From assembly GCA_001542995.1 (NCBI GenBank), contig LFLA01000024.1:1-64000 (forward strand): a stretch of DNA of 64,000 nt. The letters are read 5' to 3'. Shown one piece after another: positions 1-64,000 of this stretch. Every line of letters starts with the position of its first letter. The stretch's first letter is position 1. The notes beneath the pieces were generated by a model. That model did not search any database. It was given only the letters and a program-made list of their open reading frames with translations, and was not told where the DNA came from. Source of the stretch: Nitrospina sp. LS_NOB (GTDB lineage: Bacteria > Nitrospinota > Nitrospinia > Nitrospinales > VA-1). The translations under genes were made by a program, and so were the position numbers.

Positions 1-1178
1 AATATACTTTACCAAAAAACTGGATCGATTACGATCCTATTGCCATATCTAGCAACTTGGTGAATGCCAGGGCGGCAGTATTATCTTTGCAAAAAATCCC
101 TTACCAAAAGAGCTGGGTGGAGTCATTACAAAAAATGGAATTGAAACGAGAGGTGGCTGGGACATCCAAAATTGAGGGCGCGGATTTTGCCGAAGGTGAA
201 TTGGAAGCGGCCCTCAATGAAACACCCGAAAAACTCTACACTCGTTCACAACGACAAGCCCGTGCCGCTTTAAAGGCTTATCAGTGGATCGCTACAATTC
301 CGGATGGAAGACCCATAAATGAAGAGCTGATAAATGAAATACATTGGCTCATTGTGAAAGATGCGGATGACGATCATTGCCCTCCGGGTGTACTCCGCCC
401 CAAAGACCAGAATGTTAACTTTGGATCACCCAAACATCGAGGAGCAGAAGGTGGAGACGAATGCAGCATAGCCTTTTCTTCACTAATTAAAGCAATCAAT
501 CAGGAGTATTCTGAGCATGATTCCATGGTTCAAGCCTTGGCCGCCCATTTTCATTTTGCTTCCATGCATCCCTTTATGGATGGCAACGGTCGCACGGCAC
601 GTTGCCTGGAAGCATTGATGCTACAAAGAGCGGGTCTACGCAATACATGTTTCATTGCTATGTCAAACTACTATTACGACGAAAAGAATGGTTATCTTGG
701 AGTTCTTGCTGAAACCCGTGCGAAAAATTTTGATTTGACATCATTTTTAAACTTTGGATTGAAGGGCATCGAAATTCAAAGCCAACGTCTTCTTTCTCAA
801 ATTCACAAGGAAGTCTCCAAGGAACTTTTCATGAGCATGGCCTACAGGCTGTTTAATCGTTTATATCCGAAAGGAAAAAGAAGGGTCCTTGCTGAACGCC
901 AGATTAAAATCCTAAAAATACTTTTAGACGAACCATTGGAATTTGGAGATGTTTTTGACCAAACGCAAGCTGACTATAACAAACTATCTTCGCCCGATAA
1001 GGCCCTGATAAGAGATTTAAATAACTTAATCGGGCTGGATGCTATTAAATATGAGAAGTCTGAAAAAGAAGTCTTTTTTTCAATAAACTTGGATTGGCCA
1101 ACACAAATTACGGAAACCGAGTTTTTCCAAAAAGTAAAGGACTTTCCTATGGGAAAAATGCATTCATTTTTAAGATAA
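1..1178 (+). CDS. Fic domain protein, 5' end outside window
   Basis: Fic proteins transfer AMP or another nucleotide moiety to hydroxyl groups of target proteins. Counting from a TTG at position 57, the Fic core motif HPFMDGNGR is complete at residues 171-179. A preceding TSKIEG (residues 36-41) fits the (S/T)xxxE(G/N) inhibitory helix, placed upstream of the core as in class II Fic proteins. The C-terminal ~100 residues look like a winged-helix region. The reading frame stays open to base 1 and encodes sensible sequence (NWIDYDPIA...), so the true start is left of the window and TTG 57 is probably not the start. No antitoxin-like partner is visible downstream. The target is unknown. Confidence 0.9.
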   Translation, partial: YTLPKNWIDYDPIAISSNLVNARAAVLSLQKIPYQKSWVESLQKMELKREVAGTSKIEGADFAEGELEAALNETPEKLYTRSQRQARAALKAYQWIATIPDGRPINEELINEIHWLIVKDADDDHCPPGVLRPKDQNVNFGSPKHRGAEGGDECSIAFSSLIKAINQEYSEHDSMVQALAAHFHFASMHPFMDGNGRTARCLEALMLQRAGLRNTCFIAMSNYYYDEKNGYLGVLAETRAKNFDLTSFLNFGLKGIEIQSQRLLSQIHKEVSKELFMSMAYRLFNRLYPKGKRRVLAERQIKILKILLDEPLEFGDVFDQTQADYNKLSSPDKALIRDLNNLIGLDAIKYEKSEKEVFFSINLDWPTQITETEFFQKVKDFPMGKMHSFLR

Positions 1179-1298
1179 AAAAATGTTGTGGGTGGTGGCC
1201 ATCACCCTTTCAACCCATGAGCCCAGTGCCTCAACGAGGGGGGCAACGGAGCCTCAGGGCGGCAAGCCCAACTTGCCGAATTTGAATGGAGTTTCGCT

Positions 1299-1403
1299 AT
1301 GGCTTGTAAACAAGTTAAACGAACCGTTCGAACTACTCGAAAACCTGGCCCTAAAACGGTTCCGGTAAAGCCGCATAAACGGACTAAACCGAAACCTTGC
1401 TAG
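1299..1403 (+). CDS. very small basic peptide (34 aa), unknown function
   Basis: ATG at 1299 is preceded by a GGAG at a spacing of about 7 bases and opens a 34-codon frame ending in TAG. The peptide has about 13 Lys/Arg/His, five prolines (e.g. RKPGPK and KPHKR) and two cysteines (positions 3 and 34). Short Lys-Arg-Pro-rich peptides of this kind occur as hypothetical proteins in environmental bacteria and archaea, and nucleic-acid binding is plausible but unproven. The stop codon lies at the start of a 23-bp tandem duplication. It could also be a chance frame; the ribosome site and strongly biased composition favour a gene. Confidence 0.45.
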   Translation: MACKQVKRTVRTTRKPGPKTVPVKPHKRTKPKPC

Positions 1404-1445
1404 GCTAATGTAGTCTACGGACCTAGGCTAATGTAGTCTACGGAC
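1400..1445. repeat. 23-bp tandem duplication
   Basis: Two exact adjacent copies of a 23-base unit containing GGCTAATGTAGTCTACGGAC (1400-1422 and 1423-1445), beginning at the stop codon of the small basic peptide frame. Function unknown. Confidence 0.85.
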
Positions 1446-1508
1446 GTAGACGGCCACCACCTTTTAACATATTTAAAACAAATTTTGTCACTTAATCAAA
1501 AATTTGCC

Positions 1509-1565
1509 CCCGGCGGTCGCGCCAGCGTCACCGCCCTACTGGCCCTACGCCTAGTAGGGCTTGAC
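1509..1565. repeat. dispersed GC-rich intergenic repeat, copy 1
   Basis: A GC-rich block (GGCGGTCGCG, then ACCGCCC, ACTGGCCC and CGCCTAG) that recurs almost unchanged at 31361-31412. It lies upstream of tRNA-Val and has no coding potential. Confidence 0.6.
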
Positions 1566-1608
1566 CAAATGGGTAGTAGCAATTAGAATAGCTTTCATCT
1601 GATTTTTC

Positions 1609-1680
1609 AGGCGCGTAGCTCAGGGGTAGAGTACTTGCTTGACATGCAAGGGGTCGGCGGTTCGAAGCCGCCCGTGCCTA
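1609..1680 (+). tRNA. tRNA-Val(GAC)
   Basis: A complete 72-nt cloverleaf. The acceptor stem is AGGCGCG/CGTGCCT with one G-T pair, and the D stem is GCTC/GAGT. The anticodon arm is CTTGC-TTGACAT-GCAAG with anticodon GAC, and the T arm is GGCGG-TTCGAAG-CCGCC. The discriminator is A. CCA is not encoded. Confidence 0.93.
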
Positions 1681-1685
1681 TTTTT

Positions 1686-1819
1686 AAAAAACTTTGCAAG
1701 GTTTGGCTTGCATTGAGAAAACCGAGATCCTTCGACAAGCTCAGGATGACAAGAAAAATGCCTTTTGTCATTCTTGAGGAGCAACAGCGACGAAGAATCT
1801 AAAGTTTTGCAAAGTTTTT
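1686..1819. repeat. MITE-like repeat, family 1, with AAAAACTTTGCAA ends
   Basis: A ~133-bp non-coding block bounded by perfect 13-bp inverted ends (AAAAACTTTGCAA at 1687-1699 and its complement at 1807-1819). The interior carries the oppositely oriented pair GATCCTTCGACAAGCTC and GCGACGAAGAATCT around GTCATTCTTGAGGAG. The same GTCATTCTGA/GAAGAATCTCG modules recur at 15.8, 52.3, 54.5, 58.9, 59.6 and 63.5 kb. Confidence 0.8.
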
Positions 1820-1851
1820 GATTTTTTAGCTGGCCTCAACGGCCTAAGTTG

Positions 1852-1883
1852 GGCATCATGCCGGTGCGTATGATGCCTTTTTT
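1852..1883 (+). terminator. factor-independent terminator before thrS
   Basis: A perfect 8-bp stem GGCATCAT/ATGATGCC with a 10-base loop, followed by six T. It lies 172 bases after tRNA-Val and 97 bases before thrS. It may simply end tRNA transcription or attenuate thrS. No T-box consensus was seen around it. Confidence 0.7.
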
Positions 1884-1979
1884 CGGGCCTCGCCCGAAGG
1901 AAACCGGTCTTTACCGGATTGAGCATCTCTCACCGTTGAGCTTCCAGATTTAGTTAATTTTATTTCCACAATAATTTAA

Positions 1980-3728
1980 ATGTCGAACAACCCAAATCAG
2001 GTAGATCTGGAAACGCTGCGGCACAGTTGCGCCCATTTGATGGCACAGGCGGTTCAGGAACTGTTCCCCGGAACCCAGGTCACCATCGGCCCTGTGATCG
2101 AAGACGGTTTCTATTACGACTTCTCACGCGACAAAGCTTTCGTCCCGGAAGACCTGGAAAAAATCGAAAAGCGCATGAAAGAAATTGCCGCGAAAGATTT
2201 AGAGATCGTGCACACGGAAATCTCCCGCGATGAAGCCATAAAAAAATTCACCGACATGGGCGAGAAGTTCAAGGTCGAGATCATCGATAGTGTAGAAGAA
2301 CCCATCTCCGTTTACTCGCAAGGCGATTGGTCCGACCTTTGCCGCGGTCCGCATGTGCGATCGACCAAGCAGATCAAGGCATTCAAGCTTTTGCACACGT
2401 CATCCGCTTACTGGCGTGGGGACGAGCGCAACCCGGTTCTGCAAAGAATTTACGGCACTGCCTGGAACACGGAAAAGGAATTGAGGGTCCACCTCAAAAG
2501 GTTGGAAGAAGCCAAGAAGCGTGACCATCGCAAACTCGGTAAAGAACTCGACCTGTTTTCGGTATCGGAAGAAATCGGACCGGGACTCATTCTCTGGCAC
2601 CCAAAGGGCGCGCGCATTCGCCACCTGATGGAAGATTTCTGGAAGAAGGAGCATTTTAAAAACGGTTACGAGATGGTGATCAGCCCGCATACGGCGAAGA
2701 TCGACCTGTGGAAAACCAGCGGTCATACCGAGTTCTATAAGGAGAACATGTTCTCCAATATGGATATCGAGGGCAAAGAGTATGTCATGAAGCCAATGAA
2801 CTGCCCCTTCCATATCCAGATTTATAAAAGCAAGTTGCGGAGTTACCGCGACCTGCCAATACGGTTTGCCGAGTTGGGAACGGTTTACCGTTACGAACGA
2901 TCCGGAGTTTTGCACGGTCTCTTGCGCGTACGCGGATTCACGCAGGATGACGCACACTTGTTCTGTCGTCCGTCGCAGATTGAAGAGGAGATCACCAAGG
3001 TTCTCGATTTGATCGTTTATATTCTGCAGTCATTTGGATTCTTTGAATACAAAATTTATTTAAGCACCAAGCCGGACAAATATGTCGGCGCGGATGAGGA
3101 TTGGGAAAGCGCGACAAAAGCTTTGGAAAATGCCCTGAACAACAAAAAGCTGGATTTCGAGGTCGACCCCGGCGAAGGAGTTTTCTATGGCCCGAAAATC
3201 GATATCAAAATCAAAGATAGTCTGAACCGATACTGGCAGGTTTCGACGGTGCAGGTCGATTTTAACCTTCCCGAACGCTTTAACATAAGTTATATTGAGG
3301 AGGATGGGCAGCGCCATCAGCCGATCATGCTCCACCGCGCCTTAATGGGCTCGCTGGAGCGTTTTTTTGGTTGTCTGATCGAGCATTATGCCGGGGCATT
3401 TCCATTATGGTTGGCGCCGGTGCAGATCATTCTTTGTACGATCACCGATAATCATGCCGAATATGCTGAAAAACTGGCCCAACGGTTTGAAGAATCGGAT
3501 ATTCGGGTAGAAAAAGACTTGCGAAATGAGAAGATTGGGTTCAAAATACGCGAGGCCCAACTACAAAAAATCCCCTATATGATTGTTTTAGGGGACAAAG
3601 AAGTTGAATCCCAGACTCTGGGTGTTCGCAAGCGGCGTTCCAAGGAAACCCGGACCCTCGATTTTGAGACCTTTCTGAACGAACTGAAATCCGGCATAGA
3701 TTCCCGGCTGATAGAATCTGATGATTAA
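1980..3728 (+). CDS. thrS: threonyl-tRNA synthetase lacking the TGS domain
   Basis: Charges tRNA-Thr with threonine. The editing-domain HxxxH motif is already at residues 15-19, and its partner Cys is in LCRGPH at Cys121. The class II catalytic core contains MNCPFH with the zinc-binding Cys275 and the motif 2 region YRYERSG. The C-terminal anticodon-binding domain follows. The protein is 582 aa, against about 640 for the common bacterial form, because the N-terminal ~60-residue TGS domain is absent. The bases before the ATG contain stops and do not encode it. It opens the thrS-infC-rpmI-rplT-pheS cluster. No clear Shine-Dalgarno is seen before the ATG. Confidence 0.95.
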   Translation: MSNNPNQVDLETLRHSCAHLMAQAVQELFPGTQVTIGPVIEDGFYYDFSRDKAFVPEDLEKIEKRMKEIAAKDLEIVHTEISRDEAIKKFTDMGEKFKVEIIDSVEEPISVYSQGDWSDLCRGPHVRSTKQIKAFKLLHTSSAYWRGDERNPVLQRIYGTAWNTEKELRVHLKRLEEAKKRDHRKLGKELDLFSVSEEIGPGLILWHPKGARIRHLMEDFWKKEHFKNGYEMVISPHTAKIDLWKTSGHTEFYKENMFSNMDIEGKEYVMKPMNCPFHIQIYKSKLRSYRDLPIRFAELGTVYRYERSGVLHGLLRVRGFTQDDAHLFCRPSQIEEEITKVLDLIVYILQSFGFFEYKIYLSTKPDKYVGADEDWESATKALENALNNKKLDFEVDPGEGVFYGPKIDIKIKDSLNRYWQVSTVQVDFNLPERFNISYIEEDGQRHQPIMLHRALMGSLERFFGCLIEHYAGAFPLWLAPVQIILCTITDNHAEYAEKLAQRFEESDIRVEKDLRNEKIGFKIREAQLQKIPYMIVLGDKEVESQTLGVRKRRSKETRTLDFETFLNELKSGIDSRLIESDD

Positions 3729-3752
3729 TTTTTTTTAGAAGGTTGTATTTAA

Positions 3753-4370
3753 ATTAATAAGAAACAGCGTATCAATAAGATGATTCGGGTACGGGAAGTA
3801 TCCGTGATTGGTGATGACGGGGAACCGATTGGCACCCTGCCCACAGAAGAAGCTCTGAGCATGGCTCAAGATCAGGATATGGATCTTGTAGAAGTTTCCC
3901 CTAACACAAATCCGCCAGTTTGCCGCATCATGGATTACGGCAAGCACAAATACAAGGCCAGCAAAAAGGCGCACGAAGCCAAGAAAAAACAAAAAATCAT
4001 TCACGTCAAGGAAGTCAAGTTTCGGCCCAATACCGATCAGCATGATTTCGATTTTAAATTGCGGAATGTGCAACGGTTTCTGGAAAACGGTGACAAGGCT
4101 AAAGTGGTGATCTTCTTTAAGGGCCGCGAGATCGTGCATCGCGAATTCGGTATGAGGGTGCTGGAACGGGTTGCCTCGGCAACCGAAGAGACGGCTGTCA
4201 TTGAACAACAGGCCAAGCAGGAAGGGCGTACGTTGGTCATGATTCTGGCTCCAAAAAATTCTAAAACCAAAAAAGGGGGCTCGGTTAAAGCGCAGCCGGT
4301 TGCACCACCGGAAAAAGCGCCTGCCGCAGAACCGGCAGCAGTACCCGCTGAGGAACCCAAACAGGAATAG
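3753..4370 (+). CDS. infC: translation initiation factor IF-3, probable AUU start
   Basis: IF-3 binds the 30S subunit, prevents premature joining of 50S and proofreads start codons. The first ATG (3780) has no ribosome site, but an in-frame ATT at 3753 lies 10 bases after AGAAGG and directly after a TAA. It restores the conserved RIN segment of the N-terminus (INKKQRINKMIRVREV). E. coli infC likewise starts at AUU, allowing IF-3 to repress its own translation, so the same autoregulation is inferred here. The N and C domains are complete. The last ~35 residues are a Pro/Ala/Lys/Glu-rich tail, and its final codons form the first unit of the 82-bp repeat downstream. Confidence 0.9.
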   Translation: MNKKQRINKMIRVREVSVIGDDGEPIGTLPTEEALSMAQDQDMDLVEVSPNTNPPVCRIMDYGKHKYKASKKAHEAKKKQKIIHVKEVKFRPNTDQHDFDFKLRNVQRFLENGDKAKVVIFFKGREIVHREFGMRVLERVASATEETAVIEQQAKQEGRTLVMILAPKNSKTKKGGSVKAQPVAPPEKAPAAEPAAVPAEEPKQE

Positions 4371-4616
4371 ACGCAGTGAAAAGGGAGACGGTTAGGGGAT
4401 GACCGGTTACAAACCGTTAAAAGTACCCGCCGAGGAACCCAAGCAGAAATAGACACGGTGAAAAGGGGGGCGGTTAGGGGATGACCGGTTACAAACCGTT
4501 AAAAGTACCCGCCGAGGAACCCAAACAGGAATAGACGCAGTGAAAAGGGAGGCGGTTAGGGGATGACCGGTTACAAACCGTTAAAAGTACCCGCCGAGGA
4601 GCCCGAGCAGAAATAA
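4341..4616 (+). repeat. 82-bp tandem repeat spanning the infC stop codon
   Basis: Units begin at 4341, 4423, 4505 and 4587 (the last partial), each 82 bp and nearly identical. The first contains the last codons and stop of infC (PAEEPKQE). The later ones repeat this tail plus AGGGGATGACCGGTTACAAA in the 3' untranslated region. Because 82 is not a multiple of 3, copies alternate frame and cannot extend infC. They fill the space before rpmI, where L20-dependent control acts in some bacteria. Confidence 0.95.
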
Positions 4617-4639
4617 ATAGAAAACGGAGTTAATTTAAA

Positions 4640-4834
4640 ATGCCAAAAATGAAAACCAATAGAGGTGCCGCCAAGCGGTTTCGCAAAACAGGCACCGGAA
4701 AAATTCGCCGGAATAGCGCTTTCACCAGCCATATTCTGACAAGTAAAACCACTAAAAGAAAAAGAAACCTGCGAAAAGCCAGCATTATGGCAACCGGAGA
4801 CGCAAAACGCATTAAGACTCTGCTGCCTTACTGA
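4640..4834 (+). CDS. rpmI: 50S ribosomal protein L35
   Basis: A 64-residue, highly basic protein with the L35 start [14 protein letters not shown] and the usual length. A GGAG lies upstream of the ATG. It sits in the standard infC-rpmI-rplT order, 36 bases before rplT. Confidence 0.95.
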
Positions 4835-4870
4835 CCCCGCAGGTCAACTGAATACAAGGAGAATTTTGAA

Positions 4871-5227
4871 ATGCCACGAGCAGTAAACGGGACGGTATCC
4901 CGCAAACGACGCAAAAAAATCTTAAAACTGGCCAAAGGCTATCGCAGTATCCGAAGCACCGCTTTCCGCAAAGCCCGGGAAGCTGTTGAACATGGTTTGT
5001 GCTACGCTTATCGCGATCGGAAAAACCGCAAGCGCGAGTTTCGCCGACTCTGGATTGCCCGGATCAACGCCGCAGTCAGGGCTGAAGGCCTGAACTACAG
5101 CCAGTTCATGTATGGACTGAAAAAAGCCGAAATTGAGCTCGACCGAAAGGTTCTCTCTGATATGGCGATCCACAATCAGGACTCCTTCAAAGCCCTGACC
5201 GAAACCGCACGCGCCCAACTCCGCTAG
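4871..5227 (+). CDS. rplT: 50S ribosomal protein L20
   Basis: Binds 23S rRNA early in 50S assembly and, in several bacteria, represses its own operon. The 118-residue length and sequence ([32 protein letters not shown]) are typical. A strong AAGGAG lies 9 bases before the ATG. Confidence 0.96.
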
Positions 5228-5309
5228 GCGCGGGGCCAGCGAGAGCAATCGCCCTTTAAGCTAAAAAGGTTTTTCACGGGCAAACCTTTTGCCTTTATTT
5301 AGCGCACCC

Positions 5310-6326
5310 ATGATCGAAACTATCGAAAAGCACCGGCAAGACTTCGACTCTCGCATCAGTGCTATTTCAGATCAAGAATCCCTCAAACAACTTCGTATAG
5401 ATTTCCTCGGCAAAAAAGGCTGTGTCCAGGCCCTTATGAAAGACCTGCGCCAGGCTTCTCCCGAAGAGAAACGGCAACTGGGTAAACTCATCAATGACTT
5501 CAAGCAGCATGTCGAGAACCTGCTGGAAGAAAAGCAGGAAGAACTGGGCAAATCCGCCAAACGCCAGCCTTCTGAAAGTGAAACCTTTGACACCACTTTG
5601 CCGGGACGAAGAGAAACCACCGGAACCCTGCACCCTATTACCCAGGTGATGGAAGAGATCACCGCTATTTTTATGGGGCTGGGATTCCAGGTCGAAGAGG
5701 GACCCGAAATTGAAACGGACTATTATAATTTCGAAGCCCTAAACATTCCCAAAGACCACCCCGCGCGCGATATGCAGGACACCTTTTATGTTGAAGGGGG
5801 AACTGTTTTGCGGACCCACACTTCACCGGTGCAGATTCATGTGATGGAAAACCGCGAACCGCCATTGCGCATTATCGCGCCGGGAAAAGTCTACCGTTGC
5901 GATTCCGATGTCTCTCACACGCCAATGTTCCATCAAATCGAAGGACTCATGGTCGATGAAAATGTTTCTTTCAGCCACCTCAAAGGCATTATGAATATTT
6001 TCCTCCAGGAAGTGTTCGGCAAAAATACAAAAATCCGGTTCCGCCCCAGTTTCTTCCCCTTCACCTGCCCCAGCGCAGAAGTTGATATTCAATGCGTGAT
6101 TTGCGGTGGCAAGGGGTGCCGGGTTTGTTCGCAAACCGGGTGGCTGGAAATTCTCGGCTGTGGAATGGTCGACCCGGCAGTATTGAAATGCGTCGACTAC
6201 GATTCAGAAAAATGGAGCGGATTTGCGTTTGGACTCGGCATCGAACGCATCTCCATGCTGAAGTATGGCATCAACGATATCCGCCTGTTTTTTGAAAATG
6301 ACCTGCGCTTCCTCAAACAATTCTGA
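5310..6326 (+). CDS. pheS: phenylalanyl-tRNA synthetase alpha subunit
   Basis: Catalytic subunit of the alpha2-beta2 PheRS. It has an N-terminal coiled-coil tRNA-binding region, then the class II core with FMGLGFQVEEGPEIE, the THTSPVQIHVM segment, FHQIEGLMVD and GFAFGLGIERISML. ATG 5310 gives 338 aa, the usual length; an in-frame TTG at 5289 is possible but has no better ribosome site. An AT-rich hairpin (AAAAGGTTT/AAACCTTTT, about 5264-5290) lies just upstream. One oddity is that a zinc-finger-like CVICGGKGCRVC segment is present. The beta-subunit gene pheT, normally next, is not found; the next gene is convergent. Confidence 0.95.
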   Translation: MIETIEKHRQDFDSRISAISDQESLKQLRIDFLGKKGCVQALMKDLRQASPEEKRQLGKLINDFKQHVENLLEEKQEELGKSAKRQPSESETFDTTLPGRRETTGTLHPITQVMEEITAIFMGLGFQVEEGPEIETDYYNFEALNIPKDHPARDMQDTFYVEGGTVLRTHTSPVQIHVMENREPPLRIIAPGKVYRCDSDVSHTPMFHQIEGLMVDENVSFSHLKGIMNIFLQEVFGKNTKIRFRPSFFPFTCPSAEVDIQCVICGGKGCRVCSQTGWLEILGCGMVDPAVLKCVDYDSEKWSGFAFGLGIERISMLKYGINDIRLFFENDLRFLKQF

Positions 6327-6392
6327 CCAGCGAGCCATCGGCAGCCCGGAAGGAGTCTATCGCGTTTCCTGCCATCAAATGTTTTTGAACTT

Positions 6393-7796
6393 TTAAAAAT
6401 GAAACTTTAACCACACTTGGGTGAAAAAATTATTGTCGCTGCTGCCAAAAAATTCTTCCGCCGCTTTTCCCGGAATGACATAGCCAGCCCCAACATGGGC
6501 AAATACATGGTTATTGACTTCGTAGTCGATCAGCAAATTCCATTCATCCGCGTAATCATCGTTGTGCAGGATTTTTCTTCCCCTTGAGCGTCCAAGGTAC
6601 CGCTCATCCAAATAATGCTTTAGAAACATAAAAGCCATTTGCATTTTCGGCATTGGCGAAAAGCCGGTTTCCACAATGAAAGCATACTTGTTCGTATTTG
6701 AAAGTTGAACCTCACCAACATGCTGCCCGATCAACCATTCATTCCAAACCCTGCTGGTGATAAACATGGGGTCATAATCTTCCGCTTCACCATCTTCAAG
6801 ATCTGAGTCCCCGGAAAAAAACACGTACATGAGTTTCAGGTAAGGGTTTGCGGAGTGGTTGAAATTATACCGAGCTTGGGCAAAACCGGCATGGGCGTCC
6901 CGGCTTAATTCCCGGCCGCCGAGGCGTCCGGCGTCTCCCGTTTGGTAAACAAATTCTCCAGCAAAATGAAAAGACCCAACCGCAGCGTCAAACCCTATAT
7001 CAAACGCATTAGTGTTATTTTCAGAGAACAGGTCTTGCCCGCCGGGGGAAAAGTCAGCAAAGGTAATATTGCTCTCATCTATTTTTCTGTAATATCCCCC
7101 ATATAAATAGGCGGTTTCTGAAAAGTCGTAATGTATATTTATTCCCGCAAAGGAGACACCCTCCTTTCCTCTTTTTCCCGCCTCTCGCTGATCACCCTGT
7201 TGCGAGTAAAGCTCAGTATCGGCCCAGAAAGCAAGGGTTTTTAACTTTCCGAAATCTCCATCTACTCTTACGGCAAATGGAAAACTTTTGTGCGCGGAAA
7301 TCCATATCGCCGCGTCTTCGGGATTCGCGTCTCCTGAAATAAAGGATTTTTCAATGAAGATATCCTGGCGGCCGACCTTGATGTCTATTGGGGATCGATT
7401 GATTTTTTTGAGGATCAAAAAGCCTTCATTCAGATCGCCCTGGCTTTCGTCGTCGGCAACTCCATATACATCCGCGTTGATGGTGGACATTAATATCCCG
7501 CTGACACGGCCTTCCAAAACCGCCCAAGGCAATTCTTTCTCAAACGTGAAACCCAGCTTGGCCACTGTCTCCCCAAAAGTCGTTTCTGCCCGCCCCCTTG
7601 TGTCCGCAGGTGCCCCAAAAGAGGGATTACTGTCGTGTCGAAAAAATACATGAAACTGGCCGTCCACAGAAAACTTATCGAATGTATTGGGAAAGAGATT
7701 CAATTCTACCTCGCCATAGGCTTGATCTGCTTGGCTGACAACAGTGATAAAAATCAGGAAGAAGAAGTAGTGAAGCTTTAGACAGGCTTTATACAT
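6393..7796 (-). CDS. outer-membrane beta-barrel porin, alginate-export-like
   Basis: A 467-residue protein with an N-terminal signal peptide (hydrophobic FFFLIFITVVS, cut near residue 28). Many alternating aromatic beta-strand segments follow, and it ends in LKFHF, the C-terminal Phe signature recognised by the BAM complex. VGRQDIFIEKSFISGD and the repeated YFRK/YLYGGYY strands resemble the alginate-export porin family. The substrate cannot be read from sequence. It lies 30 bases downstream of the AGCS symporter gene on the same strand, suggesting co-transcription and uptake of one nutrient across both membranes. Confidence 0.75.
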   Translation of the reverse strand: MYKACLKLHYFFFLIFITVVSQADQAYGEVELNLFPNTFDKFSVDGQFHVFFRHDSNPSFGAPADTRGRAETTFGETVAKLGFTFEKELPWAVLEGRVSGILMSTINADVYGVADDESQGDLNEGFLILKKINRSPIDIKVGRQDIFIEKSFISGDANPEDAAIWISAHKSFPFAVRVDGDFGKLKTLAFWADTELYSQQGDQREAGKRGKEGVSFAGINIHYDFSETAYLYGGYYRKIDESNITFADFSPGGQDLFSENNTNAFDIGFDAAVGSFHFAGEFVYQTGDAGRLGGRELSRDAHAGFAQARYNFNHSANPYLKLMYVFFSGDSDLEDGEAEDYDPMFITSRVWNEWLIGQHVGEVQLSNTNKYAFIVETGFSPMPKMQMAFMFLKHYLDERYLGRSRGRKILHNDDYADEWNLLIDYEVNNHVFAHVGAGYVIPGKAAEEFFGSSDNNFFTQVWLKFHF

Positions 7797-7826
7797 GGTA
7801 TCAGGACTTCCAAAAGGTGTTTTTCA

Positions 7827-9173
7827 TCAGTCGAATTTATCAATGGAGCCATCACGGACTCCCGCTTCGTAAGCTTTAGTCTCACGGGACAGAACCCCGC
7901 TTAAAAAGATGAGCCCAATCAGGTTGGGCACGGCCATCAAGGCGTTCATCGCGTCTGAAAGATTCCAAACCAACTCCAGTTCAATTTGGGCACCGACAAA
8001 CACAAAAATCACCCAGGCATAACGATATAAAGGGATATATTTCCCCCCAAAAATATATTCAAAGCACTTTTCACCATAATATTCCCAGGCAAGAATGGTG
8101 GAAAAAGCGAAGGTAATGGTACCCAGAGCAACCAGATGTTCTCCCCATACGGGAAGCCCCGCAGTAAAAGCCTGAACGGTTAATGCCACGCCGGTCGCGC
8201 CCGAGGTCCACACCCCGGTAGAACTGATCGCAATCGCGGTGATGGAGCAGACGATCAAGGTGTCGATAAAAGTTCCAGTCATGGAAACCAGAGCCTGTTT
8301 ACCGGGGTGATTGGTTCTTGCGGCGGCGGCAACGATGGGCGCGCTCCCCATGCCGGATTCGTTGGAAAAAAGTCCGCGTGCTACGCCGTAGCGAATGCAA
8401 TTCGCTACAGAGGCCCCCACAAATCCCCCAGTCGCCGCAGTTCCTGTAAAAGCATGCTCAAACACCAGCCGCATTCCTGAACCCAGTTGGTCCAGGTGGT
8501 TGAGAATAACGATCAAGGCACCAGCAAAATAAATCGCAACCATGAATGGAACCAGATAAGAAGCGACTTCGGCGATTCGTTTGAGTCCTCCAATCACCAC
8601 CAGCCCGGTTAAAAGCGCGAGGAACGTACCTATGACCATTTTACTGGCCCCGATGGAGTCCTCCACCACGATAGCGGTAGTATTAGCCTGCACCATATTG
8701 CCGATACCGAAAGCCGCGCAAGCGCCGAACGCGGCAAAACACATTGCCAGCCATTTTCTTTTCAGACCCTCTTCAAGGTAATACATCGGCCCGCCGGATA
8801 TTTCGCCTTTATCATTGACCCGGCGAAATTTAACAGCCAGAAAACCTTCGCTGTATTTGGTCGCCATGCCCACCAGGCCCGTGACCCACATCCAGAAGAT
8901 GGCACCAGGTCCGCCCAAGGCAACTGCCGTGCCGACCCCGGCTATATTACCAGTGCCGACCGTTGCGGCCAGGGCTGTCATCAAAGAGCCAAAGTGAGAG
9001 ATATCGCCTTGTCCTTGCCGTTCCTTCGAGAATGTCAAGCGGAGAGCATAGAAAAGACTGCGGAATTGAATTCCCCGAAGCCGAATCGTCAACCAGAAAC
9101 CGGTACCCAACAAAAGCGCAAGAAGCCAAGGTCCCCACATCAATTGGGCAAAATCAGCGAAAAAGTTATTCAT
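7827..9173 (-). CDS. sodium:alanine symporter family (AGCS) protein
   Basis: An inner-membrane Na+-coupled transporter of small amino acids (alanine or glycine in characterised members). The 448 residues form about ten hydrophobic helices and contain the family signatures ATVGTGNIAGVGTA, GPGAIFWMWVTGLVGMATKYSE, GGPMYYLEEG and GLFSNESGMGSAPI. It is followed closely by the porin gene. Confidence 0.93.
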   Translation of the reverse strand: MNNFFADFAQLMWGPWLLALLLGTGFWLTIRLRGIQFRSLFYALRLTFSKERQGQGDISHFGSLMTALAATVGTGNIAGVGTAVALGGPGAIFWMWVTGLVGMATKYSEGFLAVKFRRVNDKGEISGGPMYYLEEGLKRKWLAMCFAAFGACAAFGIGNMVQANTTAIVVEDSIGASKMVIGTFLALLTGLVVIGGLKRIAEVASYLVPFMVAIYFAGALIVILNHLDQLGSGMRLVFEHAFTGTAATGGFVGASVANCIRYGVARGLFSNESGMGSAPIVAAAARTNHPGKQALVSMTGTFIDTLIVCSITAIAISSTGVWTSGATGVALTVQAFTAGLPVWGEHLVALGTITFAFSTILAWEYYGEKCFEYIFGGKYIPLYRYAWVIFVFVGAQIELELVWNLSDAMNALMAVPNLIGLIFLSGVLSRETKAYEAGVRDGSIDKFD

Positions 9174-9280
9174 AAGAATTATTTACCTTTAATGAGTTTC
9201 AGACCGCAGTGTCACATTATGGAGATGATGTCCATATAAGATTGGTTGAATATATCACATATTCCTTCAGGGCATGAATG

Positions 9281-10084
9281 TCACGAAGAGGCGGGAGTGG
9301 ATTTAATCAATTCCTGATCAAAATAGTTGATGGACATTCCAGCATCGAGAACCAGACCCTGAGCATTGATCCCGCTGGCGCATTCGCTCAATAAAAATAC
9401 TGCGGCATTGGCCGCCTCCTGGGTGGTCAGAGCCTTTTTCCTCAATGTTGCTTTTTCGGCATGCAGGTAGGAGTCGACATAACCGGGGATGCCCGCTGAC
9501 GCCGATGTCTTGAGCAGGCCGGGATTGATGGAGTTGAACCGAACTTTAGAAAAAGCGCTGAACGATTTTGCCAGGAAGCAGAGGGTGGAATCGAGCGCCG
9601 CCTTAGCCGGAGCCATATAGCCATAATTTTCCGCCGCCATTCGCGTAGTCGAAATCGATACCGTGACCACAGAAGCTTGCTGGTGAAACAAGTCCTTAAA
9701 AACGTTGGCGAGATGGATCAGGGAATAACAACTGATATCGATGGACTGTAGAAAATCCTTTTTCGGCGTTTCATGAAACGGTTTCCAGCCCTCTGAATAA
9801 TTGGCAAAAGCTATCGAGTGGACGAGTCCGTGCAGAACCTTACAGTGTTGAGCAACCTGAGCCTTTAAACGTTCAACCTCTTCCTCTTTTTCCACATCGC
9901 AAACAACGACGGTTTTACCTGCCAGAAGTTTTTCCAGTGATTTTTTGCGGTCTTCAGAGCGGACGCTGTAAATGACCTTTGCGCCTTCTTCTTCCAGCGT
10001 CTTCGCGATATGCCAGGCAACACTTTTCTTGTTTGCCACTCCAGCCACTAAGATGCTTTTGTTTTCAAGATCCAAAAAACTCAT
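9281..10084 (-). CDS. fabI: FabI-like enoyl-ACP reductase (divergent)
   Basis: An SDR-fold NAD(P)H-dependent enoyl-ACP reductase by similarity. It has the FabI-type nucleotide site [30 protein letters not shown], and the catalytic Tyr-x6-Lys as Tyr154/Lys161 (YGYMAPAK). It differs from typical FabI around the first conserved Tyr ([11 protein letters not shown] replaces the usual TYLGA-type segment), so activity or substrate may differ. It is the last gene of the lipid cluster, 57 bases after fabZ. It could be the genome's only FabI or a pathway-specific paralogue; the window cannot decide. Confidence 0.82.
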
Positions 10085-10141
10085 TTTCCCTGTTTACCTC
10101 TCCAAGCGCGTACGAGTTTAATTTTTCCAAACCAATAGATA

Positions 10142-10567
10142 TTATTTTGTCTCCTCCACCAACATGGCGGAGAACTCCAGGGTGACTGCGGTTTTACCGT
10201 TGACGCTGGCTTTTCCCGTCATATAGGCGGCGCTACTGACCAGGTCTTTGAGGGTCACCTCAATCTGCATGGTGTCTCCGGGATGGACGGCGTGCCTGAG
10301 TTTGATGTTGTTGACCCGGGTGAGAACAGGAATCCTGCCTTCCTTGGCGATGCGTTTGCCCATCATGATTGCGCCAGCCTGAAAAATAGATTCAAAAATC
10401 AACACTCCCGGCATGATCGGTCTTCCGGGATAATGTCCTTCAAAAAAAGGTTCTTTCGGGTCGATCTTTTTTTCCGTCTTGATGGTGTCGTCACTTTCTT
10501 CAAGCACCCGATCGACAAACAGGAAAGGGGGACGATGGGGAATGTATTGAAGAAAATCCTGTGGCAT
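10142..10567 (-). CDS. fabZ: FabZ-like 3-hydroxyacyl-ACP dehydratase
   Basis: A hot-dog-fold dehydratase of 141 aa. The catalytic pair is present as His45 (FEGHYPGRPIMPG) and Glu59 (LIFESIFQAG), after the N-terminal PHRPPFLFVDRV segment. It begins one base after the fabG stop, so translation is probably coupled. Its place in the cluster suggests it dehydrates the hydroxyacyl-ACP made by the neighbouring FabG. Confidence 0.9.
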   Translation of the reverse strand: MPQDFLQYIPHRPPFLFVDRVLEESDDTIKTEKKIDPKEPFFEGHYPGRPIMPGVLIFESIFQAGAIMMGKRIAKEGRIPVLTRVNNIKLRHAVHPGDTMQIEVTLKDLVSSAAYMTGKASVNGKTAVTLEFSAMLVEETK

Positions 10568-10568
10568 T

Positions 10569-11312
10569 TTATAGTCCCCCGGTTACCTCTAACACCGAAC
10601 CCGTGATGTAAGAAGATTCTTTTGAGGCCAGAAACAGCACCGGGTAGGTAACATCTTCCGGAGTCCCGAAACGTTTCAGGGGAATCTGGTCTTTATAGGC
10701 TTTTCTTTGCTTTTCCGGCAGATCGCCAATGAAATCCGTATCAATGAAGCCTGGCGATACACAATTCACGGTTATTTTCCGGCTCGCCACTTCCTTGGAA
10801 AGGGATCGTGTGAATGCCACCTGTCCGGCTTTTGATGCGGCGTAATTGGCCTGACCGGCAAACCCGAACTTACCAACAGGAGACGTTAAAGTGATGATCC
10901 GCCCATACCTCTGGCGCATCATTGCCTGCACAGCCAGCTTGCATAAATTGAACGTTCCCGTCAGATTGGTGTCGATGACCCGGTTCCAGTCTTCCGCTTT
11001 CATCATGCCAACAATGGAATCAGATCGAATGCCCGAACTAACAACGAGGACCTGAAAGTTTTCATATTTCGCTTCAATGTCTCTATAAAACTTTTCCACC
11101 GCTGCATAATCGCTGACATCGAATTTATGAATGTCGAGACAGTCGGCGTGGCCAGCATTGGCGCGTTTAAAATTCTCCGCCTCCTCATCATTGCCCAGAT
11201 AAGTAGCGATGACTTTCGCTCCGGCTTTAAGAAACGCTTCGGAGATAGCCCGGCCTATGCCGCGCGTACCGCCAGTGACCAGAGCCGTTTGCCCTTTGAA
11301 GTCAAATTCCAT
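10569..11312 (-). CDS. fabG: FabG-like 3-oxoacyl-ACP reductase
   Basis: An SDR family NADPH-dependent ketoreductase of 247 aa. It has the cofactor motif TGGTRGIG (residues 14-21) and the catalytic tetrad Asn116, Ser144, Tyr157 and Lys161 (NYAASK). The usual NNAG motif is replaced by VSSG, a deviation from housekeeping FabG. Cotranscribed with fabZ and fabI. Confidence 0.88.
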   Translation of the reverse strand: MEFDFKGQTALVTGGTRGIGRAISEAFLKAGAKVIATYLGNDEEAENFKRANAGHADCLDIHKFDVSDYAAVEKFYRDIEAKYENFQVLVVSSGIRSDSIVGMMKAEDWNRVIDTNLTGTFNLCKLAVQAMMRQRYGRIITLTSPVGKFGFAGQANYAASKAGQVAFTRSLSKEVASRKITVNCVSPGFIDTDFIGDLPEKQRKAYKDQIPLKRFGTPEDVTYPVLFLASKESSYITGSVLEVTGGL

Positions 11313-11423
11313 TGCGCCATGTTGTATGTAAAATGAATTTCAGAAAAGCGGAGAACCTCCGTCGGTAAATAGCAATATCTTTAATCTGAGAATGAATCAT
11401 CCACTTGCCAATTCCTTATTGAA

Positions 11424-12125
11424 TTATTGAATACCCTTGGAGAGAAAAGATTTATAAACAAATAGCACATAAGACAGAACCACATATGAAAACAGCATCT
11501 CCACAATCTCTGCTGTATCATGAAAGTCTGGGGGTTGAGTTTGAAAAAGAAAAGTAACGTGAATTAAGGTAACTTCCAGCCAAAAGCAGATGAGAGAATA
11601 TTTCTCTGGAACAACATAACCCAGACTTATTAGTGTTCCTTTTGCTTGAGCATTAAGACTGATTAAGGGTAAGACCAAAAAGTAAGTACCAATGAATATT
11701 TTAAACAGGGTTGGAGCATTAAAAATTTGGCTATAACTGAATTCTCCCGTTCTAAGAAAATCCCTCAAGCCTGTTTTAGCAGACAGGACATATAAATTAT
11801 GAAGATTGAACTCTCCTTGCTTATTGTGCTTGGCGATATACTCAGGCGTTTCAATGCCTAGTATCCTTTGTCCCCAGCTAACCTCTTCACCACAGGCAAC
11901 AAAACATAGCAATAGCCACATTACAAAAAAATTTCTCCTTACCCCCACCCCCCCCATTTGTCGTAGTCCAAAAAGACTGACACAAGCCCCAGAAAACCAA
12001 AATAACGCACTTAAATTTTCAACTGGCCCATCTTCTCCTGTTAGAGATTGTATCGGGCCATAAGCTAGAAAGATAACAATGAGCAATAAAAATAAACTGT
12101 AAAATAGCTTATCTATATTTGCCAC
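11424..12125 (-). CDS. conserved polytopic membrane protein (EEVSWGQ/NLHNL)
   Basis: A 233-residue protein with about six hydrophobic helices. Between helices 3 and 4 it carries the polar motifs CGEEVSWGQRILG and GEFNLHNLYVL, typical of an uncharacterised family of bacterial membrane proteins. The Glu-Glu and His could form an active site or metal site. It sits inside the lipid cluster between the second FAD enzyme and FabG, so a role in membrane insertion or head-group chemistry of the product is possible but unproven. Confidence 0.7.
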   Translation of the reverse strand: MANIDKLFYSLFLLLIVIFLAYGPIQSLTGEDGPVENLSALFWFSGACVSLFGLRQMGGVGVRRNFFVMWLLLCFVACGEEVSWGQRILGIETPEYIAKHNKQGEFNLHNLYVLSAKTGLRDFLRTGEFSYSQIFNAPTLFKIFIGTYFLVLPLISLNAQAKGTLISLGYVVPEKYSLICFWLEVTLIHVTFLFQTQPPDFHDTAEIVEMLFSYVVLSYVLFVYKSFLSKGIQ

Positions 12126-12223
12126 AAAATCCCCAATTGAAACGTTAATGTATAATCCACTGCAATCACTAGAGCAGACTTAAACTCGTTGGCAGTTACT
12201 ATCTCGAAATATTCTAATGGTCT

Positions 12224-13672
12224 TCAGGCCGATACGGTCACCAGACTTGGACTCAACTGGCGGAGGAATTTGTCGGTTTCGTTGGCGACAATGACCCCAT
12301 AGTTCGCCGCTCCCAGCCAGCCCGACATGATGATCCCCACCGACCCGGCATGGAACAGCCCATTGATCTGTTTAGGAAGATCCCGGCTTACTTTGAGTCC
12401 TTCAAACTTGGTTCCAAACGAAGTGCCCGAGGGGTGCAGGGTATAACGCTTGAAAGTTTTCGGGGTTGAGGCTTCCACATGATCCACTTTTTTGCGTATG
12501 TCCGGAACATATTTTTCCAGCGCGTCGAGAGTTGTTTGCTCCAGATCATGCTTGTCTTTTTTGTATTGGGATTCACTCAGGTTGGCCCAGTCCTGATAGC
12601 GGGCGTTAGTCGAAGAAACGATGGAATAACGATTGGTACCCGGGCGAATTTCCGGATAATAAAATGAAAACGTGCGGCTGGTAACATCTTTACTCAATAT
12701 TTGATCTGTGCAGTATTCATCCGCCACAGACGAGAACAGCAAGTCACCTACATTCGGTACGGTTTCGCCTGTTTTAATTCCCATATAAACCTGGCAACTG
12801 GAATTATTAAGCCGAACCTTTCTGACCTCTTTGATAAATTCGGAATCAAAATGTTCCTCGCCGGTCAGTTGTTGGATGGTGGTCAACAGGTTGGAATTGG
12901 AAAGCACCGACTTGCACTGGATATCCTGACCATTGATGCGAACCCCCTGTACGGTTTTATCGTCCACATAAATTTTTTCGACCATGCAGTGAGTGCGAAT
13001 GTCTACGCCGTTTTTCAACAGCTCCTTCTTCATTTCCTTAATCAGGTGATCGGTGCCGCCCTGGTAGGTAAAAACTCCCTTGTCCATAAAGTTGGAAAAC
13101 ACAATGCCGTAAGTTATTGCCGGATCATCAAGGGTGGAACCATTGGCATAGGTGATCGGCTCCATGAGAAAACGCCAGACATCAGTGCGGCCGGGAAAAT
13201 ATTTTTCAAAAAGCTCGCGGGTGGTCATGACCACTTCGTCATAAAAATTCATGTCGCGGACGGTCAAAAAGAAATCGTCGATCACTTCTATCAGGATACC
13301 GAAACGCTCACGCAGAATATGGGTGAAATCTATTTTGTCGAAAGAGGTATTGAGGGAAAACTGCGGGTTGTCGAAACGAATATTTTTGAGCTGAATGACC
13401 CGGTGCGAGATGTCCTGGGTCCAGTATTTTCTGAGGGTCTTAATCATCCCGCGGGGGAACCCGTGCAGGGAGATATCCATAATATGCCCGCCCTTGCGTT
13501 TGAACCAGGTGGCCATGCCTCCCATATTATAATGATGCTCGGCCAGCAAAACCTTGTGTCCCAGCTTGGCCAGAAGATTGGCCGACGTCATTCCCGCCAG
13601 ACCGCTCCCAATCACGACCGTATCGTAGACTGACAAGACGCCCTTTAACCAGTTTCTCTTGGATTTTTTCAT
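12224..13672 (-). CDS. phytoene-desaturase-like FAD oxidoreductase 2
   Basis: A CrtI/retinol-saturase-type flavoprotein of 482 aa. The Rossmann dinucleotide motif [20 protein letters not shown] is near residues 20-40, followed by [12 protein letters not shown]. The C-terminal FAD segment [22 protein letters not shown] is characteristic of the family. It starts 13 bases after the stop of the adjacent FAD enzyme. ATG 13672 is assumed; an in-frame TTG closer to the Rossmann fold, preceded by AAAGGG, could be the true start. The substrate is unlikely to be a carotenoid because no crtB/crtE-type gene is nearby; an acyl chain on the neighbouring ACP is the working guess. Confidence 0.85.
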
Positions 13673-13684
13673 TGATGTGACTGT

Positions 13685-15067
13685 TTATCGTAAAAGATGC
13701 AGGTTGACCATGGATATTCCACTCAATGTGGCCCCCACAATACCTAAAAACCCCTGATCTGTCCCGCATATATACAGGTTTTTGACAGGGGTTTTTCCGT
13801 TCTTAATCTTCTCCGGCGATCCATAGACGGCCCCGTTAATATGGCCTGTATATTTCTTTATGGTCTTAGGCGTAAACGAGTCTAAAAATACCACATTATC
13901 GCTAAAATCGGGGAAAAATGTGAATAACGCCTGCAAAGCCCGGCCTCTCCACTGCTTTTTGGCGGCGATATAGTCTTTTCTCACCAGACTGTCCCATTTT
14001 CCGAAACTGGCCAGGTTGGTCAGCCTAATCAACCCTTCTTCAAGCGGTTTAGGATATTTGAAATTATTACTGCAACACAACACACCGCTGGAAATGTCGA
14101 TCAAATCCTCCGGCACCTTGTACGTAAACCTCGGTTGAGTGGAAAAAAACACAATGCTCCGGTCATAACCCAGGTCGCGGGGCTCCTTATCCACCACAAA
14201 AAGGGATTCCATAAACGACACCTGCCCGGTCTTCAAACTTCCCGCTTCAGCAAGCTCGGGCTGGCAGCGGTTCAGAGTTTCCACATAGCCCATGGAAGAA
14301 AGCACTGTCGCGGTGGCCAACTCTTCCTCATTTTCCAGCGTCACCGAAGCGACCGTTCCCTTGCTGGCGTTGATGGACTGTACCCCGTTGCCCATCTTCA
14401 ATTCACCACCCAGTTTCTTGAACCTCTCAGCCAGGAGGTTGAGGATAAAATGCATGCCTCCTTCCGGCTTGGAGAACCCTTCTACAAAAATACTCTTGAA
14501 CATGATGACAAACTGATAGAAGTCCATATCGCCTTCACGGGCGTTGCCGTAATACATCAAGGGACAAAACAACATGTCGATCAACACCGGGTCGCTGATG
14601 AATGATTCCAATACAGGCCGGGAAAAAAGACGTTCGCCATCGTTAAGGTTCAGTTCGTCAAAAGCCAGGATTTTTTCCACCAGCTTGTTGAATCCGTCTA
14701 TCTGGTCGGGGAACTGTTCCGCCACTTCCTGGCGCATGAACTCAAAATCGTTGGTGAAGCGAAGGGATTTCTCCGGAAAGCGTATCTCCGACATCTCCTG
14801 CTGGCACAGGCGGAAGTCGTCATGACTGAATCGCAGTTGTTTGAGAAGCTTGCCCAATGGCGAAGATCGGACACCCTTAGGGCTGAAGTTGGTCATCGCG
14901 TGGAGTCCAACATCGAAGGTGCGGTTTTTTCTTACGTAGAAAGAGTTCAGTCCGCCCAACTCAACATGCTTTTCAACAATGCAGACCTTTTTATCGAACA
15001 TGGCCAGGCGAATGCCAGCGGCCAATCCCGATAACCCCGCACCTATTACAATCGTGTCATAACGCAT
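13685..15067 (-). CDS. phytoene-desaturase-like FAD oxidoreductase 1
   Basis: The first of two tandem CrtI-like flavoproteins (460 aa). The N-terminal dinucleotide motif is VIGAGLSGLAAGIRLA, then VEKHVELGGLNSFYVR. The C-terminal FAD-binding stretch is LYICGTDQGFLGIVGATLSGISM. It is only distantly similar to its neighbour, so this is probably an old duplication with divided roles rather than a recent copy. It lies downstream of the ACP gene. Confidence 0.86.
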   Translation of the reverse strand: MRYDTIVIGAGLSGLAAGIRLAMFDKKVCIVEKHVELGGLNSFYVRKNRTFDVGLHAMTNFSPKGVRSSPLGKLLKQLRFSHDDFRLCQQEMSEIRFPEKSLRFTNDFEFMRQEVAEQFPDQIDGFNKLVEKILAFDELNLNDGERLFSRPVLESFISDPVLIDMLFCPLMYYGNAREGDMDFYQFVIMFKSIFVEGFSKPEGGMHFILNLLAERFKKLGGELKMGNGVQSINASKGTVASVTLENEEELATATVLSSMGYVETLNRCQPELAEAGSLKTGQVSFMESLFVVDKEPRDLGYDRSIVFFSTQPRFTYKVPEDLIDISSGVLCCSNNFKYPKPLEEGLIRLTNLASFGKWDSLVRKDYIAAKKQWRGRALQALFTFFPDFSDNVVFLDSFTPKTIKKYTGHINGAVYGSPEKIKNGKTPVKNLYICGTDQGFLGIVGATLSGISMVNLHLLR

Positions 15068-15082
15068 GTATCGATTATACCA

Positions 15083-15384
15083 CCCAGCGTGACGCTGGAC
15101 TCGACTTGCAATGGCTTTTTCTGGCGAGCAAAAGGTCGTCTCGGTCCAACAAACTATCGCCCGTCATTGCGAGGAGCCTACAGCGACGAAGCCGAGATAT
15201 TCTTCCGTAACTGTGATGTCCTCTTCATTTGCCTTCATGCCCGGCACGGGTATTTCGTGCCCTGAAAGGGTAAATCCAGAAAGATTGGATCGCCGCGATA
15301 ATAGTTTCCTCAAGGCGTGGCCTTGCAATGTGTTCAGTGGGGGATGTAAGGAATTTGCTGTCAAAAAAACGGGGGTAAAAAAAT
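15083..15384. repeat. intergenic repeat block between ACP and FAD enzyme 1
   Basis: A gap without a gene. It begins with the palindrome CCAGCGTGACGCTGG (15084-15098) and CTGGCGAGCAAAAGGTC, a unit also found at 17770-17830 (family 2). GTCATTGCGAGGAGCC and GCGACGAAGCCGAGAT, related to family 1, follow. No promoter is evident. Confidence 0.6.
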
Positions 15385-15648
15385 CTAGGTAGCCAGTGGC
15401 CGGTCTTTTAGTAATGGGGTGAGATAAGAAATGCAGCCAGCCATAGTAGCCAGATGTTCGTAATCCTTTTCCGGCACTTCTATGTTGAAGCGTTTTCTGA
15501 GCTCCATGACGATATCGAGGAAATCCATCGAATCCAAGTCGATCTGGTCGCGCAATTTGGTGTTGTCGTCAATAGAACTGATATCCTCATCCGGGGCAAT
15601 ATCGGCCAGGATATTAAGGATAATCTGCCGTACTTCTTCAATCGTCAT
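15385..15648 (-). CDS. acyl carrier protein, cluster-specific
   Basis: An 87-residue ACP. The 4'-phosphopantetheine attachment Ser40 lies in DLDSMDFLDIV, within a four-helix acidic sequence. It differs from housekeeping AcpP (DSLD) and resembles ACPs dedicated to secondary lipid pathways. It lies between the ketosynthase gene and the FAD oxidoreductases and would carry the growing chain for these enzymes. Confidence 0.9.
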   Translation of the reverse strand: MTIEEVRQIILNILADIAPDEDISSIDDNTKLRDQIDLDSMDFLDIVMELRKRFNIEVPEKDYEHLATMAGCISYLTPLLKDRPLAT

Positions 15649-15779
15649 TACTTTCCTCTCCCAAGTCTCCGCTAACCCTGATTTTAATGGAAGATATGAC
15701 CAATTTCAAGCCTAATTTCGCGGGCCCCGCCCGCCCCGGGAGTAGGGCAATTAACCCCCTCATTCCGCCTTATCAGGGA

Positions 15780-15914
15780 GAGCTTTGCATAAGTCAAAAA
15801 AAACAGAAAAGCGAGATTCTGAACGCAGTGAAGACGTGATGTTTCACCTAAGCTTTCGTGCCCCGCAGGGGTAATCTCGCTTTTCTGCTTTATCGACTTA
15901 CACAAAGGTCTCTT
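15780..15914. repeat. MITE-like repeat, family 1, compact copy
   Basis: Ends are CTTTGCATAAGTC on the left and, inverted, CTTTGTGTAAGTCGATAAAG on the right. The interior has the inverted modules GAAAAGCGAGATT and AATCTCGCTTTTC, so the whole 135 bases could fold into a long hairpin. It sits in the KS-ACP gap and has no coding potential. Confidence 0.8.
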
Positions 15915-16036
15915 GAAGGGAGAGGACTGAGGTGAGGGTGGTGTAATAGTATTTTTCAACCCACTTCATTACCTCTATCCAGAGGCTTTAAGGCTTTCGT
16001 TTCGCTATAAATGAACTGATTAATCGGCTGCGGGGC

Positions 16037-17278
16037 CTACCCCGCACGGCGACGGACGATGAGGACGGAATTGATGCCGAACATGCCAAAGGAGTTGTTC
16101 ATGATGAGGTCGACGGAGGGAAGTTTTTCCGGTTTATTGGCGACGAGATTATTCAAGGCGCATTCCGGATCGAGGTCGTCGAGGTTGATGGTGGGGTGGA
16201 CCATGTGGTCGTCGAAAGCCGGCAGGTTGCCGGAAAGTTCCAGCGTACCCGCCGCACCCATGGTGTGACCGATGAAACTTTTGGTGTTGTTGATGCGCGT
16301 TTTACTGCTATCGCCAAACACTTCGCGGATGGCTTTGGCCTCCTGAATGTCTCCCATTTGCGTTGCGGTGGCATGGCAATTGAGGATATCGATGTCGCCC
16401 GGTTTGAGTCCGGCCTTATCCAGCGCCATGCGTATGCACTGAGCCTGTCGGCCCGGGTCGGGCAGGATGAAATCGATCGCATCGGAGTTGATGGCGTAAC
16501 CGATGATTTCACCGTAGATTTTTGCGCCACGTTTTTGCGCGTCCGATAATCGTTCAAGCGTGTAGACGGCGCCACCTTCTGAACAGACGATGCCGTTCCT
16601 GTTTTTATCGAACGGACGGCTGGCTTTGGTCGGGTCTTCGTGCTCGGCCAGAGCCCCCTCACTTTTGAAACTGGCAAAGATGCCGAAGGTGTGGATGCTC
16701 TCAGACACCCCACCCGCCAATGCAAGATCGACTTCCCCCAGCCGCAACATCTGCAGACCCTGGATGACACCCATATTCCCGGCGGCACAGGCGGCACCAA
16801 TGGTGTAATGCGGCCCGGTGATTTTCATGTTCAAGGTCACTTCACCAGCCGGATTGTTGGACACCGTACGGGGATTATGGTGGTGCGACCAGAACTTGGT
16901 GTCATAGCCATACTGGCTGATGTTGTAGACTTCGTTTTCGGTTTCGACATTGCCATGCTCGGTCACGCCGAGATAGACGCCGACTTTAGAGCGGTCGATC
17001 GCTTCGAGATCAATTCCGGCATCGGCGACGGCTTCCTGCGAACAGTAGATGGCGACGGAGCCGACCCGGGTGCCGCGACGGCGTTCTTTTTTCTTCTGGT
17101 ATCTAAGTTCATCAAAATCACAGACTCCGGCGTGGACCTTCCCCATATAGCGGGTTTCGAAGTGTTGCACTCCTGAAACTCCGTTCAGCAGGTTTTGTCG
17201 GAATTCTTTCAAGTTGTTGCCGTTGGGGGAGGTCAACCCAATTCCTGTGATTACGATGCGTTCGTTAAGGTCAGACAT
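16037..17278 (-). CDS. FabF-type beta-ketoacyl-ACP synthase, divergent
   Basis: A thiolase-fold condensing enzyme of 413 aa. The Cys-His-His triad is present: Cys164 in [11 protein letters not shown], His302 in [11 protein letters not shown] and His338 in [12 protein letters not shown]. The motifs differ from housekeeping FabF (usual CATG and AHGTGT), suggesting a dedicated ketosynthase. Its start overlaps the ispF stop by 8 bases, so it is probably read through from the upstream MEP and translation genes. It would condense malonyl-ACP onto the chain held by the cluster ACP. Confidence 0.9.
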
Positions 17279-17762
17279 TTTTTACCAGTAAGGCGACCGC
17301 GTAGGCGGAGATGCCTTCTTCCCGCCCGGCAAACCCAAGCTTTTCAGTTGTGGTGGCTTTAATATTTATCCGGTCCATTTCTACATCAAGTGCCGTGGCA
17401 ATATTCTTTTTCATTTCTGGCAGATGCGGAGAAAGTTCAGGCTTCTGCGCCACGATCACGGAATCGGCATTAGCAAGTTCAAACCCTTTTTCCCGGCACA
17501 TGCGCATGACCTCTTTGAGCAGCAGCAAGCTGGAGATGCTTTTCCACTTCGGGTCGGTGTCCGGAAAGTAGGCGCCGATATCCCCCGCACCCAGTGCCCC
17601 CAGCAGGGCATCGCACAAAGCGTGTGCCAGGGCATCGGCATCGGAGTGCCCGTCCAGTCCCATCGAATGCGGAACATCGACCCCGCCAAGGATGAGTTTT
17701 CTTCCCTCAACCAGGCGGTGCACATCATAACCATTGCCAATGCGAATATTAGGTAAATTCAT
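17271..17762 (-). CDS. ispF: 2-C-methyl-D-erythritol 2,4-cyclodiphosphate synthase
   Basis: The fifth enzyme of the MEP isoprenoid pathway, usually a homotrimer with zinc at the active site. The 163 residues include GNGYDVHRL (metal-binding Asp and His), [19 protein letters not shown] and the C-terminal [17 protein letters not shown]. It is full length. It is separated from dxr by a 109-base gap holding a family 2 repeat and overlaps the ketosynthase gene. Confidence 0.96.
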
Positions 17763-17765
17763 TTA

Positions 17766-17870
17766 TTAACCAGCGTGACGCTGGACTCAATGAGCAATAA
17801 CTTTCACTGGCGAGCAAAAAGTTCTCTCGGCTTAACGGGTCATTGCCATATTTCCACCGGGCGTGGCCCG
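17766..17870. repeat. family 2 intergenic repeat (dxr-ispF gap)
   Basis: Contains the palindrome CCAGCGTGACGCTGG (17770-17784), CTGGCGAGCAAAAAGTTC and CTCGGCTTAACGGGTCATTG. Related units lie at 15.08, 32.8, 36.55, 42.05, 52.1 and 60.3 kb. Non-coding. Confidence 0.65.
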
Positions 17871-17871
17871 G

Positions 17872-19026
17872 TTAATGGGTGACTGTTATTAGTTTTGTGG
17901 TTTCTTCACGAGCCCAGCGGTCGGCTTCCAGAACATCTTCCAGTTCCTGCAGGGGAACCGGGCGGTGATTTTGCATGACCATGCGAATGAGTTCTGCGAT
18001 ATCTTTATAGGGGATCAGTTCGTCGAGGAACGCCTGCACCGCAATTTCATTAGCGGCGTTTAGCACTGCCGGCAGGGTCTGGCCCATTTCCATAGCATCC
18101 ATAGCCAGTTGCAGGCAGGGAAATCTTTCGAAGTCGGGAGCCTCAAAGGTCAGGTCACCCATTGCTGCCAAATCCAGAGAAGGCAGTTCGCTTTCAAACC
18201 GGTCCGGATAAGTCAGGGCGTAAGCGATGGGAACCCGCATATCGGGAATGCCCAACTGCGCCATGATGGAAGTATCGACAAACTCGATCATCGAATGAAT
18301 GATGCTCTGCGCGTGAACGATGACCTCGACGTTGGTCTCCACGCCAAACAGCCATTTGGCTTCTATATATTCGAGGCCCTTGTTCATCATGGTGGAAGAG
18401 TCGATGGTGATTTTGGCTCCCATACTCCAGTTGGGATGATTGAGCGCCTCCTTCACCGTAACGTTTTCCATCTGCTTGAGGCTGAAAGTTCTGAAAGGTC
18501 CGCCGGACGCGGTCAGGATAATTTTTTTGATGCGCTCTGTTTTCTCTCCGTTCAAAGCCTGAAAAATTGCGCTGTGTTCGCTGTCGATAGGAATAATTTT
18601 AGTGTTGGTCCGCGCGGCTTCTTTCAGCACCAGCTCGCCAGCTATAACGAGCGTTTCTTTATTGGCAAGCGCCAGGTTTTTACCGGCTTTGAGTGCAGCA
18701 AGGGCTGGGAGCAATCCGGCGCTGCCCACCACTCCGGAAACGACCAGGTCGACTTCCGGAAAAGAAGCGGCAGAAACCGAGCCTTCCGGGCCGGAAACGA
18801 TTTTCACATCCAAATCGGCAACCAGTTCCTTCAATGCATCCACTTTGGTGGAGTCAAACAGGGCGGCAAGCGCGGGCTTGAATTTTCGAATCTGGCGGGC
18901 AAACAGCTCTACGTTGCTTCCGGCGGAAAGGGCGCAAATCTGAAAATTTTCGGGATAGCGCTCTATAACATCCAGCGTGTTGACGCCGATGGAACCCGTT
19001 GAGCCCAGAAGGGATATCTTTTTCAT
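17872..19026 (-). CDS. dxr: 1-deoxy-D-xylulose 5-phosphate reductoisomerase
   Basis: The second enzyme of the MEP pathway, NADPH-dependent. The ATG at 19026 gives MKKISLLGSTGSIG, the NADPH-binding start, preceded by AGGACA at good spacing; an upstream in-frame ATG (19080) overlaps cdsA and is unlikely. It has the active-site region IDSEHSAIFQ and the metal site TASGGPF. At 384 aa it is a normal length. It starts 23 bases after cdsA. Confidence 0.96.
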   Translation of the reverse strand: MKKISLLGSTGSIGVNTLDVIERYPENFQICALSAGSNVELFARQIRKFKPALAALFDSTKVDALKELVADLDVKIVSGPEGSVSAASFPEVDLVVSGVVGSAGLLPALAALKAGKNLALANKETLVIAGELVLKEAARTNTKIIPIDSEHSAIFQALNGEKTERIKKIILTASGGPFRTFSLKQMENVTVKEALNHPNWSMGAKITIDSSTMMNKGLEYIEAKWLFGVETNVEVIVHAQSIIHSMIEFVDTSIMAQLGIPDMRVPIAYALTYPDRFESELPSLDLAAMGDLTFEAPDFERFPCLQLAMDAMEMGQTLPAVLNAANEIAVQAFLDELIPYKDIAELIRMVMQNHRPVPLQELEDVLEADRWAREETTKLITVTH

Positions 19027-19049
19027 GAAGTTGTCCTGACGGGGATTGA

Positions 19050-19844
19050 CTATGTCCCCAGGAACAATTGGTAATAACAATAGAAAGCCGGGCCGGCGAA
19101 CAACAGGCTGTCAATACGATCAAGAAAACCGCCGTGGCCCGGAATCAATGAGCCTGAATCTTTCACCCGACAATTTCTTTTTATCAGCGATTCCGAAAAA
19201 TCCCCAAACTGACCGACGATACCGCATATAAAGGCCGCGATCAAACAATGCGTTAGCGAAAATTCCTGAAAAAACCATAACTTGATGATCAATGCGGCCA
19301 AAAGGGTTCCCAGCACATTGGCGATAGCCCCTTCCACCGTCTTGTTGGGGCTGACCACAGGCATGAGTTTGTGTTTGCCCAGGTTCTGGCCGACATAATA
19401 GGCTACCGTATCACCAGCCCATATCAGAAGCAAGAGGAACACGATCATCTGGCTTCCGCCCTCCAAATTGCGGATCAACAGGAAGTACCCGCCCAATCCC
19501 GCAATATAAAAAACCCCGAGAACCGTATAGGCGATCGGATCCAAAGCCACTTTCACATTATTTTCCCTGAAGAACCAGGTCGCGAACAAAATGATGGGAA
19601 GCAGGGCTGCGAATAAAAGTAAAAACTGGGTGCCAAGATAGAAACCCAGTAAAAGCAGGAAACTCAACACCCCGCCTTCAATGGGAAAACCCTCCACACC
19701 TGTATTGGAAGTCATGGCAAAGTATTCGTGGCTGGCGAGCAAAACAATCGCCGCAACAAAACCAAAAAACAAGAGGGGAGAGCCGTACAACACAATTCCC
19801 AGCACAATGGGAATGCCTATGGCTCCACTGATAACGCGTTTCAA
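19050..19844 (-). CDS. cdsA: phosphatidate cytidylyltransferase
   Basis: Makes CDP-diacylglycerol from phosphatidic acid and CTP in the inner membrane. The 264 residues have about eight helices. The C-terminal signature is present: SPNKTVEGAIAN, GDFSESLIKRNCRVKDSG and PGHGGFLDRIDS with its metal-binding aspartates. It lies in the standard uppS-cdsA-dxr order. Confidence 0.95.
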   Translation of the reverse strand: MKRVISGAIGIPIVLGIVLYGSPLLFFGFVAAIVLLASHEYFAMTSNTGVEGFPIEGGVLSFLLLLGFYLGTQFLLLFAALLPIILFATWFFRENNVKVALDPIAYTVLGVFYIAGLGGYFLLIRNLEGGSQMIVFLLLLIWAGDTVAYYVGQNLGKHKLMPVVSPNKTVEGAIANVLGTLLAALIIKLWFFQEFSLTHCLIAAFICGIVGQFGDFSESLIKRNCRVKDSGSLIPGHGGFLDRIDSLLFAGPAFYCYYQLFLGT

Positions 19845-19936
19845 GAGCCAGCTCCTGTTTGGTTTTTATGAATCCTTGTGGGAACGTTTAAGATCACGGA
19901 TGCGGGTTTCTCAATAGGAATGGTCAATGATTGAGG

Positions 19937-20692
19937 TCAGGCTTTGACAATTTGTTCTTGCGTCATTCCAAAGCGCCGGTCTCTGCTTTGAAAATCAATG
20001 ATCGCGTTCAGGAAATCATCATCCGAGAAGTCCGGCCACAATACATTGGTGTAGTGCAATTCGGTATAAGCACTCTGGTACAAAAGAAAATTACTGATCC
20101 TTCTTTCTCCGCTGGTCCTGATAATCAGATCAGGATCGGGAAGAGGGTGTGTGGAAAGAAACGATTCAAACAGGGGCTGGTCAATTTCTTCCGGCCTTAC
20201 CTGTCCCGAGCGCACCTGCTCAGCAATGTTTTTCACCGCATCGATGATCTCCTGCCTGCCGCCATAACTCAGCGCCAGGGTGAGGACCATGCCGGTATTA
20301 TTACGAGTATCTTCTATGGAATGACGGATCAATTTTTGAATCGCCTCGGGCAAGTCCTCAACACGCCCAATGGTATTGAAGCGGATATTCTCATCTTTCA
20401 TGCGCTTCAGTTCCTTCTTCAAATAAAAATCCAGAATTTTCATGAGCGTGTTGATTTCTGTGGAAGGGCGGTTCCAGTTCTCATCAGAGAACGAGTAGAG
20501 GGTCAAAGCTTCCAGCTTGAGTTTGCGGCTCAGGGTGACAATGCGGTCCACGACCTTGACGCCCGCCCAATGACCTTCAATGCGGGGGAGGGAATCATTT
20601 TGCGCCCAGCGCCCGTTGCCATCCATAATAATGGCAACATGCCTGGGCAAACGATTGGGATCTATTTTTTCCTGCAACGCTGTATCGACCAA
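19937..20692 (-). CDS. uppS: undecaprenyl diphosphate synthase
   Basis: A cis-prenyltransferase making the C55 lipid carrier for peptidoglycan and glycans. It has the signature RHVAIIMDGNGRWA near residue 20 with the catalytic Asp, and the C-terminal DLIIRTSGERRISNFLLYQSAYTE. The length of 251 aa is typical. Confidence 0.96.
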   Translation of the reverse strand: MVDTALQEKIDPNRLPRHVAIIMDGNGRWAQNDSLPRIEGHWAGVKVVDRIVTLSRKLKLEALTLYSFSDENWNRPSTEINTLMKILDFYLKKELKRMKDENIRFNTIGRVEDLPEAIQKLIRHSIEDTRNNTGMVLTLALSYGGRQEIIDAVKNIAEQVRSGQVRPEEIDQPLFESFLSTHPLPDPDLIIRTSGERRISNFLLYQSAYTELHYTNVLWPDFSDDDFLNAIIDFQSRDRRFGMTQEQIVKA

Positions 20693-20793
20693 GGAGGCGG
20701 CTCCTGATTAATTGGCCAAACCCACCGGTAAGAAGAGAGGCTTTCTGACAAACATACTACCTGCATACTGAAAAGATACTACAAAAAACTGCT

Positions 20794-21351
20794 TCATACA
20801 TCCATCATATCTTTTTCTTTAGTCTGGGCGGTTTTATCAATTTCGGCGACAAACTTGTCGGTCATTTTCTGGATATTGTCCACGGCTTTATGGCTTTCGT
20901 CCTCCGAAATCTCATGATTTTTTTCTGTTTTTTTCAGCTTATCGTTAACTTCCCTCCGCACATTCCGGATTGCCACCTTGCAGTCCTCAGAATACTTTTT
21001 TACCAGCTTGACCAATTGTTGCCGGCGCTCATTGGTCAGCGGTGGAATGGTGAGGCGGATCATCTTGCCATCGTTGTTGGGAGTCAAGCCAAGATCTGAT
21101 GCCTGGAGAGCTTTCTCGATATCCTTCAAAATCGATACTTCCCAAGGTTGGATCGTCAGGGTCTGGCTGTCCGGTGTGCCCAAAGTCGCCACCTGATTTA
21201 AAGGAGTCGGATTGCCGTAGTAATCGACCTTGAGATCATCCAACAGCGCAACCGAAGCCTGGCCCGTCCGCAACTTCCCTAATTCATGATGCAGGTGGTT
21301 GATCGAAATCCCCATTTTCTTTTCTGCGCCATGGATTAAATCAGCAATCAT
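20794..21351 (-). CDS. frr: ribosome recycling factor
   Basis: Splits post-termination ribosomes together with EF-G. The 185-residue sequence has the RRF features [40 protein letters not shown] and a C-terminal helix. It overlaps pyrH by 4 bases (ATGA). Confidence 0.96.
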
Positions 21352-22073
21352 TTTAAGACTCCCACAGTGGTGCCGAGTTTTTCACCCAGCAGAACCCGTT
21401 TAATACTGTGTTTATCGCGAAAGTTAAATATGATCATCGGCAGTTTGTTATCCATGCAAAGGGATATCGAGGTCGAGTCCATAACCTTCAAACCCTTCTG
21501 CAGCACATCCAGATAAGACAGCTCCTCGAACTTCGTGGCCGACTCATCGGTCAGGGGGTCCGCAGAGTAAATTCCATCAACTTTGGTGGCTTTGAAAATC
21601 ACCTCCGCGCCAATCTCCATGGCTCTAAGAGATGCCGCAGTGTCGGTGGTGAAATAGGGGTTGCCTGTCCCGCCTGCAAATATAACAACACGCCCTTTTT
21701 CCAGATGACGAATCGCACGGCGGCGCACATAGGCTTCCGACACCGCCTGAATTTCGATGGCGGACTGCATGCGGGTGGGAATTCCAACGTGTTCCAAAGC
21801 ATGCTGTAACGCCAGCCCATTGATCACCGTCGCGAGCATCCCCATATAGTCGCCAGTAGTGCGCTCGATTCCTATAGAACTCAAGGACGCACCTCTTAGA
21901 ATATTGCCTCCTCCGATGACAATGGCAATTTCAACTCCAAGATCTCTGGCCTCGCGGATTTCTTCCGTAATATTTGTCAGAGCGCCCTCATCCAGACCAA
22001 ATGCGCCTTCTTCAGCAGCCAGGCTTTCACCGCCCAGTTTCAACAATACCCTTTTATAAATCGGCTCGCCCAT
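21348..22073 (-). CDS. pyrH: UMP kinase
   Basis: A hexameric amino-acid-kinase-fold enzyme converting UMP to UDP. The 241 residues include [37 protein letters not shown] and [13 protein letters not shown]. The start touches the tsf stop (TAATG) and the end overlaps frr. Confidence 0.96.
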
Positions 22074-22660
22074 TAAATTTCAAATCTAGAAAATTGACCA
22101 ATATTGATATTTTCACCCAGCAGGGCGATTTTCTGTTTGATCAAATCGCCAATAGTAATATTGGTATCCTTGATAAACGGCTGCTCCAACACGCAGTTTT
22201 CTTCGTAGAATTTTTCCATTTTCCCGGTAACAATTTTTTCAACAATGTTTTCCGGCTTTCCGGATTCCTTGGCCTGATGGGCAAAGATTTCCCGTTCTTT
22301 TGCAAGAACATCTTCGGTCACCTCTTCACGGGTGGAAAAACGTGGTCTGGCCGCCGCAATATGCATGGCAATATCCCTGACCAGCCCCTGAAAATCAGGG
22401 GTGTTGGCCACAAAATCCGTTTCGCAATTGAGCTCAAGCATCACGCCAATCTTGCTACCCTGATGGATGTAAGAACCAATGACTCCTTCAGCGGTCTGAC
22501 GGCCGGCCTTTTTATCTGCCTTAGCCAATCCTTTTTTTCTAAGAAATGTGATCGCATCTTCCACATCGCCCTGGGTTTCTTTCAGGGCCGACTTGCATTC
22601 CATAATTCCCGCGCCAGACTGAGAGCGCAATTCCTTAACCATCGCAGCAGTTATTTCCAT
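22073..22660 (-). CDS. tsf: elongation factor Ts, short form
   Basis: The nucleotide exchange factor for EF-Tu. At 195 aa this is the short form (E. coli has 283). The N-terminal UBA-like domain ([19 protein letters not shown]) and the core with [26 protein letters not shown] are present. The 224-base gap to rpsB upstream holds nothing recognisable beyond its leader. Confidence 0.95.
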
Positions 22661-22884
22661 TCCATTTCCCTAATCAAAAATTGTTTATTAAAATTCAAGA
22701 ATACTAAAAATCAAATTTTGCCATAGGGTGGCGAATTGCAAGCTCACAAAAGTTCTTTAGAGCTTCCCTTAATTTTTCCGTCGCAACCGGTTTTTCAGAC
22801 TCCCGGCTTCAGCCCGGATATACCTGGACTCTTTCCTCAAAGGATGTTCTTAACCTATAGGAACCCGGGGGGATGTTCAGTGGT

Positions 22885-23682
22885 TCAGGCAGGCACAGAG
22901 CTTTCACTGCTCCCGTTGTCACTGGTAATCGAAACCGGTTCCGGCGAATCGCTGGGTTCAGGTTTTTTGTCTGCCTCTTTTTTAGCCTGGCTGGCCCTGT
23001 TCATTTCCTGTCCTTCCAGACAGATATCCGCAATCCGTTGGGTAAACAGCTTGATAGAACGCATTGCGTCATCGTTTGCCGGGATGGGATAGTCCACGCC
23101 GTCCGGGTCGGAGTTGGTGTCGACCATAGCGATGATTTTAATGCCCAGCTTTTGACCTTCGGCCTGCGCAATTTTTTCTTTCCGTGTATCAACGATGAAA
23201 AGAGCATCCGGCAAATCCTTCATATTTTTGATACCTCTGAAGAATTTATTCAGTTTGTCAATTTCTCTTCTCATTTTCAAAGCTTCTTTTTTATGTAAAA
23301 GATCGAACTGGTTTTCTTCGTCCATTTTTTCCAGTTCATGCAACCGGGCGATGCTCTTGCGAATGGTGGCAAAGTTTGTCAGCGTACCGCCAAGCCATCT
23401 TTGGTTGATGTAGTACATCCCGCAACGGGTTGCTTCTTCGGCAACCAGTTCCTGCGCCTGTTTTTTGGTCGCCACAAAAAGGATCTTCTTGCCAGCCCGA
23501 GCCAATTCCCGGACATATTTTTCAGCTTCCTGGAAACGAACCAGGGTTTTCTGCAGATCAATAATATAGATCCCGCTACGCGCCCCATAAATATAGGGTT
23601 TCATTTTGGGGTTCCAGCGATTGGTCTGGTGTCCGAAATGGACCCCCGACTCCAGCAGTTGCTTCATGGTGATTTCAGACAT
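22885..23682 (-). CDS. rpsB: 30S ribosomal protein S2
   Basis: The first gene of the minus-strand block. It has S2 signatures [34 protein letters not shown] and the C-terminal [24 protein letters not shown]. The last ~40 residues are a Ser/Pro/Glu-rich tail after the conserved domain. Confidence 0.96.
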
Positions 23683-24132
23683 GCAAACTCCTTAAAAGTG
23701 AATGGGTTGTACCTCCGCCTCCATCGCTTCGCACCAAGAACCCGCAGGCCACCCTTGGCTTGATCCGGAAACGTGAGAGATTTTTTTTGGGAAGTCCCCC
23801 AAAAGGGAACCAAATTGTAGCTCAGACTAACATATTCAATATAGTGTGACAATACGAAACCCGCCAAAATAAGGCCTGACGAGCCGGTTTTCCACTAAAA
23901 ACCCGTCTCAACAGGAAAAAACCACTTATCTCACAACCAGCGGATCGACCTTGACCGCAAAAAAGGCGGAACGATTGATTAAATCCGGCCTGACTTATCT
24001 CAGCCTGTCGTTTGACGGCAAGACCACCGCCGGTCATGGCAAGGTGCCATCGCTTTGTGATTCTTGTTGGGTACGCGATCCATAAAGGGGTCAAGTCTTT
24101 TCTTGACTACAAGAGGGTAAAGAAGCGCAACA
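23683..24132. other. gene-free stretch upstream of rpsB
   Basis: A 450-base gap. It must hold the promoter and leader of the rpsB block on the minus strand, but no convincing -35/-10 pair was found. Only low-quality frames are present. The right part leads into the inverted repeat of the DUF559 cassette. Confidence 0.4.
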
Positions 24133-24584
24133 ATCCAACCCTCCCCCAGCCCCTCCCTATGAAGGGAGGGGAGGCAAATGCTTTAAAATCCTTTCGTAAA
24201 CTCCATCCAGGTTTTCATAAACATCCTGATTGGTAAATCGCAGAAACCGTATCCCCATATCTTCGATGGTTTTCTGCCGGATTTCATCCGATTGGATCGC
24301 CGTTCCACTGAAATGAGAGTCTCCATCAATTTCAATCGCGAGTTTTGCCGATGGGCAATAAAAATCCAGAATGTATCGGTCGACACTGTATTGTTGCCGA
24401 AACTTATATCCATCGGCCTGTCTGTTTTGCAAAAACTGCCACAAAGCCACTTCCGCTGGCGGCATTTCTTTGCGCAGGGATTTTCTTTTGGTTTTTTCTG
24501 TGTTTCTGTTGAAAATCTTTACCATAGCTTTCTACATTCCAAGCTCCCCTCCCTTCACAGGGAGGGGCTGGGGGAGGGTTGGAT
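24133..24584. mobile_element. DUF559 gene cassette bounded by 41-bp inverted repeats
   Basis: Left end 24133-24173 and right end 24544-24584 are inverted copies identical at 40 of 41 positions. They are built from CCCTCCC/GGGAGGG runs and are themselves partly palindromic. They enclose a single gene whose last codons and stop lie inside the left repeat. No clear target duplication is seen. A related half-repeat (TCCCTCCCTTGATAGGGAGG) recurs at about 24693-24712. Confidence 0.75.
24157..24525 (-). CDS. DUF559 (Vsr-like endonuclease fold) protein
   Basis: A 122-residue protein of the DUF559 family, related to very-short-patch-repair and other PD-(D/E)XK nucleases. It has LRKEMPPAEVALWQFLQ, YILDFYCPSAKLAIEIDGDSH (the acidic Asp...Glu-x-Asp core) and GIRFLRFTNQDV. 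The C-terminal HLPPLPS is encoded by the flanking inverted repeat. A nuclease function is inferred from the fold; the target is unknown. Confidence 0.88.
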   Translation of the reverse strand: MVKIFNRNTEKTKRKSLRKEMPPAEVALWQFLQNRQADGYKFRQQYSVDRYILDFYCPSAKLAIEIDGDSHFSGTAIQSDEIRQKTIEDMGIRFLRFTNQDVYENLDGVYERILKHLPPLPS

Positions 24585-24707
24585 CAAAGTTAGCATCCAA
24601 ACCTGAAAACAGGTTAACAAATAGTTGAAGATGGTATAAATAATTTTGGGGCTGGAGAACTAAGAGGCGGCTCGAGTACTTTTTTTATAGTCCCTCCCTT
24701 GATAGGG

Positions 24708-24881
24708 AGGGGAGGAAAAACAGGTATTGGCAGAGAGGGTTTGAGCCATTTTTTGATGCTCGGCAAACTCCGGGCCGTTGTCATAGGTGATGGTGTGAAC
24801 CCGGTTTCGATGAGTGGTCAGCACCTGTTCGATGCGTTGGCGGGCCTGTGGGGCCTGTTTGTTTTTCGATTGTTCCCCAAT
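24708..24881 (-). pseudogene. IS30-family transposase fragment
   Basis: About 58 codons match the core of IS30-type transposases: RQRIEQVLTTHRNRVHTITYDNGPEFAEHQKMA, shown here in outline, with the catalytic-domain TITYDNGPEF motif. The rest of the gene is missing on both sides. The right part of the frame (24882-25034) encodes unrelated sequence and the left runs into a CCCTCCC repeat. Confidence 0.75.
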
Positions 24882-24891
24882 TCTTTTTCCA

Positions 24892-25338
24892 TCAATTCCA
24901 AACCTTACAGATTCCATACCTCTGACTTGGAAGAGGTGAGCCCAATAGGTCCATATGCCTTGAGTGAACCGCAGCAAACCCAGATAAGGTTTGACTGAAA
25001 TGATAAAATACTGTTGTAAAGTTACGATTACCAAGGGCTGTTAGTTCAAAAAAAGTCACGCCACTACCATTGGCAATAACACTGACCTCGTCTGTCCCGG
25101 CATTTCCAATCATGGTTGCCTTCTTTTTCTCAAGATCAATGCCAGTGAAGAAGAAATTCATCTTTGAATCTGAAATCTCATAATTTGGGGCACCCTCGTC
25201 CCAATCGACAGTCACGCTTAAAGAAAAGGAGCACTTTAAAGTTTTAGCGCGAATCAGTCCTTGAGAGGGTTGGTCTAGTGCCAAAGCTAATGATGAGGAA
25301 AAAAATATTATCAGGGCGCAAAAGATAAAAAGGCAAGA
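24892..25338 (-). pseudogene. secreted protein of unknown function, start codon lost
   Basis: The frame opens at 25338, directly after a TAG, with a convincing signal peptide (LFIFCALIIFFSSSLALA, predicted cut after ALA). A ~120-residue exported domain follows (TVDWDEGAPNYEIS, GSGVTFFELTALGNRNFTTVF, SGFAAVHSRHM). There is no ATG or GTG before the signal peptide, because the upstream bases belong to a transposase fragment (25311-25454). An insertion has probably removed the start, or the gene uses a TTG/CTG within the signal region. The family was not recognised. Confidence 0.5.
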
Positions 25339-25454
25339 CTAACTGCTTTCACTGACAAACCATAAAAACGGCGGGCTTTAGATACGTTTCCGATGTTTTT
25401 GGCATATTCAAGTACTCTAAGCTTGCGATTTATCCCCCGTTGATCTTGGGTCAT
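25311..25454 (-). pseudogene. transposase N-terminal helix-turn-helix fragment
   Basis: ATG at 25454 opens 47 codons: MTQDQRGINRKLRVLEYAKN, then IGNVSKARRFYGLS. This matches the N-terminal helix-turn-helix of IS481/IS3-type integrases (KLRVL-YA--IGNVSK-C--YGIS). The sequence then switches to unrelated residues and stops. The catalytic domain is missing. Confidence 0.7.
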
Positions 25455-25526
25455 TGGATGTCCTCCAGTCAAAAAGTTTCAATCTAGCAAACCTGTCAAT
25501 CGAAGTTGTGATTTTTACAACCACGA

Positions 25527-25993
25527 TCACACTGAAAGGACTGCCACCTTTCCTGCCAGATCGTTATCAATCGTCTTGGGAATGCCGATCACCGGCAACC
25601 CTTTTTCAAAAAATTTGTGGCCCAACTGCAGGGTTCCATCCCCGCCTGCCACGAACAGGCAGTCCAGTTCAAGGCGCTTGAAATTTTCAATCGTTTTTGG
25701 GAATAGTCCTGAGTGGTTAGGTTGCCGTCTTTATCGAATTGGCGGTACTCAAAAGGATCTCCTTTATTGGTGGTCCCGAGAATGGTTCCCCCTAACGCCA
25801 GGATGTCCTTGGTTCCGGCTATGGTGAGCTTGCGGTTGCGGTCAAAGATCAAGCCTTCGAAACCCTGCTCGATGCCAATGACTTCGGCTTTATGGGTGAT
25901 GATCGCGGATCGGGTGACCGCCCGGATGACCGCATTGAGTTCCCGAGCAATCTCCCCCGCCGGTCAGAGAATGCCAACACGTTTAAGGTCCAT
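25527..25993 (-). pseudogene. 6-phosphofructokinase gene relic
   Basis: Pieces of an ATP- or PPi-dependent phosphofructokinase can be read in changing frames: MDLKRVGIL, then TGGGDC-GLNAVIRAV, IGIEQGFEGLI, LGGTILGTTNKGDPF, and finally FVAGGDGTLQLGHKF and VIGIPKTIDNDLAG. A 2-base insertion and a 1-base insertion bracket TGGGDC, and an A is lost after DYSQK. The gene stops at about residue 130 of the expected ~350. Its ATG overlaps the rimO stop by 11 bases, so it was once the next gene of that operon. Confidence 0.85.
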
Positions 25994-27335
25994 GAGAAAC
26001 AGTTACAGGTTCCGCAATCAGGTCATAATCCGCCGCGTGCTTTATGGTTACTGGAATTATTTCTCCGGGTTCGGCTTCACATTTTTCGAGGATGACCTGT
26101 CCGTCAATATCCGGTGCCTGGGAGGCGAGCCTTCCTGTCATCAAATAATTTTCCTGCGGGTCAAAACCTTCCACCAAAACCGGTTCCACCCTGCCCACGC
26201 GCTCCCGGTTTTTTCTGAGAGCAATATCTTTTTGAAATTCCATCAGGATATCGCGGCGCTCTTCTTTGACCTCCTGCGGTACCCGGTCGGGATAATCAAA
26301 GGCAGTGGTGCCTTCCTCATCCGAATAAGTAAAAATCCCAACATGGTCGAATTCCATTTCACAAAGAAACCGGACTGTATGTTTAAAATGCGTCTCGGTC
26401 TCTCCCGGAAATCCGGTGATAAATGTGGTTCTTAGCGCCACATCGGGGATTTTTAATCGAACTTCTTCGAGCATTTTCCGCACCCCGCCTTCCGTTTCCT
26501 GCCGTTTCATGCTTTTAAGCATCTCGTCATGCGTATGTTGCAGAGGCACATCAATGTAGCGGCAGACTTTGGGTTCTGAGGCGATGAACTCAATCACCTC
26601 CGAGTTCAAAAAGGTCGGGTAACAATATAAAAGCCTGATCCACTCCAACCCATCGACCTTGGCCATTTCTGCCAGCAAGCGAACCAGTCCGTCTTTCATT
26701 CCCAAGTCAAAACCGTACATGGTGGTGTCTTGCGAAATCAGGTTAAATTCTTTGACTCCCTTGCTGGCCAGGTTCTCGGCCTCGGCCAGAATGGATTCCG
26801 GCGAACGACTGCGCATCGGCCCACGCATTTTCGGAATGATGCAAAACGCGCAACGGTTGGAGCAACCTTCGGAGATTTTTAAATAAGCAGTATAAAAAGC
26901 CGTGCTCAACAACCGGTCGGTGTACGACTCATAATATTCGGCGGGCGTAGCAACATGGTTTTTGGATAACGGATCGGTATCCCCGAGGATGTTTTTCAAT
27001 TGAGGATATTGGCCCACCCCCAGCAGGTGGTCGATTTCTGGAATTTCATCAAGCAGTTCCTGGCTATAACGTTCGGCCAGACAACCGGTGACGACCAACT
27101 GTTTGCATTTCCCCTCGGTCTTGTGCCGGGCCATTTCCAGAATCGTATCGATCGATTCCTTTTTAGCAGACTCTATAAAGCCACAAGTGTTGACAATGAT
27201 AACCTCTGCATCTTCTTCATTCTGGGTGAGGCTGAATCCAGAAGAAACCAGATCGCCCAGAACCCTTTCGGTGTCCACCGTGTTTTTCGGACACCCCAAA
27301 CTCACCATGCCAATTTTTTTCATTTTCTGTGTCAT
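25983..27335 (-). CDS. rimO: ribosomal protein S12 methylthiotransferase RimO
   Basis: A radical-SAM enzyme adding a methylthio group to an Asp of ribosomal protein S12. The N-terminal UPF0004 domain has Cys15, Cys51 and Cys85 for the auxiliary cluster. The radical-SAM CxxxCxxC is at Cys158, Cys162 and Cys165 (EGCSNRCAFCIIPKMRGP). A C-terminal TRAM domain follows. At 450 aa it is full length. The start may be the fifth codon (MKKIGMVSLGCPKN). Confidence 0.94.
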   Translation of the reverse strand: MTQKMKKIGMVSLGCPKNTVDTERVLGDLVSSGFSLTQNEEDAEVIIVNTCGFIESAKKESIDTILEMARHKTEGKCKQLVVTGCLAERYSQELLDEIPEIDHLLGVGQYPQLKNILGDTDPLSKNHVATPAEYYESYTDRLLSTAFYTAYLKISEGCSNRCAFCIIPKMRGPMRSRSPESILAEAENLASKGVKEFNLISQDTTMYGFDLGMKDGLVRLLAEMAKVDGLEWIRLLYCYPTFLNSEVIEFIASEPKVCRYIDVPLQHTHDEMLKSMKRQETEGGVRKMLEEVRLKIPDVALRTTFITGFPGETETHFKHTVRFLCEMEFDHVGIFTYSDEEGTTAFDYPDRVPQEVKEERRDILMEFQKDIALRKNRERVGRVEPVLVEGFDPQENYLMTGRLASQAPDIDGQVILEKCEAEPGEIIPVTIKHAADYDLIAEPVTVSHGP

Positions 27336-27370
27336 ATATTCCTGTTATTAAAAAGTCTTTCTTATATATC

Positions 27371-27961
27371 TCAACTTTTGGTGGATTTCAGCTTTTTATC
27401 CATTTTGCGAATGAGTTCATCAAAACTCTTTTTTTTGATCACCTTGTAAAACTGACTGCGCAAATTGTTCCGCATGCTGATCCCGTCCAGAATGACATCC
27501 ACCACCTGCCATTTATCTCCGGCCAGAGTCAGATGAAAATCGATGTCGATTTCCCCTTCCTTTTCATGAATCACCGTCAGGGGAACCACAACAACTTTCT
27601 TTTTTTCTTTGGTTTTTCCATATACCATATCCAGTTCGGCAAAAAATTTCGCAGAACTGGGAAACGCCACATAGACGAACAAGTCCCCGAGCAGGGTTTT
27701 AAACTTTTCCCGCTCGGGATCACTACGCTTGGCCCAATGTTTTCCCAAAGCTTTTTTGCTGATCTCCGCGACATTCAACAAACCAAGAGCAGATTGGGAA
27801 TGCTTCTGGCTATCTACCTCTTCTGGACCCGAAACATCCGCTTTAATCTGTCGAATTTCTCCCAACAACTGTTTCACCGAAGCCTGCGGGTCCTTGGTTT
27901 CTGCCCAGAGCGGACTGGTAATAAAAACAATAATGAGAACAGCACTTAAGATTTTTTTCAT
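27371..27961 (-). CDS. mlaC: MlaC/Ttg2D-family phospholipid-binding protein
   Basis: A periplasmic lipid shuttle between the Mla inner- and outer-membrane complexes, by family. It has a signal peptide (MKKILSAVLIIVFITSPLWA), then 175 residues with the family pattern: KTLLGDLFVYVAFPSSAKFF, VPLTVIHEKEGEIDIDFHL and WQVVDVILDGISMRNNLRSQF. No mlaD, mlaE or mlaF gene is in the window. It lies 36 bases upstream of rimO. Confidence 0.88.
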   Translation of the reverse strand: MKKILSAVLIIVFITSPLWAETKDPQASVKQLLGEIRQIKADVSGPEEVDSQKHSQSALGLLNVAEISKKALGKHWAKRSDPEREKFKTLLGDLFVYVAFPSSAKFFAELDMVYGKTKEKKKVVVVPLTVIHEKEGEIDIDFHLTLAGDKWQVVDVILDGISMRNNLRSQFYKVIKKKSFDELIRKMDKKLKSTKS

Positions 27962-28069
27962 ATTCGTCTATGATAGGTTCGGCATTGCATATTTAGTGGG
28001 GGCTTCTCATAAATTATAACGCAAACCGCAAGTTCATTTAAAAAATTTTAATCCCTTTATAAACGACAT

Positions 28070-28855
28070 ATGGCTGAAGACTCATCCCAAACAAAGAGAC
28101 TTTTAAAGGGCCTGGTTTTCCTACTGGCAGTATTTCTCGTGTTTCTAACCGGGAAAACCTCCTTTGCCGGGTCGGCCGAGATCGACAAACAGTACCAGCA
28201 AGCCAAAACCCTGAAAGAGTTTGAACGCATCGCTGAGAAAATCCGGAAATCCCTCGAAAAAGAACCGGGCAGCCCCCAATGGCAATGGCGGCTGGCTCGT
28301 TCCCATTACGCCATCGCCAAGCGAACGGAGGACGAAGACATCGCAATTCAGCATTTCGACCAGTGCATCGAACACAGTAGCCGGACTCTGGAAATGCAAC
28401 CGGACTCGGCCATCGGTTATTTTTTCCGTGCCATTTGCCGGGGCAAACAGGGGGAGATGAAAGGCATGTGGTCCAGCCTGGGAATCATCGATCCTTTTGA
28501 AGAAGATATGAAAAAAGCGTTGCAGCTGGATCCGACTATCCAGAACGGCGGCCCGAACCGTGCGCTGGGCAAGTTATATCTGGAATTGCCCTTTTTTCTG
28601 GGCGGCAGCACAAACCAATCGATTTATCACCTTAAAGAAGCCGTTCGCCTGAGTCCTGATTACGCAGAAAACCACCTTGGGCTGGCCCAAGCTTATTACG
28701 CTAAAAATAATTTCACCTCTGCCCGAAAATCTCTTTCCACCTTACTTAGTCTGACCGATAATGTTGCGGACAATGAGGAGCTTTTAAAACTCAGGACAAA
28801 AGGCCAGGAGTTGATGAAAAAGCTGGCCACTGATTATTCCCATACCTATGATTAA
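28070..28855 (+). CDS. TPR protein of the TRAP-transporter TatT type
   Basis: A 261-residue exported or membrane-anchored protein with one N-terminal hydrophobic segment (about residues 13-33). TPR-like helices follow (AIQHFDQCIEHSSRTLEMQPDSAIGYFFRA, shown in outline) with LGKLYLELPFFLGGS and AENHLGLAQAYYAKN. It resembles the TatT component found beside TRAP transporters, but no TRAP genes are here. It overlaps recN by 8 bases. Confidence 0.75.
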   Translation: MAEDSSQTKRLLKGLVFLLAVFLVFLTGKTSFAGSAEIDKQYQQAKTLKEFERIAEKIRKSLEKEPGSPQWQWRLARSHYAIAKRTEDEDIAIQHFDQCIEHSSRTLEMQPDSAIGYFFRAICRGKQGEMKGMWSSLGIIDPFEEDMKKALQLDPTIQNGGPNRALGKLYLELPFFLGGSTNQSIYHLKEAVRLSPDYAENHLGLAQAYYAKNNFTSARKSLSTLLSLTDNVADNEELLKLRTKGQELMKKLATDYSHTYD

Positions 28856-30560
28856 AGAAATCAGAATTCGCAATTTCGCCATCATAGAAAATCTTGCGGT
28901 GAACTTTGAGAAAGGATTGAACGTGCTAACCGGTGAAACCGGCGCAGGTAAATCCATCATCATCGACGCACTGAATCTTCTGCTCGGAGGCAGAGCGGAT
29001 ACCGATTCCATCCGTTCCGGAGAAAGCACCGCTTTTGTGGAAGCAGTCTTCGAAGTCACCGACCCCATGACTCTCGACTTGATTCTGGAATCCGGCATCG
29101 AAATAGAGGACGGAGAACTTCTTGTTAAGCGCCAGATTTCCAACACTGGCAAAAATCGCTGCCTACTCAATGATAGTCCGGTCACGGTTTCCACCCTGTC
29201 AAAAATTGGCGACCGCCTGGTCGACCTGCATGGGCAACACGATCACCAGACTTTGCTACATCCTGAAGTCCACGTCGATCTTTTAGACCTGTACGGCAAA
29301 TGCAGGACACTCCGCGATGAGTTTGCCGGGAAGTTCTCGGACTACCAGACTGAGACGAAAAAATTGCAGTCCATAAAAATGGACGAGCAGGAGCTGGTAC
29401 AAAAACAGGAGTTCCTGAACTTTCAACTCAACGAAATTGATCAGGCCCAGCTCTCGGAGGAAGAAGAGGAAGAAACCAAAGCGGAGCGCAATAAACTGAA
29501 ACACGCCGGGCAAATTCGCGAGGGCCTGCAAAAAAGTCAATCGCTGTTGACCGATGAAAACGGCTCCATACTGGAAAATCTCGGACAGGTTTTGAAAGAA
29601 CTGGAATCGGTTCTCGACATCGATCCCAGCGTGAAAGAAACGGTTGAACGGTCCCGTTCCGCTTTCTATGAACTGGAAGAGGTGGTGGAGTCTTTACGAA
29701 ACTATAACCGGTCTTTGGAGTTCAATCCAACTAGGCTGGAAGAAATTGAAGACCGGCTCGCCGAGATAAGCGGACTTAAACGAAAACATGGCAATGACAT
29801 CGCAGAAATTTTAAAACGCCGGGAACAGATCGCAGAAGAGCTGCAACAGTTGGCTTCCAATGATGAAAATATGAAAGCTCTGGAAGAAGAACTGAAGAAA
29901 AAAGAAAAGGTGCTTGCCGGACTCGCCATCCGTCTGGCTGAAAAAAGAGAATCCGCCGCCAAAAACTTTACCAGCAGTGTTGAGAAGGAACTGAAAGAAC
30001 TAAGCATGGGCAGCGTCCAGCTTGGCGTGCGTTTTGATTATCCCGCCGACCCTGAGGGATTCATCCTGTTCCGCAAAGAAAAAGTGAAAGCCACACCAAC
30101 CGGATTGGGCACGCTGGAATTTTTGTTTTCGTCGAATCCGGGTGAGGAACTGCGCCCTCTGGCTAAAATCGCCTCGGGTGGTGAATTATCGCGGGTGATG
30201 CTGGCTTTGAAATCTATCTTGAACGACCAAGACACCATTCCAGTGATGATCTTCGATGAAGTGGATACCGGCATCGGTGGAAGAGTAGCAGAAAAGGTGG
30301 GAACCAAACTACAAAAAGTCGCCAGCACCAAACAGGTTTTCTGCATCACCCATCTGCCGCAAATTGCCGGGATGGCTTCTTTCCATTACCGGGTAGAAAA
30401 AGAAGTAAAAGGGAAACGCACACGCTCCACCATCCGCCAACTGGAACATGAAGAACGGGTTGAAGAACTGGCCCGAATGTCCAGCGGAGAAAACATCACC
30501 GATGCCTCCCTCAATCACGCCCGCGAAATGCTCCAGCCGGGCAACGCCCGGAGGAAATGA
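28848..30560 (+). CDS. recN: DNA repair protein RecN
   Basis: An SMC-like ATPase acting in double-strand break repair. It has the Walker A motif LTGETGAGKSIIIDAL near residues 28-43, a long coiled-coil middle (about 160-380), the ABC signature IASGGELSRVMLALK and the Walker B motif IFDEVDTGIGG. The 570 aa are full length. The start overlaps the preceding TPR gene. Confidence 0.95.
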   Translation: MIKEIRIRNFAIIENLAVNFEKGLNVLTGETGAGKSIIIDALNLLLGGRADTDSIRSGESTAFVEAVFEVTDPMTLDLILESGIEIEDGELLVKRQISNTGKNRCLLNDSPVTVSTLSKIGDRLVDLHGQHDHQTLLHPEVHVDLLDLYGKCRTLRDEFAGKFSDYQTETKKLQSIKMDEQELVQKQEFLNFQLNEIDQAQLSEEEEEETKAERNKLKHAGQIREGLQKSQSLLTDENGSILENLGQVLKELESVLDIDPSVKETVERSRSAFYELEEVVESLRNYNRSLEFNPTRLEEIEDRLAEISGLKRKHGNDIAEILKRREQIAEELQQLASNDENMKALEEELKKKEKVLAGLAIRLAEKRESAAKNFTSSVEKELKELSMGSVQLGVRFDYPADPEGFILFRKEKVKATPTGLGTLEFLFSSNPGEELRPLAKIASGGELSRVMLALKSILNDQDTIPVMIFDEVDTGIGGRVAEKVGTKLQKVASTKQVFCITHLPQIAGMASFHYRVEKEVKGKRTRSTIRQLEHEERVEELARMSSGENITDASLNHAREMLQPGNARRK

Positions 30561-30599
30561 GGCGGTGACGCTAATACTCCTTCAATGAGGAATCAGGAA

Positions 30600-31292
30600 A
30601 TGAGTCAAAGAATTACTGATAGCTTAGAAGTATTAAAGCTTATCCGTAAAATCGCGCGACAGAATCCACAAATGTCCGCTTGTTCTTGGAGGCGGGAGGC
30701 AGTTGCTGATGTTGCTGCTTCTCGTGACGTTGAGCCGAATACTATATTTGCCCACCTCTCTGGAAAAAACGAACCACCACACACGTTGGGAGCCAGAGAG
30801 CTTGATCTCCGCATTAAAGCTTGGATCAACGATGGATCATCCGATTTGGAAAAATGGATTCTTCTATCATGTAAAAACCATGATAAAAACCTAGTTCTTC
30901 AATTTTTCTCTAATGAGCAATCAACACCCTTGGCAACAGATATTGAGGAACCGGAAACAACTGAAAGACAATTCGTAACTACTTACCGCGTACTAAGAGA
31001 TACTGCATTGGCACGTGAAATTAAAGTAGATAATAATTACAAATGCCAAATCTGTGGTGAGGGAATCTTACTTGCCGAAGACAAGCCGTACGCCGAGGCT
31101 CATCACGTAAAGCCGCTTGGCAGTCCACATAACGGCCCGGATCACCGCGACAATATCGTTTGCGTGTGTCCTAATTGCCATGTGAAATTAGATTACGGTG
31201 CCATTGAAATAGATCAAAATAGATTTGAAAATGTGTTGCTTCCGGAATTCATTCGATATCACAATAAAGTTATTCATAAAAAAACATTATGA
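30600..31292 (+). CDS. HNH endonuclease domain protein
   Basis: The C-terminal half holds a complete HNH nuclease: zinc-type Cys pair CQICGEG, the AEAHHVKPLG His-His core, and the second Cys pair CVCPNCH with the following LDYGAI. The N-terminal ~120 residues are helical with a helix-turn-helix look (REAVADVAASRDVEPNTIFAH) and may contact DNA. ATG 30600 is preferred for its GAGGAA site; an in-frame ATG at 30585 lacks one. It stands alone after recN. It could be a restriction or homing-type nuclease. Confidence 0.85.
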   Translation: MSQRITDSLEVLKLIRKIARQNPQMSACSWRREAVADVAASRDVEPNTIFAHLSGKNEPPHTLGARELDLRIKAWINDGSSDLEKWILLSCKNHDKNLVLQFFSNEQSTPLATDIEEPETTERQFVTTYRVLRDTALAREIKVDNNYKCQICGEGILLAEDKPYAEAHHVKPLGSPHNGPDHRDNIVCVCPNCHVKLDYGAIEIDQNRFENVLLPEFIRYHNKVIHKKTL

Positions 31293-31360
31293 CAAATTGC
31301 TCGCAATGATATTTTAAATAACCCCACTTTTTGCATCATACAAGGGGGAGGTTTTCTGTT

Positions 31361-31412
31361 TGGCGGTCGCGAAGCGTTACCGCCCCACTGGCCCCGCGCC
31401 TAGCGGCGGGCT
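31361..31412. repeat. dispersed GC-rich intergenic repeat, copy 2
   Basis: A near copy of 1509-1565 (GGCGGTCGCG, ACCGCCC, ACTGGCCC, CGCCTAG, GGGCTTG). Its right edge overlaps the last codons of gpmA, which sits on the opposite strand. Confidence 0.6.
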
Positions 31413-32143
31413 TGGTTGGCGACGGCTTCGGCGGCTTTTTTGGCGGCTTCTGGATCACCCAGATAATAGTGGTCGGTGGGTTTTAAGTCCGCATCCAGTT
31501 CATAGACCAATGGAATGCCGGTGGGAATATTCAATTCCAGGATGTCCTCTTCGCTGACCTGATCGAGATGTTTGACCAGGGCTCTTAGGCTGTTGCCGTG
31601 CGCGCAGATCAAAACTTTTTTCCCGGCTTTGATGGATGGCACGATTTGATCGGACCAATAAGGCAGAAATCGGTCCACCGTATGTTTTAAAGCTTCCGAT
31701 GCGGGCAACTGGTTTTTGGGTATGTTGGTATATCGGGGATCTTTGGACGGCAGTCTGTCGTCATCGTCGGGAAGCGGGGGAGGGGGAGTGGCATAACTTC
31801 TGCGCCAGATTTTTACTTGCTCTGCGCCATGCTTTTCTGCCGTCTCGGCTTTGTCCAATCCCTGCAAGGCACCGTAGTGGCGTTCGTTCAGATACCAGGA
31901 GCGGGTGACCGGAATCCACATCAAATCCATTTTATCCAGCACGATCCATAAAGTTCGAATCGCCCGCTTGAGAACGGAGGTGTAGGCTATATCAAAGGTA
32001 TAACCTTCATCGAGAAAAAGTTTTCCCGCCGCTTCGGCTTCCTGTTTTCCCTGCTCGGTCAGGTCAACATCGGTCCACCCGGTGAACCGATTTTCCAAGT
32101 TCCATTGACTTTGGCCATGCCTTAAAAGGACCAATTTATACAT
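31400..32143 (-). CDS. gpmA: 2,3-bisphosphoglycerate-dependent phosphoglycerate mutase
   Basis: Interconverts 3- and 2-phosphoglycerate in glycolysis. The catalytic phospho-His is in [20 protein letters not shown] at the N-terminus. It also has [27 protein letters not shown] and the second His in [16 protein letters not shown]. The length of 247 aa is typical. The last residues (NQARR) are encoded at the edge of a dispersed repeat. Confidence 0.95.
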
Positions 32144-32322
32144 TTTTCATACTCCCGGCTAAAGAACCCAGCTATTTGACCGCAATATCCCATATAAACA
32201 AGGCAATCGGGGAAATTTCAACCCCTTTCCACATCCCGATCAGCGGGCAACCCCCGGTCGCCCAATAAAGAAGCGGCGGCCAGCGCCTGATTGCCATTCT
32301 CGCGAATCAACCTTTTTCAACC

Positions 32323-32352
32323 ATCGGGTGTGTTTACACACCCGATTTTTTT
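32323..32352 (+). terminator. factor-independent terminator upstream of a hypothetical gene
   Basis: A perfect 10-bp stem ATCGGGTGTG/CACACCCGAT with a TTTA loop and a run of seven T. It works on the plus strand, yet the nearest plus-strand gene upstream is 1 kb away. It therefore ends either a short transcript starting near 32.15 kb or a leader of the gene at 32447. A distal GGCAATC/GATTGCC pairing (32202-32208 with 32289-32295) closes the region before it. Confidence 0.7.
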
Positions 32353-32446
32353 GTGCCCTTTTCCTTTCCATTTAATCTCTTAGCTTTACCACACCCGTAA
32401 AATAAGGGTAAGATGGCTCTTCCCAATTCTTAAATGGAGAATACCC

Positions 32447-32803
32447 GTGTTTGTCGAGGTCGATTCCAACTCCAACACTGAACGGAGTTTCAATATGATT
32501 TTCCGGGATATCAGTCCTCCCCGGGAGTTGTATTGCATCAAATACCCGGTAAACGGTGAGGAACAACCGGTTCAGATCACAGGTTGGGACGCGGATTCCA
32601 ATACACCTTGTCCAGCCTATGCCTGCAAGGTGGAAGAATCCGGAGACGGAGTTGCCCTGCTCATTTATGGCGGATCGGGCGGCGTGCGCATGAAACCCCT
32701 CGAAGACGAAACACAATGGGACCCGGGAGCTTCCAAACAGTGGGGGGACACCCACCTGGTCTATCCGTCGGATTGTTTCATCGTCTATAAAGACGAACTG
32801 TAA
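32447..32803 (+). CDS. hypothetical protein (118 aa)
   Basis: A GTG start with GGAGA about 8 bases upstream. The product is a soluble-looking 118-residue protein, acidic and rich in beta-type sequence (RELYCIKYPVNGEEQPVQIT, GVALLIYGGSGGVRM, HLVYPSDCFIVYKDEL). No family was recognised. A terminator hairpin lies 95 bases upstream, so expression may be conditional. Confidence 0.65.
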   Translation: MFVEVDSNSNTERSFNMIFRDISPPRELYCIKYPVNGEEQPVQITGWDADSNTPCPAYACKVEESGDGVALLIYGGSGGVRMKPLEDETQWDPGASKQWGDTHLVYPSDCFIVYKDEL

Positions 32804-32935
32804 CCCCACTGAGCGTGGGGCCGACTGCAATAGCCTTAATGGCAAACGACCGGTTAACTCGGCTCAACAAGTCCTTGCTATCTGCCTCCTCGGCGGGGCT
32901 ACTGGGCATTGCCCGGCCAGCGTCACGCTGGCGGC
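32803..32935. repeat. family 2 intergenic repeat
   Basis: Begins with CCCACTGAGCGTGGGGCC, followed by GCAATAGCCTTAATGGC, ACTCGGCTCAACAAG and GCCAGCGTCACGCTGGCGG. It is similar to 36550-36690. The right edge overlaps the last codons of tlyA. Confidence 0.65.
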
Positions 32936-33737
32936 TCGCCGGGTGTCAGGACTAGTTGGCGGATGGCCTCTTCCGCAACAGGTTTTCCGTAAGAGCCGTG
33001 TACGCAATGAACCAAAAATTCCCGATTACCTTTTTGTCCGGTAATGGGGGATTCTGTTACCGCAGTCACGGCCCAGCCTTTTTCCTCAATAAAACGGTTC
33101 AAGTCGAGTAGCACTCGAATATGTTTGGCCGGGTCTTTAATGATGCCACGGTTTTCCACCTCCTCTTTTCCGACTTCAAACTGAGGTTTAACCAGGGCAA
33201 CCAGTTCTCCTCCAGGCTTGAGCATTTCCAGCAAGGGGGGTATGACAAGCTGGAGCGAGATGAACGACACATCAATCACAGCCAGGTCCAGCATTTCCCC
33301 GATATCCTCTTTGGATAAGGTTCGGGCATTTTTCCGGTCCAGGCAAATGACCCGGGAGTCGTTACGAAGCTTCCAGTCCAACTGCCCGTAACCGACATCC
33401 ACGGCATACACTTTTTCAGCTCCATTTTGCAAAAGACAATCGGTAAACCCACCAGTGGAAGCTCCCACATCTACGGTAGTTTTTCCTGCAGGCGAAACAT
33501 GGAATTGTTTTAAGGCGTGATCCAGCTTCACCCCGCCCCTGCTGGCAAAGAGTTGGGGTTCACCAAGAATAACGGGAAGACAATCTTCAGGAACCCGTCG
33601 ACCAGGTTTATCGGCAACGGCATCGTTTATTCTTACTTTGCCCGCTAGAATGATGGCGCGGGCTTTTTCCCTCGTGATGGCGAGTTTTTTTTTACCAATA
33701 ACTGATCGAGCCGGATTTTCATATTCTTATTTGTCAT
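32923..33737 (-). CDS. tlyA: TlyA-type rRNA 2'-O-methyltransferase, frameshifted at a 9-A run
   Basis: TlyA enzymes methylate cytidines in 16S and 23S rRNA. The N-terminal S4 RNA-binding domain can be read from ATG 33737 (MTNKNMKIRLDQLLVKK). After the T9 run at 33685-33693 (A9 in the gene) it continues in another frame (LAITREKARAIILAGKVRIN). The SAM-dependent FtsJ-like domain then follows to the end (DVGASTGGFTDCLLQNGA, AVIDVSFISL, ALVKPQFEVG). All domains are intact if one base is added or two are removed in the run. This could be sequencing error, slippage or a real mutation. The ATG overlaps the xseB stop. It is the last gene of folD-xseA-xseB-tlyA. Confidence 0.88.
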
Positions 33738-33984
33738 TTTCCTCTACAGGAAAAAGTTCGGTCGCTAAATCCCCCTTCTGGTCGCGAGTCAGCTTTTCTA
33801 TTTTGGCTTCAGCTTCGCTCAATTTCTTCGAGCAAACACGCGACATCTTTATCCCTTCCTCAAAAATCTCGAGAGACTTATCAATGTCCAATTCTCCCGT
33901 TTCCAAGTCATCGACTATTTTTTCAAGCCTTTGTATGGCTTTTTCAAATTTTATTTCACCCATAATCGGCCTCTTCGAAAACAA
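33727..33984 (-). CDS. xseB: exodeoxyribonuclease VII small subunit
   Basis: The 85-residue small subunit of Exo VII. The characteristic FEKAIQRLEKIVDDLETGEL and LDKSLEIFEEGIKMS-type helices are present. It is on the same strand as xseA, 259 bases downstream, with a CBS-like fragment on the other strand between them. Confidence 0.93.
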   Translation of the reverse strand: MFSKRPIMGEIKFEKAIQRLEKIVDDLETGELDIDKSLEIFEEGIKMSRVCSKKLSEAEAKIEKLTRDQKGDLATELFPVEENDK

Positions 33985-34091
33985 GTTTATATTGACAATA
34001 AACCGTTAGTAAAATTATATTAACTATTATCCCTTTTTTCTAAAAATATTTTTGGTCTGACCATGGCGATTCGACTCGGGTTTCCGAGATA

Positions 34092-34235
34092 ATGTTCCAA
34101 CCATTAATATCCATTGATGTCGATGAGTCCCTTGATTCTGCCAAAAAATTACTGGATGAAAATTCCATTCGCCACCTGGCAGTTACCCGGGACAATGAAA
34201 TTGTCGGAATACTACCCACAAAAGACCTGCAATAA
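34092..34235 (+). pseudogene. CBS-domain fragment
   Basis: A 47-codon frame that reads as most of one CBS motif: MFQPLISIDVDESLDSAKKL, then DENSIRHLAVTRDNEIVGIL and TKDLQ. Upstream in frame lies RVSEI, completing the usual V-x-x-I-M start, but no plausible start codon or ribosome site exists. A CBS protein normally has at least two motifs, so this is probably a relic. A second CBS relic lies at 40917-41046. Confidence 0.6.
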
Positions 34236-34243
34236 TATTCGTC

Positions 34244-35662
34244 TTAGTTTTCCTCTATAATTTTTTTTACGGTGCAATCCAAACCTCCACGGGAGAGTCT
34301 TATTTTAACCTTGTCTCCCGGATTGACCCCTTCTGTATTTTTCAGAGATTCTTCATCTTTGGAGCAAATACTATACCCTCTTTCTAAAATAGCCAGTGGA
34401 TTGACAGCGTTAAGGTTTTTTAATATTCCTTCAAAGCGTTCCTTATTGAAGCGCGCCTGGGACTGGATGATATGCAACATTCTTTTTTCCAGCATCATCC
34501 GGTTTTCTTTCATATGTTGAATATGTTTTTCGGGTGAAGCCTGAAACAATCGATGTATTTTGTCTTGCAGTCTTTGTTGGTGGGATACCAGGCTTTGCTC
34601 CAGTCCCCGGAGCAGCCGGACATGCAAATCATCCAGGCGCTGAATTTGCGGATTGAATATTTCTTTGGGTTGGTGGAAGAACCGCCTGTCCATCAACCTT
34701 TTTAATAGATCGCTATAATATTCCAGCTTATTTTGCAGGGTTGTGACCAGTGCTTCATTCAGGGAGCGAATTTCCCTAACCGTATCTTGCAGAAGGGGTA
34801 CGGTTAACTCTGCTGCTGCCGAAGGGGTTGGCGCCCTCAGATCGGCCACAAAATCTGCAATGGTAAAATCTATTTCGTGCCCCACCGCAGAAACGACAGG
34901 GATATGGGATGCAAATATTGCACGAGCCACTACTTCTTCATTAAACGCCCACAGGTCTTCCGGCGAACCTCCTCCGCGCCCGACAATGATCACCTCAATA
35001 TCTTTTCTTTGGTTTAGTGCTTCAATGCCACGGGCGATTTCTTCAGCCGCTCCTTCACCCTGGACTTTTGCAGGGCATAGTAGTACCGAAACTTTTGGAT
35101 TTCTCCTCCTTATTACATTGAGAATGTCTCTGACGGCAGCACCCGTAGAAGAGGTGACGACTCCTACTTTCCAGGGGAATTCAGGCAGTGGTTTCTTTTT
35201 TTCTTCATCAAACAAACCTTCCTTATCCAGCTTTTCCTTTAACTGCTCGAAGGCTTTTTGCAGGGCACCCAGCCCTCTTGGCTCCAGGGACTCTGCAACG
35301 ATCTGGTATTCGCCTCGGGCATCATAGACACTGATCCGACCAAACATTAAAACCTGATCGCCATCTTCCGGTTGAAATTTTATTCCTGCCCGGTAGCCTT
35401 TAAATAAAACACAACGGATCTGCGACTTGTCGTCTTTCAAAACAAAATAACTATGACCAGAAGCCACGGTTCTGAAATTGGAAATTTCCCCCTCTACCCA
35501 AACCGAGTCAAACGCCGCTTCCATAATGGCGCGAATATCCCGGGTCAATCCGCTGACACTGTATACCTGCGGATTTTTTATTGTGGGATGACTCACAGTC
35601 TCAGCCGAGTTTTCGGCTGTGAGCGGTGTTTGGGATTTGCGGCTTTGCCTTTTGCGAATCAT
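34244..35662 (-). CDS. xseA: exodeoxyribonuclease VII large subunit
   Basis: The catalytic subunit of the single-strand-specific exonuclease VII. The N-terminal OB fold (VWVEGEISNFRTVASGHSYF) starts near residue 55. The nuclease domain has VVTSSTGAAVRDI, IIVGRGGGSPEDLWAFN and SAVGHEIDFTIADFVADLRAPTPSAAAEL (in outline). A coiled-coil C-terminus follows. The 472 aa include a ~25-residue N-terminal extension. It follows folD by 34 bases. Confidence 0.95.
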   Translation of the reverse strand: MIRKRQSRKSQTPLTAENSAETVSHPTIKNPQVYSVSGLTRDIRAIMEAAFDSVWVEGEISNFRTVASGHSYFVLKDDKSQIRCVLFKGYRAGIKFQPEDGDQVLMFGRISVYDARGEYQIVAESLEPRGLGALQKAFEQLKEKLDKEGLFDEEKKKPLPEFPWKVGVVTSSTGAAVRDILNVIRRRNPKVSVLLCPAKVQGEGAAEEIARGIEALNQRKDIEVIIVGRGGGSPEDLWAFNEEVVARAIFASHIPVVSAVGHEIDFTIADFVADLRAPTPSAAAELTVPLLQDTVREIRSLNEALVTTLQNKLEYYSDLLKRLMDRRFFHQPKEIFNPQIQRLDDLHVRLLRGLEQSLVSHQQRLQDKIHRLFQASPEKHIQHMKENRMMLEKRMLHIIQSQARFNKERFEGILKNLNAVNPLAILERGYSICSKDEESLKNTEGVNPGDKVKIRLSRGGLDCTVKKIIEEN

Positions 35663-35696
35663 AAAAATTCGGGACTGTTTTATTTGCCTTTTCCCC

Positions 35697-36539
35697 CTAT
35701 AGCGAGGCTTTAAAGGCTTTTAACGTATTTTCCATGAGGAGCGCAATGGTCATGGGTCCCACTCCACCTGGAACGGGGGTGATGAACCCGGCTTTTTCGG
35801 CGACCGGATCAAAGTCAACATCGCCGGTCAGTTTTCCGTCCACGCGGTTGATTCCCACATCTATCACCACCGCGCCTTCCTTCACCATATCAGAATTGAC
35901 AAAATGAGACCGGCCTACCGCAGCGATCAATATATCAGCTTGACTAGTAACTTGTTTCAGATTCGTGGTTTTTGAATGACAAATAGTCACCGTGGCGTGG
36001 CGCTGCAATAATAAATGTGCCACGGGTTTTCCCACAATATTGCTTCGGCCCAGAACAACCGCATGCTTACCGACAATGTCGATACCATAATAATCCAGCA
36101 AGGCAATGATTCCCGTTGGTGTGCACGGGGTGAGCTGGGCATTACCAATGGCCAACTTTCCGACATTAATGGGATGAAAACCGTCCACATCTTTTTTTGG
36201 ATCAATGGATAAGAGAATTTTTTCCGAATCGATATGATCCGGTAGCGGCAATTGCACAAGAATGCCGTTCACTTCATCGTTTTCGTTCAGTTTTTTGATG
36301 ATATCTAATAATTGCGTCTCGGTCGTTTCGGCAGGCAGGTTTTGTTCGAAGGACTGAAATCCGATTTCAGTACAAATTTTATTTTTGTTACGTACATAAA
36401 CCGCCGAGGCCGGGTCTTCACCAACCAGAACGGTAGCCAGACCCGGCACACGGTCTGTTTTGTTTTTCAATTCCGCCGTCTCCTGCATCAGGCGGTTGCG
36501 GATTTCTGCGGATACTTTTTTACCATCAATCAGAACCAT
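35697..36539 (-). CDS. folD: methylenetetrahydrofolate dehydrogenase/cyclohydrolase
   Basis: A bifunctional one-carbon enzyme of 280 aa. Signatures are VGEDPASAVYVRNKNK with the catalytic Lys, GILVQLPLPDHI, VDGFHPINVGKL, PCTPTGIIALL and VVLGRSNIVGKPVAHLLL. It is the first gene of the folD-xseA-xseB-tlyA run. Confidence 0.96.
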   Translation of the reverse strand: MVLIDGKKVSAEIRNRLMQETAELKNKTDRVPGLATVLVGEDPASAVYVRNKNKICTEIGFQSFEQNLPAETTETQLLDIIKKLNENDEVNGILVQLPLPDHIDSEKILLSIDPKKDVDGFHPINVGKLAIGNAQLTPCTPTGIIALLDYYGIDIVGKHAVVLGRSNIVGKPVAHLLLQRHATVTICHSKTTNLKQVTSQADILIAAVGRSHFVNSDMVKEGAVVIDVGINRVDGKLTGDVDFDPVAEKAGFITPVPGGVGPMTIALLMENTLKAFKASL

Positions 36540-36549
36540 AATTCTCCTT

Positions 36550-36690
36550 CTACTCGGCGTAGGGCCGATTGCAATAGTCTTAATAGCAGGCGACTGGTTA
36601 ACTCGGCTTGTAATATCCCCTCCATTAACTTCATGCCCCGGAGGGGTACAACAAGTTATTGCTATCTGCCTCCACGGCTAGTGGTGGGCA
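36550..36690. repeat. family 2 intergenic repeat
   Basis: CTCGGCGTAGGGCCGATTGC, then AATAGTCTTAATAGCAGGCG, ACTCGGCTTG and GTTATTGCTATCTGCCTCC, with an internal TTCATGCCCCGGAGGGGT module shared with family 1 copies. Non-coding, between folD and the broken activator. Confidence 0.65.
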
Positions 36691-36727
36691 GTTTAGCAGA
36701 ATTTCCGATTTATCGAAGGGGAGTCTT

Positions 36728-37522
36728 TTATTTAATTCCCAATTCCTTTATCAACCGGGAAAGGTAGGAGCGCTGAACATCCAGAATCTGCGCGGCTTCA
36801 GTCCGGTTACCGCTGGTGGATTTAAGGGTGTTGGAAATAAAAGTTTGGCGAAACAAATCACTGGCTTTTTTGAGGGCAGACCCCGCATTGAGTTGAATAT
36901 GGGCTTGGGAAGTTTCAAAGGGAAACGCATCGGGGAGTAGCTCCTCCTCGTCCGATAAGACAATAGCCCGCTCCACCGAGTTTTCCAGTTCCCGGATGTT
37001 TCCCGGCCAGGAATAACTCATAAGGTGAGAGACCAAACCCTTGCCCGGCTTTTTGACGGGCTGGCCATCCGGGCTGTGCTTCTTGAGGAAAAAGGCTAGT
37101 AAGTCACGGATATCCTCGAGTTTTTCACGAAGCGGGGGCAGGGTTATTTTTATTACATTGATTCGATAAAACAGGTCCTGGCGGAAATTCCCTTCCTGGA
37201 CTTCTTTTTCCAAATCACGGTGTAGATAATGTTCTTTAAGCTTGCCAAACTCCTCTACACAATATCTACACCGTACCCAACAAATTTCTAGTTTGCGAAA
37301 CTTGAAAAAACTTTGCCATCAAATTGGCAAAGCGTTCCAAAACCTCAGTATTTGTTTTATCGAAGGTGGACCCATCCACCTTATCGAGAAACTGAACGAC
37401 ACCGATTACTTTTTTTTACCAATAATTAATGGAAAGCTGGCCATGGACTGAACAGGGAACCGCATTTTTTCACTGACTCCCTGCCAATCCATTTCACGGA
37501 ATATCCTGTTATTAAATCAAGG
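36728..37522 (-). pseudogene. sigma-54-dependent activator (GAF, AAA+, Fis), truncated
   Basis: The 3' part (36728-37210) encodes the end of the AAA+ domain (EGNFRQDLFYRINVIKITLP, SYSWPGNIRELENSVERAI) and a Fis-type helix-turn-helix (GNRTEAAQILDVQRSYLSRL). The 5' part (37275-37522) encodes half of a GAF domain (MASFPLIIG, VIGVVQFLDKVDGSTFDK, TEVLERFANLM) with a shift at the T8 run 37410-37417. Everything between, including the Walker A and GAFTGA region, is deleted and replaced by a 12-bp inverted repeat. The 5' end is cut by an IS1595 insertion. Confidence 0.85.
37217..37274. repeat. 12-bp inverted repeat at deletion junction
   Basis: ACGGTGTAGATA (37217-37228) and its exact complement (37263-37274) flank 34 bases. 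It lies precisely between the GAF and AAA+ remnants of the broken activator and looks like the scar of an excised or collapsed element. Confidence 0.7.
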
Positions 37523-38258
37523 GTCATGACCAGAACAGGGGGTTAGAAAGTATTCTAACCTCTTGTTATGAAAGCATTAAACCGTTATGCAAAGCGTTCA
37601 AAGATTTCAGAGGCCAAATTCCGGCAAATGATTCGCTATTTTGCCGTGGATCTGGATGCCTCTCAGATTACCAAACTCGTTGCTCTTAACCGCAAATCGG
37701 TCAATCGTTATCTTCGTGCAATCCGCGAACGTATCGCTGAATTCTGTGAAACTCAATCGCCTTTTTCCGGAGAAATCGAAGTGGATGAAAGTTACTTCGG
37801 AGCCTGGCTAAGTTAAAGGGAAAAGAGGTCGCGGTGCTTCGGGTAAAACCATCGTTTTCGGTGTTCTCAAACACCATGGAAAAGTTTATACAGAAATCGT
37901 CCCCGGTTGTTCCAAAGCCGCACTGCAAGCGGTTATCCGGGGTAAGGCCACTCTTGACAGTGTCATCTACCCGGATTGGGTGGCGTGGATACAATGGGCT
38001 TGTTGATGGGGGTTATGGAAAACATCTTCGTGTCGATCATGGACGCAATGAGTTTGCCAGGGGCTCGACACACGTTAATGGCATTGAGGGGTTTTGGGGC
38101 TTCTCCAAAACTCGCCTGTCCAGGTTTCGTGGCATGAGCAAATCCACTTTTTATTTGCATCTCAAAGAATGTGAGTTCAGGCTCAATCATCGCGGTCAGG
38201 ACCTCTACAAAATCCTGATCACAATGATTAAAAACCAGCCTCTGTTCTGGTCATGACC
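37523..38258 (+). mobile_element. IS1595-family (ISXO2-like) insertion sequence, inactive
   Basis: The ends are inverted copies of GGTCATGACCAGAACAG (37523-37539 and complement at 38242-38258) enclosing one degenerate transposase gene; total 736 bp. No 8-bp target duplication is seen (left flank AAATCAAG, right flank TTTAAAAA), so one side has probably been rearranged since insertion. Confidence 0.85.
37568..38256 (+). pseudogene. IS1595-family transposase, two frameshifts
   Basis: The N-terminal helix-turn-helix (FRQMIRYFAVDLDASQITKL, NRKSVNRYL) and the DDE-type start GEIEVDESYFGA read in frame to about 37803. A shift then leads to KGKRGRGASGKTIVFGVLKH and CSKAALQAVIRGKATLDSVI. After YPD a one-base insertion moves to the last frame (WRGYNGLVDGGYGKHLRVDH, NEFARGSTHVNGIEGFWGF, STFYLHLKECEFRLNHR). 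All domains are recognisable, so decay is recent. Confidence 0.88.
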
Positions 38259-38526
38259 TTTAAAAAATATTCTGGAATCGTAAAAATGGAAAAACCTAGT
38301 TTAATTCTCTTGCCAAAATAACATCGTAAAAATGGTAAAATCAAACCGACTATCCTTCAAAAGAGATATTAATTTCTCCAGCCCTTCGCATCCGGTTACA
38401 GATGAAGGCGGGAGTTCAGAGTGAGTCATTGAAAATTTTGCTGACTTTGTGTTACATTTCCACCTCAGCCTTCATGCCCCGGATGGGTACTATATTCCGG
38501 GTCCAGCAAGAGCAAAAACCTAGAGT

Positions 38527-38613
38527 GCCGGAGTGGTGAAATTGGTAGACGCACAGGATTCAAAATCCTGCGAGGGCAACCTCGTGTCGGTTCGATTCCG
38601 ACCTCCGGCACCA
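38527..38613 (+). tRNA. tRNA-Leu(CAA)
   Basis: An 87-nt class II tRNA with acceptor stem GCCGGAG/CTCCGGC and anticodon arm CAGGA-TTCAAAA-TCCTG (anticodon CAA). The variable arm is GAGGGCAACCTC, and the T arm is GTCGG-TTCGATT-CCGAC. The 3' CCA is encoded (38611-38613), unlike tRNA-Val in this window. Confidence 0.95.
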
Positions 38614-38755
38614 CCCTCTGACGAGGGAGGTTGTGATATCCCCGTCCTTAACTTCATGCCACTGTTATATCTCCTTCCAAAAATTTTATGCCCCAGATGG
38701 ATATATTTTGATAGGCTTTAGCTCGTTTATTTCAAACCCTTTTCGAGAAAAATCA

Positions 38756-39076
38756 ATGAGCGATTCTCACAGCCCCGAAGCCAAAGCCTACTGGAAAGAA
38801 AATATCCGGCTCGTCCTTTCCCTTCTATCCGTCTGGTTCATCGTCTCCTTTGGCATGGCAATCCTGTTTGTCGATGCCCTCGATAACATCCGTTTCTTCG
38901 GCTTCAAGCTAGGCTTCTGGATGGCGCAACAGGGTTCCATTTTTAGTTTCGTCATCCTCATCTTCATCTATGTCTACAAGATGAACAAACTCGACCATAA
39001 ATATGGCGTGGATGAGGACCAGGACCATTTTGCCCCTGACGACTCTTATTACCACGATCAGGAGTCTGAAAAATAA
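38756..39076 (+). CDS. DUF4212 small subunit of a sodium:solute symporter
   Basis: A 106-residue membrane protein with two helices (about residues 20-45 and 60-80). The family pattern is AKAYWKENIRLVLSLLSVWF, FGFKLGFWMAQQGSIF and VYKMNKLDHKYGVDED. ATG 38756 is chosen because the product then starts at the family N-terminus; upstream in-frame codons lie in the tRNA trailer. DUF4212 genes characteristically precede the SSS permease next door, 2 bases downstream here. Confidence 0.9.
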   Translation: MSDSHSPEAKAYWKENIRLVLSLLSVWFIVSFGMAILFVDALDNIRFFGFKLGFWMAQQGSIFSFVILIFIYVYKMNKLDHKYGVDEDQDHFAPDDSYYHDQESEK

Positions 39077-39078
39077 AT

Positions 39079-40860
39079 ATGGATGTTCAGACACTCACTT
39101 TTATTTTTGTTGGCACCACCTTCGCGCTTTATATCGGCATCGCCATCTGGGCGCGGGCCGGGACTACCGACGATTTCTATGTCGCAGGCGGTGGCGTTCC
39201 GCCACTCGCCAACGGCATGGCGACCGCCGCCGACTGGATGTCTGCCGCGTCTTTCATCTCCATGGCAGGGATCATCTCTTTCATCGGCCGCGATGGCGCC
39301 GTCTACTTGATGGGATGGACAGGCGGTTATGTTTTGCTGGCGTTATTGCTGGCGCCCTATTTGCGCAAGTTCGGTAAATACACCGTTCCCGATTTTGTTG
39401 GGGATCGTTATTATTCCGACATTGCCCGGGGGGTCGCTGTTGTTTGTGTTTTATTTGTTTCGTTCACCTATGTGGCGGGCCAGATGCGCGGGGTAGGAAT
39501 CGTTTTCTCCCGTTTTCTCGAAGTGGAAATCACCACCGGTGTTTTAATTGGCATGGCCATCGTATTTTTTTATGCCGTGCTTGGCGGCATGAAAGGAATC
39601 ACCTACACCCAGGTAGCGCAGTACTGCGTTTTGATTTTTGCGTTTCTGGTTCCTGCCATCTTCATATCGGTGATGATGACAGGGAACCCCGTTCCGCAAT
39701 TGGGATTCGGCAGTACTCTGGTTGATGGCTCCAACACCTACCTTCTGGACAGGCTCGATCAGTTATCTGAAGAACTTGGATTTGCGGCTTATACAGCGGG
39801 AAATAAATCGACCATTGATGTGTTCTTCATCACCGCCGCGCTCATGGTGGGCACTGCCGGGCTGCCCCACGTCATAGTAAGATTCTTCACCGTTCCCAGA
39901 GTACGAGATGCCCGCATCTCTGCGGGGTATGCGCTGATGTTTATCGCCATACTCTATACCACGGCTCCGGCATTGGCCTCTTTTGCCCGGGTTAATCTCA
40001 TCAACACCGTTAACAATGCCGAATATCAGGCAACGCCTGCATGGTTCAAGAACTGGGAGAACACCAACCTCATCGCCTGGGTCGATAAAAATCAAGACGG
40101 GAAGATCCAGTATTCTTCGGGAAAAGCATTCAGCGGGAAACCACAGTTTCTGGAAGTACGCGGCCCTGAAGGTGAACGAAAAATTTCTAATTCACCGACC
40201 GATAATGGCAACGAGCTCTATATCGACCGCGACATCATGGTTCTGGCCAATCCGGAAATCGCCAACCTGCCCAACTGGGTGATCGCGCTGGTCGCGGCAG
40301 GAGGGCTTGCCGCAGCACTCTCCACCGCCGCAGGATTGCTGCTGGTCATCTCCACCTCCATTTCTCACGATCTTTTGAAAAAAATGTTCTTGAAGAATAT
40401 TACCGACAAGCAGGAACTCCTTTTTGCCCGCATGTCGGCGGCACTGGCCATCACCATCGCTGGATATTTTGGCATCCACCCACCCGGATTTGTCGCGCAG
40501 GTAGTGGCGTTTGCCTTTGGCCTCGCAGCTTCGTCATTCTTCCCGGCTATTTTGATGGGAATCTTTTCGAAACGCATGAACCGAGAAGGGGCCATCGCTG
40601 GAATGGTGACAGGACTCGCCTTCACCGCCGGCTACATTAGTTATTTTAAGTTTATCAACCCCTCGGCAAACTCAGCGGAAAACTGGTGGTTCGGAATTTC
40701 ACCAGAAGGAATCGGAACTTTGGGGATGGTGTTTAATTTCGTAATCGCTATTCTGGTCAGCCGCGTCACCGCTCCACCGCCGGATGAGATCAGAGATATT
40801 GTGGATGACATTAGAATCCCGAAAGGCGCTGGCGCTTCGTATCACCATTTAGAGTCTTAA
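39079..40860 (+). CDS. sodium:solute symporter, DUF4212-associated type
   Basis: An SSS-family permease of 593 aa with about 13 helices. Signatures include VAGGGVPPLANGMATAADWM, ASFISMAGIISFIGRDGAVY, FVGDRYYSDIARGVAVVCVL and AALSTAAGLLLVISTSISHD. It belongs with ActP-like and VC_2705-type carriers, so a short carboxylate such as acetate is a possible substrate. The loop near residues 325-390 contains an EF-hand-like segment DKNQDGKIQY. Confidence 0.9.
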   Translation: MDVQTLTFIFVGTTFALYIGIAIWARAGTTDDFYVAGGGVPPLANGMATAADWMSAASFISMAGIISFIGRDGAVYLMGWTGGYVLLALLLAPYLRKFGKYTVPDFVGDRYYSDIARGVAVVCVLFVSFTYVAGQMRGVGIVFSRFLEVEITTGVLIGMAIVFFYAVLGGMKGITYTQVAQYCVLIFAFLVPAIFISVMMTGNPVPQLGFGSTLVDGSNTYLLDRLDQLSEELGFAAYTAGNKSTIDVFFITAALMVGTAGLPHVIVRFFTVPRVRDARISAGYALMFIAILYTTAPALASFARVNLINTVNNAEYQATPAWFKNWENTNLIAWVDKNQDGKIQYSSGKAFSGKPQFLEVRGPEGERKISNSPTDNGNELYIDRDIMVLANPEIANLPNWVIALVAAGGLAAALSTAAGLLLVISTSISHDLLKKMFLKNITDKQELLFARMSAALAITIAGYFGIHPPGFVAQVVAFAFGLAASSFFPAILMGIFSKRMNREGAIAGMVTGLAFTAGYISYFKFINPSANSAENWWFGISPEGIGTLGMVFNFVIAILVSRVTAPPPDEIRDIVDDIRIPKGAGASYHHLES

Positions 40861-40916
40861 GCCGTCCTAATCCTTTTCCTCCAAATTTTTCTGGAGATCA
40901 GATTCAAAATCAGACT

Positions 40917-41046
40917 GATTGTTTTTTAGTAACAATAAAAAATGGTGCTGAGGCTTTACCGGGCATATTTTTCAACATATCGTGCAGGGTGACACAATAC
41001 CTACCACCTTTTCATTTTCGATTACTGGAATATGACACAACCTTAT
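40917..41046 (-). pseudogene. second CBS-domain fragment, frameshifted
   Basis: CHIPVIENEKVVGIVS reads in one frame. After a two-base insertion, LHDMLKNMPGKASAPFFIVT continues, together making the second half of a CBS motif and its C-terminal tail. No start or first motif remains. Confidence 0.6.
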
Positions 41047-41260
41047 GCTTGTAAAAATAAGGCGCGAAATAGCGTACGTCGGGATCAAACATATAGGGTT
41101 CAAACGCGATGGTGGACCCATAAATTTCAGGATTGTTTTCCACAACCTGGCAAAAGTAATGACGTTAATGGATGCTTCCCCAAATAAAGACAGTTTTGAA
41201 AGAATGTTAAATAGGGCACTCCCTAAATATGGGGCAACCAAGGAGATGTTTGAAGAATAA
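41045..41260 (+). CDS. hypothetical protein (71 aa), doubtful
   Basis: A 71-codon frame ending 12 bases before the next start. The C-terminal half (FRIVFHNLAKVMTLMDASPN, SFERMLNRALPKYGATKEMF) looks protein-like and may be the tail of a larger lost gene. No ribosome site precedes the ATG. Family not recognised. Confidence 0.3.
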   Translation: MLVKIRREIAYVGIKHIGFKRDGGPINFRIVFHNLAKVMTLMDASPNKDSFERMLNRALPKYGATKEMFEE

Positions 41261-41272
41261 GGGAGAATATTT

Positions 41273-41479
41273 GTGAATATAAGAAAAGGGGTAAAAAGGC
41301 TGTGCGTTATTGGTTCTGTGTTTTGGTTTATCTTTGTCTCCTATGGGGCAACCCTCGTTGCGCCACCAAAGGAGATATTTTGGGTAGTATCTTTGGTCAT
41401 TGGACTTATTGGTATATGGGGGCTTTTTTATACGGGGTGTTGGGTCTGGGCTGGGTTTAGTGGAAAGGATTCAAAATAA
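41273..41479 (+). CDS. small membrane protein (68 aa)
   Basis: A GTG start preceded by GGGAGA at good spacing. Two hydrophobic helices (about residues 9-27 and 34-58) and a basic N-terminus are seen (MNIRKGVKRLCVIGSVFWF; SLVIGLIGIWGLFYTGCWVW). Function unknown. Confidence 0.55.
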   Translation: MNIRKGVKRLCVIGSVFWFIFVSYGATLVAPPKEIFWVVSLVIGLIGIWGLFYTGCWVWAGFSGKDSK

Positions 41480-41634
41480 GGAGAATTTAATCACTTATTA
41501 ATACTTTAAACTAGGAAATTCCGATTTATTTAAAAATAACAAAAAACAGTTTTATACCATGGTAAATACATGTATCGGTTTTCAAGTTTAAGTTTTCATA
41601 AATTAAGGACGGTTTTCAAAGACCCCTCATTGTT

Positions 41635-42075
41635 ATGAAAAAATCCAGCCTCATTTCCATTCTCCCACAGATTCTCCTGAGTCATAAGGAATGGTTTGAA
41701 TCAAAAGGCAAGGACGGCATATTTGCCGATCTCAGCGGCGAAGATTTAAGGGAAAGCAATTTTAAAAATGCTGTTCTGGTGGAGGCCAATTTGCAAGGCT
41801 CTGACCTTCGTGGAGCCAATTTTGAAAATGCCGACCTCAGGGGGGCCAACTTGCAAGACGCCCAATTGCAAGGCGCCTGCCTGAAAAACGCAAACTTTGA
41901 AGAAACCGACTTGATGTGGGCCGATCTGGAGAACGCCGACCTGCAAAACACCCGCCTGGGTGGGGCTTATCTTCAAGGCGCCAACCTGCAAAACACCTGC
42001 GTCACTGATTTGCAACTAGAGGCTACCCTCACCGATGAGGACACCCAGCTTCCCCACTCGGCGTGGGGCCAATGA
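41635..42075 (+). CDS. pentapeptide-repeat protein, paralogue A
   Basis: A 146-residue protein. After a ~30-residue helical N-terminus (LPQILLSHKEWFESKGKDG) come about 18 tandem A(D/N)LXX units (ANLQGSDLRGANFENADLRG and on), which form a right-handed quadrilateral beta-helix. Members can mimic DNA or bind diverse partners; the role here is unknown. The last residues (SAWGQ) are encoded by a family 2 repeat. A paralogue lies at 59867-60322. Confidence 0.88.
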   Translation: MKKSSLISILPQILLSHKEWFESKGKDGIFADLSGEDLRESNFKNAVLVEANLQGSDLRGANFENADLRGANLQDAQLQGACLKNANFEETDLMWADLENADLQNTRLGGAYLQGANLQNTCVTDLQLEATLTDEDTQLPHSAWGQ

Positions 42076-42130
42076 GCAATAGCTCTCTAGCTAGAAAAAG
42101 TCTCTCGGCTTAACGAATAATTGCCTATTT
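42052..42130. repeat. family 2 intergenic repeat
   Basis: CCCACTCGGCGTGGGGCCAA, TGAGCAATAGC, AAAAAGTCTCTCGGCTTAAC and GAATAATTGCC. It overlaps the 3' end of the pentapeptide gene. Confidence 0.65.
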
Positions 42131-42147
42131 CCTGTGGAGGAACTCCA

Positions 42148-42900
42148 CTAAAAATCGGCAACTCGCTCCACGAGCACTGGTTGATCTATGAAGGGATTAC
42201 GGTTTCCCTGGATGACTTCTATCAGGTCATTGCGTTTTTCCTCCCACTCATCAGGAGGATCTTCAAAATGCCACATGCGCAATGAGTTTTCCAAATTCTC
42301 ATCCAAAGGAATTTTATATTGAAACGACATATATAAATACGCCCGGGACGCATTACCCCGAATCTCTTTTCTGAGCATGCCTTCCTTTTCGCAATAACGG
42401 TATTCCCACATACCGGAAAATTCCTTTGTCACAACAGGAGTTGGCGGTTCTTCAATCATGGGAAAAATGTTATGCATGTCGGATTCTCTGGTTTTAAATT
42501 TTGGCGAAATTTCCGAGCAACATTGGGTCCCCTTGATTTTTTCCCCACCGGGGCGCGTACACAGAGTCTTGTTCCAGCACTTTAATGATCGAGCAAAAAC
42601 ATTTGGCGGCATCAAAGAGGCCCAGATCAGCCTTTGCGGCTTGTCTTTTTCGAAAACCGGCTTGCCATTACACAAATTGGGAAAGACCTGTTTTAACCTG
42701 TCAAACACGCAACCGCAATGGAATGTGCGTTGCTTTGTGGATGTCAGGTAGATTTTTTGGAGTTGCCTGCGTGAAATTTCACTGCTGACCAAAGTTGAAG
42801 GTTGAAACAGATCACGGTTCAACTGTTGCGACATTCCAGGAATGGGAATTCCAAAAACTATCATCGCCAAACAGATTGCCGTTACGAATTTGGTTCGCAT
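42148..42900 (-). CDS. endonuclease I family protein lacking the Glu-His site
   Basis: A secreted protein of 250 aa with a signal peptide (about residues 1-24) and the EndA/Vvn framework: RRQLQKIYLTS, RTFHCGCVFDRLKQ, GTQCCSEISPKFKTRESDMHN, GNASRAYLYMS, WEEKRNDLIEVIQGNRNPFID. The Asn in DMHN (Asn144) that helps bind metal is present. At the place of the catalytic WEHVVP segment it reads WASLMPP, so the general-base His and neighbouring Glu are Ala94 and Ser95. It may be inactive as a nuclease or have another role. Confidence 0.88.
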   Translation of the reverse strand: MRTKFVTAICLAMIVFGIPIPGMSQQLNRDLFQPSTLVSSEISRRQLQKIYLTSTKQRTFHCGCVFDRLKQVFPNLCNGKPVFEKDKPQRLIWASLMPPNVFARSLKCWNKTLCTRPGGEKIKGTQCCSEISPKFKTRESDMHNIFPMIEEPPTPVVTKEFSGMWEYRYCEKEGMLRKEIRGNASRAYLYMSFQYKIPLDENLENSLRMWHFEDPPDEWEEKRNDLIEVIQGNRNPFIDQPVLVERVADF

Positions 42901-42941
42901 AAAGCTATTATATCATTTTAGAACACCTGCCATTTACCGAT

Positions 42942-44558
42942 TCAGGATCTCAATTTAAAAATATTTATGGTGTCTAGTGCATTAAGGTGGGAATAGGTCC
43001 AGACTTTTTCAAACCCAGAGTTGGCTTGTAAAAATCTGGATTCGGGATAAGTCGTATAGGGGTATAGAAAATAAATATTTGTGTTCTTATCGATCTTCAA
43101 CAATTGCTTGCGGGTTTTATGATATCGGGATCGGGGCCATAAGGAGTTTTTATCCCCCGCTAACCTTTTGGAAATATTTTTCCATTCTAAAATAGGAACT
43201 ATGGTTATTGCGGGGTTTTTCCAAAGAAATACTTCCATACCCTCCGGTGGATTGCCGGGCTTTTGGGGAACAAATACCAAAAGGTTGGACTTCGTGGCCT
43301 GTTTCTTTAAAAACTCCGCTGCTTCGCGAACCCCGTATCCTGAATTATTTCCACTTAGATACAGCATCCGATCCAATTCATGAACTGGAGCCTTTACAGG
43401 ATTAGTCCCCATTTTTTTAATAAAATCCATTCCGTCAATAGTTAGAAGAACAACAAAGAATGCTGAGAGTAGTTGTTGCTTTAAAAAAATTCCCTTCGGA
43501 TTATTCGCTTCCTTAATTCGGTTTTGCATAAACTCCAAAAGAAGACAAGCTGATCTTGCAGCAAGGATTATTATCGGAGCAATAAGAAATATAAAATACC
43601 TTGAAAAAAAACCACTGGTTATTAAGATAATCAGGATTGTTGGAAATCCGGCCCAAAAGACAAAAAACAAGCTCTTTTTGTCTTTCTTTAAAATAGAATA
43701 CCAAATCGCATATACCGAAAGGATGATAATTGGAGTCGGGAAGTACACTAATAAAAAGCTCAGCACAATTTTTCCATTTCCAATCCAAATATCCAACGGG
43801 AAAGCAGCCCATTGCTCACCTGTTAAAAACAACAAAGGTAGCCGAAGAGGTTTAGCAGGGTGAAAATAGCCGATCTCTTTTCCAAGCCCATATAGAATCA
43901 GAACAAAGAAGCCAAAGATCAGGATTGGATATACGTAAAATACTTTGAAGTTGACCTTTTTTTCGTCTTTAAAAAAATAAGGCGCAACAAGGGCTGGAAG
44001 GAAATATATGAGCGCTGTGAATTTAGTATAAAACGCCAAACCGGCCACAGTGCCTGGAAGGAGACCTCCTCCCCTATAATCTCCATGCGCCATTCTGACG
44101 GAAAGATAAATTAACCAGATTCCCAACGCGTTTAATAAACTATCGACCATGGCCAGCCGCTCGAAGAAATACGGAAATGGGCAGATCAAATAAAGGAGCG
44201 CAGCCATCCATGCTGTGGCAGGGGGATAGCATAGTCTGGTTAAATGGTAGATTCCCACTAATGAGGCAAGGCCCGATATGACCGATACCGCCCGTCCTGC
44301 CAAAAGTGGATCATCCACCACCTGAAAGGCTAAAACACATAACCAAATGTAGAGAGGATGCTTCCCTTCCATTCTGAACAGGTTTATCTCTCCCGGATCA
44401 TCGGTTAACACCTGGGCAATTCTAAGATAAATTGACTCGTCAGTAAAAATCGGAAAAAGAGCGAGGTGATAAAATCGAGTGAACAAATAAAAAATAGAAA
44501 GACAACAGAATAAAAGAATTGGAACAGGAGTTCTAAAAATTTTAACTGATTTATCCAT
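42942..44558 (-). CDS. ArnT/PMT-type (GT39/GT83) glycosyltransferase
   Basis: An integral membrane glycosyltransferase of 538 aa with about 11-12 helices. The first periplasmic loop has the acidic pair of the family active site (FPIFTDESIYLRIAQ). Such enzymes transfer sugars from polyprenyl-phosphate donors to lipids or proteins on the outer face. It lies in a run with an O-antigen-ligase-like and a YfhO-like gene, suggesting surface glycan or glycolipid work. Low-GC stretches and AT-rich codons differ slightly from the housekeeping genes. Confidence 0.8.
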   Translation of the reverse strand: MDKSVKIFRTPVPILLFCCLSIFYLFTRFYHLALFPIFTDESIYLRIAQVLTDDPGEINLFRMEGKHPLYIWLCVLAFQVVDDPLLAGRAVSVISGLASLVGIYHLTRLCYPPATAWMAALLYLICPFPYFFERLAMVDSLLNALGIWLIYLSVRMAHGDYRGGGLLPGTVAGLAFYTKFTALIYFLPALVAPYFFKDEKKVNFKVFYVYPILIFGFFVLILYGLGKEIGYFHPAKPLRLPLLFLTGEQWAAFPLDIWIGNGKIVLSFLLVYFPTPIIILSVYAIWYSILKKDKKSLFFVFWAGFPTILIILITSGFFSRYFIFLIAPIIILAARSACLLLEFMQNRIKEANNPKGIFLKQQLLSAFFVVLLTIDGMDFIKKMGTNPVKAPVHELDRMLYLSGNNSGYGVREAAEFLKKQATKSNLLVFVPQKPGNPPEGMEVFLWKNPAITIVPILEWKNISKRLAGDKNSLWPRSRYHKTRKQLLKIDKNTNIYFLYPYTTYPESRFLQANSGFEKVWTYSHLNALDTINIFKLRS

Positions 44559-44632
44559 TTAGCTGGTTTTGAACTTAGTCATTTAGAAGAATAAGGTCGA
44601 TAGCTGAAACATTCTGGACATTCCCAAAGCTA

Positions 44633-46354
44633 TCATATTATTTTTATGAACGCAGCCAACGCTTCCCTCCTGTACCTTGGATCTTTCATGGCCTTTTTAT
44701 AATATTCTCTGGCTTCATAAAAATTTCCCTGAAAGCTCCTGATTGTGCCCAGTTTCAAATACGCCTGCATACTATTCGGGTTCAGACGGAGGGTTCCTTT
44801 AAAATCATGTTCTGCCTGAATCAGGTGTTGTTTATCTGAAGATCGGCGAAACGCTTCCAAATGGGCAAGACCGGATAAGTAATGGGGCTCAGGACATCGA
44901 CTGCAAAGATCTTTCGCTCTTTCCACGTTGACCGACACCTCATCGATCATGCGGCTTAAGAGAATATCATGTGAAATGATCCTGTTATAACGGTAATACT
45001 GCGATAGCGTGAAAGCCCCCAACACCATAATAATCGGGATAGCTCTGACCCATAAACTTTTGGCACCAGACACGAGAACCCATTTTTCATAACCTGAAGT
45101 TTCTCTGTTTAGCACTTCCGCCGAAATTACCAGGAATACAAAATAATAAATAAAGTTTGCGGTCAACCAATTGTATTCACTGATATTGTGCAGAAGAAAA
45201 CCAGCTATAGAAACCGCAATATAAAAATTTAGTTCCACAACTTCCGTCCGGCCTTTTTTAAATACGTGTGCAAGAGTCGAACACAAAGCAGTGAGACAAA
45301 CCATCAGGAAGCCAAGCCCTATCAACCCCGTTTCCGCGGCAGTTTGCAAGTACATATTGTGGGCATGAGCAGGGGAGCGCTCCAGTCCAGTTTGCGGATA
45401 CAATTCCAAAAATGTCCAAAGACCACTTCCCAGCAACCAATGTTCGGTAAAAATTCTCCAAGCACCTGACCAGTAAAGCAAGCGAAGCACAATATTTTCA
45501 AATATCCAAGGATCCTCAATTGCAAGTCTCTCCCCTGTTGTAGTATCAGTGGTGGGTACCATATCTGGAGCTAAAATAACTTTAAATAGGTCAAAATAAA
45601 TTAATAAAGAGACCAACGTTCCCAGGATCACAAGCTTAGCCCGATCAGTTTCTTTTCTAGCCAGGAAATAGCGAATCGTCACAAAAATTTGTAGTGCGGC
45701 AGTTAATTGCCCGCCTTGTGAACCAGACAATCCCAATGAAACTAAAATTAATACCCATCCAAGACCTATAAATATCTTTGCAAATAAACTTGCGGCTTTG
45801 AAATACAGATACACTCCGATAGGAATATGAATCACGAGGTAGGCCGCAAAAAAATTTGGATTTGTGAAAAGAGAGCGTAAGGCCCCAACATTTGGCCCTC
45901 TTGGAGGGATCATGAATGGAAAAAACTGCTCAACGATTCCGGAAGCCGCTAAAATTCCCGCCAGCGCATAAACCAGCAATAATACTTTTTTCAGAATTTC
46001 AATATCTTTTAAATAGTAAATAAGAGCCAGGGCTAAAAATAAAGCACTGAGTAATTTTAAAGCCGGGTACAGGCTCAAATCTGCATTGAGGGAAAAATAA
46101 TAACTGCTCGCCGAATAGAGCAAGAATAAAATCAGGCTGGCTGATAGAACACTCAACCCATAGCTTGTATTCTCTTTACGCAAGACAAAAGCCATGCCTA
46201 AAAACGCCAGGGAAAGAAAAGCCACCAAGGCATTCATGTCGTGGATATTTTGTTGAATATAAATATTGTCGCAAGCCACAAACACGAGGACAATCAAATA
46301 AGTAATGGAAAAGGTTTGCAGCATTAAGAAACCTGAAAAGTTAACTTGGAACAC
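44633..46354 (-). CDS. O-antigen ligase-like membrane protein with TPR tail
   Basis: A 573-residue protein with about 12 helices. The periplasmic loop signature ERSPAHAHNMYLQTAAETGL matches the O-antigen ligase/polymerase family (His followed by the N-x-Y-L motif). The C-terminal ~100 residues form TPR-like helices (AEHDFKGTLRLNPNSMQAYL, GTIRSFQGNFYEAREYYKKA). It could be a ligase, a polymerase or a pilin glycosylase, the last being attractive because pilin genes follow. Confidence 0.82.
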   Translation of the reverse strand: MFQVNFSGFLMLQTFSITYLIVLVFVACDNIYIQQNIHDMNALVAFLSLAFLGMAFVLRKENTSYGLSVLSASLILFLLYSASSYYFSLNADLSLYPALKLLSALFLALALIYYLKDIEILKKVLLLVYALAGILAASGIVEQFFPFMIPPRGPNVGALRSLFTNPNFFAAYLVIHIPIGVYLYFKAASLFAKIFIGLGWVLILVSLGLSGSQGGQLTAALQIFVTIRYFLARKETDRAKLVILGTLVSLLIYFDLFKVILAPDMVPTTDTTTGERLAIEDPWIFENIVLRLLYWSGAWRIFTEHWLLGSGLWTFLELYPQTGLERSPAHAHNMYLQTAAETGLIGLGFLMVCLTALCSTLAHVFKKGRTEVVELNFYIAVSIAGFLLHNISEYNWLTANFIYYFVFLVISAEVLNRETSGYEKWVLVSGAKSLWVRAIPIIMVLGAFTLSQYYRYNRIISHDILLSRMIDEVSVNVERAKDLCSRCPEPHYLSGLAHLEAFRRSSDKQHLIQAEHDFKGTLRLNPNSMQAYLKLGTIRSFQGNFYEAREYYKKAMKDPRYRREALAAFIKII

Positions 46355-46436
46355 TTTTAATCACATCTTCTGCAAAAATGTGAGTTCATCGAAGCAGAAC
46401 TGGAAACGTTTGAGTTGCTTAAAAAACGAAAGGTTT

Positions 46437-48835
46437 TTAGAGCATGGCAGGGTTAATCCGCTGTTTTCTTCTTTCTTTCAAAAAATATACTCCGCATAAT
46501 AGAATCGTCGTTAACGTGACTGCCAAGCCTAGCTTAAAAGAGAGCGGATCATATTCAAAGCGGACCTGATGCTTTCCCGGTCCAATGACAATAGCGCGGA
46601 ACATATAGTTTGCCCGGAGGATTTTAGTGGGCTTCCCATTTATATAAGCCTTCCATCCCGGAAAATAACTGTCGCTTAAAAACAGGAATTGACGGCTTTT
46701 AGAATTTACCGTGAGATCAACCGTATTGCTTTTATAAGAATCTATCCTGACGGAGCCTTGTTTTTCAGCAACCCCTCCCCCCCACATGAAAAATTTTTCG
46801 GTTCCTCATCCAGTAGCAATACTTTTCCCGGACCAAAACTCTTCTTTGCAAGAGCTTCTTTATATTCTTTTTCGGAGTTTATAACCTTGCAAGCCGGAAT
46901 AAGAAATGCCCTGGGCAATACATTCTTATTTTCATAAATTTTTATTGCATACGGTTCTTCAATTCCCGCCATTTCGTTATCACTCAAGGGAACAGGGTAA
47001 CTGGTGTTCACCAATTTAAAATTTGGAGAAATAACCTTGGGAATGGATATTAGATATTTGACATTCATCAAGTTGAGCAAGTTCGTGCTATCTGGCGATG
47101 GGCTTGTACTTATAAAATCTAAAATATTTTTCCAGCGTTGCTGTTTCGTTACACCAGTGCCGCTTGTGAAAAAAATATTTTGATTGCCCTGCATACCGGG
47201 AATTAATTTCTCTTTGTGTATTTCAAGTCCCCTGCCGTCAAATCTAAAAGCTTCTGAGGATTTTATTGAGTGCTTTAAGGTCTTGGGGGTTGTGTAAATT
47301 CTGAAAAGATCGGGGTCCGATATAATAAATTTTGCATTGTCCTCCAGCCTGTTAATCCGCTCCAAGTTTGTTTTTCTGTAGTTTCCATAATTGGCAAAAA
47401 ACAAATCTAAAATAAATAGAGTAATAATTATAATCAATATGGCTTGTTTTCCATATTGCAGCCTGGCGTAAAGGTATAAAAGAAAACTAAATAAGCTTGT
47501 AAATACTAACAAACGTTTAATGTTGAAAAGATTTATAACAACTCGGTTGTATTTCGGGTAATCCCAGCCAATACTTTTGAAATAGAGGGTCAATTCGGCA
47601 TCAAAAAAATTTAATGCCCCAAATACCAGCATCAGAAAAAAGGCTAATGCTAAAAATACCCATTTTTTGGAATTATTTTGAGAATTTGAAAACTCCTGTT
47701 TGAATTTGTCGTACCCCAACCCAGCGGTGAGACACAATATTAATACCGCAAGAAATATAAATTTTACCGGGTACCTGATTTTATTGAAAAATGGGATCGT
47801 GTCATAAAGGAAGTGATGAAATAGGGTATTGGCTCCCATTGCCAAACCGATGGACAGGACAAACAAAAATAGGAGTCCCAATCTGCGGGAACTGTATTTA
47901 TTTAAATAAAAGCAGGAAAACAGGAAAGGTATTGCGCCCATATAAATCGTCTTTAACCAATTTTGATAAATCCAATATTGATCCAGGTCATACGGCAATC
48001 CATATTGATCGGGGACGAAGAACTCTGTTAGATCCATTGGATGCAAGGACCAGGTTCCCGCTTCCTCGTACGAAAGCCCTGCGGATCTAAGGGAGAGTTG
48101 GGAAAGTTCTAAAAATGGAATGAGTTGGACCGCAGACAAACCGAAAAATACCAGACAAAATGTCGCAAATAAAAACAGGCGGCGTTTTAATTCGGCGCAA
48201 TTTCCCTCGACTAAAACCAATTCGGAGACCAAAGTTAAAAGAAAGGCCACCGCAAAAGTTAAATAACACACCTCCACCCCACCACCCAGGAACATCAGTG
48301 TTCCCACGAGTCCTGATAATAGAGCATATCCAAAATGACTTTTTTTTAGGGCGGATAAAAATATCAGAAAAAATAGCGGCACCCAAGTGACCGACAGCAA
48401 GGTGCTCAACACATTATGAACTGACATCAGATATCCGGAGAGCATGAAACCCACCCCGGCTATCAGAGAAGCTCCGTGGCTGGCCTTCATGCCACGCAGC
48501 AAAAGATAAGTAAACAAGCCGGTCAAGGCAAAATGAATTTCTATGTTGAGATTAAAGGCCCAATGGAAAGGAAGAAACAGGTAGAGAACATTGAACGGGT
48601 AAAGAACCCCTGCTTGCAGAGTTGCAAACAAGGGGTGCCCGTTAAAAGAATAAGGATTCCACAGCGGAAATACGAAGTTTTTGACTTCTTCAACCCAGAA
48701 CTGCCGAGGGGCCGCGAAAAATGGTAGCAGGTCCCTCTCGGCAAATAAAATATCCCGAATATCACCAAAGTAAAAAACTGTAAGTATTGCAAAAAACCCG
48801 ACCGGCCAAAGTCGCCGATGGAATATGGAAATATT
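46437..48835 (-). CDS. YfhO-family membrane protein, frameshifted at a C7 run
   Basis: A large polytopic protein of the YfhO (bacterial membrane glycosyltransferase-like) family. The frame is open from 48835 with FAILTVFYFGDIRDILFAER, LWNPYSFNGHPLFATLQAG and LFLPFHWAFNLNIEIHFALTG, and continues to 46742. After the C7 run at 46777-46783 the C-terminal domain continues in another frame (DSYFPGWKAYINGKPTKILR, ANYMFRAIVIGPGKHQV, and a final helix). No normal start codon exists near 48835; a GTG in a different frame follows GAGGTG, so a second error near the start is possible. Confidence 0.8.
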
Positions 48836-48867
48836 TCACCTCAAAAAAAATAACTGCTGTTAAAAAT

Positions 48868-48906
48868 AAAAAACAGCCCTAAATAATTTGTTCACAGATT
48901 ATTTAG
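48868..48906 (-). terminator. terminator after the pilin gene
   Basis: On the minus strand, CTAAATAAT pairs with ATTATTTAG (48898-48906 with 48879-48887). After five bases comes a T-rich tract. The stop codon of the pilin gene lies inside the stem. Confidence 0.65.
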
Positions 48907-49286
48907 AAACCAGTATCTTCTGCGACCTGGGCAGCCGTAAAACCTGATCGCGCAGTATAAGTCCAGACAAAATTGTTCCCATCAACACTACCTGTAATCT
49001 GGGTTTGAGCGGCGTCGATGGTCAGATTATCTATATTACTACTATCAATACTGTCTACCACCTGTGTCCCGGTATAACTTGTACTATTAATCAGGTAATT
49101 GGCATGAAGCATGGTGATCTGACCCGCCAAGGCCCCTGTTATTCCATGGCCCACTGAGGAAGTTGCGCTACCCTTCAAATCTATAAACCGCGGGATGGCA
49201 ACCGCCGCCAGAATACCCAGAATGACAATGACCATGACCATCTCAATCAGGGTAAAACCTTCGTTATTAGTAATGCGGTTTTTCAT
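48903..49286 (-). CDS. type IV prepilin-like protein
   Basis: A 127-residue pilin or pseudopilin. The start at 49286 has a strong AAGGAGA site. The prepilin leader MKNRITNNEG is cut before FTLIEMVMVIVILGILAAVA, the conserved hydrophobic helix with Glu5. A short C-terminal globular part follows (GSATSSVGHGITGALAGQIT, WTYTARSGF). It is transcribed alone, with its own promoter and terminator, and may be a major pilin. Confidence 0.92.
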   Translation of the reverse strand: MKNRITNNEGFTLIEMVMVIVILGILAAVAIPRFIDLKGSATSSVGHGITGALAGQITMLHANYLINSTSYTGTQVVDSIDSSNIDNLTIDAAQTQITGSVDGNNFVWTYTARSGFTAAQVAEDTGF

Positions 49287-49589
49287 ATTTATTTCTCCTT
49301 TATATTCAACTACTTTCAAATAAATTAACGGTAAATAACTGAAAAGTCAAGGTTTACAATATTTTCTACCCTGAATAGGGCAATTTTGCTGCCGAATTGA
49401 AATCTGGGGGGCGCAAACTTTCTCATACTTGTTGGGCGAGACCGTATAAAGCTGCGAAAATCGAGAGAAATGCGGGTATTCTTTTTTTGACGTTTAACGA
49501 TGAAGAAAATTTTGGCATGCTGGAGGAAGGCCCGGCGGGTAAAGGGTTACCCATTTTGTAACTTCAGTTTCCTGATAAACCTGGAAAAA
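49287..49589. other. intergenic region upstream of the pilin gene
   Basis: A 303-base gap holding the pilin promoter at its left end. Bases 49440-49560 on the plus strand contain a short protein-like frame (GILFLTFNDEENFGMLEEGP) of unknown origin, without a start. Otherwise nothing recognised. Confidence 0.4.
49322..49350 (-). promoter_or_regulatory. sigma-70-type promoter of the pilin gene
   Basis: On the minus strand, TTGACT (49345-49350) and TAATTT (49322-49327) are separated by 17 bases, about 36 bases before the pilin start. Confidence 0.5.
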
Positions 49590-50204
49590 TTACATTAGGG
49601 TCATGAGCAAAAATACCACCAGATAGGTTGAGCCCGGAAATAATAACAAACCCACCAGAACATGGTTTTTCATGACCCAGTCGTCCAAGGCAGTACAAAC
49701 GGTATCGGCACTTTCTTTAAAATGCTCGGTGGAATAATGCGTGTCCAGCTTATGACTGAGTCGCTGAAAAGCTGCCGGGTTGACCAGGAACAAGCCGCAG
49801 GCCGCAGCCCCTAAAAAAGATGTGAAAACCCATAACCACTGGATGGAAATCACTATAATTTCGCTGAATATTTTTGCGAGGTTTCCGTGGGGACTGACAA
49901 CAAAAGAAATAAATTTATCGGCATCGAAATCAATCAGCAAGTACTTCAAGGTGAACAAAGCCCCAGCCAGAAACAGGCTTCCCACCCACCAACGATTTCT
50001 GAGCACCAGATCATTGGTATCAATGTGCATGTCCATGGTGCTATCCACCTTCTCGGTGGAAAACCAGGCATTGAACCGGCTATTAAGTTGAAGCGCCACT
50101 TTTGGCTTAAATAGAATCAAAGCGCTGTAGCAAAACACCATCACGACCAGAATGAACGCCAAGATAAGCGCGGAATCTATCAGTATTTCGTAAACTATAT
50201 TCAT
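49590..50204 (-). CDS. membrane protein with internal duplication
   Basis: A 204-residue protein with four hydrophobic helices. Two halves resemble each other: a soluble segment ending in SRFNAWFSTEK and LRNRWWVGSLFLAGALFTLK, then HKLDTHYSTEHF and MKNHVLVGLLLFPGSTYLV. Each half is therefore a helix, a YSTE/FSTE loop and a helix. It lies between two prepilin genes and may belong to the same assembly system. Family not recognised. Confidence 0.65.
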   Translation of the reverse strand: MNIVYEILIDSALILAFILVVMVFCYSALILFKPKVALQLNSRFNAWFSTEKVDSTMDMHIDTNDLVLRNRWWVGSLFLAGALFTLKYLLIDFDADKFISFVVSPHGNLAKIFSEIIVISIQWLWVFTSFLGAAACGLFLVNPAAFQRLSHKLDTHYSTEHFKESADTVCTALDDWVMKNHVLVGLLLFPGSTYLVVFLLMTLM

Positions 50205-50240
50205 GGCACCTTCCTCCAGACACCGGGTTGACCGGGGGGA

Positions 50241-50849
50241 TTACCGGGTTTTTTTAAGTCTTTCTTTTTCTGTCAGTTCACCTCGCCGTTCTTTAGCCCG
50301 CTCTGCCTCCTCTTTAATAGCACTGGTTCTATCGATCTGTTTCTTACCAATGACACCATTGCTTGAATCATAAGGCCATTTGACAATAGTTCCATCTTTT
50401 CTTTGATGATAAATTTCACCGGATGACTGAAAATCCGTCAGCGTGGTCCCTGCTTCTTCGGCAGTGAGATTACCTCCGGCTCCCTTTACAAAAACCCAGA
50501 TTTCTGCATCTTCATCCTCACCCGTGGGCTGAAAGGTCCTTCGGCGATCATAACCCTCGGGAACTTTACTGAGATTTTCAAAAGGATCAGCGGGAAACTC
50601 GGCAGGCAGGCCATTTAGCAAATCAATGCCTAAATTATTAACCAGATTGTTGCGCAATACATCAACAGTCGTGTCTTCGGCGGTGATTTCTGCCTGTTCT
50701 GAAGCAGTTATCATCTTCTGTATTGCGGTAGTGGCCAATATGCCGAGCACAACGATCACCATGATCAACTCAATAAGAGTGAACCCATCTTCTTTGTCTG
50801 CTCGATTTAAAAAAGTTTTCATTCGCTCAGATCGATTTTCAGTTTTCAT
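50241..50849 (-). CDS. GspG-like prepilin with long C-terminal domain
   Basis: A prepilin leader ending in KEDG, then FTLIELIMVIVVLGILATTA. A ~150-residue soluble domain follows (ADPFENLSKVPEGYDRR, EIWVFVKGAGGNLTAEEAG) and a charged tail (EEAERAKERRGELTEKERLK). Starts at 50849 or 50822 are both possible. It lies 20 bases after the gspF-like gene, as part of one operon. Confidence 0.88.
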   Translation of the reverse strand: MKTENRSERMKTFLNRADKEDGFTLIELIMVIVVLGILATTAIQKMITASEQAEITAEDTTVDVLRNNLVNNLGIDLLNGLPAEFPADPFENLSKVPEGYDRRRTFQPTGEDEDAEIWVFVKGAGGNLTAEEAGTTLTDFQSSGEIYHQRKDGTIVKWPYDSSNGVIGKKQIDRTSAIKEEAERAKERRGELTEKERLKKTR

Positions 50850-50869
50850 AGCCAAACAGTTCATCAATA

Positions 50870-52091
50870 CTAACCTGCCATTTTCGACATATCCCACATA
50901 GGCATGAAGATGGCCAACGCAAGAAACAACACCAAACCCGCCATGAACAAAAGCAGGATGGGTTCAATCATGGAAGACAGGTTTTTGACCGCATGGTCCA
51001 CTTCCTCATCATAATGGTCCGCCACCTTTTCCAGCATTTCATCCAGCGCTCCCGACTCTTCGCCCGCCGCGATCATTTGGATGACAAGGGGAGGAATGAG
51101 CCCGCTTTGTTTTAGAGGTGCCGCAAGGCCCGTGCCTTCCTGCACGCTATCGCGAAGTCCGCGAATGATGGACGAAATCACCACGTTATCGACAACCTTG
51201 GCCGTTACCGTGAGAATTTCAAGAATGGATACACCGCCCGCCTGCAATGTGCTGAACACGCGTGCGAATTTGGCCATTGAAGAACGCAATATAATGGGGC
51301 CCATAATGGGCACCTTGATCATAAACATATCCCATTGGTAACGTCCTTTTTCGGTGGCAGTGTATTTCTTGAAGGCAAATATGGCCAGGATTATCCCCCC
51401 CCAGTAGCAAGTACCAGTAATCAAAAAACGCTTTGTTGCCGACAATGAGAATCTTGGTCGCTAGTGGCAGTTCGATTTTGGCCTTCTCAAACATATTCAC
51501 AAAAATCGGGACCACCTTCCACATCAGGACGGTTATAGCAATAAGCATTGCTGAAATAACCATTTTAGGATAGCTCAAAGCTCCCTTGACCTTTGCGTCG
51601 GTTTCCACCTGCCTTTCCATCAGGGTTGCGAGGCGCTTGAGCAATTCATCCATCACACCACCTGCCTCACCTGCCTCAATCATGCTCGAATACAGTTCAT
51701 CAAAAACATCCGGGTGTTTTTCCATGGCCTCAGACATAGAAAGACCGCCTTCAATATCTGCCCTCACCTGCTTCACAACCCTTCTAAATTTTGGTGTTTC
51801 AACCTGGTCTTCAAGGGCCACAAGGATGCCCAACACGGGGATGCCCGCATTGAACAAGGTAGACATCTGCCGGGTGAACAATACCAGTTCCTTCATTTTG
51901 ACTTTTTGAAACCGTTCTAACGGGTCTATCTTCTCGCCTTTTTCCTTTTCCACTTCCGCCGACTTAATCGTGACAGGGAAATGCCCCAGGCGGCCGAGTT
52001 CGTTACCCACCGCTTCGGCATTCGTGGCGTCCATACTTCCCGCCACCAACTCACCCATTCTGTCTCTGGCTTTGTATTCAAATAAAGGCAT
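50870..52091 (-). CDS. gspF: GspF/PilC-type inner-membrane platform protein, frameshifted
   Basis: The platform protein of type II secretion or type IV pili. It begins MPLFEYKARDRMGELVAGSM. The first GspF domain is read to NKAFFDYWYLLLGG, then the C8 run at 51395-51402 shifts the frame. The second domain (FARVFSTLQAGGVSILEIL, IIRGLRDSVQEGTGLAAPL, MIAAGEESGALDEMLEKVA) continues in the other frame to the end. With one base corrected the protein is complete (about 407 aa). It lies between the ATPase gene and the prepilin gene. Confidence 0.88.
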
Positions 52092-52104
52092 ATTCAATGA
52101 CAGC

Positions 52105-52200
52105 CACCCTCCAGCGAGGGAGGCAGATCGCAATGGCTCCGGGGCATGAAGTTAATGGCGGGAACATTATAAGCCGAGAGAATATCTGCCCCAATTAAAG
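52105..52200. repeat. family 2-like intergenic repeat
   Basis: GGCAGATCGCAATGGCTCCG, then GGCATGAAGTTAATGG and AAGCCGAGAGAATATCTGCC, with inverted GGCAGAT/ATCTGCC ends. It adjoins a family 1 copy. Confidence 0.55.
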
Positions 52201-52235
52201 ATATTGCCCATGCCCCTGCGGGAAATGTGTAGTAT

Positions 52236-52461
52236 CCCCTCTTAACCGAGACCTTTGCATAACCCGAGATTACCCATTCCGGGCACGAGTGCTTAAGTTA
52301 AATATCACGTCTTCGTCACCTTGTTCCTCAGAATGACAAAATGGCCCAGTATTGTCATGCTGAACAAAAGGATGACAAACTGGCGTTTCTTGTCATTCTG
52401 AACGTAGTGAAGAATCTCGCTTTTCTGCTTTATCGACTTATGCAAAGGTCCCCTCTTAGCC
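52236..52461. repeat. MITE-like repeat, family 1, with 12-bp direct repeats
   Basis: The element starts ACCTTTGCATAA and ends with the inverted TTATGCAAAGGT. Inside are CGTCTTCGTCACCTTGTTCC, repeated GTCATTCTGA modules and GAATCTCGCTTTTCTGC. CCCCTCTTAACC (52236-52247) and CCCCTCTTAGCC (52450-52461) flank it as an 11/12 matching direct repeat, consistent with a target-site duplication. Confidence 0.8.
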
Positions 52462-52523
52462 TTCATGCCCTGCGGTAAAGGCTGGGGCAGTCATTGCACC
52501 AGCGGAGGTGCTCTCCGCAAAGA

Positions 52524-54251
52524 TCATTTGGCAACAATATCGGCAAAGGTCACCCGGTTTAATTCGTCAACGGTGGTATGCCCGCCCAGCACTTTGGAAA
52601 TGCCGTCTTCCCGGAGCGATTTCATATCCTGTGTTTCACGGGCTCTATCGCGTAGGCTCATCGGCGCTGCCTTCTGAAGAATGAGTTCACGAAGTTCGTC
52701 GGTGATAACCAACACCTCAAATATTCCCATCCGTCCTGAATAACCACTTTTCTTGCAGGCTTTACATCCTTCTCCGTGATATAGCGTAACAGAGGGAGGT
52801 CGGTTTCCGTTGGGAAATAGAACGCTAAGTTCTTTCTCGGTGGCTTCATGCTGAACCTTGCAATGCTTACAGATTTTTCGGACCAGCCTTTGGGCCAATA
52901 CACCGACAATGGAAGAGGCCAACAAAAAGGGTTCAATTTTTAAATCGGAAAGCCGGGATATGGCGCCCGGCGTATCATTCGTATGCAGGGTACTCAAAAC
53001 GAGATGACCGGTCAAGGCCGCCTGGATGGCAATCTCCGCCGTCTCTGTATCCCGGATTTCACCCACCATTATAATATCCGGATCCTGACGCATCAACGAA
53101 CGCAGTCCGGTCGCAAAAGTGAGATTCGCTTTAGGATTGACCTGCGTCTGGCGGATACCTTCCAGTCGGTATTCCACCGGGTCTTCAATGGTCTTGATAT
53201 TTTTGTCCGGCGTATTTATTTTTGCCAGGGAGCTATAAAGAGTCGTTGTTTTTCCGCTACCTGTAGGTCCCGTTACCAGGATAACGCCATAAGGGTTTTC
53301 AAGCAGATCATTATATTTGTTCAAACTGGCACCCATCAGGCCAGAGGCTTCCAAGTCCACCATCAGTTTGCTCTTGTCAAGAATACGGAGCACCATATTT
53401 TCGCCATATATAGTGGGACAGGTGGAGACACGAAGTTCAATTTCTTTCGGACCCAGTTGGGCCGAGAAGCCGCCATCCTGCGGCGCACGGGTTTCGGCAA
53501 TATCCATATTCGACAATATCTTGATCCGGGAAATCAGAGCAGACTCCACCGATTTGGGCAGTTGCGACGCTTCAAACAAGACCCCATCAATCCGGTAGCG
53601 AATATTCAGCGCCTTCTCAGTCGGTTCAATATGAACATCACTGGCCCCATCATCGAGAGCCTGCTTGAGGATCATTTCTACCAGCTTGGCTACCGGCGCT
53701 TCCGGCGCATCCAGTTTCGCCGTTGTCGTTCCTCCGCCGGATGCGATTTGCTGAGCTTCTTCCTTTTCTTGTTCCTGAACTCCCAGACTTTTAACCGCCG
53801 CCTTGATGGAGGCCGCAACACCATATTCTTCCTGAATGGCCCTTTCGATATCCGATTCCGCCGCCAGCACTGTGATCACATCCAATCCCGATTGAATCGT
53901 CACCTCATCAACGGCAAAAATATTCAACGGGTCTGTCATTGCCAGCTTCAGCGAACCATTTTCAATGTCTATCGGGATGATTCGGTGCTTCCGGGCAACC
54001 GTTTCCGGAACCTTGCGGATCGCCTCCTGCGAAATTTTCACCCCCTGCATATCCAGGTAAGGGATTTTTAATTGGTCCGCCAGACTATTGAGGAATTTTT
54101 CTTCAGCGAGAAACCCCAATTGCACCAGTGCTTTCCCCAATGGAGTGTTATTTTGCTTCTGCTCGGCAAGGGCCTGTTGTAACTGTTCTTCGGTTATTGT
54201 CCCGGCATTTACCAGAACATCACCCAATTTAAGTTTTTGACGGGAGGGCAT
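52524..54251 (-). CDS. pilB: GspE/PilB-type assembly ATPase
   Basis: The hexameric cytoplasmic ATPase that powers pilus or pseudopilus extension. An N-terminal MshEN-type domain (LGDVLVNAGTITEEQLQQAL) covers about residues 1-140. The ATPase has Walker A GPTGSGKT (328-335), Asp box, Walker B DPDIIMVGEIRD and the His box TALTGHLVLSTLHTND-type segment. A zinc Cys tetrad is seen in CKHC and CKAC. The 575 aa are full length. A 390-base repeat-filled gap separates it from gspF. Confidence 0.92.
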   Translation of the reverse strand: MPSRQKLKLGDVLVNAGTITEEQLQQALAEQKQNNTPLGKALVQLGFLAEEKFLNSLADQLKIPYLDMQGVKISQEAIRKVPETVARKHRIIPIDIENGSLKLAMTDPLNIFAVDEVTIQSGLDVITVLAAESDIERAIQEEYGVAASIKAAVKSLGVQEQEKEEAQQIASGGGTTTAKLDAPEAPVAKLVEMILKQALDDGASDVHIEPTEKALNIRYRIDGVLFEASQLPKSVESALISRIKILSNMDIAETRAPQDGGFSAQLGPKEIELRVSTCPTIYGENMVLRILDKSKLMVDLEASGLMGASLNKYNDLLENPYGVILVTGPTGSGKTTTLYSSLAKINTPDKNIKTIEDPVEYRLEGIRQTQVNPKANLTFATGLRSLMRQDPDIIMVGEIRDTETAEIAIQAALTGHLVLSTLHTNDTPGAISRLSDLKIEPFLLASSIVGVLAQRLVRKICKHCKVQHEATEKELSVLFPNGNRPPSVTLYHGEGCKACKKSGYSGRMGIFEVLVITDELRELILQKAAPMSLRDRARETQDMKSLREDGISKVLGGHTTVDELNRVTFADIVAK

Positions 54252-54415
54252 TTACACGTTTTCCCTGAAACCTCAATGTCTAAAAGAGTTGTAAATTTTC
54301 ATGTTACACCCAGAATGAGCATTTTAAAAGTGCATCTAGCTGCTCATTGTAAATCTTAACAAGGTTGTTGCCTGGGCAAAACATAGCCAAGCGGAACCAC
54401 CTGAACGAGATTGCA

Positions 54416-54572
54416 TTGTCATTCTGAACGCAGTGAAGAATCCCCAGGTTAGTGCAAGGCGAGATCCTTCGTCGCCTTGTTCCTCAGAATGACAAACTGG
54501 CATTTCTTGTCATTCTGAACGCAGTGAAGAATCTCGATTCTTCGATTTTTCGACTTACGCAAAGGTCTCTCA
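54416..54572. repeat. MITE-like repeat, family 1, overlapping a coding end
   Basis: Contains GTCATTCTGAACGCAGTGAA twice, CGTCGCCTTGTTCCTCAG, and the end CGACTTACGCAAAGGTCTC. The left CTTTGCATAA end is missing. The right half provides the last ~27 codons of the neighbouring FGE-like gene. Confidence 0.75.
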
Positions 54573-55437
54573 GGGGGGAGAGAAGTTTTTTGCCACCGGC
54601 CGCCGGCCGGGCGCAGCGGAATCCTTGCCAGATGTTAAATTGATCGGGCCGTTCGTTAAAGCGGTAGGTGGTTCTCAAATAGTAGGCCTTGTAATACCAG
54701 TTGCCTCCCCGTAATACCTTGCTGATTCCGGTTTCAGGGCCTTTAGGATCTTTGGATTCGTGATCTTCATAGGTTCCGCCACCAAACCAGTCGGCAACCC
54801 ACTCCCAGACATTACCCGCCATGTGATGGATTCCATAAGGGGAAACCCCCTGGCTCATACTATCTACCGGTTCCATCACTTCAAAACCCAGTTTAGAAAA
54901 TTTACGCCGAAAAGTGACGCGGCTATTGTCGGGAAATTCGTTTCCCCAGGGAAAAATTCTCTGGTCGATTCCTCTTGCAGCCTTTTCCCATTCTGCTTCA
55001 GTAGGCAGGCGTTTGTCTTTCCACTGGCAATAGGCATCGGCACCATGCCAGGAGACCCGGTTAACAGGCAGGTTCTCCAGCCCGGTCCGGGGTTGGTATT
55101 TTCCCTCTACAAACTCAACCGTAACGCTTGGAGTGATTTCTATGAACTGCTGGGCAGAACTTTGGTGAGAGTTAAGAAATTCGGCGAAGTCAGCACTCGT
55201 GATCTCATATTTATCCATCCAGTAAGCACTGAGCGTAACTTCATGAACCGGGTCTTCATCCATATCTCCCCATTCATTATCATTTTCTATAGCAAAACCC
55301 ATGGTAAAGGGTCCTTCGGCAATGAAAACCATATTTTCAGGAGTAATTTTTTGCAGGTGGGTGGCACATCCTGATAAAAAAAGAACCATTATCAACCCGA
55401 CCAGGGTATTAAAAACTTTCAAGAAACTGTTCTCCAT
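54484..55437 (-). CDS. formylglycine-generating-enzyme-like lipoprotein
   Basis: A 317-residue lipoprotein with lipobox LSGC at Cys24, followed by an SUMF1/FGE-sulfatase fold: GPFTMGFAIENDNEWGDMDE, VHEVTLSAYWMDKYEIT, NLPVNRVSWHGADAYCQWKD, RLPTEAEWEKAARG, GNVWEWVADWF and FRCARPA. Members act as oxidoreductases, ligand binders or pilus-associated factors. The two active-site cysteines of true FGE are not evident, so catalysis is doubtful. After the normal end FRCARPAAG, about 35 residues are encoded mainly by a dispersed repeat. Confidence 0.88.
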   Translation of the reverse strand: MENSFLKVFNTLVGLIMVLFLSGCATHLQKITPENMVFIAEGPFTMGFAIENDNEWGDMDEDPVHEVTLSAYWMDKYEITSADFAEFLNSHQSSAQQFIEITPSVTVEFVEGKYQPRTGLENLPVNRVSWHGADAYCQWKDKRLPTEAEWEKAARGIDQRIFPWGNEFPDNSRVTFRRKFSKLGFEVMEPVDSMSQGVSPYGIHHMAGNVWEWVADWFGGGTYEDHESKDPKGPETGISKVLRGGNWYYKAYYLRTTYRFNERPDQFNIWQGFRCARPAAGGKKLLSPLRDLCVSRKIEESRFFTAFRMTRNASLSF

Positions 55438-55673
55438 TCAGGGGGCAGGATTTTTTAATTTTTTCGTGCGACCCGTCACAGAAAGGCCTGTTTTTCGTTC
55501 TAAAGCAACTACAAAGATAACAGGTTTTATTTTTATCAAGCTCTAATATTTCCGGCCCGTCTCCACCAGTTATGATGCGTGGCATCACAAAACGGCCAAT
55601 GATTGGACTGCATACAGGTGCAAATAGCAATTTTTGCAGTGTCGGTTATTTTTATGGGTCCCTCTCCTGACAT
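55409..55673 (-). CDS. dual-CDGSH iron-sulfur protein, frameshifted
   Basis: Starts at 55673 (AGGA upstream) with MSGEGPIKITDTAKIAICTC. The first motif CTCMQSNHWPFCDATH holds the Cys-Cys-Cys-His set for a 2Fe-2S cluster. A shift near 55580 then leads to LDKNKTCYLCSC and the second motif CSCFRTKNRPFCDGSH. Two-motif CDGSH proteins are known in bacteria. The first motif reads CDATH instead of CDGSH. The end overlaps the start of the FGE-like gene by 29 bases. Confidence 0.75.
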
Positions 55674-55703
55674 GGTCGGTTTCCTTTTTTGAATTTTTTA
55701 ATA

Positions 55704-56339
55704 CTAATGGGAAGACAAAGGGACAGGTTTTTCACTTTCCTGATCGGGAAGAAAAACCGTGAATAAAGTTCCTGTACCGAGGGTGCTTTCGACATCCATA
55801 ATCCCTCCGTTTCGGTTGACGATTTGATATACGGTTGCCAGTCCCAAGCCGACTCCATCTTTCTTACTGGAATAGAAAGGGTCATAAATATTATTGATCT
55901 GGTCCAAGGCAATGCCACAACCCTCATCTTGGACCTCAAGAACCATGCCGCGGTGATTAGCTTGAAACTCTCCACTCCGGAATGAAAAAACCTCCTTAAG
56001 CGACAAGGTCAGGGTTCCCTGGGACATCGCTTCCAAAGCATTGATACACAAATTCCACACAACCTGTTTAATTTGTTCCTCATCTCCATGCAGGATCAAA
56101 TGGTCAGTCGTTCCTTTGAAAACAATCTGTTTTTTAGAGCTCAAGTCCTCTTTATTCTTTAACTTTTCTGCTTTTTCAATATACGCTGCCAGACGCCTGA
56201 GGATGGTGTCCAGGATTCCGCCCACTTCTCCCACTTCGATCAGGTTGCAGTAAAGCGAGTCCCAAATCTTTGGGTGTTTTTTCAGGGATTCCGACAGGTT
56301 GTTCCCGGCTTCAATATTTGCCTTGACGCTTAAAATCTT
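55704..56339 (-). pseudogene. fused remnant of pilC and a PilS-like histidine kinase
   Basis: From 56339 to about 56148 the sequence matches an internal piece of PilC (VKANIEAGNNLSESLKKHP, SLYCNLIEVGEVGGILDTIL, RLAAYIEKAEKLKNK). It then runs in frame into the ATPase domain of a histidine kinase (VVWNLCINALEAMSQGTLTL, VQDEGCGIALDQINNIYDPF, GVGLGLATVYQIVNRNGG). The rest of pilC and the sensor and His-box parts of the kinase are gone. There is no start codon for the fusion. Confidence 0.8.
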
Positions 56340-56854
56340 TTCCCTCAATGTTATGAACAAACTCAACCGGGTCTTCAACAGTAATGATATGGCTTTTCTT
56401 ATTTTTGTTAACGTGGTCCACCATAGCGGCAAGTGTTGTGGATTTGCCGCTTCCCGTAGGCCCGGTGACCAGAACCATTCCCTTATGCAACATGGAAAGT
56501 TTTGTAATGACTTTGGGAAGCCCCAGTTGCTCGGAAGTCAGAATTGTGCTTGGAATTTCCCTGAAAACCGCTCCCACACCCCATTTCTGCTGAAAATAAT
56601 TCGCCCGGTAACGGGCCAGACCGGGAATTTCATAGGCGAAATCCACATCTCCGGTTTCTTCGAAAAACCTTGATCTTGGTTTCCGGGGCGATTTCATACA
56701 GCATCGCTTTCAGTTCATCATTTTCCAGGGCTTTGTATTTGATCCGCTCCATGTCCCCATGAACCCGGAGTATGGGTTGCGAACCAGCAACAAGGTGCAA
56801 ATCTGAAGCTCCCTGTTCATTCATCAGCTTGAAGAACGCATCAATTTTAGCCAC
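56340..56854 (-). pseudogene. pilT remnant, frameshifted and truncated
   Basis: PilT is the retraction ATPase of type IV pili. ATG 56854 opens MAKIDAFFKLMNEQGASDLH and the N-terminal PAS-like domain. One extra base in an A5 run (56663-56667) shifts the frame at FEETGDVDFAYEIPGLARYR. The sequence then runs through Walker A GPTGSGKST to TVEDPVEFVH. There it breaks off, joined directly to the pilC fragment. Confidence 0.85.
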
Positions 56855-56857
56855 GGT

Positions 56858-57778
56858 TCACTCTACCAGTTTAGAATTGATAATAAAGTCTTTGACCACC
56901 CTGTCTTTACTTTCCGGCAAAGTTAAGACCTTGCCGTTTAACAATAACTCCACTCCTGTCTTATTCCCCACCGTCAACCGAAAGGCTTCATTAGCCCAGA
57001 AGGTCTTTGCAGTGCCTGCAGGGAGAATAAAATCCTCATCCCTGAAATCATCAATAGTCATATTAAACCACAAATTTTCCTTTGCCCGAATTGTAAGCTT
57101 TAAAGGTTTTTCCACTCCTTCGGGGAATTGGGGACTCGGATCGACTCGTGAAGCGCTTGAGGTTTGTGAGTTCAGTTCGACCGGTTCCTCGGGGGATAAG
57201 ACTTTTTCCTCGTTCAGGTCTTCGGCAAGTTGATCAGATAGATTGACGGATAGTTCGAGGGTCTCAGGCTCAGCGGAGTCCGCTTCCTGAATACCCATAT
57301 TTTCTCCCACAATCTGGTTTTCGGAAATATCAAAACTTATTGGAGGCTTCGGTGTAGCTATCTCCGCCTGCTCTTGCATTGAGGAACCTTTTTCCTGCTC
57401 CGGGTCGTCCCCTTTTTTTATCAGGATTCCCACCCCAAACAAGAGGCCGACAACCACCAGAATCAACAGGCCGAATGTCAAAAGGGTTTTGGACTGTGAT
57501 TTGACAGAAGGTATTTTGAGGGGGATATTTTCCTGATTTTTGAACTCCACAGATTCTTTATAGATATTGAGCATTTCCTCAACATCCGAACCGATGATGT
57601 TGGCATAGGACCGGATATATCCTTTAATAAAAACTTCCCCCGGAAGTTCATCAAAAGAGTTGTCTTCAAGAGCCTTAAGAAAACGAATATGAATTTTCGT
57701 GGCCCCGGATATTTCTTCCAGAGGCACCCCCCTTAATTCGCGTTCATGTTTTAAATAAGAACCAAAGTTTTCAACCAT
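56858..57778 (-). CDS. rodZ: RodZ-like helix-turn-helix membrane protein
   Basis: An N-terminal cytoplasmic HTH_25 domain (FGSYLKHERELRGVPLEEIS, LPGEVFIKGYIRSYA) covers residues 5-75. One membrane helix is near 98-121, followed by an acidic linker. The C-terminal periplasmic DUF4115 domain is LTIRAKENLWFNMTIDD and NEAFRLTVGNKTGVELLLNG. RodZ links MreB to the wall machinery and, in some bacteria, affects pili. It is adjacent to pilT remnants and a TPR lipoprotein. Confidence 0.88.
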   Translation of the reverse strand: MVENFGSYLKHERELRGVPLEEISGATKIHIRFLKALEDNSFDELPGEVFIKGYIRSYANIIGSDVEEMLNIYKESVEFKNQENIPLKIPSVKSQSKTLLTFGLLILVVVGLLFGVGILIKKGDDPEQEKGSSMQEQAEIATPKPPISFDISENQIVGENMGIQEADSAEPETLELSVNLSDQLAEDLNEEKVLSPEEPVELNSQTSSASRVDPSPQFPEGVEKPLKLTIRAKENLWFNMTIDDFRDEDFILPAGTAKTFWANEAFRLTVGNKTGVELLLNGKVLTLPESKDRVVKDFIINSKLVE

Positions 57779-57784
57779 CATTTT

Positions 57785-58579
57785 TTATTCCGGATGAACC
57801 AAATTAATATATTCTTTGGATTTTTTAGCCAGGTTCCCTCTAGGAGAATAAAGAATCACTTTTTTAAAATGATTCACTGCCTTGCCTTTTTTTTCTTCCT
57901 TTAAATATAATTGTCCCAACTCAAAATGGGCTTGAGAAAAACGCGGCTTGAGAGCCAGAGCCTTTTGTAAAGAGTCTTTAGCTTGATCAAAACGCTCCTG
58001 ATTAATATAAGCCAAGGCCAGATTAAGCCGAATCCCTGCATTATCTTTTAGGTCAAGAGCTCTTTCCCACTCGATTTCAGCTTCATTCTTTTTTCCCAGA
58101 TTATAAAAACACAGCGCGATCCAATTATAAATCTGCTGAGGTTGCGGGGTTCCAGGTCGCGCCAGGTCTTCCCGGAAGTGGCGAATCGCCTTTTCCCACT
58201 GCCCCTGCTGCATGTAAATCAAACCCAACTGCCGATAGGCGTCCTTCAAATTATTGTTTAATTTGATGCTTGTTAAAAACTCCCGTTCTGCTCGCTCGAT
58301 ATCTCCCTGTACAAAATAAGCCCGGCCCAGGAAAAAATAGAGGTTCGAGTCCGCAGGATCCAGCTCCAAGGCTTCTTTAAGCAATGCCATCATTTTATCC
58401 TGCTGATTCAAGGAGCCTGCCTGCATGGCCTCCTTGAATTTTTTCTGCGCCAAAGTTTTACTTTCATTCGGCGGCCGTTCAGTGGTGGCGCAACCTATAG
58501 AAAGCACAAATACCAGCATACATATTACAGCCCCACACCATTTTTTAGGCCTCAGGGTCCTGGCTAGCAAAAAGCTCAT
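57785..58579 (-). CDS. TPR lipoprotein, PilF/PilW-like
   Basis: A 264-residue protein with an N-terminal lipoprotein signal (lipobox SIGC, Cys30). About six TPR units follow ([60 protein letters not shown]). PilF/PilW lipoproteins assist secretin assembly of type IV pili. The position before rodZ and the pilT remnant supports a pilus link. It is 3 bases upstream of rodZ. Confidence 0.82.
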
Positions 58580-59142
58580 AAGTTTTTAACTTTTATAAAG
58601 TTATTTAAATATGGCGGCTAAAAATGATACCAAATGGCCAAGGCTTTCTCAACAGAGTAAGTAACAAAGAATCAAAGGTCAAGACCAAAAAAGATAAAAA
58701 TTACAAATGAACCGGCGAATTCAACTTGCCTGAATAATCTGGGAGACAGCTATCGCTTAAAAGGCGATCTGAAAAAAGCCCAAGAAATCCTTTTAGGGTC
58801 CCTGGAGGTCAATACAAATGGAATGCTCACTCATTTCAATCTGGGAGTCCTTTACCAAACAGAAGGAAAGTTTCAAAAGGCTATTGACTCATTTCAAAAA
58901 TCATTAAATATCATCCCTCTTATGTGGAGACCTTTGCATAAGTCGATAAAGCAGAAAAGCGAGATTCTTCACTACGTTCAGAATGACAATACTGGGCCAT
59001 TTTGTCATTCTGAGGAACAAGGTGACGAAGACGTGATATTTTTCCTTAAACTTCATGCCCCGCAGGGGTATGTGATATACTCTTCATTATCCGTGAACTG
59101 GAAACCTGTGAGCCGCTTGCCAAAGCGGGATGTGGGATAAGC

Positions 59143-59514
59143 ATGACACCAAAAGACGCTATCAAAATGCTGTCGCCACCACGCTACTGCGCCGAGGTGA
59201 TTCATTTTGCCAATATCAACAAAGCGCAACCAGTGTGGTGGCTGGACATTCCACTCAAAAAATTGGATAAGCATGACTTTTTGGTGTTCGCATTATGCAA
59301 TAAGAAACAACAGTTGGAAGTTCTTGGAACGCCGACTTCGTTTCTACAGGAAAACTTGCATAGGTTGTCTGTTCGAAAAGACAGAGGCGTTATCAGTTTA
59401 GAGCTGTCATGCCAGCCGCAGAATTTATTTGAATGCGTCCGCCCGCGGAACTGCGGCATTTCATTTGCACAATTCCAGAGAGACACGCTGGAGATGCCAA
59501 ATGCGAACATCTGA
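59143..59514 (+). CDS. hypothetical protein carried in the insertion (123 aa)
   Basis: A 123-residue soluble protein (YCAEVIHFANINKAQPVWWL, HDFLVFALCNKKQQLEVLG, CGISFAQFQRDTLEM). Family not recognised. Its last codons overlap the ATG of an ABC-ATPase fragment, so at its source it was the upstream gene of a transporter operon. It is probably a passenger copied into this site. Confidence 0.55.
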   Translation: MTPKDAIKMLSPPRYCAEVIHFANINKAQPVWWLDIPLKKLDKHDFLVFALCNKKQQLEVLGTPTSFLQENLHRLSVRKDRGVISLELSCQPQNLFECVRPRNCGISFAQFQRDTLEMPNANI

Positions 59515-59599
59515 CGATACGCTACTAGAAGTAAAAAACATCTCGCTGTCCTTTGGCGGGGTAAAAATGCTCAGCAAACTTCATGCCCCGCAGGGGTAA
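59501..59599 (+). pseudogene. 5' fragment of a LivG-like ABC transporter ATPase
   Basis: ATG 59501 opens MRTSDDTLLEVKNISLSFGG, the typical first strand of branched-chain-amino-acid-type ABC ATPases. It is cut after GGVK by repeat sequence and ends KLHAPQG. Confidence 0.65.
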
Positions 59600-59866
59600 T
59601 CTCGACTTATGCAAAGCCCTCTCTTATGTGGAGGCGCATTACCAGCTTGCTAACACCCACCTTAAGACCAATAACAAGGAATCGGCCAGGTAATCCCTGG
59701 AAAAAGCACTTCAGGCTGATCCTGATAATTTAAAGTTCCAGGAACTTTATAATAAAGTATTGGCCTCGTAAAAATTTGCTCAGAATGAGGCAGGGGAAAT
59801 CCCCCGCTCATAATTTTCCAATAGGAAAACTTGCAGTCCTAAATTCTCCGGATGTACAATACCCGA

Positions 59867-60322
59867 ATGAGCAATACCGATTCCAAAACTTCCAAAGCAA
59901 ATACACGCTCTCCCTCAGAATTAAAGACAATCCTTTCCAACCACAAAACCTGGCTGAAAACGGATGGCCGTGATGGAGAACCGGCAAACCTGAAAGACTG
60001 CCATTTAAAAGGAGCCGTGCTGGTGGGTGCTGATCTTAGTGGTGCTAACCTTGAAGGGGCATACCTGTATGGGGCTTATTTAAAAAATGCCAACCTTGAA
60101 AACGCCAACTTGCGGGGAGCCAACTTGCGAGGAGCCAACCTACGGTGGGCCAACTTGAAAAATGCTGATCTGAAAAATGCTAATCTTGTCCGTGCCGATT
60201 TCATGCAGGCTGAAATAAAAAATGCCCAACTCCAAGGGGCCAACCTGAAAATGGCAGAAGGGCTCACACCCGAACAACTGGCAGAAGCCCACACCGATGA
60301 AAAAACCATCCTACCGGCGTAG
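59867..60322 (+). CDS. pentapeptide-repeat protein, paralogue B
   Basis: About 151 residues. A helical N-terminus (SELKTILSNHKTWLKTDGRD) is followed by about 18 A(D/N)LXX units (ADLSGANLEGAYLYGAYLKN and on) and the tail TPEQLAEAHTDEKT. N-terminal HK-WL-G-DG matches paralogue A. Starts at 59852 or 59867 are possible. A family 2 repeat begins at its stop. Confidence 0.87.
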   Translation: MSNTDSKTSKANTRSPSELKTILSNHKTWLKTDGRDGEPANLKDCHLKGAVLVGADLSGANLEGAYLYGAYLKNANLENANLRGANLRGANLRWANLKNADLKNANLVRADFMQAEIKNAQLQGANLKMAEGLTPEQLAEAHTDEKTILPA

Positions 60323-60475
60323 CCGCCGGGGGCAAATTTCAGTAACTCTCTCTGGCAAACAAAGAACTATCCCGGCTTAATGAGCCTTTGCCCAGTTCCT
60401 TCTCACGGGAGCGAGTGCCGAGCGGGAGACATAGACGGCTCAACGAGCCCTTGCTAGTCGGTCCCACGCCTAATG
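60320..60475. repeat. family 2 intergenic repeat
   Basis: GGCGTAGCCGCC, CTCTCTGGCAAACAAAGAAC, CCCGGCTTAATGAGCCTTTG and GACGGCTCAACGAGCCCTTG. It fills the gap between the pentapeptide gene and hpnH. Confidence 0.6.
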
Positions 60476-60476
60476 G

Positions 60477-61484
60477 TTATTGGAAAACCACTTTAGCGGA
60501 ATCAAACATACCCTTTAAACTGGATGTCGCATCCTCAACCGCTGTGGCCTCATAACCACAATGGGCGGTACAATCCGCACATTTCCGGTTATTTTGATGA
60601 CCATAGTTTTCCCACTCGGTGGTTTCCATCAATTCCTTATAAGTTTCTGCATAACCATCATCCAAAAGGTAACAAGGCTTCTGCCAACCCAGCACGGAAT
60701 AATTCGGGTTCCCCCAGGGCGTACAGGAATAATCCTTTTTCCCGCGCAAAAATTCTAAATAAAGTGGCGAATGATTCAAATCCCAACGGCCTTTTTTATT
60801 TTTCGCCAGCAATTTGTCAAAAAATTCAAATGTGCGCCGACGTCCGAAAAAATGATCCTGATCGGGAGCGTCCGGGTAACGAAATGCCGAAGCCATGGTC
60901 ACTCCGTCTATCCCAGAAGAGGCTAAATAATCCAAAAATTCCTCGGCCATCTCTACAGTCGTATCTTCGAAAAAGGTGGTAGCACTGGTAACCCGGAATC
61001 CTCTTTTCTTTGCTTCTCGAACCGCCTCGATGGCTAGTTTGAAAGTTCCCTTCTGATCAACAATGCGATCATGCTCCTCTTCCATTCCATCCAGATGAAC
61101 GGAGAGGGTCAAATAAGGGCTTACTGGCAGTCGATCCAGATGTTCTTTAAGCAGAATGGCGTTGGTGCACAAATAAATAAAACGCTTCATAGCAACCAAG
61201 CCTTCAACGATTTGTACAATTTCCGGATGCATTAATGGTTCGCCGCCCGCTATGGAAACCACAGGGGCGCCACACTCTTTGGCGGCCTTAAAGCACTGCT
61301 CCGGAGTCATATTCTGTTTCAATATTTCATTGGGTTTTTGAATTTTTCCACAACCAATACACTCTAAATTGCAACGGAATAAAGGTTCCAGCATCATCAC
61401 CAGTGGATACCGCTTGTTGCCCTTTAATTTTTGCCGAAAGACATAAGACCCAATTTTCAACGCTTGCATCAGCGGGACAGACAT
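60477..61484 (-). CDS. hpnH: hopanoid adenosyl transferase HpnH (radical SAM)
   Basis: Attaches adenosine to hopene, the first step to extended (C35) hopanoids. The radical-SAM cluster motif is Cys38, Cys42 and Cys45 (FRCNLECIGCGKIQKP), with AGGEPLMHPEI and the HpnH pattern SATTFFEDTTVEMAEEFLDY and YSCTPWGNPNYSVLGWQKPC. At 335 aa it is typical. No squalene-hopene cyclase is in the window. Confidence 0.93.
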   Translation of the reverse strand: MSVPLMQALKIGSYVFRQKLKGNKRYPLVMMLEPLFRCNLECIGCGKIQKPNEILKQNMTPEQCFKAAKECGAPVVSIAGGEPLMHPEIVQIVEGLVAMKRFIYLCTNAILLKEHLDRLPVSPYLTLSVHLDGMEEEHDRIVDQKGTFKLAIEAVREAKKRGFRVTSATTFFEDTTVEMAEEFLDYLASSGIDGVTMASAFRYPDAPDQDHFFGRRRTFEFFDKLLAKNKKGRWDLNHSPLYLEFLRGKKDYSCTPWGNPNYSVLGWQKPCYLLDDGYAETYKELMETTEWENYGHQNNRKCADCTAHCGYEATAVEDATSSLKGMFDSAKVVFQ

Positions 61485-61693
61485 GAAATTAAATACCGAT
61501 TAAACTGTTTAAAAAATTTATCAATTGCACCAACAAAATTTCTTGCTAAAATTCCAGAACAAAAGAACCTTATTATAAAACCAGTATGTTTGGGGAGCAA
61601 AGAACTTTATCCCTGCCGGGAAAACAACATCCATCAAATATATTGGTAAAATCAATCCATATCGGCAGGGGAACCATTAATCGGAAACCGATC

Positions 61694-61891
61694 TTGAAAA
61701 AATTTCTTTTTTTCCTAATCTTTATTGTGACAGCAATAGCCTTCGATGGAGCCTTGGCTAAAGATATTTTCGATTACGGAATCAATACCCTGTCTGGCTG
61801 GTTAGGGCTGGCTTTGACCATTGGTGTTGTTCTCACCCTGTTCTGGGCGCAAACCACCAAAACCCACCATGACAAAAACAACCGTGAGTAA
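61694..61891 (+). CDS. small exported or membrane protein (65 aa)
   Basis: A TTG start at 61694 with GGAAA about 9 bases upstream gives MKKFLFFLIFIVTAIAFDGA, a signal peptide or anchor. A second helix (WLGLALTIGVVLTLFWA) and a basic tail follow. An upstream in-frame ATG at 61586 adds 36 non-conserved-looking residues. It is divergent from hpnH. Function unknown. Confidence 0.5.
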   Translation: MKKFLFFLIFIVTAIAFDGALAKDIFDYGINTLSGWLGLALTIGVVLTLFWAQTTKTHHDKNNRE

Positions 61892-61910
61892 ATAAAATTC
61901 CCGGTTGACT

Positions 61911-63197
61911 TTAAACGGTTTCAGCCATTTTAGCCTTCTTCAACAGGCTTAATAGCGCGAACGGTTCTGCCTGCCGATCAATTCCAATCCAGATCGTTCC
62001 ATTGCCTCCGTGTGCGACAGTTGCTTTTTCTCCGGCACTTGTTTCCATAGCATCAATGGAAAATTTGAATTGTCCGCTGGGGGAAATATATTCCACCTCA
62101 TCTCCGAGCTCGATACGGTTTTTAACTTCTACCTCCATCCAACCCGGACGCTCATTCACAACCTGCCCACCAAAAACCTGGGCCTGATCTTTCTCCTGCG
62201 GTGAATCAAACCGCTCGGTGTCCCGATTGGAAGCGGATATTAAAAATGCGGATGTGAAACCCCGGTTCGCCGTCTTATCAATTTCTCCAAGTAATTCGGG
62301 ATCGAATGAACGTCCTTCTGCCAGATCTTTAATGGCCTTACGGTAAGCCCGGGTGACCATGGACAAATAATAAATGGATTTCGATCGGCCCTCTATTTTA
62401 AATGACATGACACCGGCTTCATGAAGCGGTTTTAAAAATTCCACCGCCCTCAAGTCTTTCGAGTTCATGATATAAGTACCGTGCTCGTCTTCATCGATAG
62501 GCATCATTTCGCCTTTTCGCGAAGTTTCCTCAATGGCATACTGCCCCTTAAGCGGCTGATACTGTTCGGTTTCTTTTTCTACTTCCTCCTTAACATTAAA
62601 TTCCCATCGGCAACTGTTGGTGCATGTCCCCTGATTGGCATCGCGGTGATTGAAATAATTGGATAACAGGCACCGGCCAGAATAAGCAATACAAATTGAC
62701 CCGTGCACGAAAGCCTCCAGTTCCATATCCGGGACCCGGTCATGGATCTCCTGAATCTCTTCCAGGGAAAGCTCTCTCGATAAAATGACCCGCTTAACTC
62801 CAAGGTTGTACCAAAACTCCACCGAGGACCAATTCATAGTATTGGTTTGCACCGAAAGATGAACCGGAATCTGGGGAAACTCCTTGAGAGCAAACTGAAT
62901 CATCCCCGGATCAGCCATGATAAATGCATCAGGTCCCAATGCAGCGTGTTGAGCCAGAGATTTTTTAAAGGATGCAATTTTCCGGTTGGGCGGAAGAATA
63001 TTGGCCGTAACATAAATCTTCTTGCCCTTATCGTGGGTGTAGGCAATGGCCTCTTCAAGCAAATCGTTTTTGAAAGGATTCTCTCTGGCCCGCAAGGAAA
63101 ACTTGGGAATGCCCGCATAGACCGCATCCGCACCATACGCCAAAGCGTATTTTAATTTCTCAGGGCTGCCAGCAGGTGACAATAATTCGGGAATCAT
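61911..63197 (-). CDS. trhP: U32-family protein, TrhP-like
   Basis: U32 family proteins such as TrhP (YegQ) take part in prephenate-dependent tRNA 5-hydroxyuridine formation. The N-terminus is ELLSPAGSPEKLKYALAYGADAVYAG. The family Cys pattern is present (SICIAYSGRCLLSNYFNHRD, then GTCTNSCRW), as is KDLRAVEFLKPLHEAGVMSF. The C-terminal barrel is NRIELGDEVEYISP. At 428 aa it is full length. Confidence 0.9.
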   Translation of the reverse strand: MIPELLSPAGSPEKLKYALAYGADAVYAGIPKFSLRARENPFKNDLLEEAIAYTHDKGKKIYVTANILPPNRKIASFKKSLAQHAALGPDAFIMADPGMIQFALKEFPQIPVHLSVQTNTMNWSSVEFWYNLGVKRVILSRELSLEEIQEIHDRVPDMELEAFVHGSICIAYSGRCLLSNYFNHRDANQGTCTNSCRWEFNVKEEVEKETEQYQPLKGQYAIEETSRKGEMMPIDEDEHGTYIMNSKDLRAVEFLKPLHEAGVMSFKIEGRSKSIYYLSMVTRAYRKAIKDLAEGRSFDPELLGEIDKTANRGFTSAFLISASNRDTERFDSPQEKDQAQVFGGQVVNERPGWMEVEVKNRIELGDEVEYISPSGQFKFSIDAMETSAGEKATVAHGGNGTIWIGIDRQAEPFALLSLLKKAKMAETV

Positions 63198-63445
63198 GGC
63201 TCATTACCGTTTTTGTTATAGAGCCTTGTAGCTTACACCAACGGGGTGTGAAACCGCAAGCATCTCAAACCATCGGGGATGTTTTTGTATTAAAAAATGG
63301 GGAGAAAACAAGGGGAGCTAAATTCGATCATCCTGTGATCCAGTTACTATGCTTCCAACTGGAATGGTTATTTTGGTTTATCCCAAGGATTGAAAAATCT
63401 ATAAGAAGTTTGTTGCTGTCAAAATTTAGGGGTTATTACCATAGA

Positions 63446-63615
63446 GACCTTTGCATAACCCCGGATTTACTCCTTCGGGGCACGAAGGTTAAGGAAAAAT
63501 ATCACGCCTTCGTCACGTTGTTCCTCAGAATGACAAAACAACCCTTTATTGTCATGCTGAGCTTGTCGAAGCATCTCGTTTTTCTGCTTTATCAACTTAC
63601 GCAAAGGTCTCTTCA
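63446..63615. repeat. MITE-like repeat, family 1
   Basis: Left end AGACCTTTGCATAA, right end complement in ACGCAAAGGTCTCT. Modules CGCCTTCGTCACGTTGTTCC, GAATGACAAAACAACCC, GTCATGCTGAGCTTGTCGAA and CATCTCGTTTTTCTGC. Short CATAG matches flank both sides. The remainder of the 63198-63752 gap holds no recognisable gene. Confidence 0.78.
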
Positions 63616-63642
63616 TAGGGAGGGAGGGATGTAAATATTGGC

Positions 63643-63756
63643 GGACTACAGTTATATGAGTCTTTCAAGCAGCCTGCCAGTAAAGTTTATGTGAATTATC
63701 AAAATCATCTATCGGAGAATGAAGAAGACCGCCGCTCTATCCGCCGCCACTATTAA
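63643..63756 (+). pseudogene. C-terminal gene fragment
   Basis: Directly after the repeat, 37 codons read as a protein end: GLQLYESFKQPASKVYVNYQ, then SENEEDRRSIRRHY and a stop. There is no start. It may be the tail of a gene cut by the repeat. It converges on the DUF4325 gene, overlapping its stop by 4 bases. Family not recognised. Confidence 0.4.
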
Positions 63757-64000
63757 GGCAGGCTTCTTTCAATCATGAACCGGACATCGTCATTAGCATT
63801 GGTGTATTCAATCTTTATTCTCGGATATTTGGACTGAAATACACGAAACACCTCATCGACAAAACCCTGACCCACAGTGGATATACCTTTAAAATCTAAA
63901 ACCACATGTTTGAATTTCTCCAACCCCAAACAGATGCGCCGCGCTTGGGAACGGGAGACGTAGCGCTCATCTCCCAGTTTGCTCAATCCAACTATAATAT
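63753..64000 (-). CDS. DUF4325 (STAS-like) protein, 5' end outside window
   Basis: The frame is open to the window edge. It shows LSKLGDERYVSRSQARRICL, GLEKFKHVVLDFKGISTVGQ, GFVDEVFRVFQSKYP and DDVRFMIERSLP, the DUF4325 pattern. That domain is often the C-terminus of a protein with helix-turn-helix and HATPase parts, which would lie to the right of this window. A signalling role is inferred. Confidence 0.8.
   Translation of the reverse strand, partial: IIVGLSKLGDERYVSRSQARRICLGLEKFKHVVLDFKGISTVGQGFVDEVFRVFQSKYPRIKIEYTNANDDVRFMIERSLP

Follow-up and report, generated by a model that had tools for sequence, protein, structure and literature searches.

A single gene-bearing copy of a MITE family with IS5-family ends in a TPR lipoprotein gene of Nitrospina sp. 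LS_NOB

Results

The window, i.e. the whole stretch of 64,000 nucleotides that was analysed (the start of contig LFLA01000024.1 of Nitrospina sp. LS_NOB), contains the remains of a TPR lipoprotein gene, between the two parts of which lies an element with inverted ends (Table 1). Inside this element are a hairpin module, two REP-like units and a segment, called cargo below, that consists of a complete ORF and the beginning of a LivG-like ABC ATPase gene. No transposase gene is present inside the element. A sequence-only reading of the same DNA had described a whole gene and an ATPase start in this place, and both are indeed contained in the element.

Table 1 Features of the element and of the interrupted gene (positions in the window).
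Feature	Position	Strand	Remarks
TPR lipoprotein pseudogene, left part	58707..58926	+	5' two thirds missing (2.3-kb deletion)
Left target-site duplication	58918..58926	+	TCTTATGTG, most simply 9 bp; inside 13-bp repeat 58917-58929
Whole element	58927..59621	+	695 bp; ends GAGACCTTTGCATAAGTCGA ... TCGACTTATGCAAAGCCCTC
Left terminal inverted repeat	58932..58946	+	CTTTGCATAAGTCGA, 15 bp, exact
Hairpin module	58978..59013	+	TTGTCATTCTGA, common to the MITE family
First REP-like unit	59032..59070	+	CGTGATATTTTTCCTTAAACTTCATGCCCCGCAGGGGTA; the one normally found in the long MITE form
Second tandem REP-like unit, left half	59071..59088	+	TGTGATATACTCTTCATT
Cargo	59089..59575	+	487 bp; lacks both inverted ends and a target duplication
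Complete cargo ORF	59143..59514	+	123 aa; distant relatives in Pseudomonas aeruginosa and Lacinutrix
LivG-like ABC ATPase, first 25 codons	59501..59575	+	ATG at 59501; overlaps upstream stop by 14 nt; cut by REP-like unit
Second REP-like unit, right half	59576..59598	+	AAACTTCATGCCCCGCAGGGGTA; identical to 59048-59070
Right terminal inverted repeat	59602..59616	-	inverted CTTTGCATAAGTCGA, 15 bp, exact
Right target-site duplication	59622..59630	+	TCTTATGTG
TPR pseudogene, right part	59631..59771	+	in-frame TAA; sense codon at this place in relatives

The direct repeat of 13 bp and the inverted ends of 15 bp that had been reported earlier were both found to be exact. The two copies of the direct repeat (CTCTTATGTGGAG) occupy 58917-58929 and 59621-59633. 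The 64-kb window contains only one further match to this repeat at up to 2 mismatches. The extent first proposed, 58917-59633, was right in that an insertion is located there, but comparison with the autonomous ISs described below sets the limits of the element itself at GAGACC (58927) and CCCTC (59621). The true duplication would most simply be the 9 bp TCTTATGTG, a length deduced from two of these ISs, which are flanked by CTTCGTAAG and GTTCTAAAA, respectively. The 13-bp repeat is best read as this 9-bp duplication prolonged by chance identity, the additional positions being one chance base and a GAG common to the target and the end of the element. In relatives, the duplicated sequence is present as a single copy at the empty site. 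With its exact ends and perfect target repeat, the MITE looks young.

The proposal that the insertion splits a TPR gene was confirmed by searching the joined flanks in related genomes. A continuous match across the junction was observed in eight genomes of the same genus (79-88% identity), and the empty site was also found in one genome of another genus. In 9 of these 9 genomes the reading frame of the TPR lipoprotein gene runs through the site without a break, with about 280 codons where its 5' end is on the contig. As the gene order around the site is also conserved, these comparisons indicated that the insertion is real. In the window, the TPR gene has three lesions besides the insertion. 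These are a 2.3-kb deletion (junction at about 58700-58708, by comparison with the same-genus genomes G010 and G015), which removed the 5' two thirds of the gene together with two small upstream genes encoding probable secreted proteins; a 1-bp deletion, causing a frameshift, just before the insertion; and the in-frame TAA. Any of these lesions may have preceded the insertion, which may thus not have been what destroyed the gene.

The sequence-only reading had also taken the element for a member of a MITE-like repeat family. The 15-bp end CTTTGCATAAGTCGA occurred 64 times at up to 1 mismatch in the genome (2.65 Mb in 26 contigs), versus 0 times for a reversed-pattern control, and a BLAST search of the genome with the element gave 78 matches, almost all of which fall within its first 141 or its last 40 bases. 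These results established that the element belongs to a large repeat family, which is abundant in this genome and has members in several relatives from across the order. In length, end-paired copies mostly fall in the range 110-380 bp; they are assembled from a limited set of short modules, namely a GTCATTCTGA hairpin, a GACGAAGAATCTCG module and sometimes a 41-bp REP-like unit (consensus TGTGATATCCTCTTCATTAAACTTCATGCCCCGNAGGGGTA), which is present in the long MITE form (about 164-167 bp). Perfect flanking direct repeats of 7-13 bp were observed in 20 of 45 end-paired elements (the three autonomous ISs included), as compared with 1 of 200 mismatched flank pairings. Many copies sit in sequences of the CCCTCCC...GGGAGGG type, and strictly palindromic targets were weakly enriched (22% versus 7% of control pairings); no such target was seen at the insertion site of 58927-59621. 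The terminal inverted repeat of the family was not found in viral contigs, and a search of Rfam gave no match.

Like prokaryotic MITEs, the members of this family are short, multicopy and devoid of a transposase, and they have inverted ends, target duplications and terminal sequences shared with an autonomous IS. Unlike typical copies, which measure 110-380 bp here, the copy in the window reaches 695 bp, owing to its cargo.

The absence of a transposase had led to the suggestion that movement must occur in trans, and a transposase with the same terminal repeats was indeed found. Three transposase loci in the phylum are bracketed by the ends of the family: L127 (about 1322-2473), L128 (551-1760) and L129 (1029-2191), the last being from the same genus as the window genome. 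These ISs are about 1.15-1.2 kb long. Identity to the L127 transposase is 71% for that of L128 and 73% for that of L129; all three match the NCBIfam model NF033581 (IS5 family) at 253-263 bits, for a cut-off of 140, and carry the Pfam domains DUF772 and DDE_Tnp_1 of DDE transposases. Duplications of 9 bp were found just outside GAGASC...GSTCTC in L127 (CTTCGTAAG) and L128 (GTTCTAAAA), and no clear target duplication at L129, so that the 9-bp length was seen in two of only three autonomous copies found. The IS903 group of the IS5 family makes 9-bp duplications too (PMC3281130, Table 2). The window element shares with these IS5-family ISs the terminal sequences GAGASCTTTGCRTAAG, and it differs from them by the lack of a transposase and by an interior that consists of short repeat modules together with a likely foreign fragment. 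Its ends are common to autonomous ISs encoding an IS5-family transposase, and a likely IS5-family partner with 9-bp duplications is now identified for this MITE family.

In the genome of the window itself, we found no match to PF01609, a domain with many matches in the phylum. This genome holds an IS5-type transposase as a relic alone: 100 codons of it remain at C23:20783-21031, beside a MITE of the family and cut by it. The relic suggests that this genome probably harboured an autonomous copy in the past. More broadly, the region C23:20783-21331 (L063) appears as an IS5-type transposase relic interrupted by MITEs of the window element's family. Taken with the matching ends, the IS5-family transposases of the relatives lead us to infer that the element moved in trans; mobility of this kind is well supported, and these ISs are the likely mobiliser of the MITE family. 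A partner of the IS982 family (PF13612) was also considered; its two weak matches in the genus were cross-matches to IS5-type transposases.

As observed directly in the sequence, the cargo is separated from the MITE by a nested boundary, which is formed by exact 23-bp repeats (59048-59070 and 59576-59598). It sits inside the second of two tandem 41-bp REP-like units, with at most 1 bp of overlap at the junctions. The stretch 59071-59088 agrees with the left half of the unit in 17 of its 18 bases, whereas the best of 2000 shuffles reached 12 of 18; this left half has 20 copies in the genome at up to 2 mismatches, versus 0 for the reversed control. Unsplit tandem units exist elsewhere in the genome (L195, L190), and without the cargo and the extra unit the element would measure about 167 bp, as the usual long MITE does. 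The cargo would thus be a fragment inserted by illegitimate recombination or template switching rather than by transposition.

We considered the possibility that the cargo is a mobile element itself, one that duplicated 23 bp of MITE sequence on insertion. Exact direct repeats of this length do bracket it, but the 18 bp that follow the left one are the left half of a REP-like unit, and the two 23-mers belong to tandem units of a kind that is tandem elsewhere too. These facts largely refute a separate transposon with a 23-bp target duplication, and as the cargo has neither inverted ends nor a transposase nor a second copy, we consider this explanation very unlikely. The structure is not a composite transposon bounded by two MITEs, for a single left and a single right MITE part are present, and the inner repeats are REP-like units. 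Very unlikely, too, is a decayed autonomous IS in which the cargo replaced the transposase gene. The ends are the same as those of the IS5-family ISs, but the interior outside the cargo consists of standard MITE modules common to dozens of gene-free copies and retains no transposase remnant.

The 41-bp unit resembles REP-like intergenic palindromic repeats, with its CCCC-NNN-GGGG hairpin and its solo and tandem copies across the genome; unlike these, it also serves here as a MITE-internal module and as the insertion point of the cargo. It is itself modular, its left half TGTGATATCCTCTTCATT running into differing sequences from one point in the same genome (e.g. L187, L188, L022, L195). In L187, L188 and L022, the differing continuations start right after ...CTTCATT. 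This indicates a general module junction, and the state that preceded the insertion is therefore reconstructed, not seen.

The cargo ORF matched no Pfam, NCBIfam or PADLOC family. Its relative in Pseudomonas aeruginosa, a hypothetical protein, is 39% identical over 94 aligned positions and is not adjacent to an ATPase gene. A weak and distant relative was found in Lacinutrix venerupis (L186, 2639-7963) between the gene of an McrBC component and a DEAD-box helicase gene, a neighbourhood hinting at a restriction or defence context. The fold of the cargo protein was predicted with moderate confidence (pLDDT 77), and no PDB entry matched the model below E = 0.2; the top matches, restriction endonuclease domains, were not significant. 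For the 25 ATPase codons, the resemblance is to the N-terminal ends of LivG-type ABC ATPases and reaches 60-65% at most; the E-values are marginal, and the best matches lie in proteobacterial plasmids.

The captured genes had been thought to come from a chromosomal donor operon. No such operon was matched in the same genome or in 76 other genomes of the phylum, and these 76 genomes contained no relative of the cargo ORF. No close relative of this ORF was present in about 85,000 species. Altogether, the search for a donor, which covered the own genome, 60 relatives, the phylum, plasmids, phages, viral contigs and two genome-contig scans, yielded only the distant relatives from P. aeruginosa and Lacinutrix. 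This absence, along with the single 25-codon resemblance, points to a likely foreign origin of the cargo; against it speaks the G+C content of the cargo, which is no different from that of its host.

A cargo that has no relative in the phylum, is bracketed by repeats and lies in a genome of 26 contigs might also result from misassembly, a fragment of another organism having been joined into the MITE via short repeats. We judged this improbable, since repeats of 23 bp are short by the standards of usual reads and k-mers, the two outer junctions agree with the empty site in relatives, and the G+C content of the cargo (47.0%) equals that of the window (46.5%).

By BLAST, the loaded form, i.e. MITE plus cargo, is single-copy in its genome, and of the end-paired elements examined, none but the window element has a recognisable gene. 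The claim that the family carries captured chromosomal genes was thus not supported: one gene-bearing copy was seen, the boundary of its cargo is nested in a REP-like repeat, and neither a second loaded copy nor a donor operon was found in the genome, nor such an operon in the phylum.

Discussion

Our favoured explanation, which we consider probable, is that a non-autonomous IS5-family MITE was moved in trans and that a fragment was separately inserted into its internal REP-like unit. The parent would have been a MITE of the common long kind (about 167 bp) in which the internal 41-bp unit had become a tandem pair. A transposase acting in trans would bind ends of the GAGASCTTTGCRTAAG type, move the element and duplicate 9 bp of the TPR gene. 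Separately, illegitimate recombination or template switching, without a transposase, would have placed a foreign fragment of 487 bp, comprising the small gene and 25 LivG-like codons, in the second REP-like unit. What is best supported is that an IS5-family MITE moved in trans and carried, or later received, a foreign scrap at an internal repeat.

Mobile insertion cassettes are, by definition, non-autonomous elements with a passenger gene between ends recognised by a transposase (PMC3913671). The window element has this anatomy, as the ORF 59143-59514 is enclosed in 58927-59621, with a target duplication and no transposase. It resembles in these respects MIC231 of Bacillus cereus, mic-qnrD and the TIME-COMPs, and differs from them in that a nested boundary of its own sets off the passenger, that a gene fragment accompanies it and that the loaded form is known as one copy. 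We also considered that capture of the cargo came first and that the loaded 695-bp element later jumped as one piece into the TPR gene, perhaps having come from another replicon or cell. MIC231 and mic-qnrD provide precedents (PMC3913671), the exact ends and perfect target repeat give the MITE a young appearance, and a cargo gene that lacks relatives in the phylum fits arrival with a mobile element. Such a history is possible but less probable in our view: the loaded form is single-copy, with no second cargo locus, no other member of the family with a recognisable gene was seen, and the nested boundary of the cargo means that one transposition and one later insertion suffice.

Gene-carrying non-autonomous elements had been described as rarely documented in bacteria. 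MIC231, mic-qnrD and the TIME-COMPs are already established, so that even proof of movement as a cassette would not make the phenomenon new. The present case illustrates how a MITE can become a candidate mobile insertion cassette in one step, through ordinary insertion of a fragment into an internal repeat. Movement of loaded copies, if shown, would make this a simple capture mechanism; at present it is a documented single event. It would be a gene-capture route needing neither integrase nor composite structure if the REP-like unit in MITEs were a hot spot for the capture of stray DNA, the loaded MITEs being spread in trans by the IS5-family transposase, but we find this reading quite unlikely. 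Nothing shows that the MITE family carries genes around, and cargo is not a feature of the family. The window element is a tidy example of known processes.

Besides this element, four more copies of the MITE family lie in the window, at 15783-15907, 52253-52449, 54415-54566 and 63448-63608. On contig C7 of the same genome, a compound of 1,022 bp (L117, 1451-2472) consists of MITE modules around about 240 bp of no recognised module; this stretch could be a second cargo, or the compound could be two neighbouring elements.
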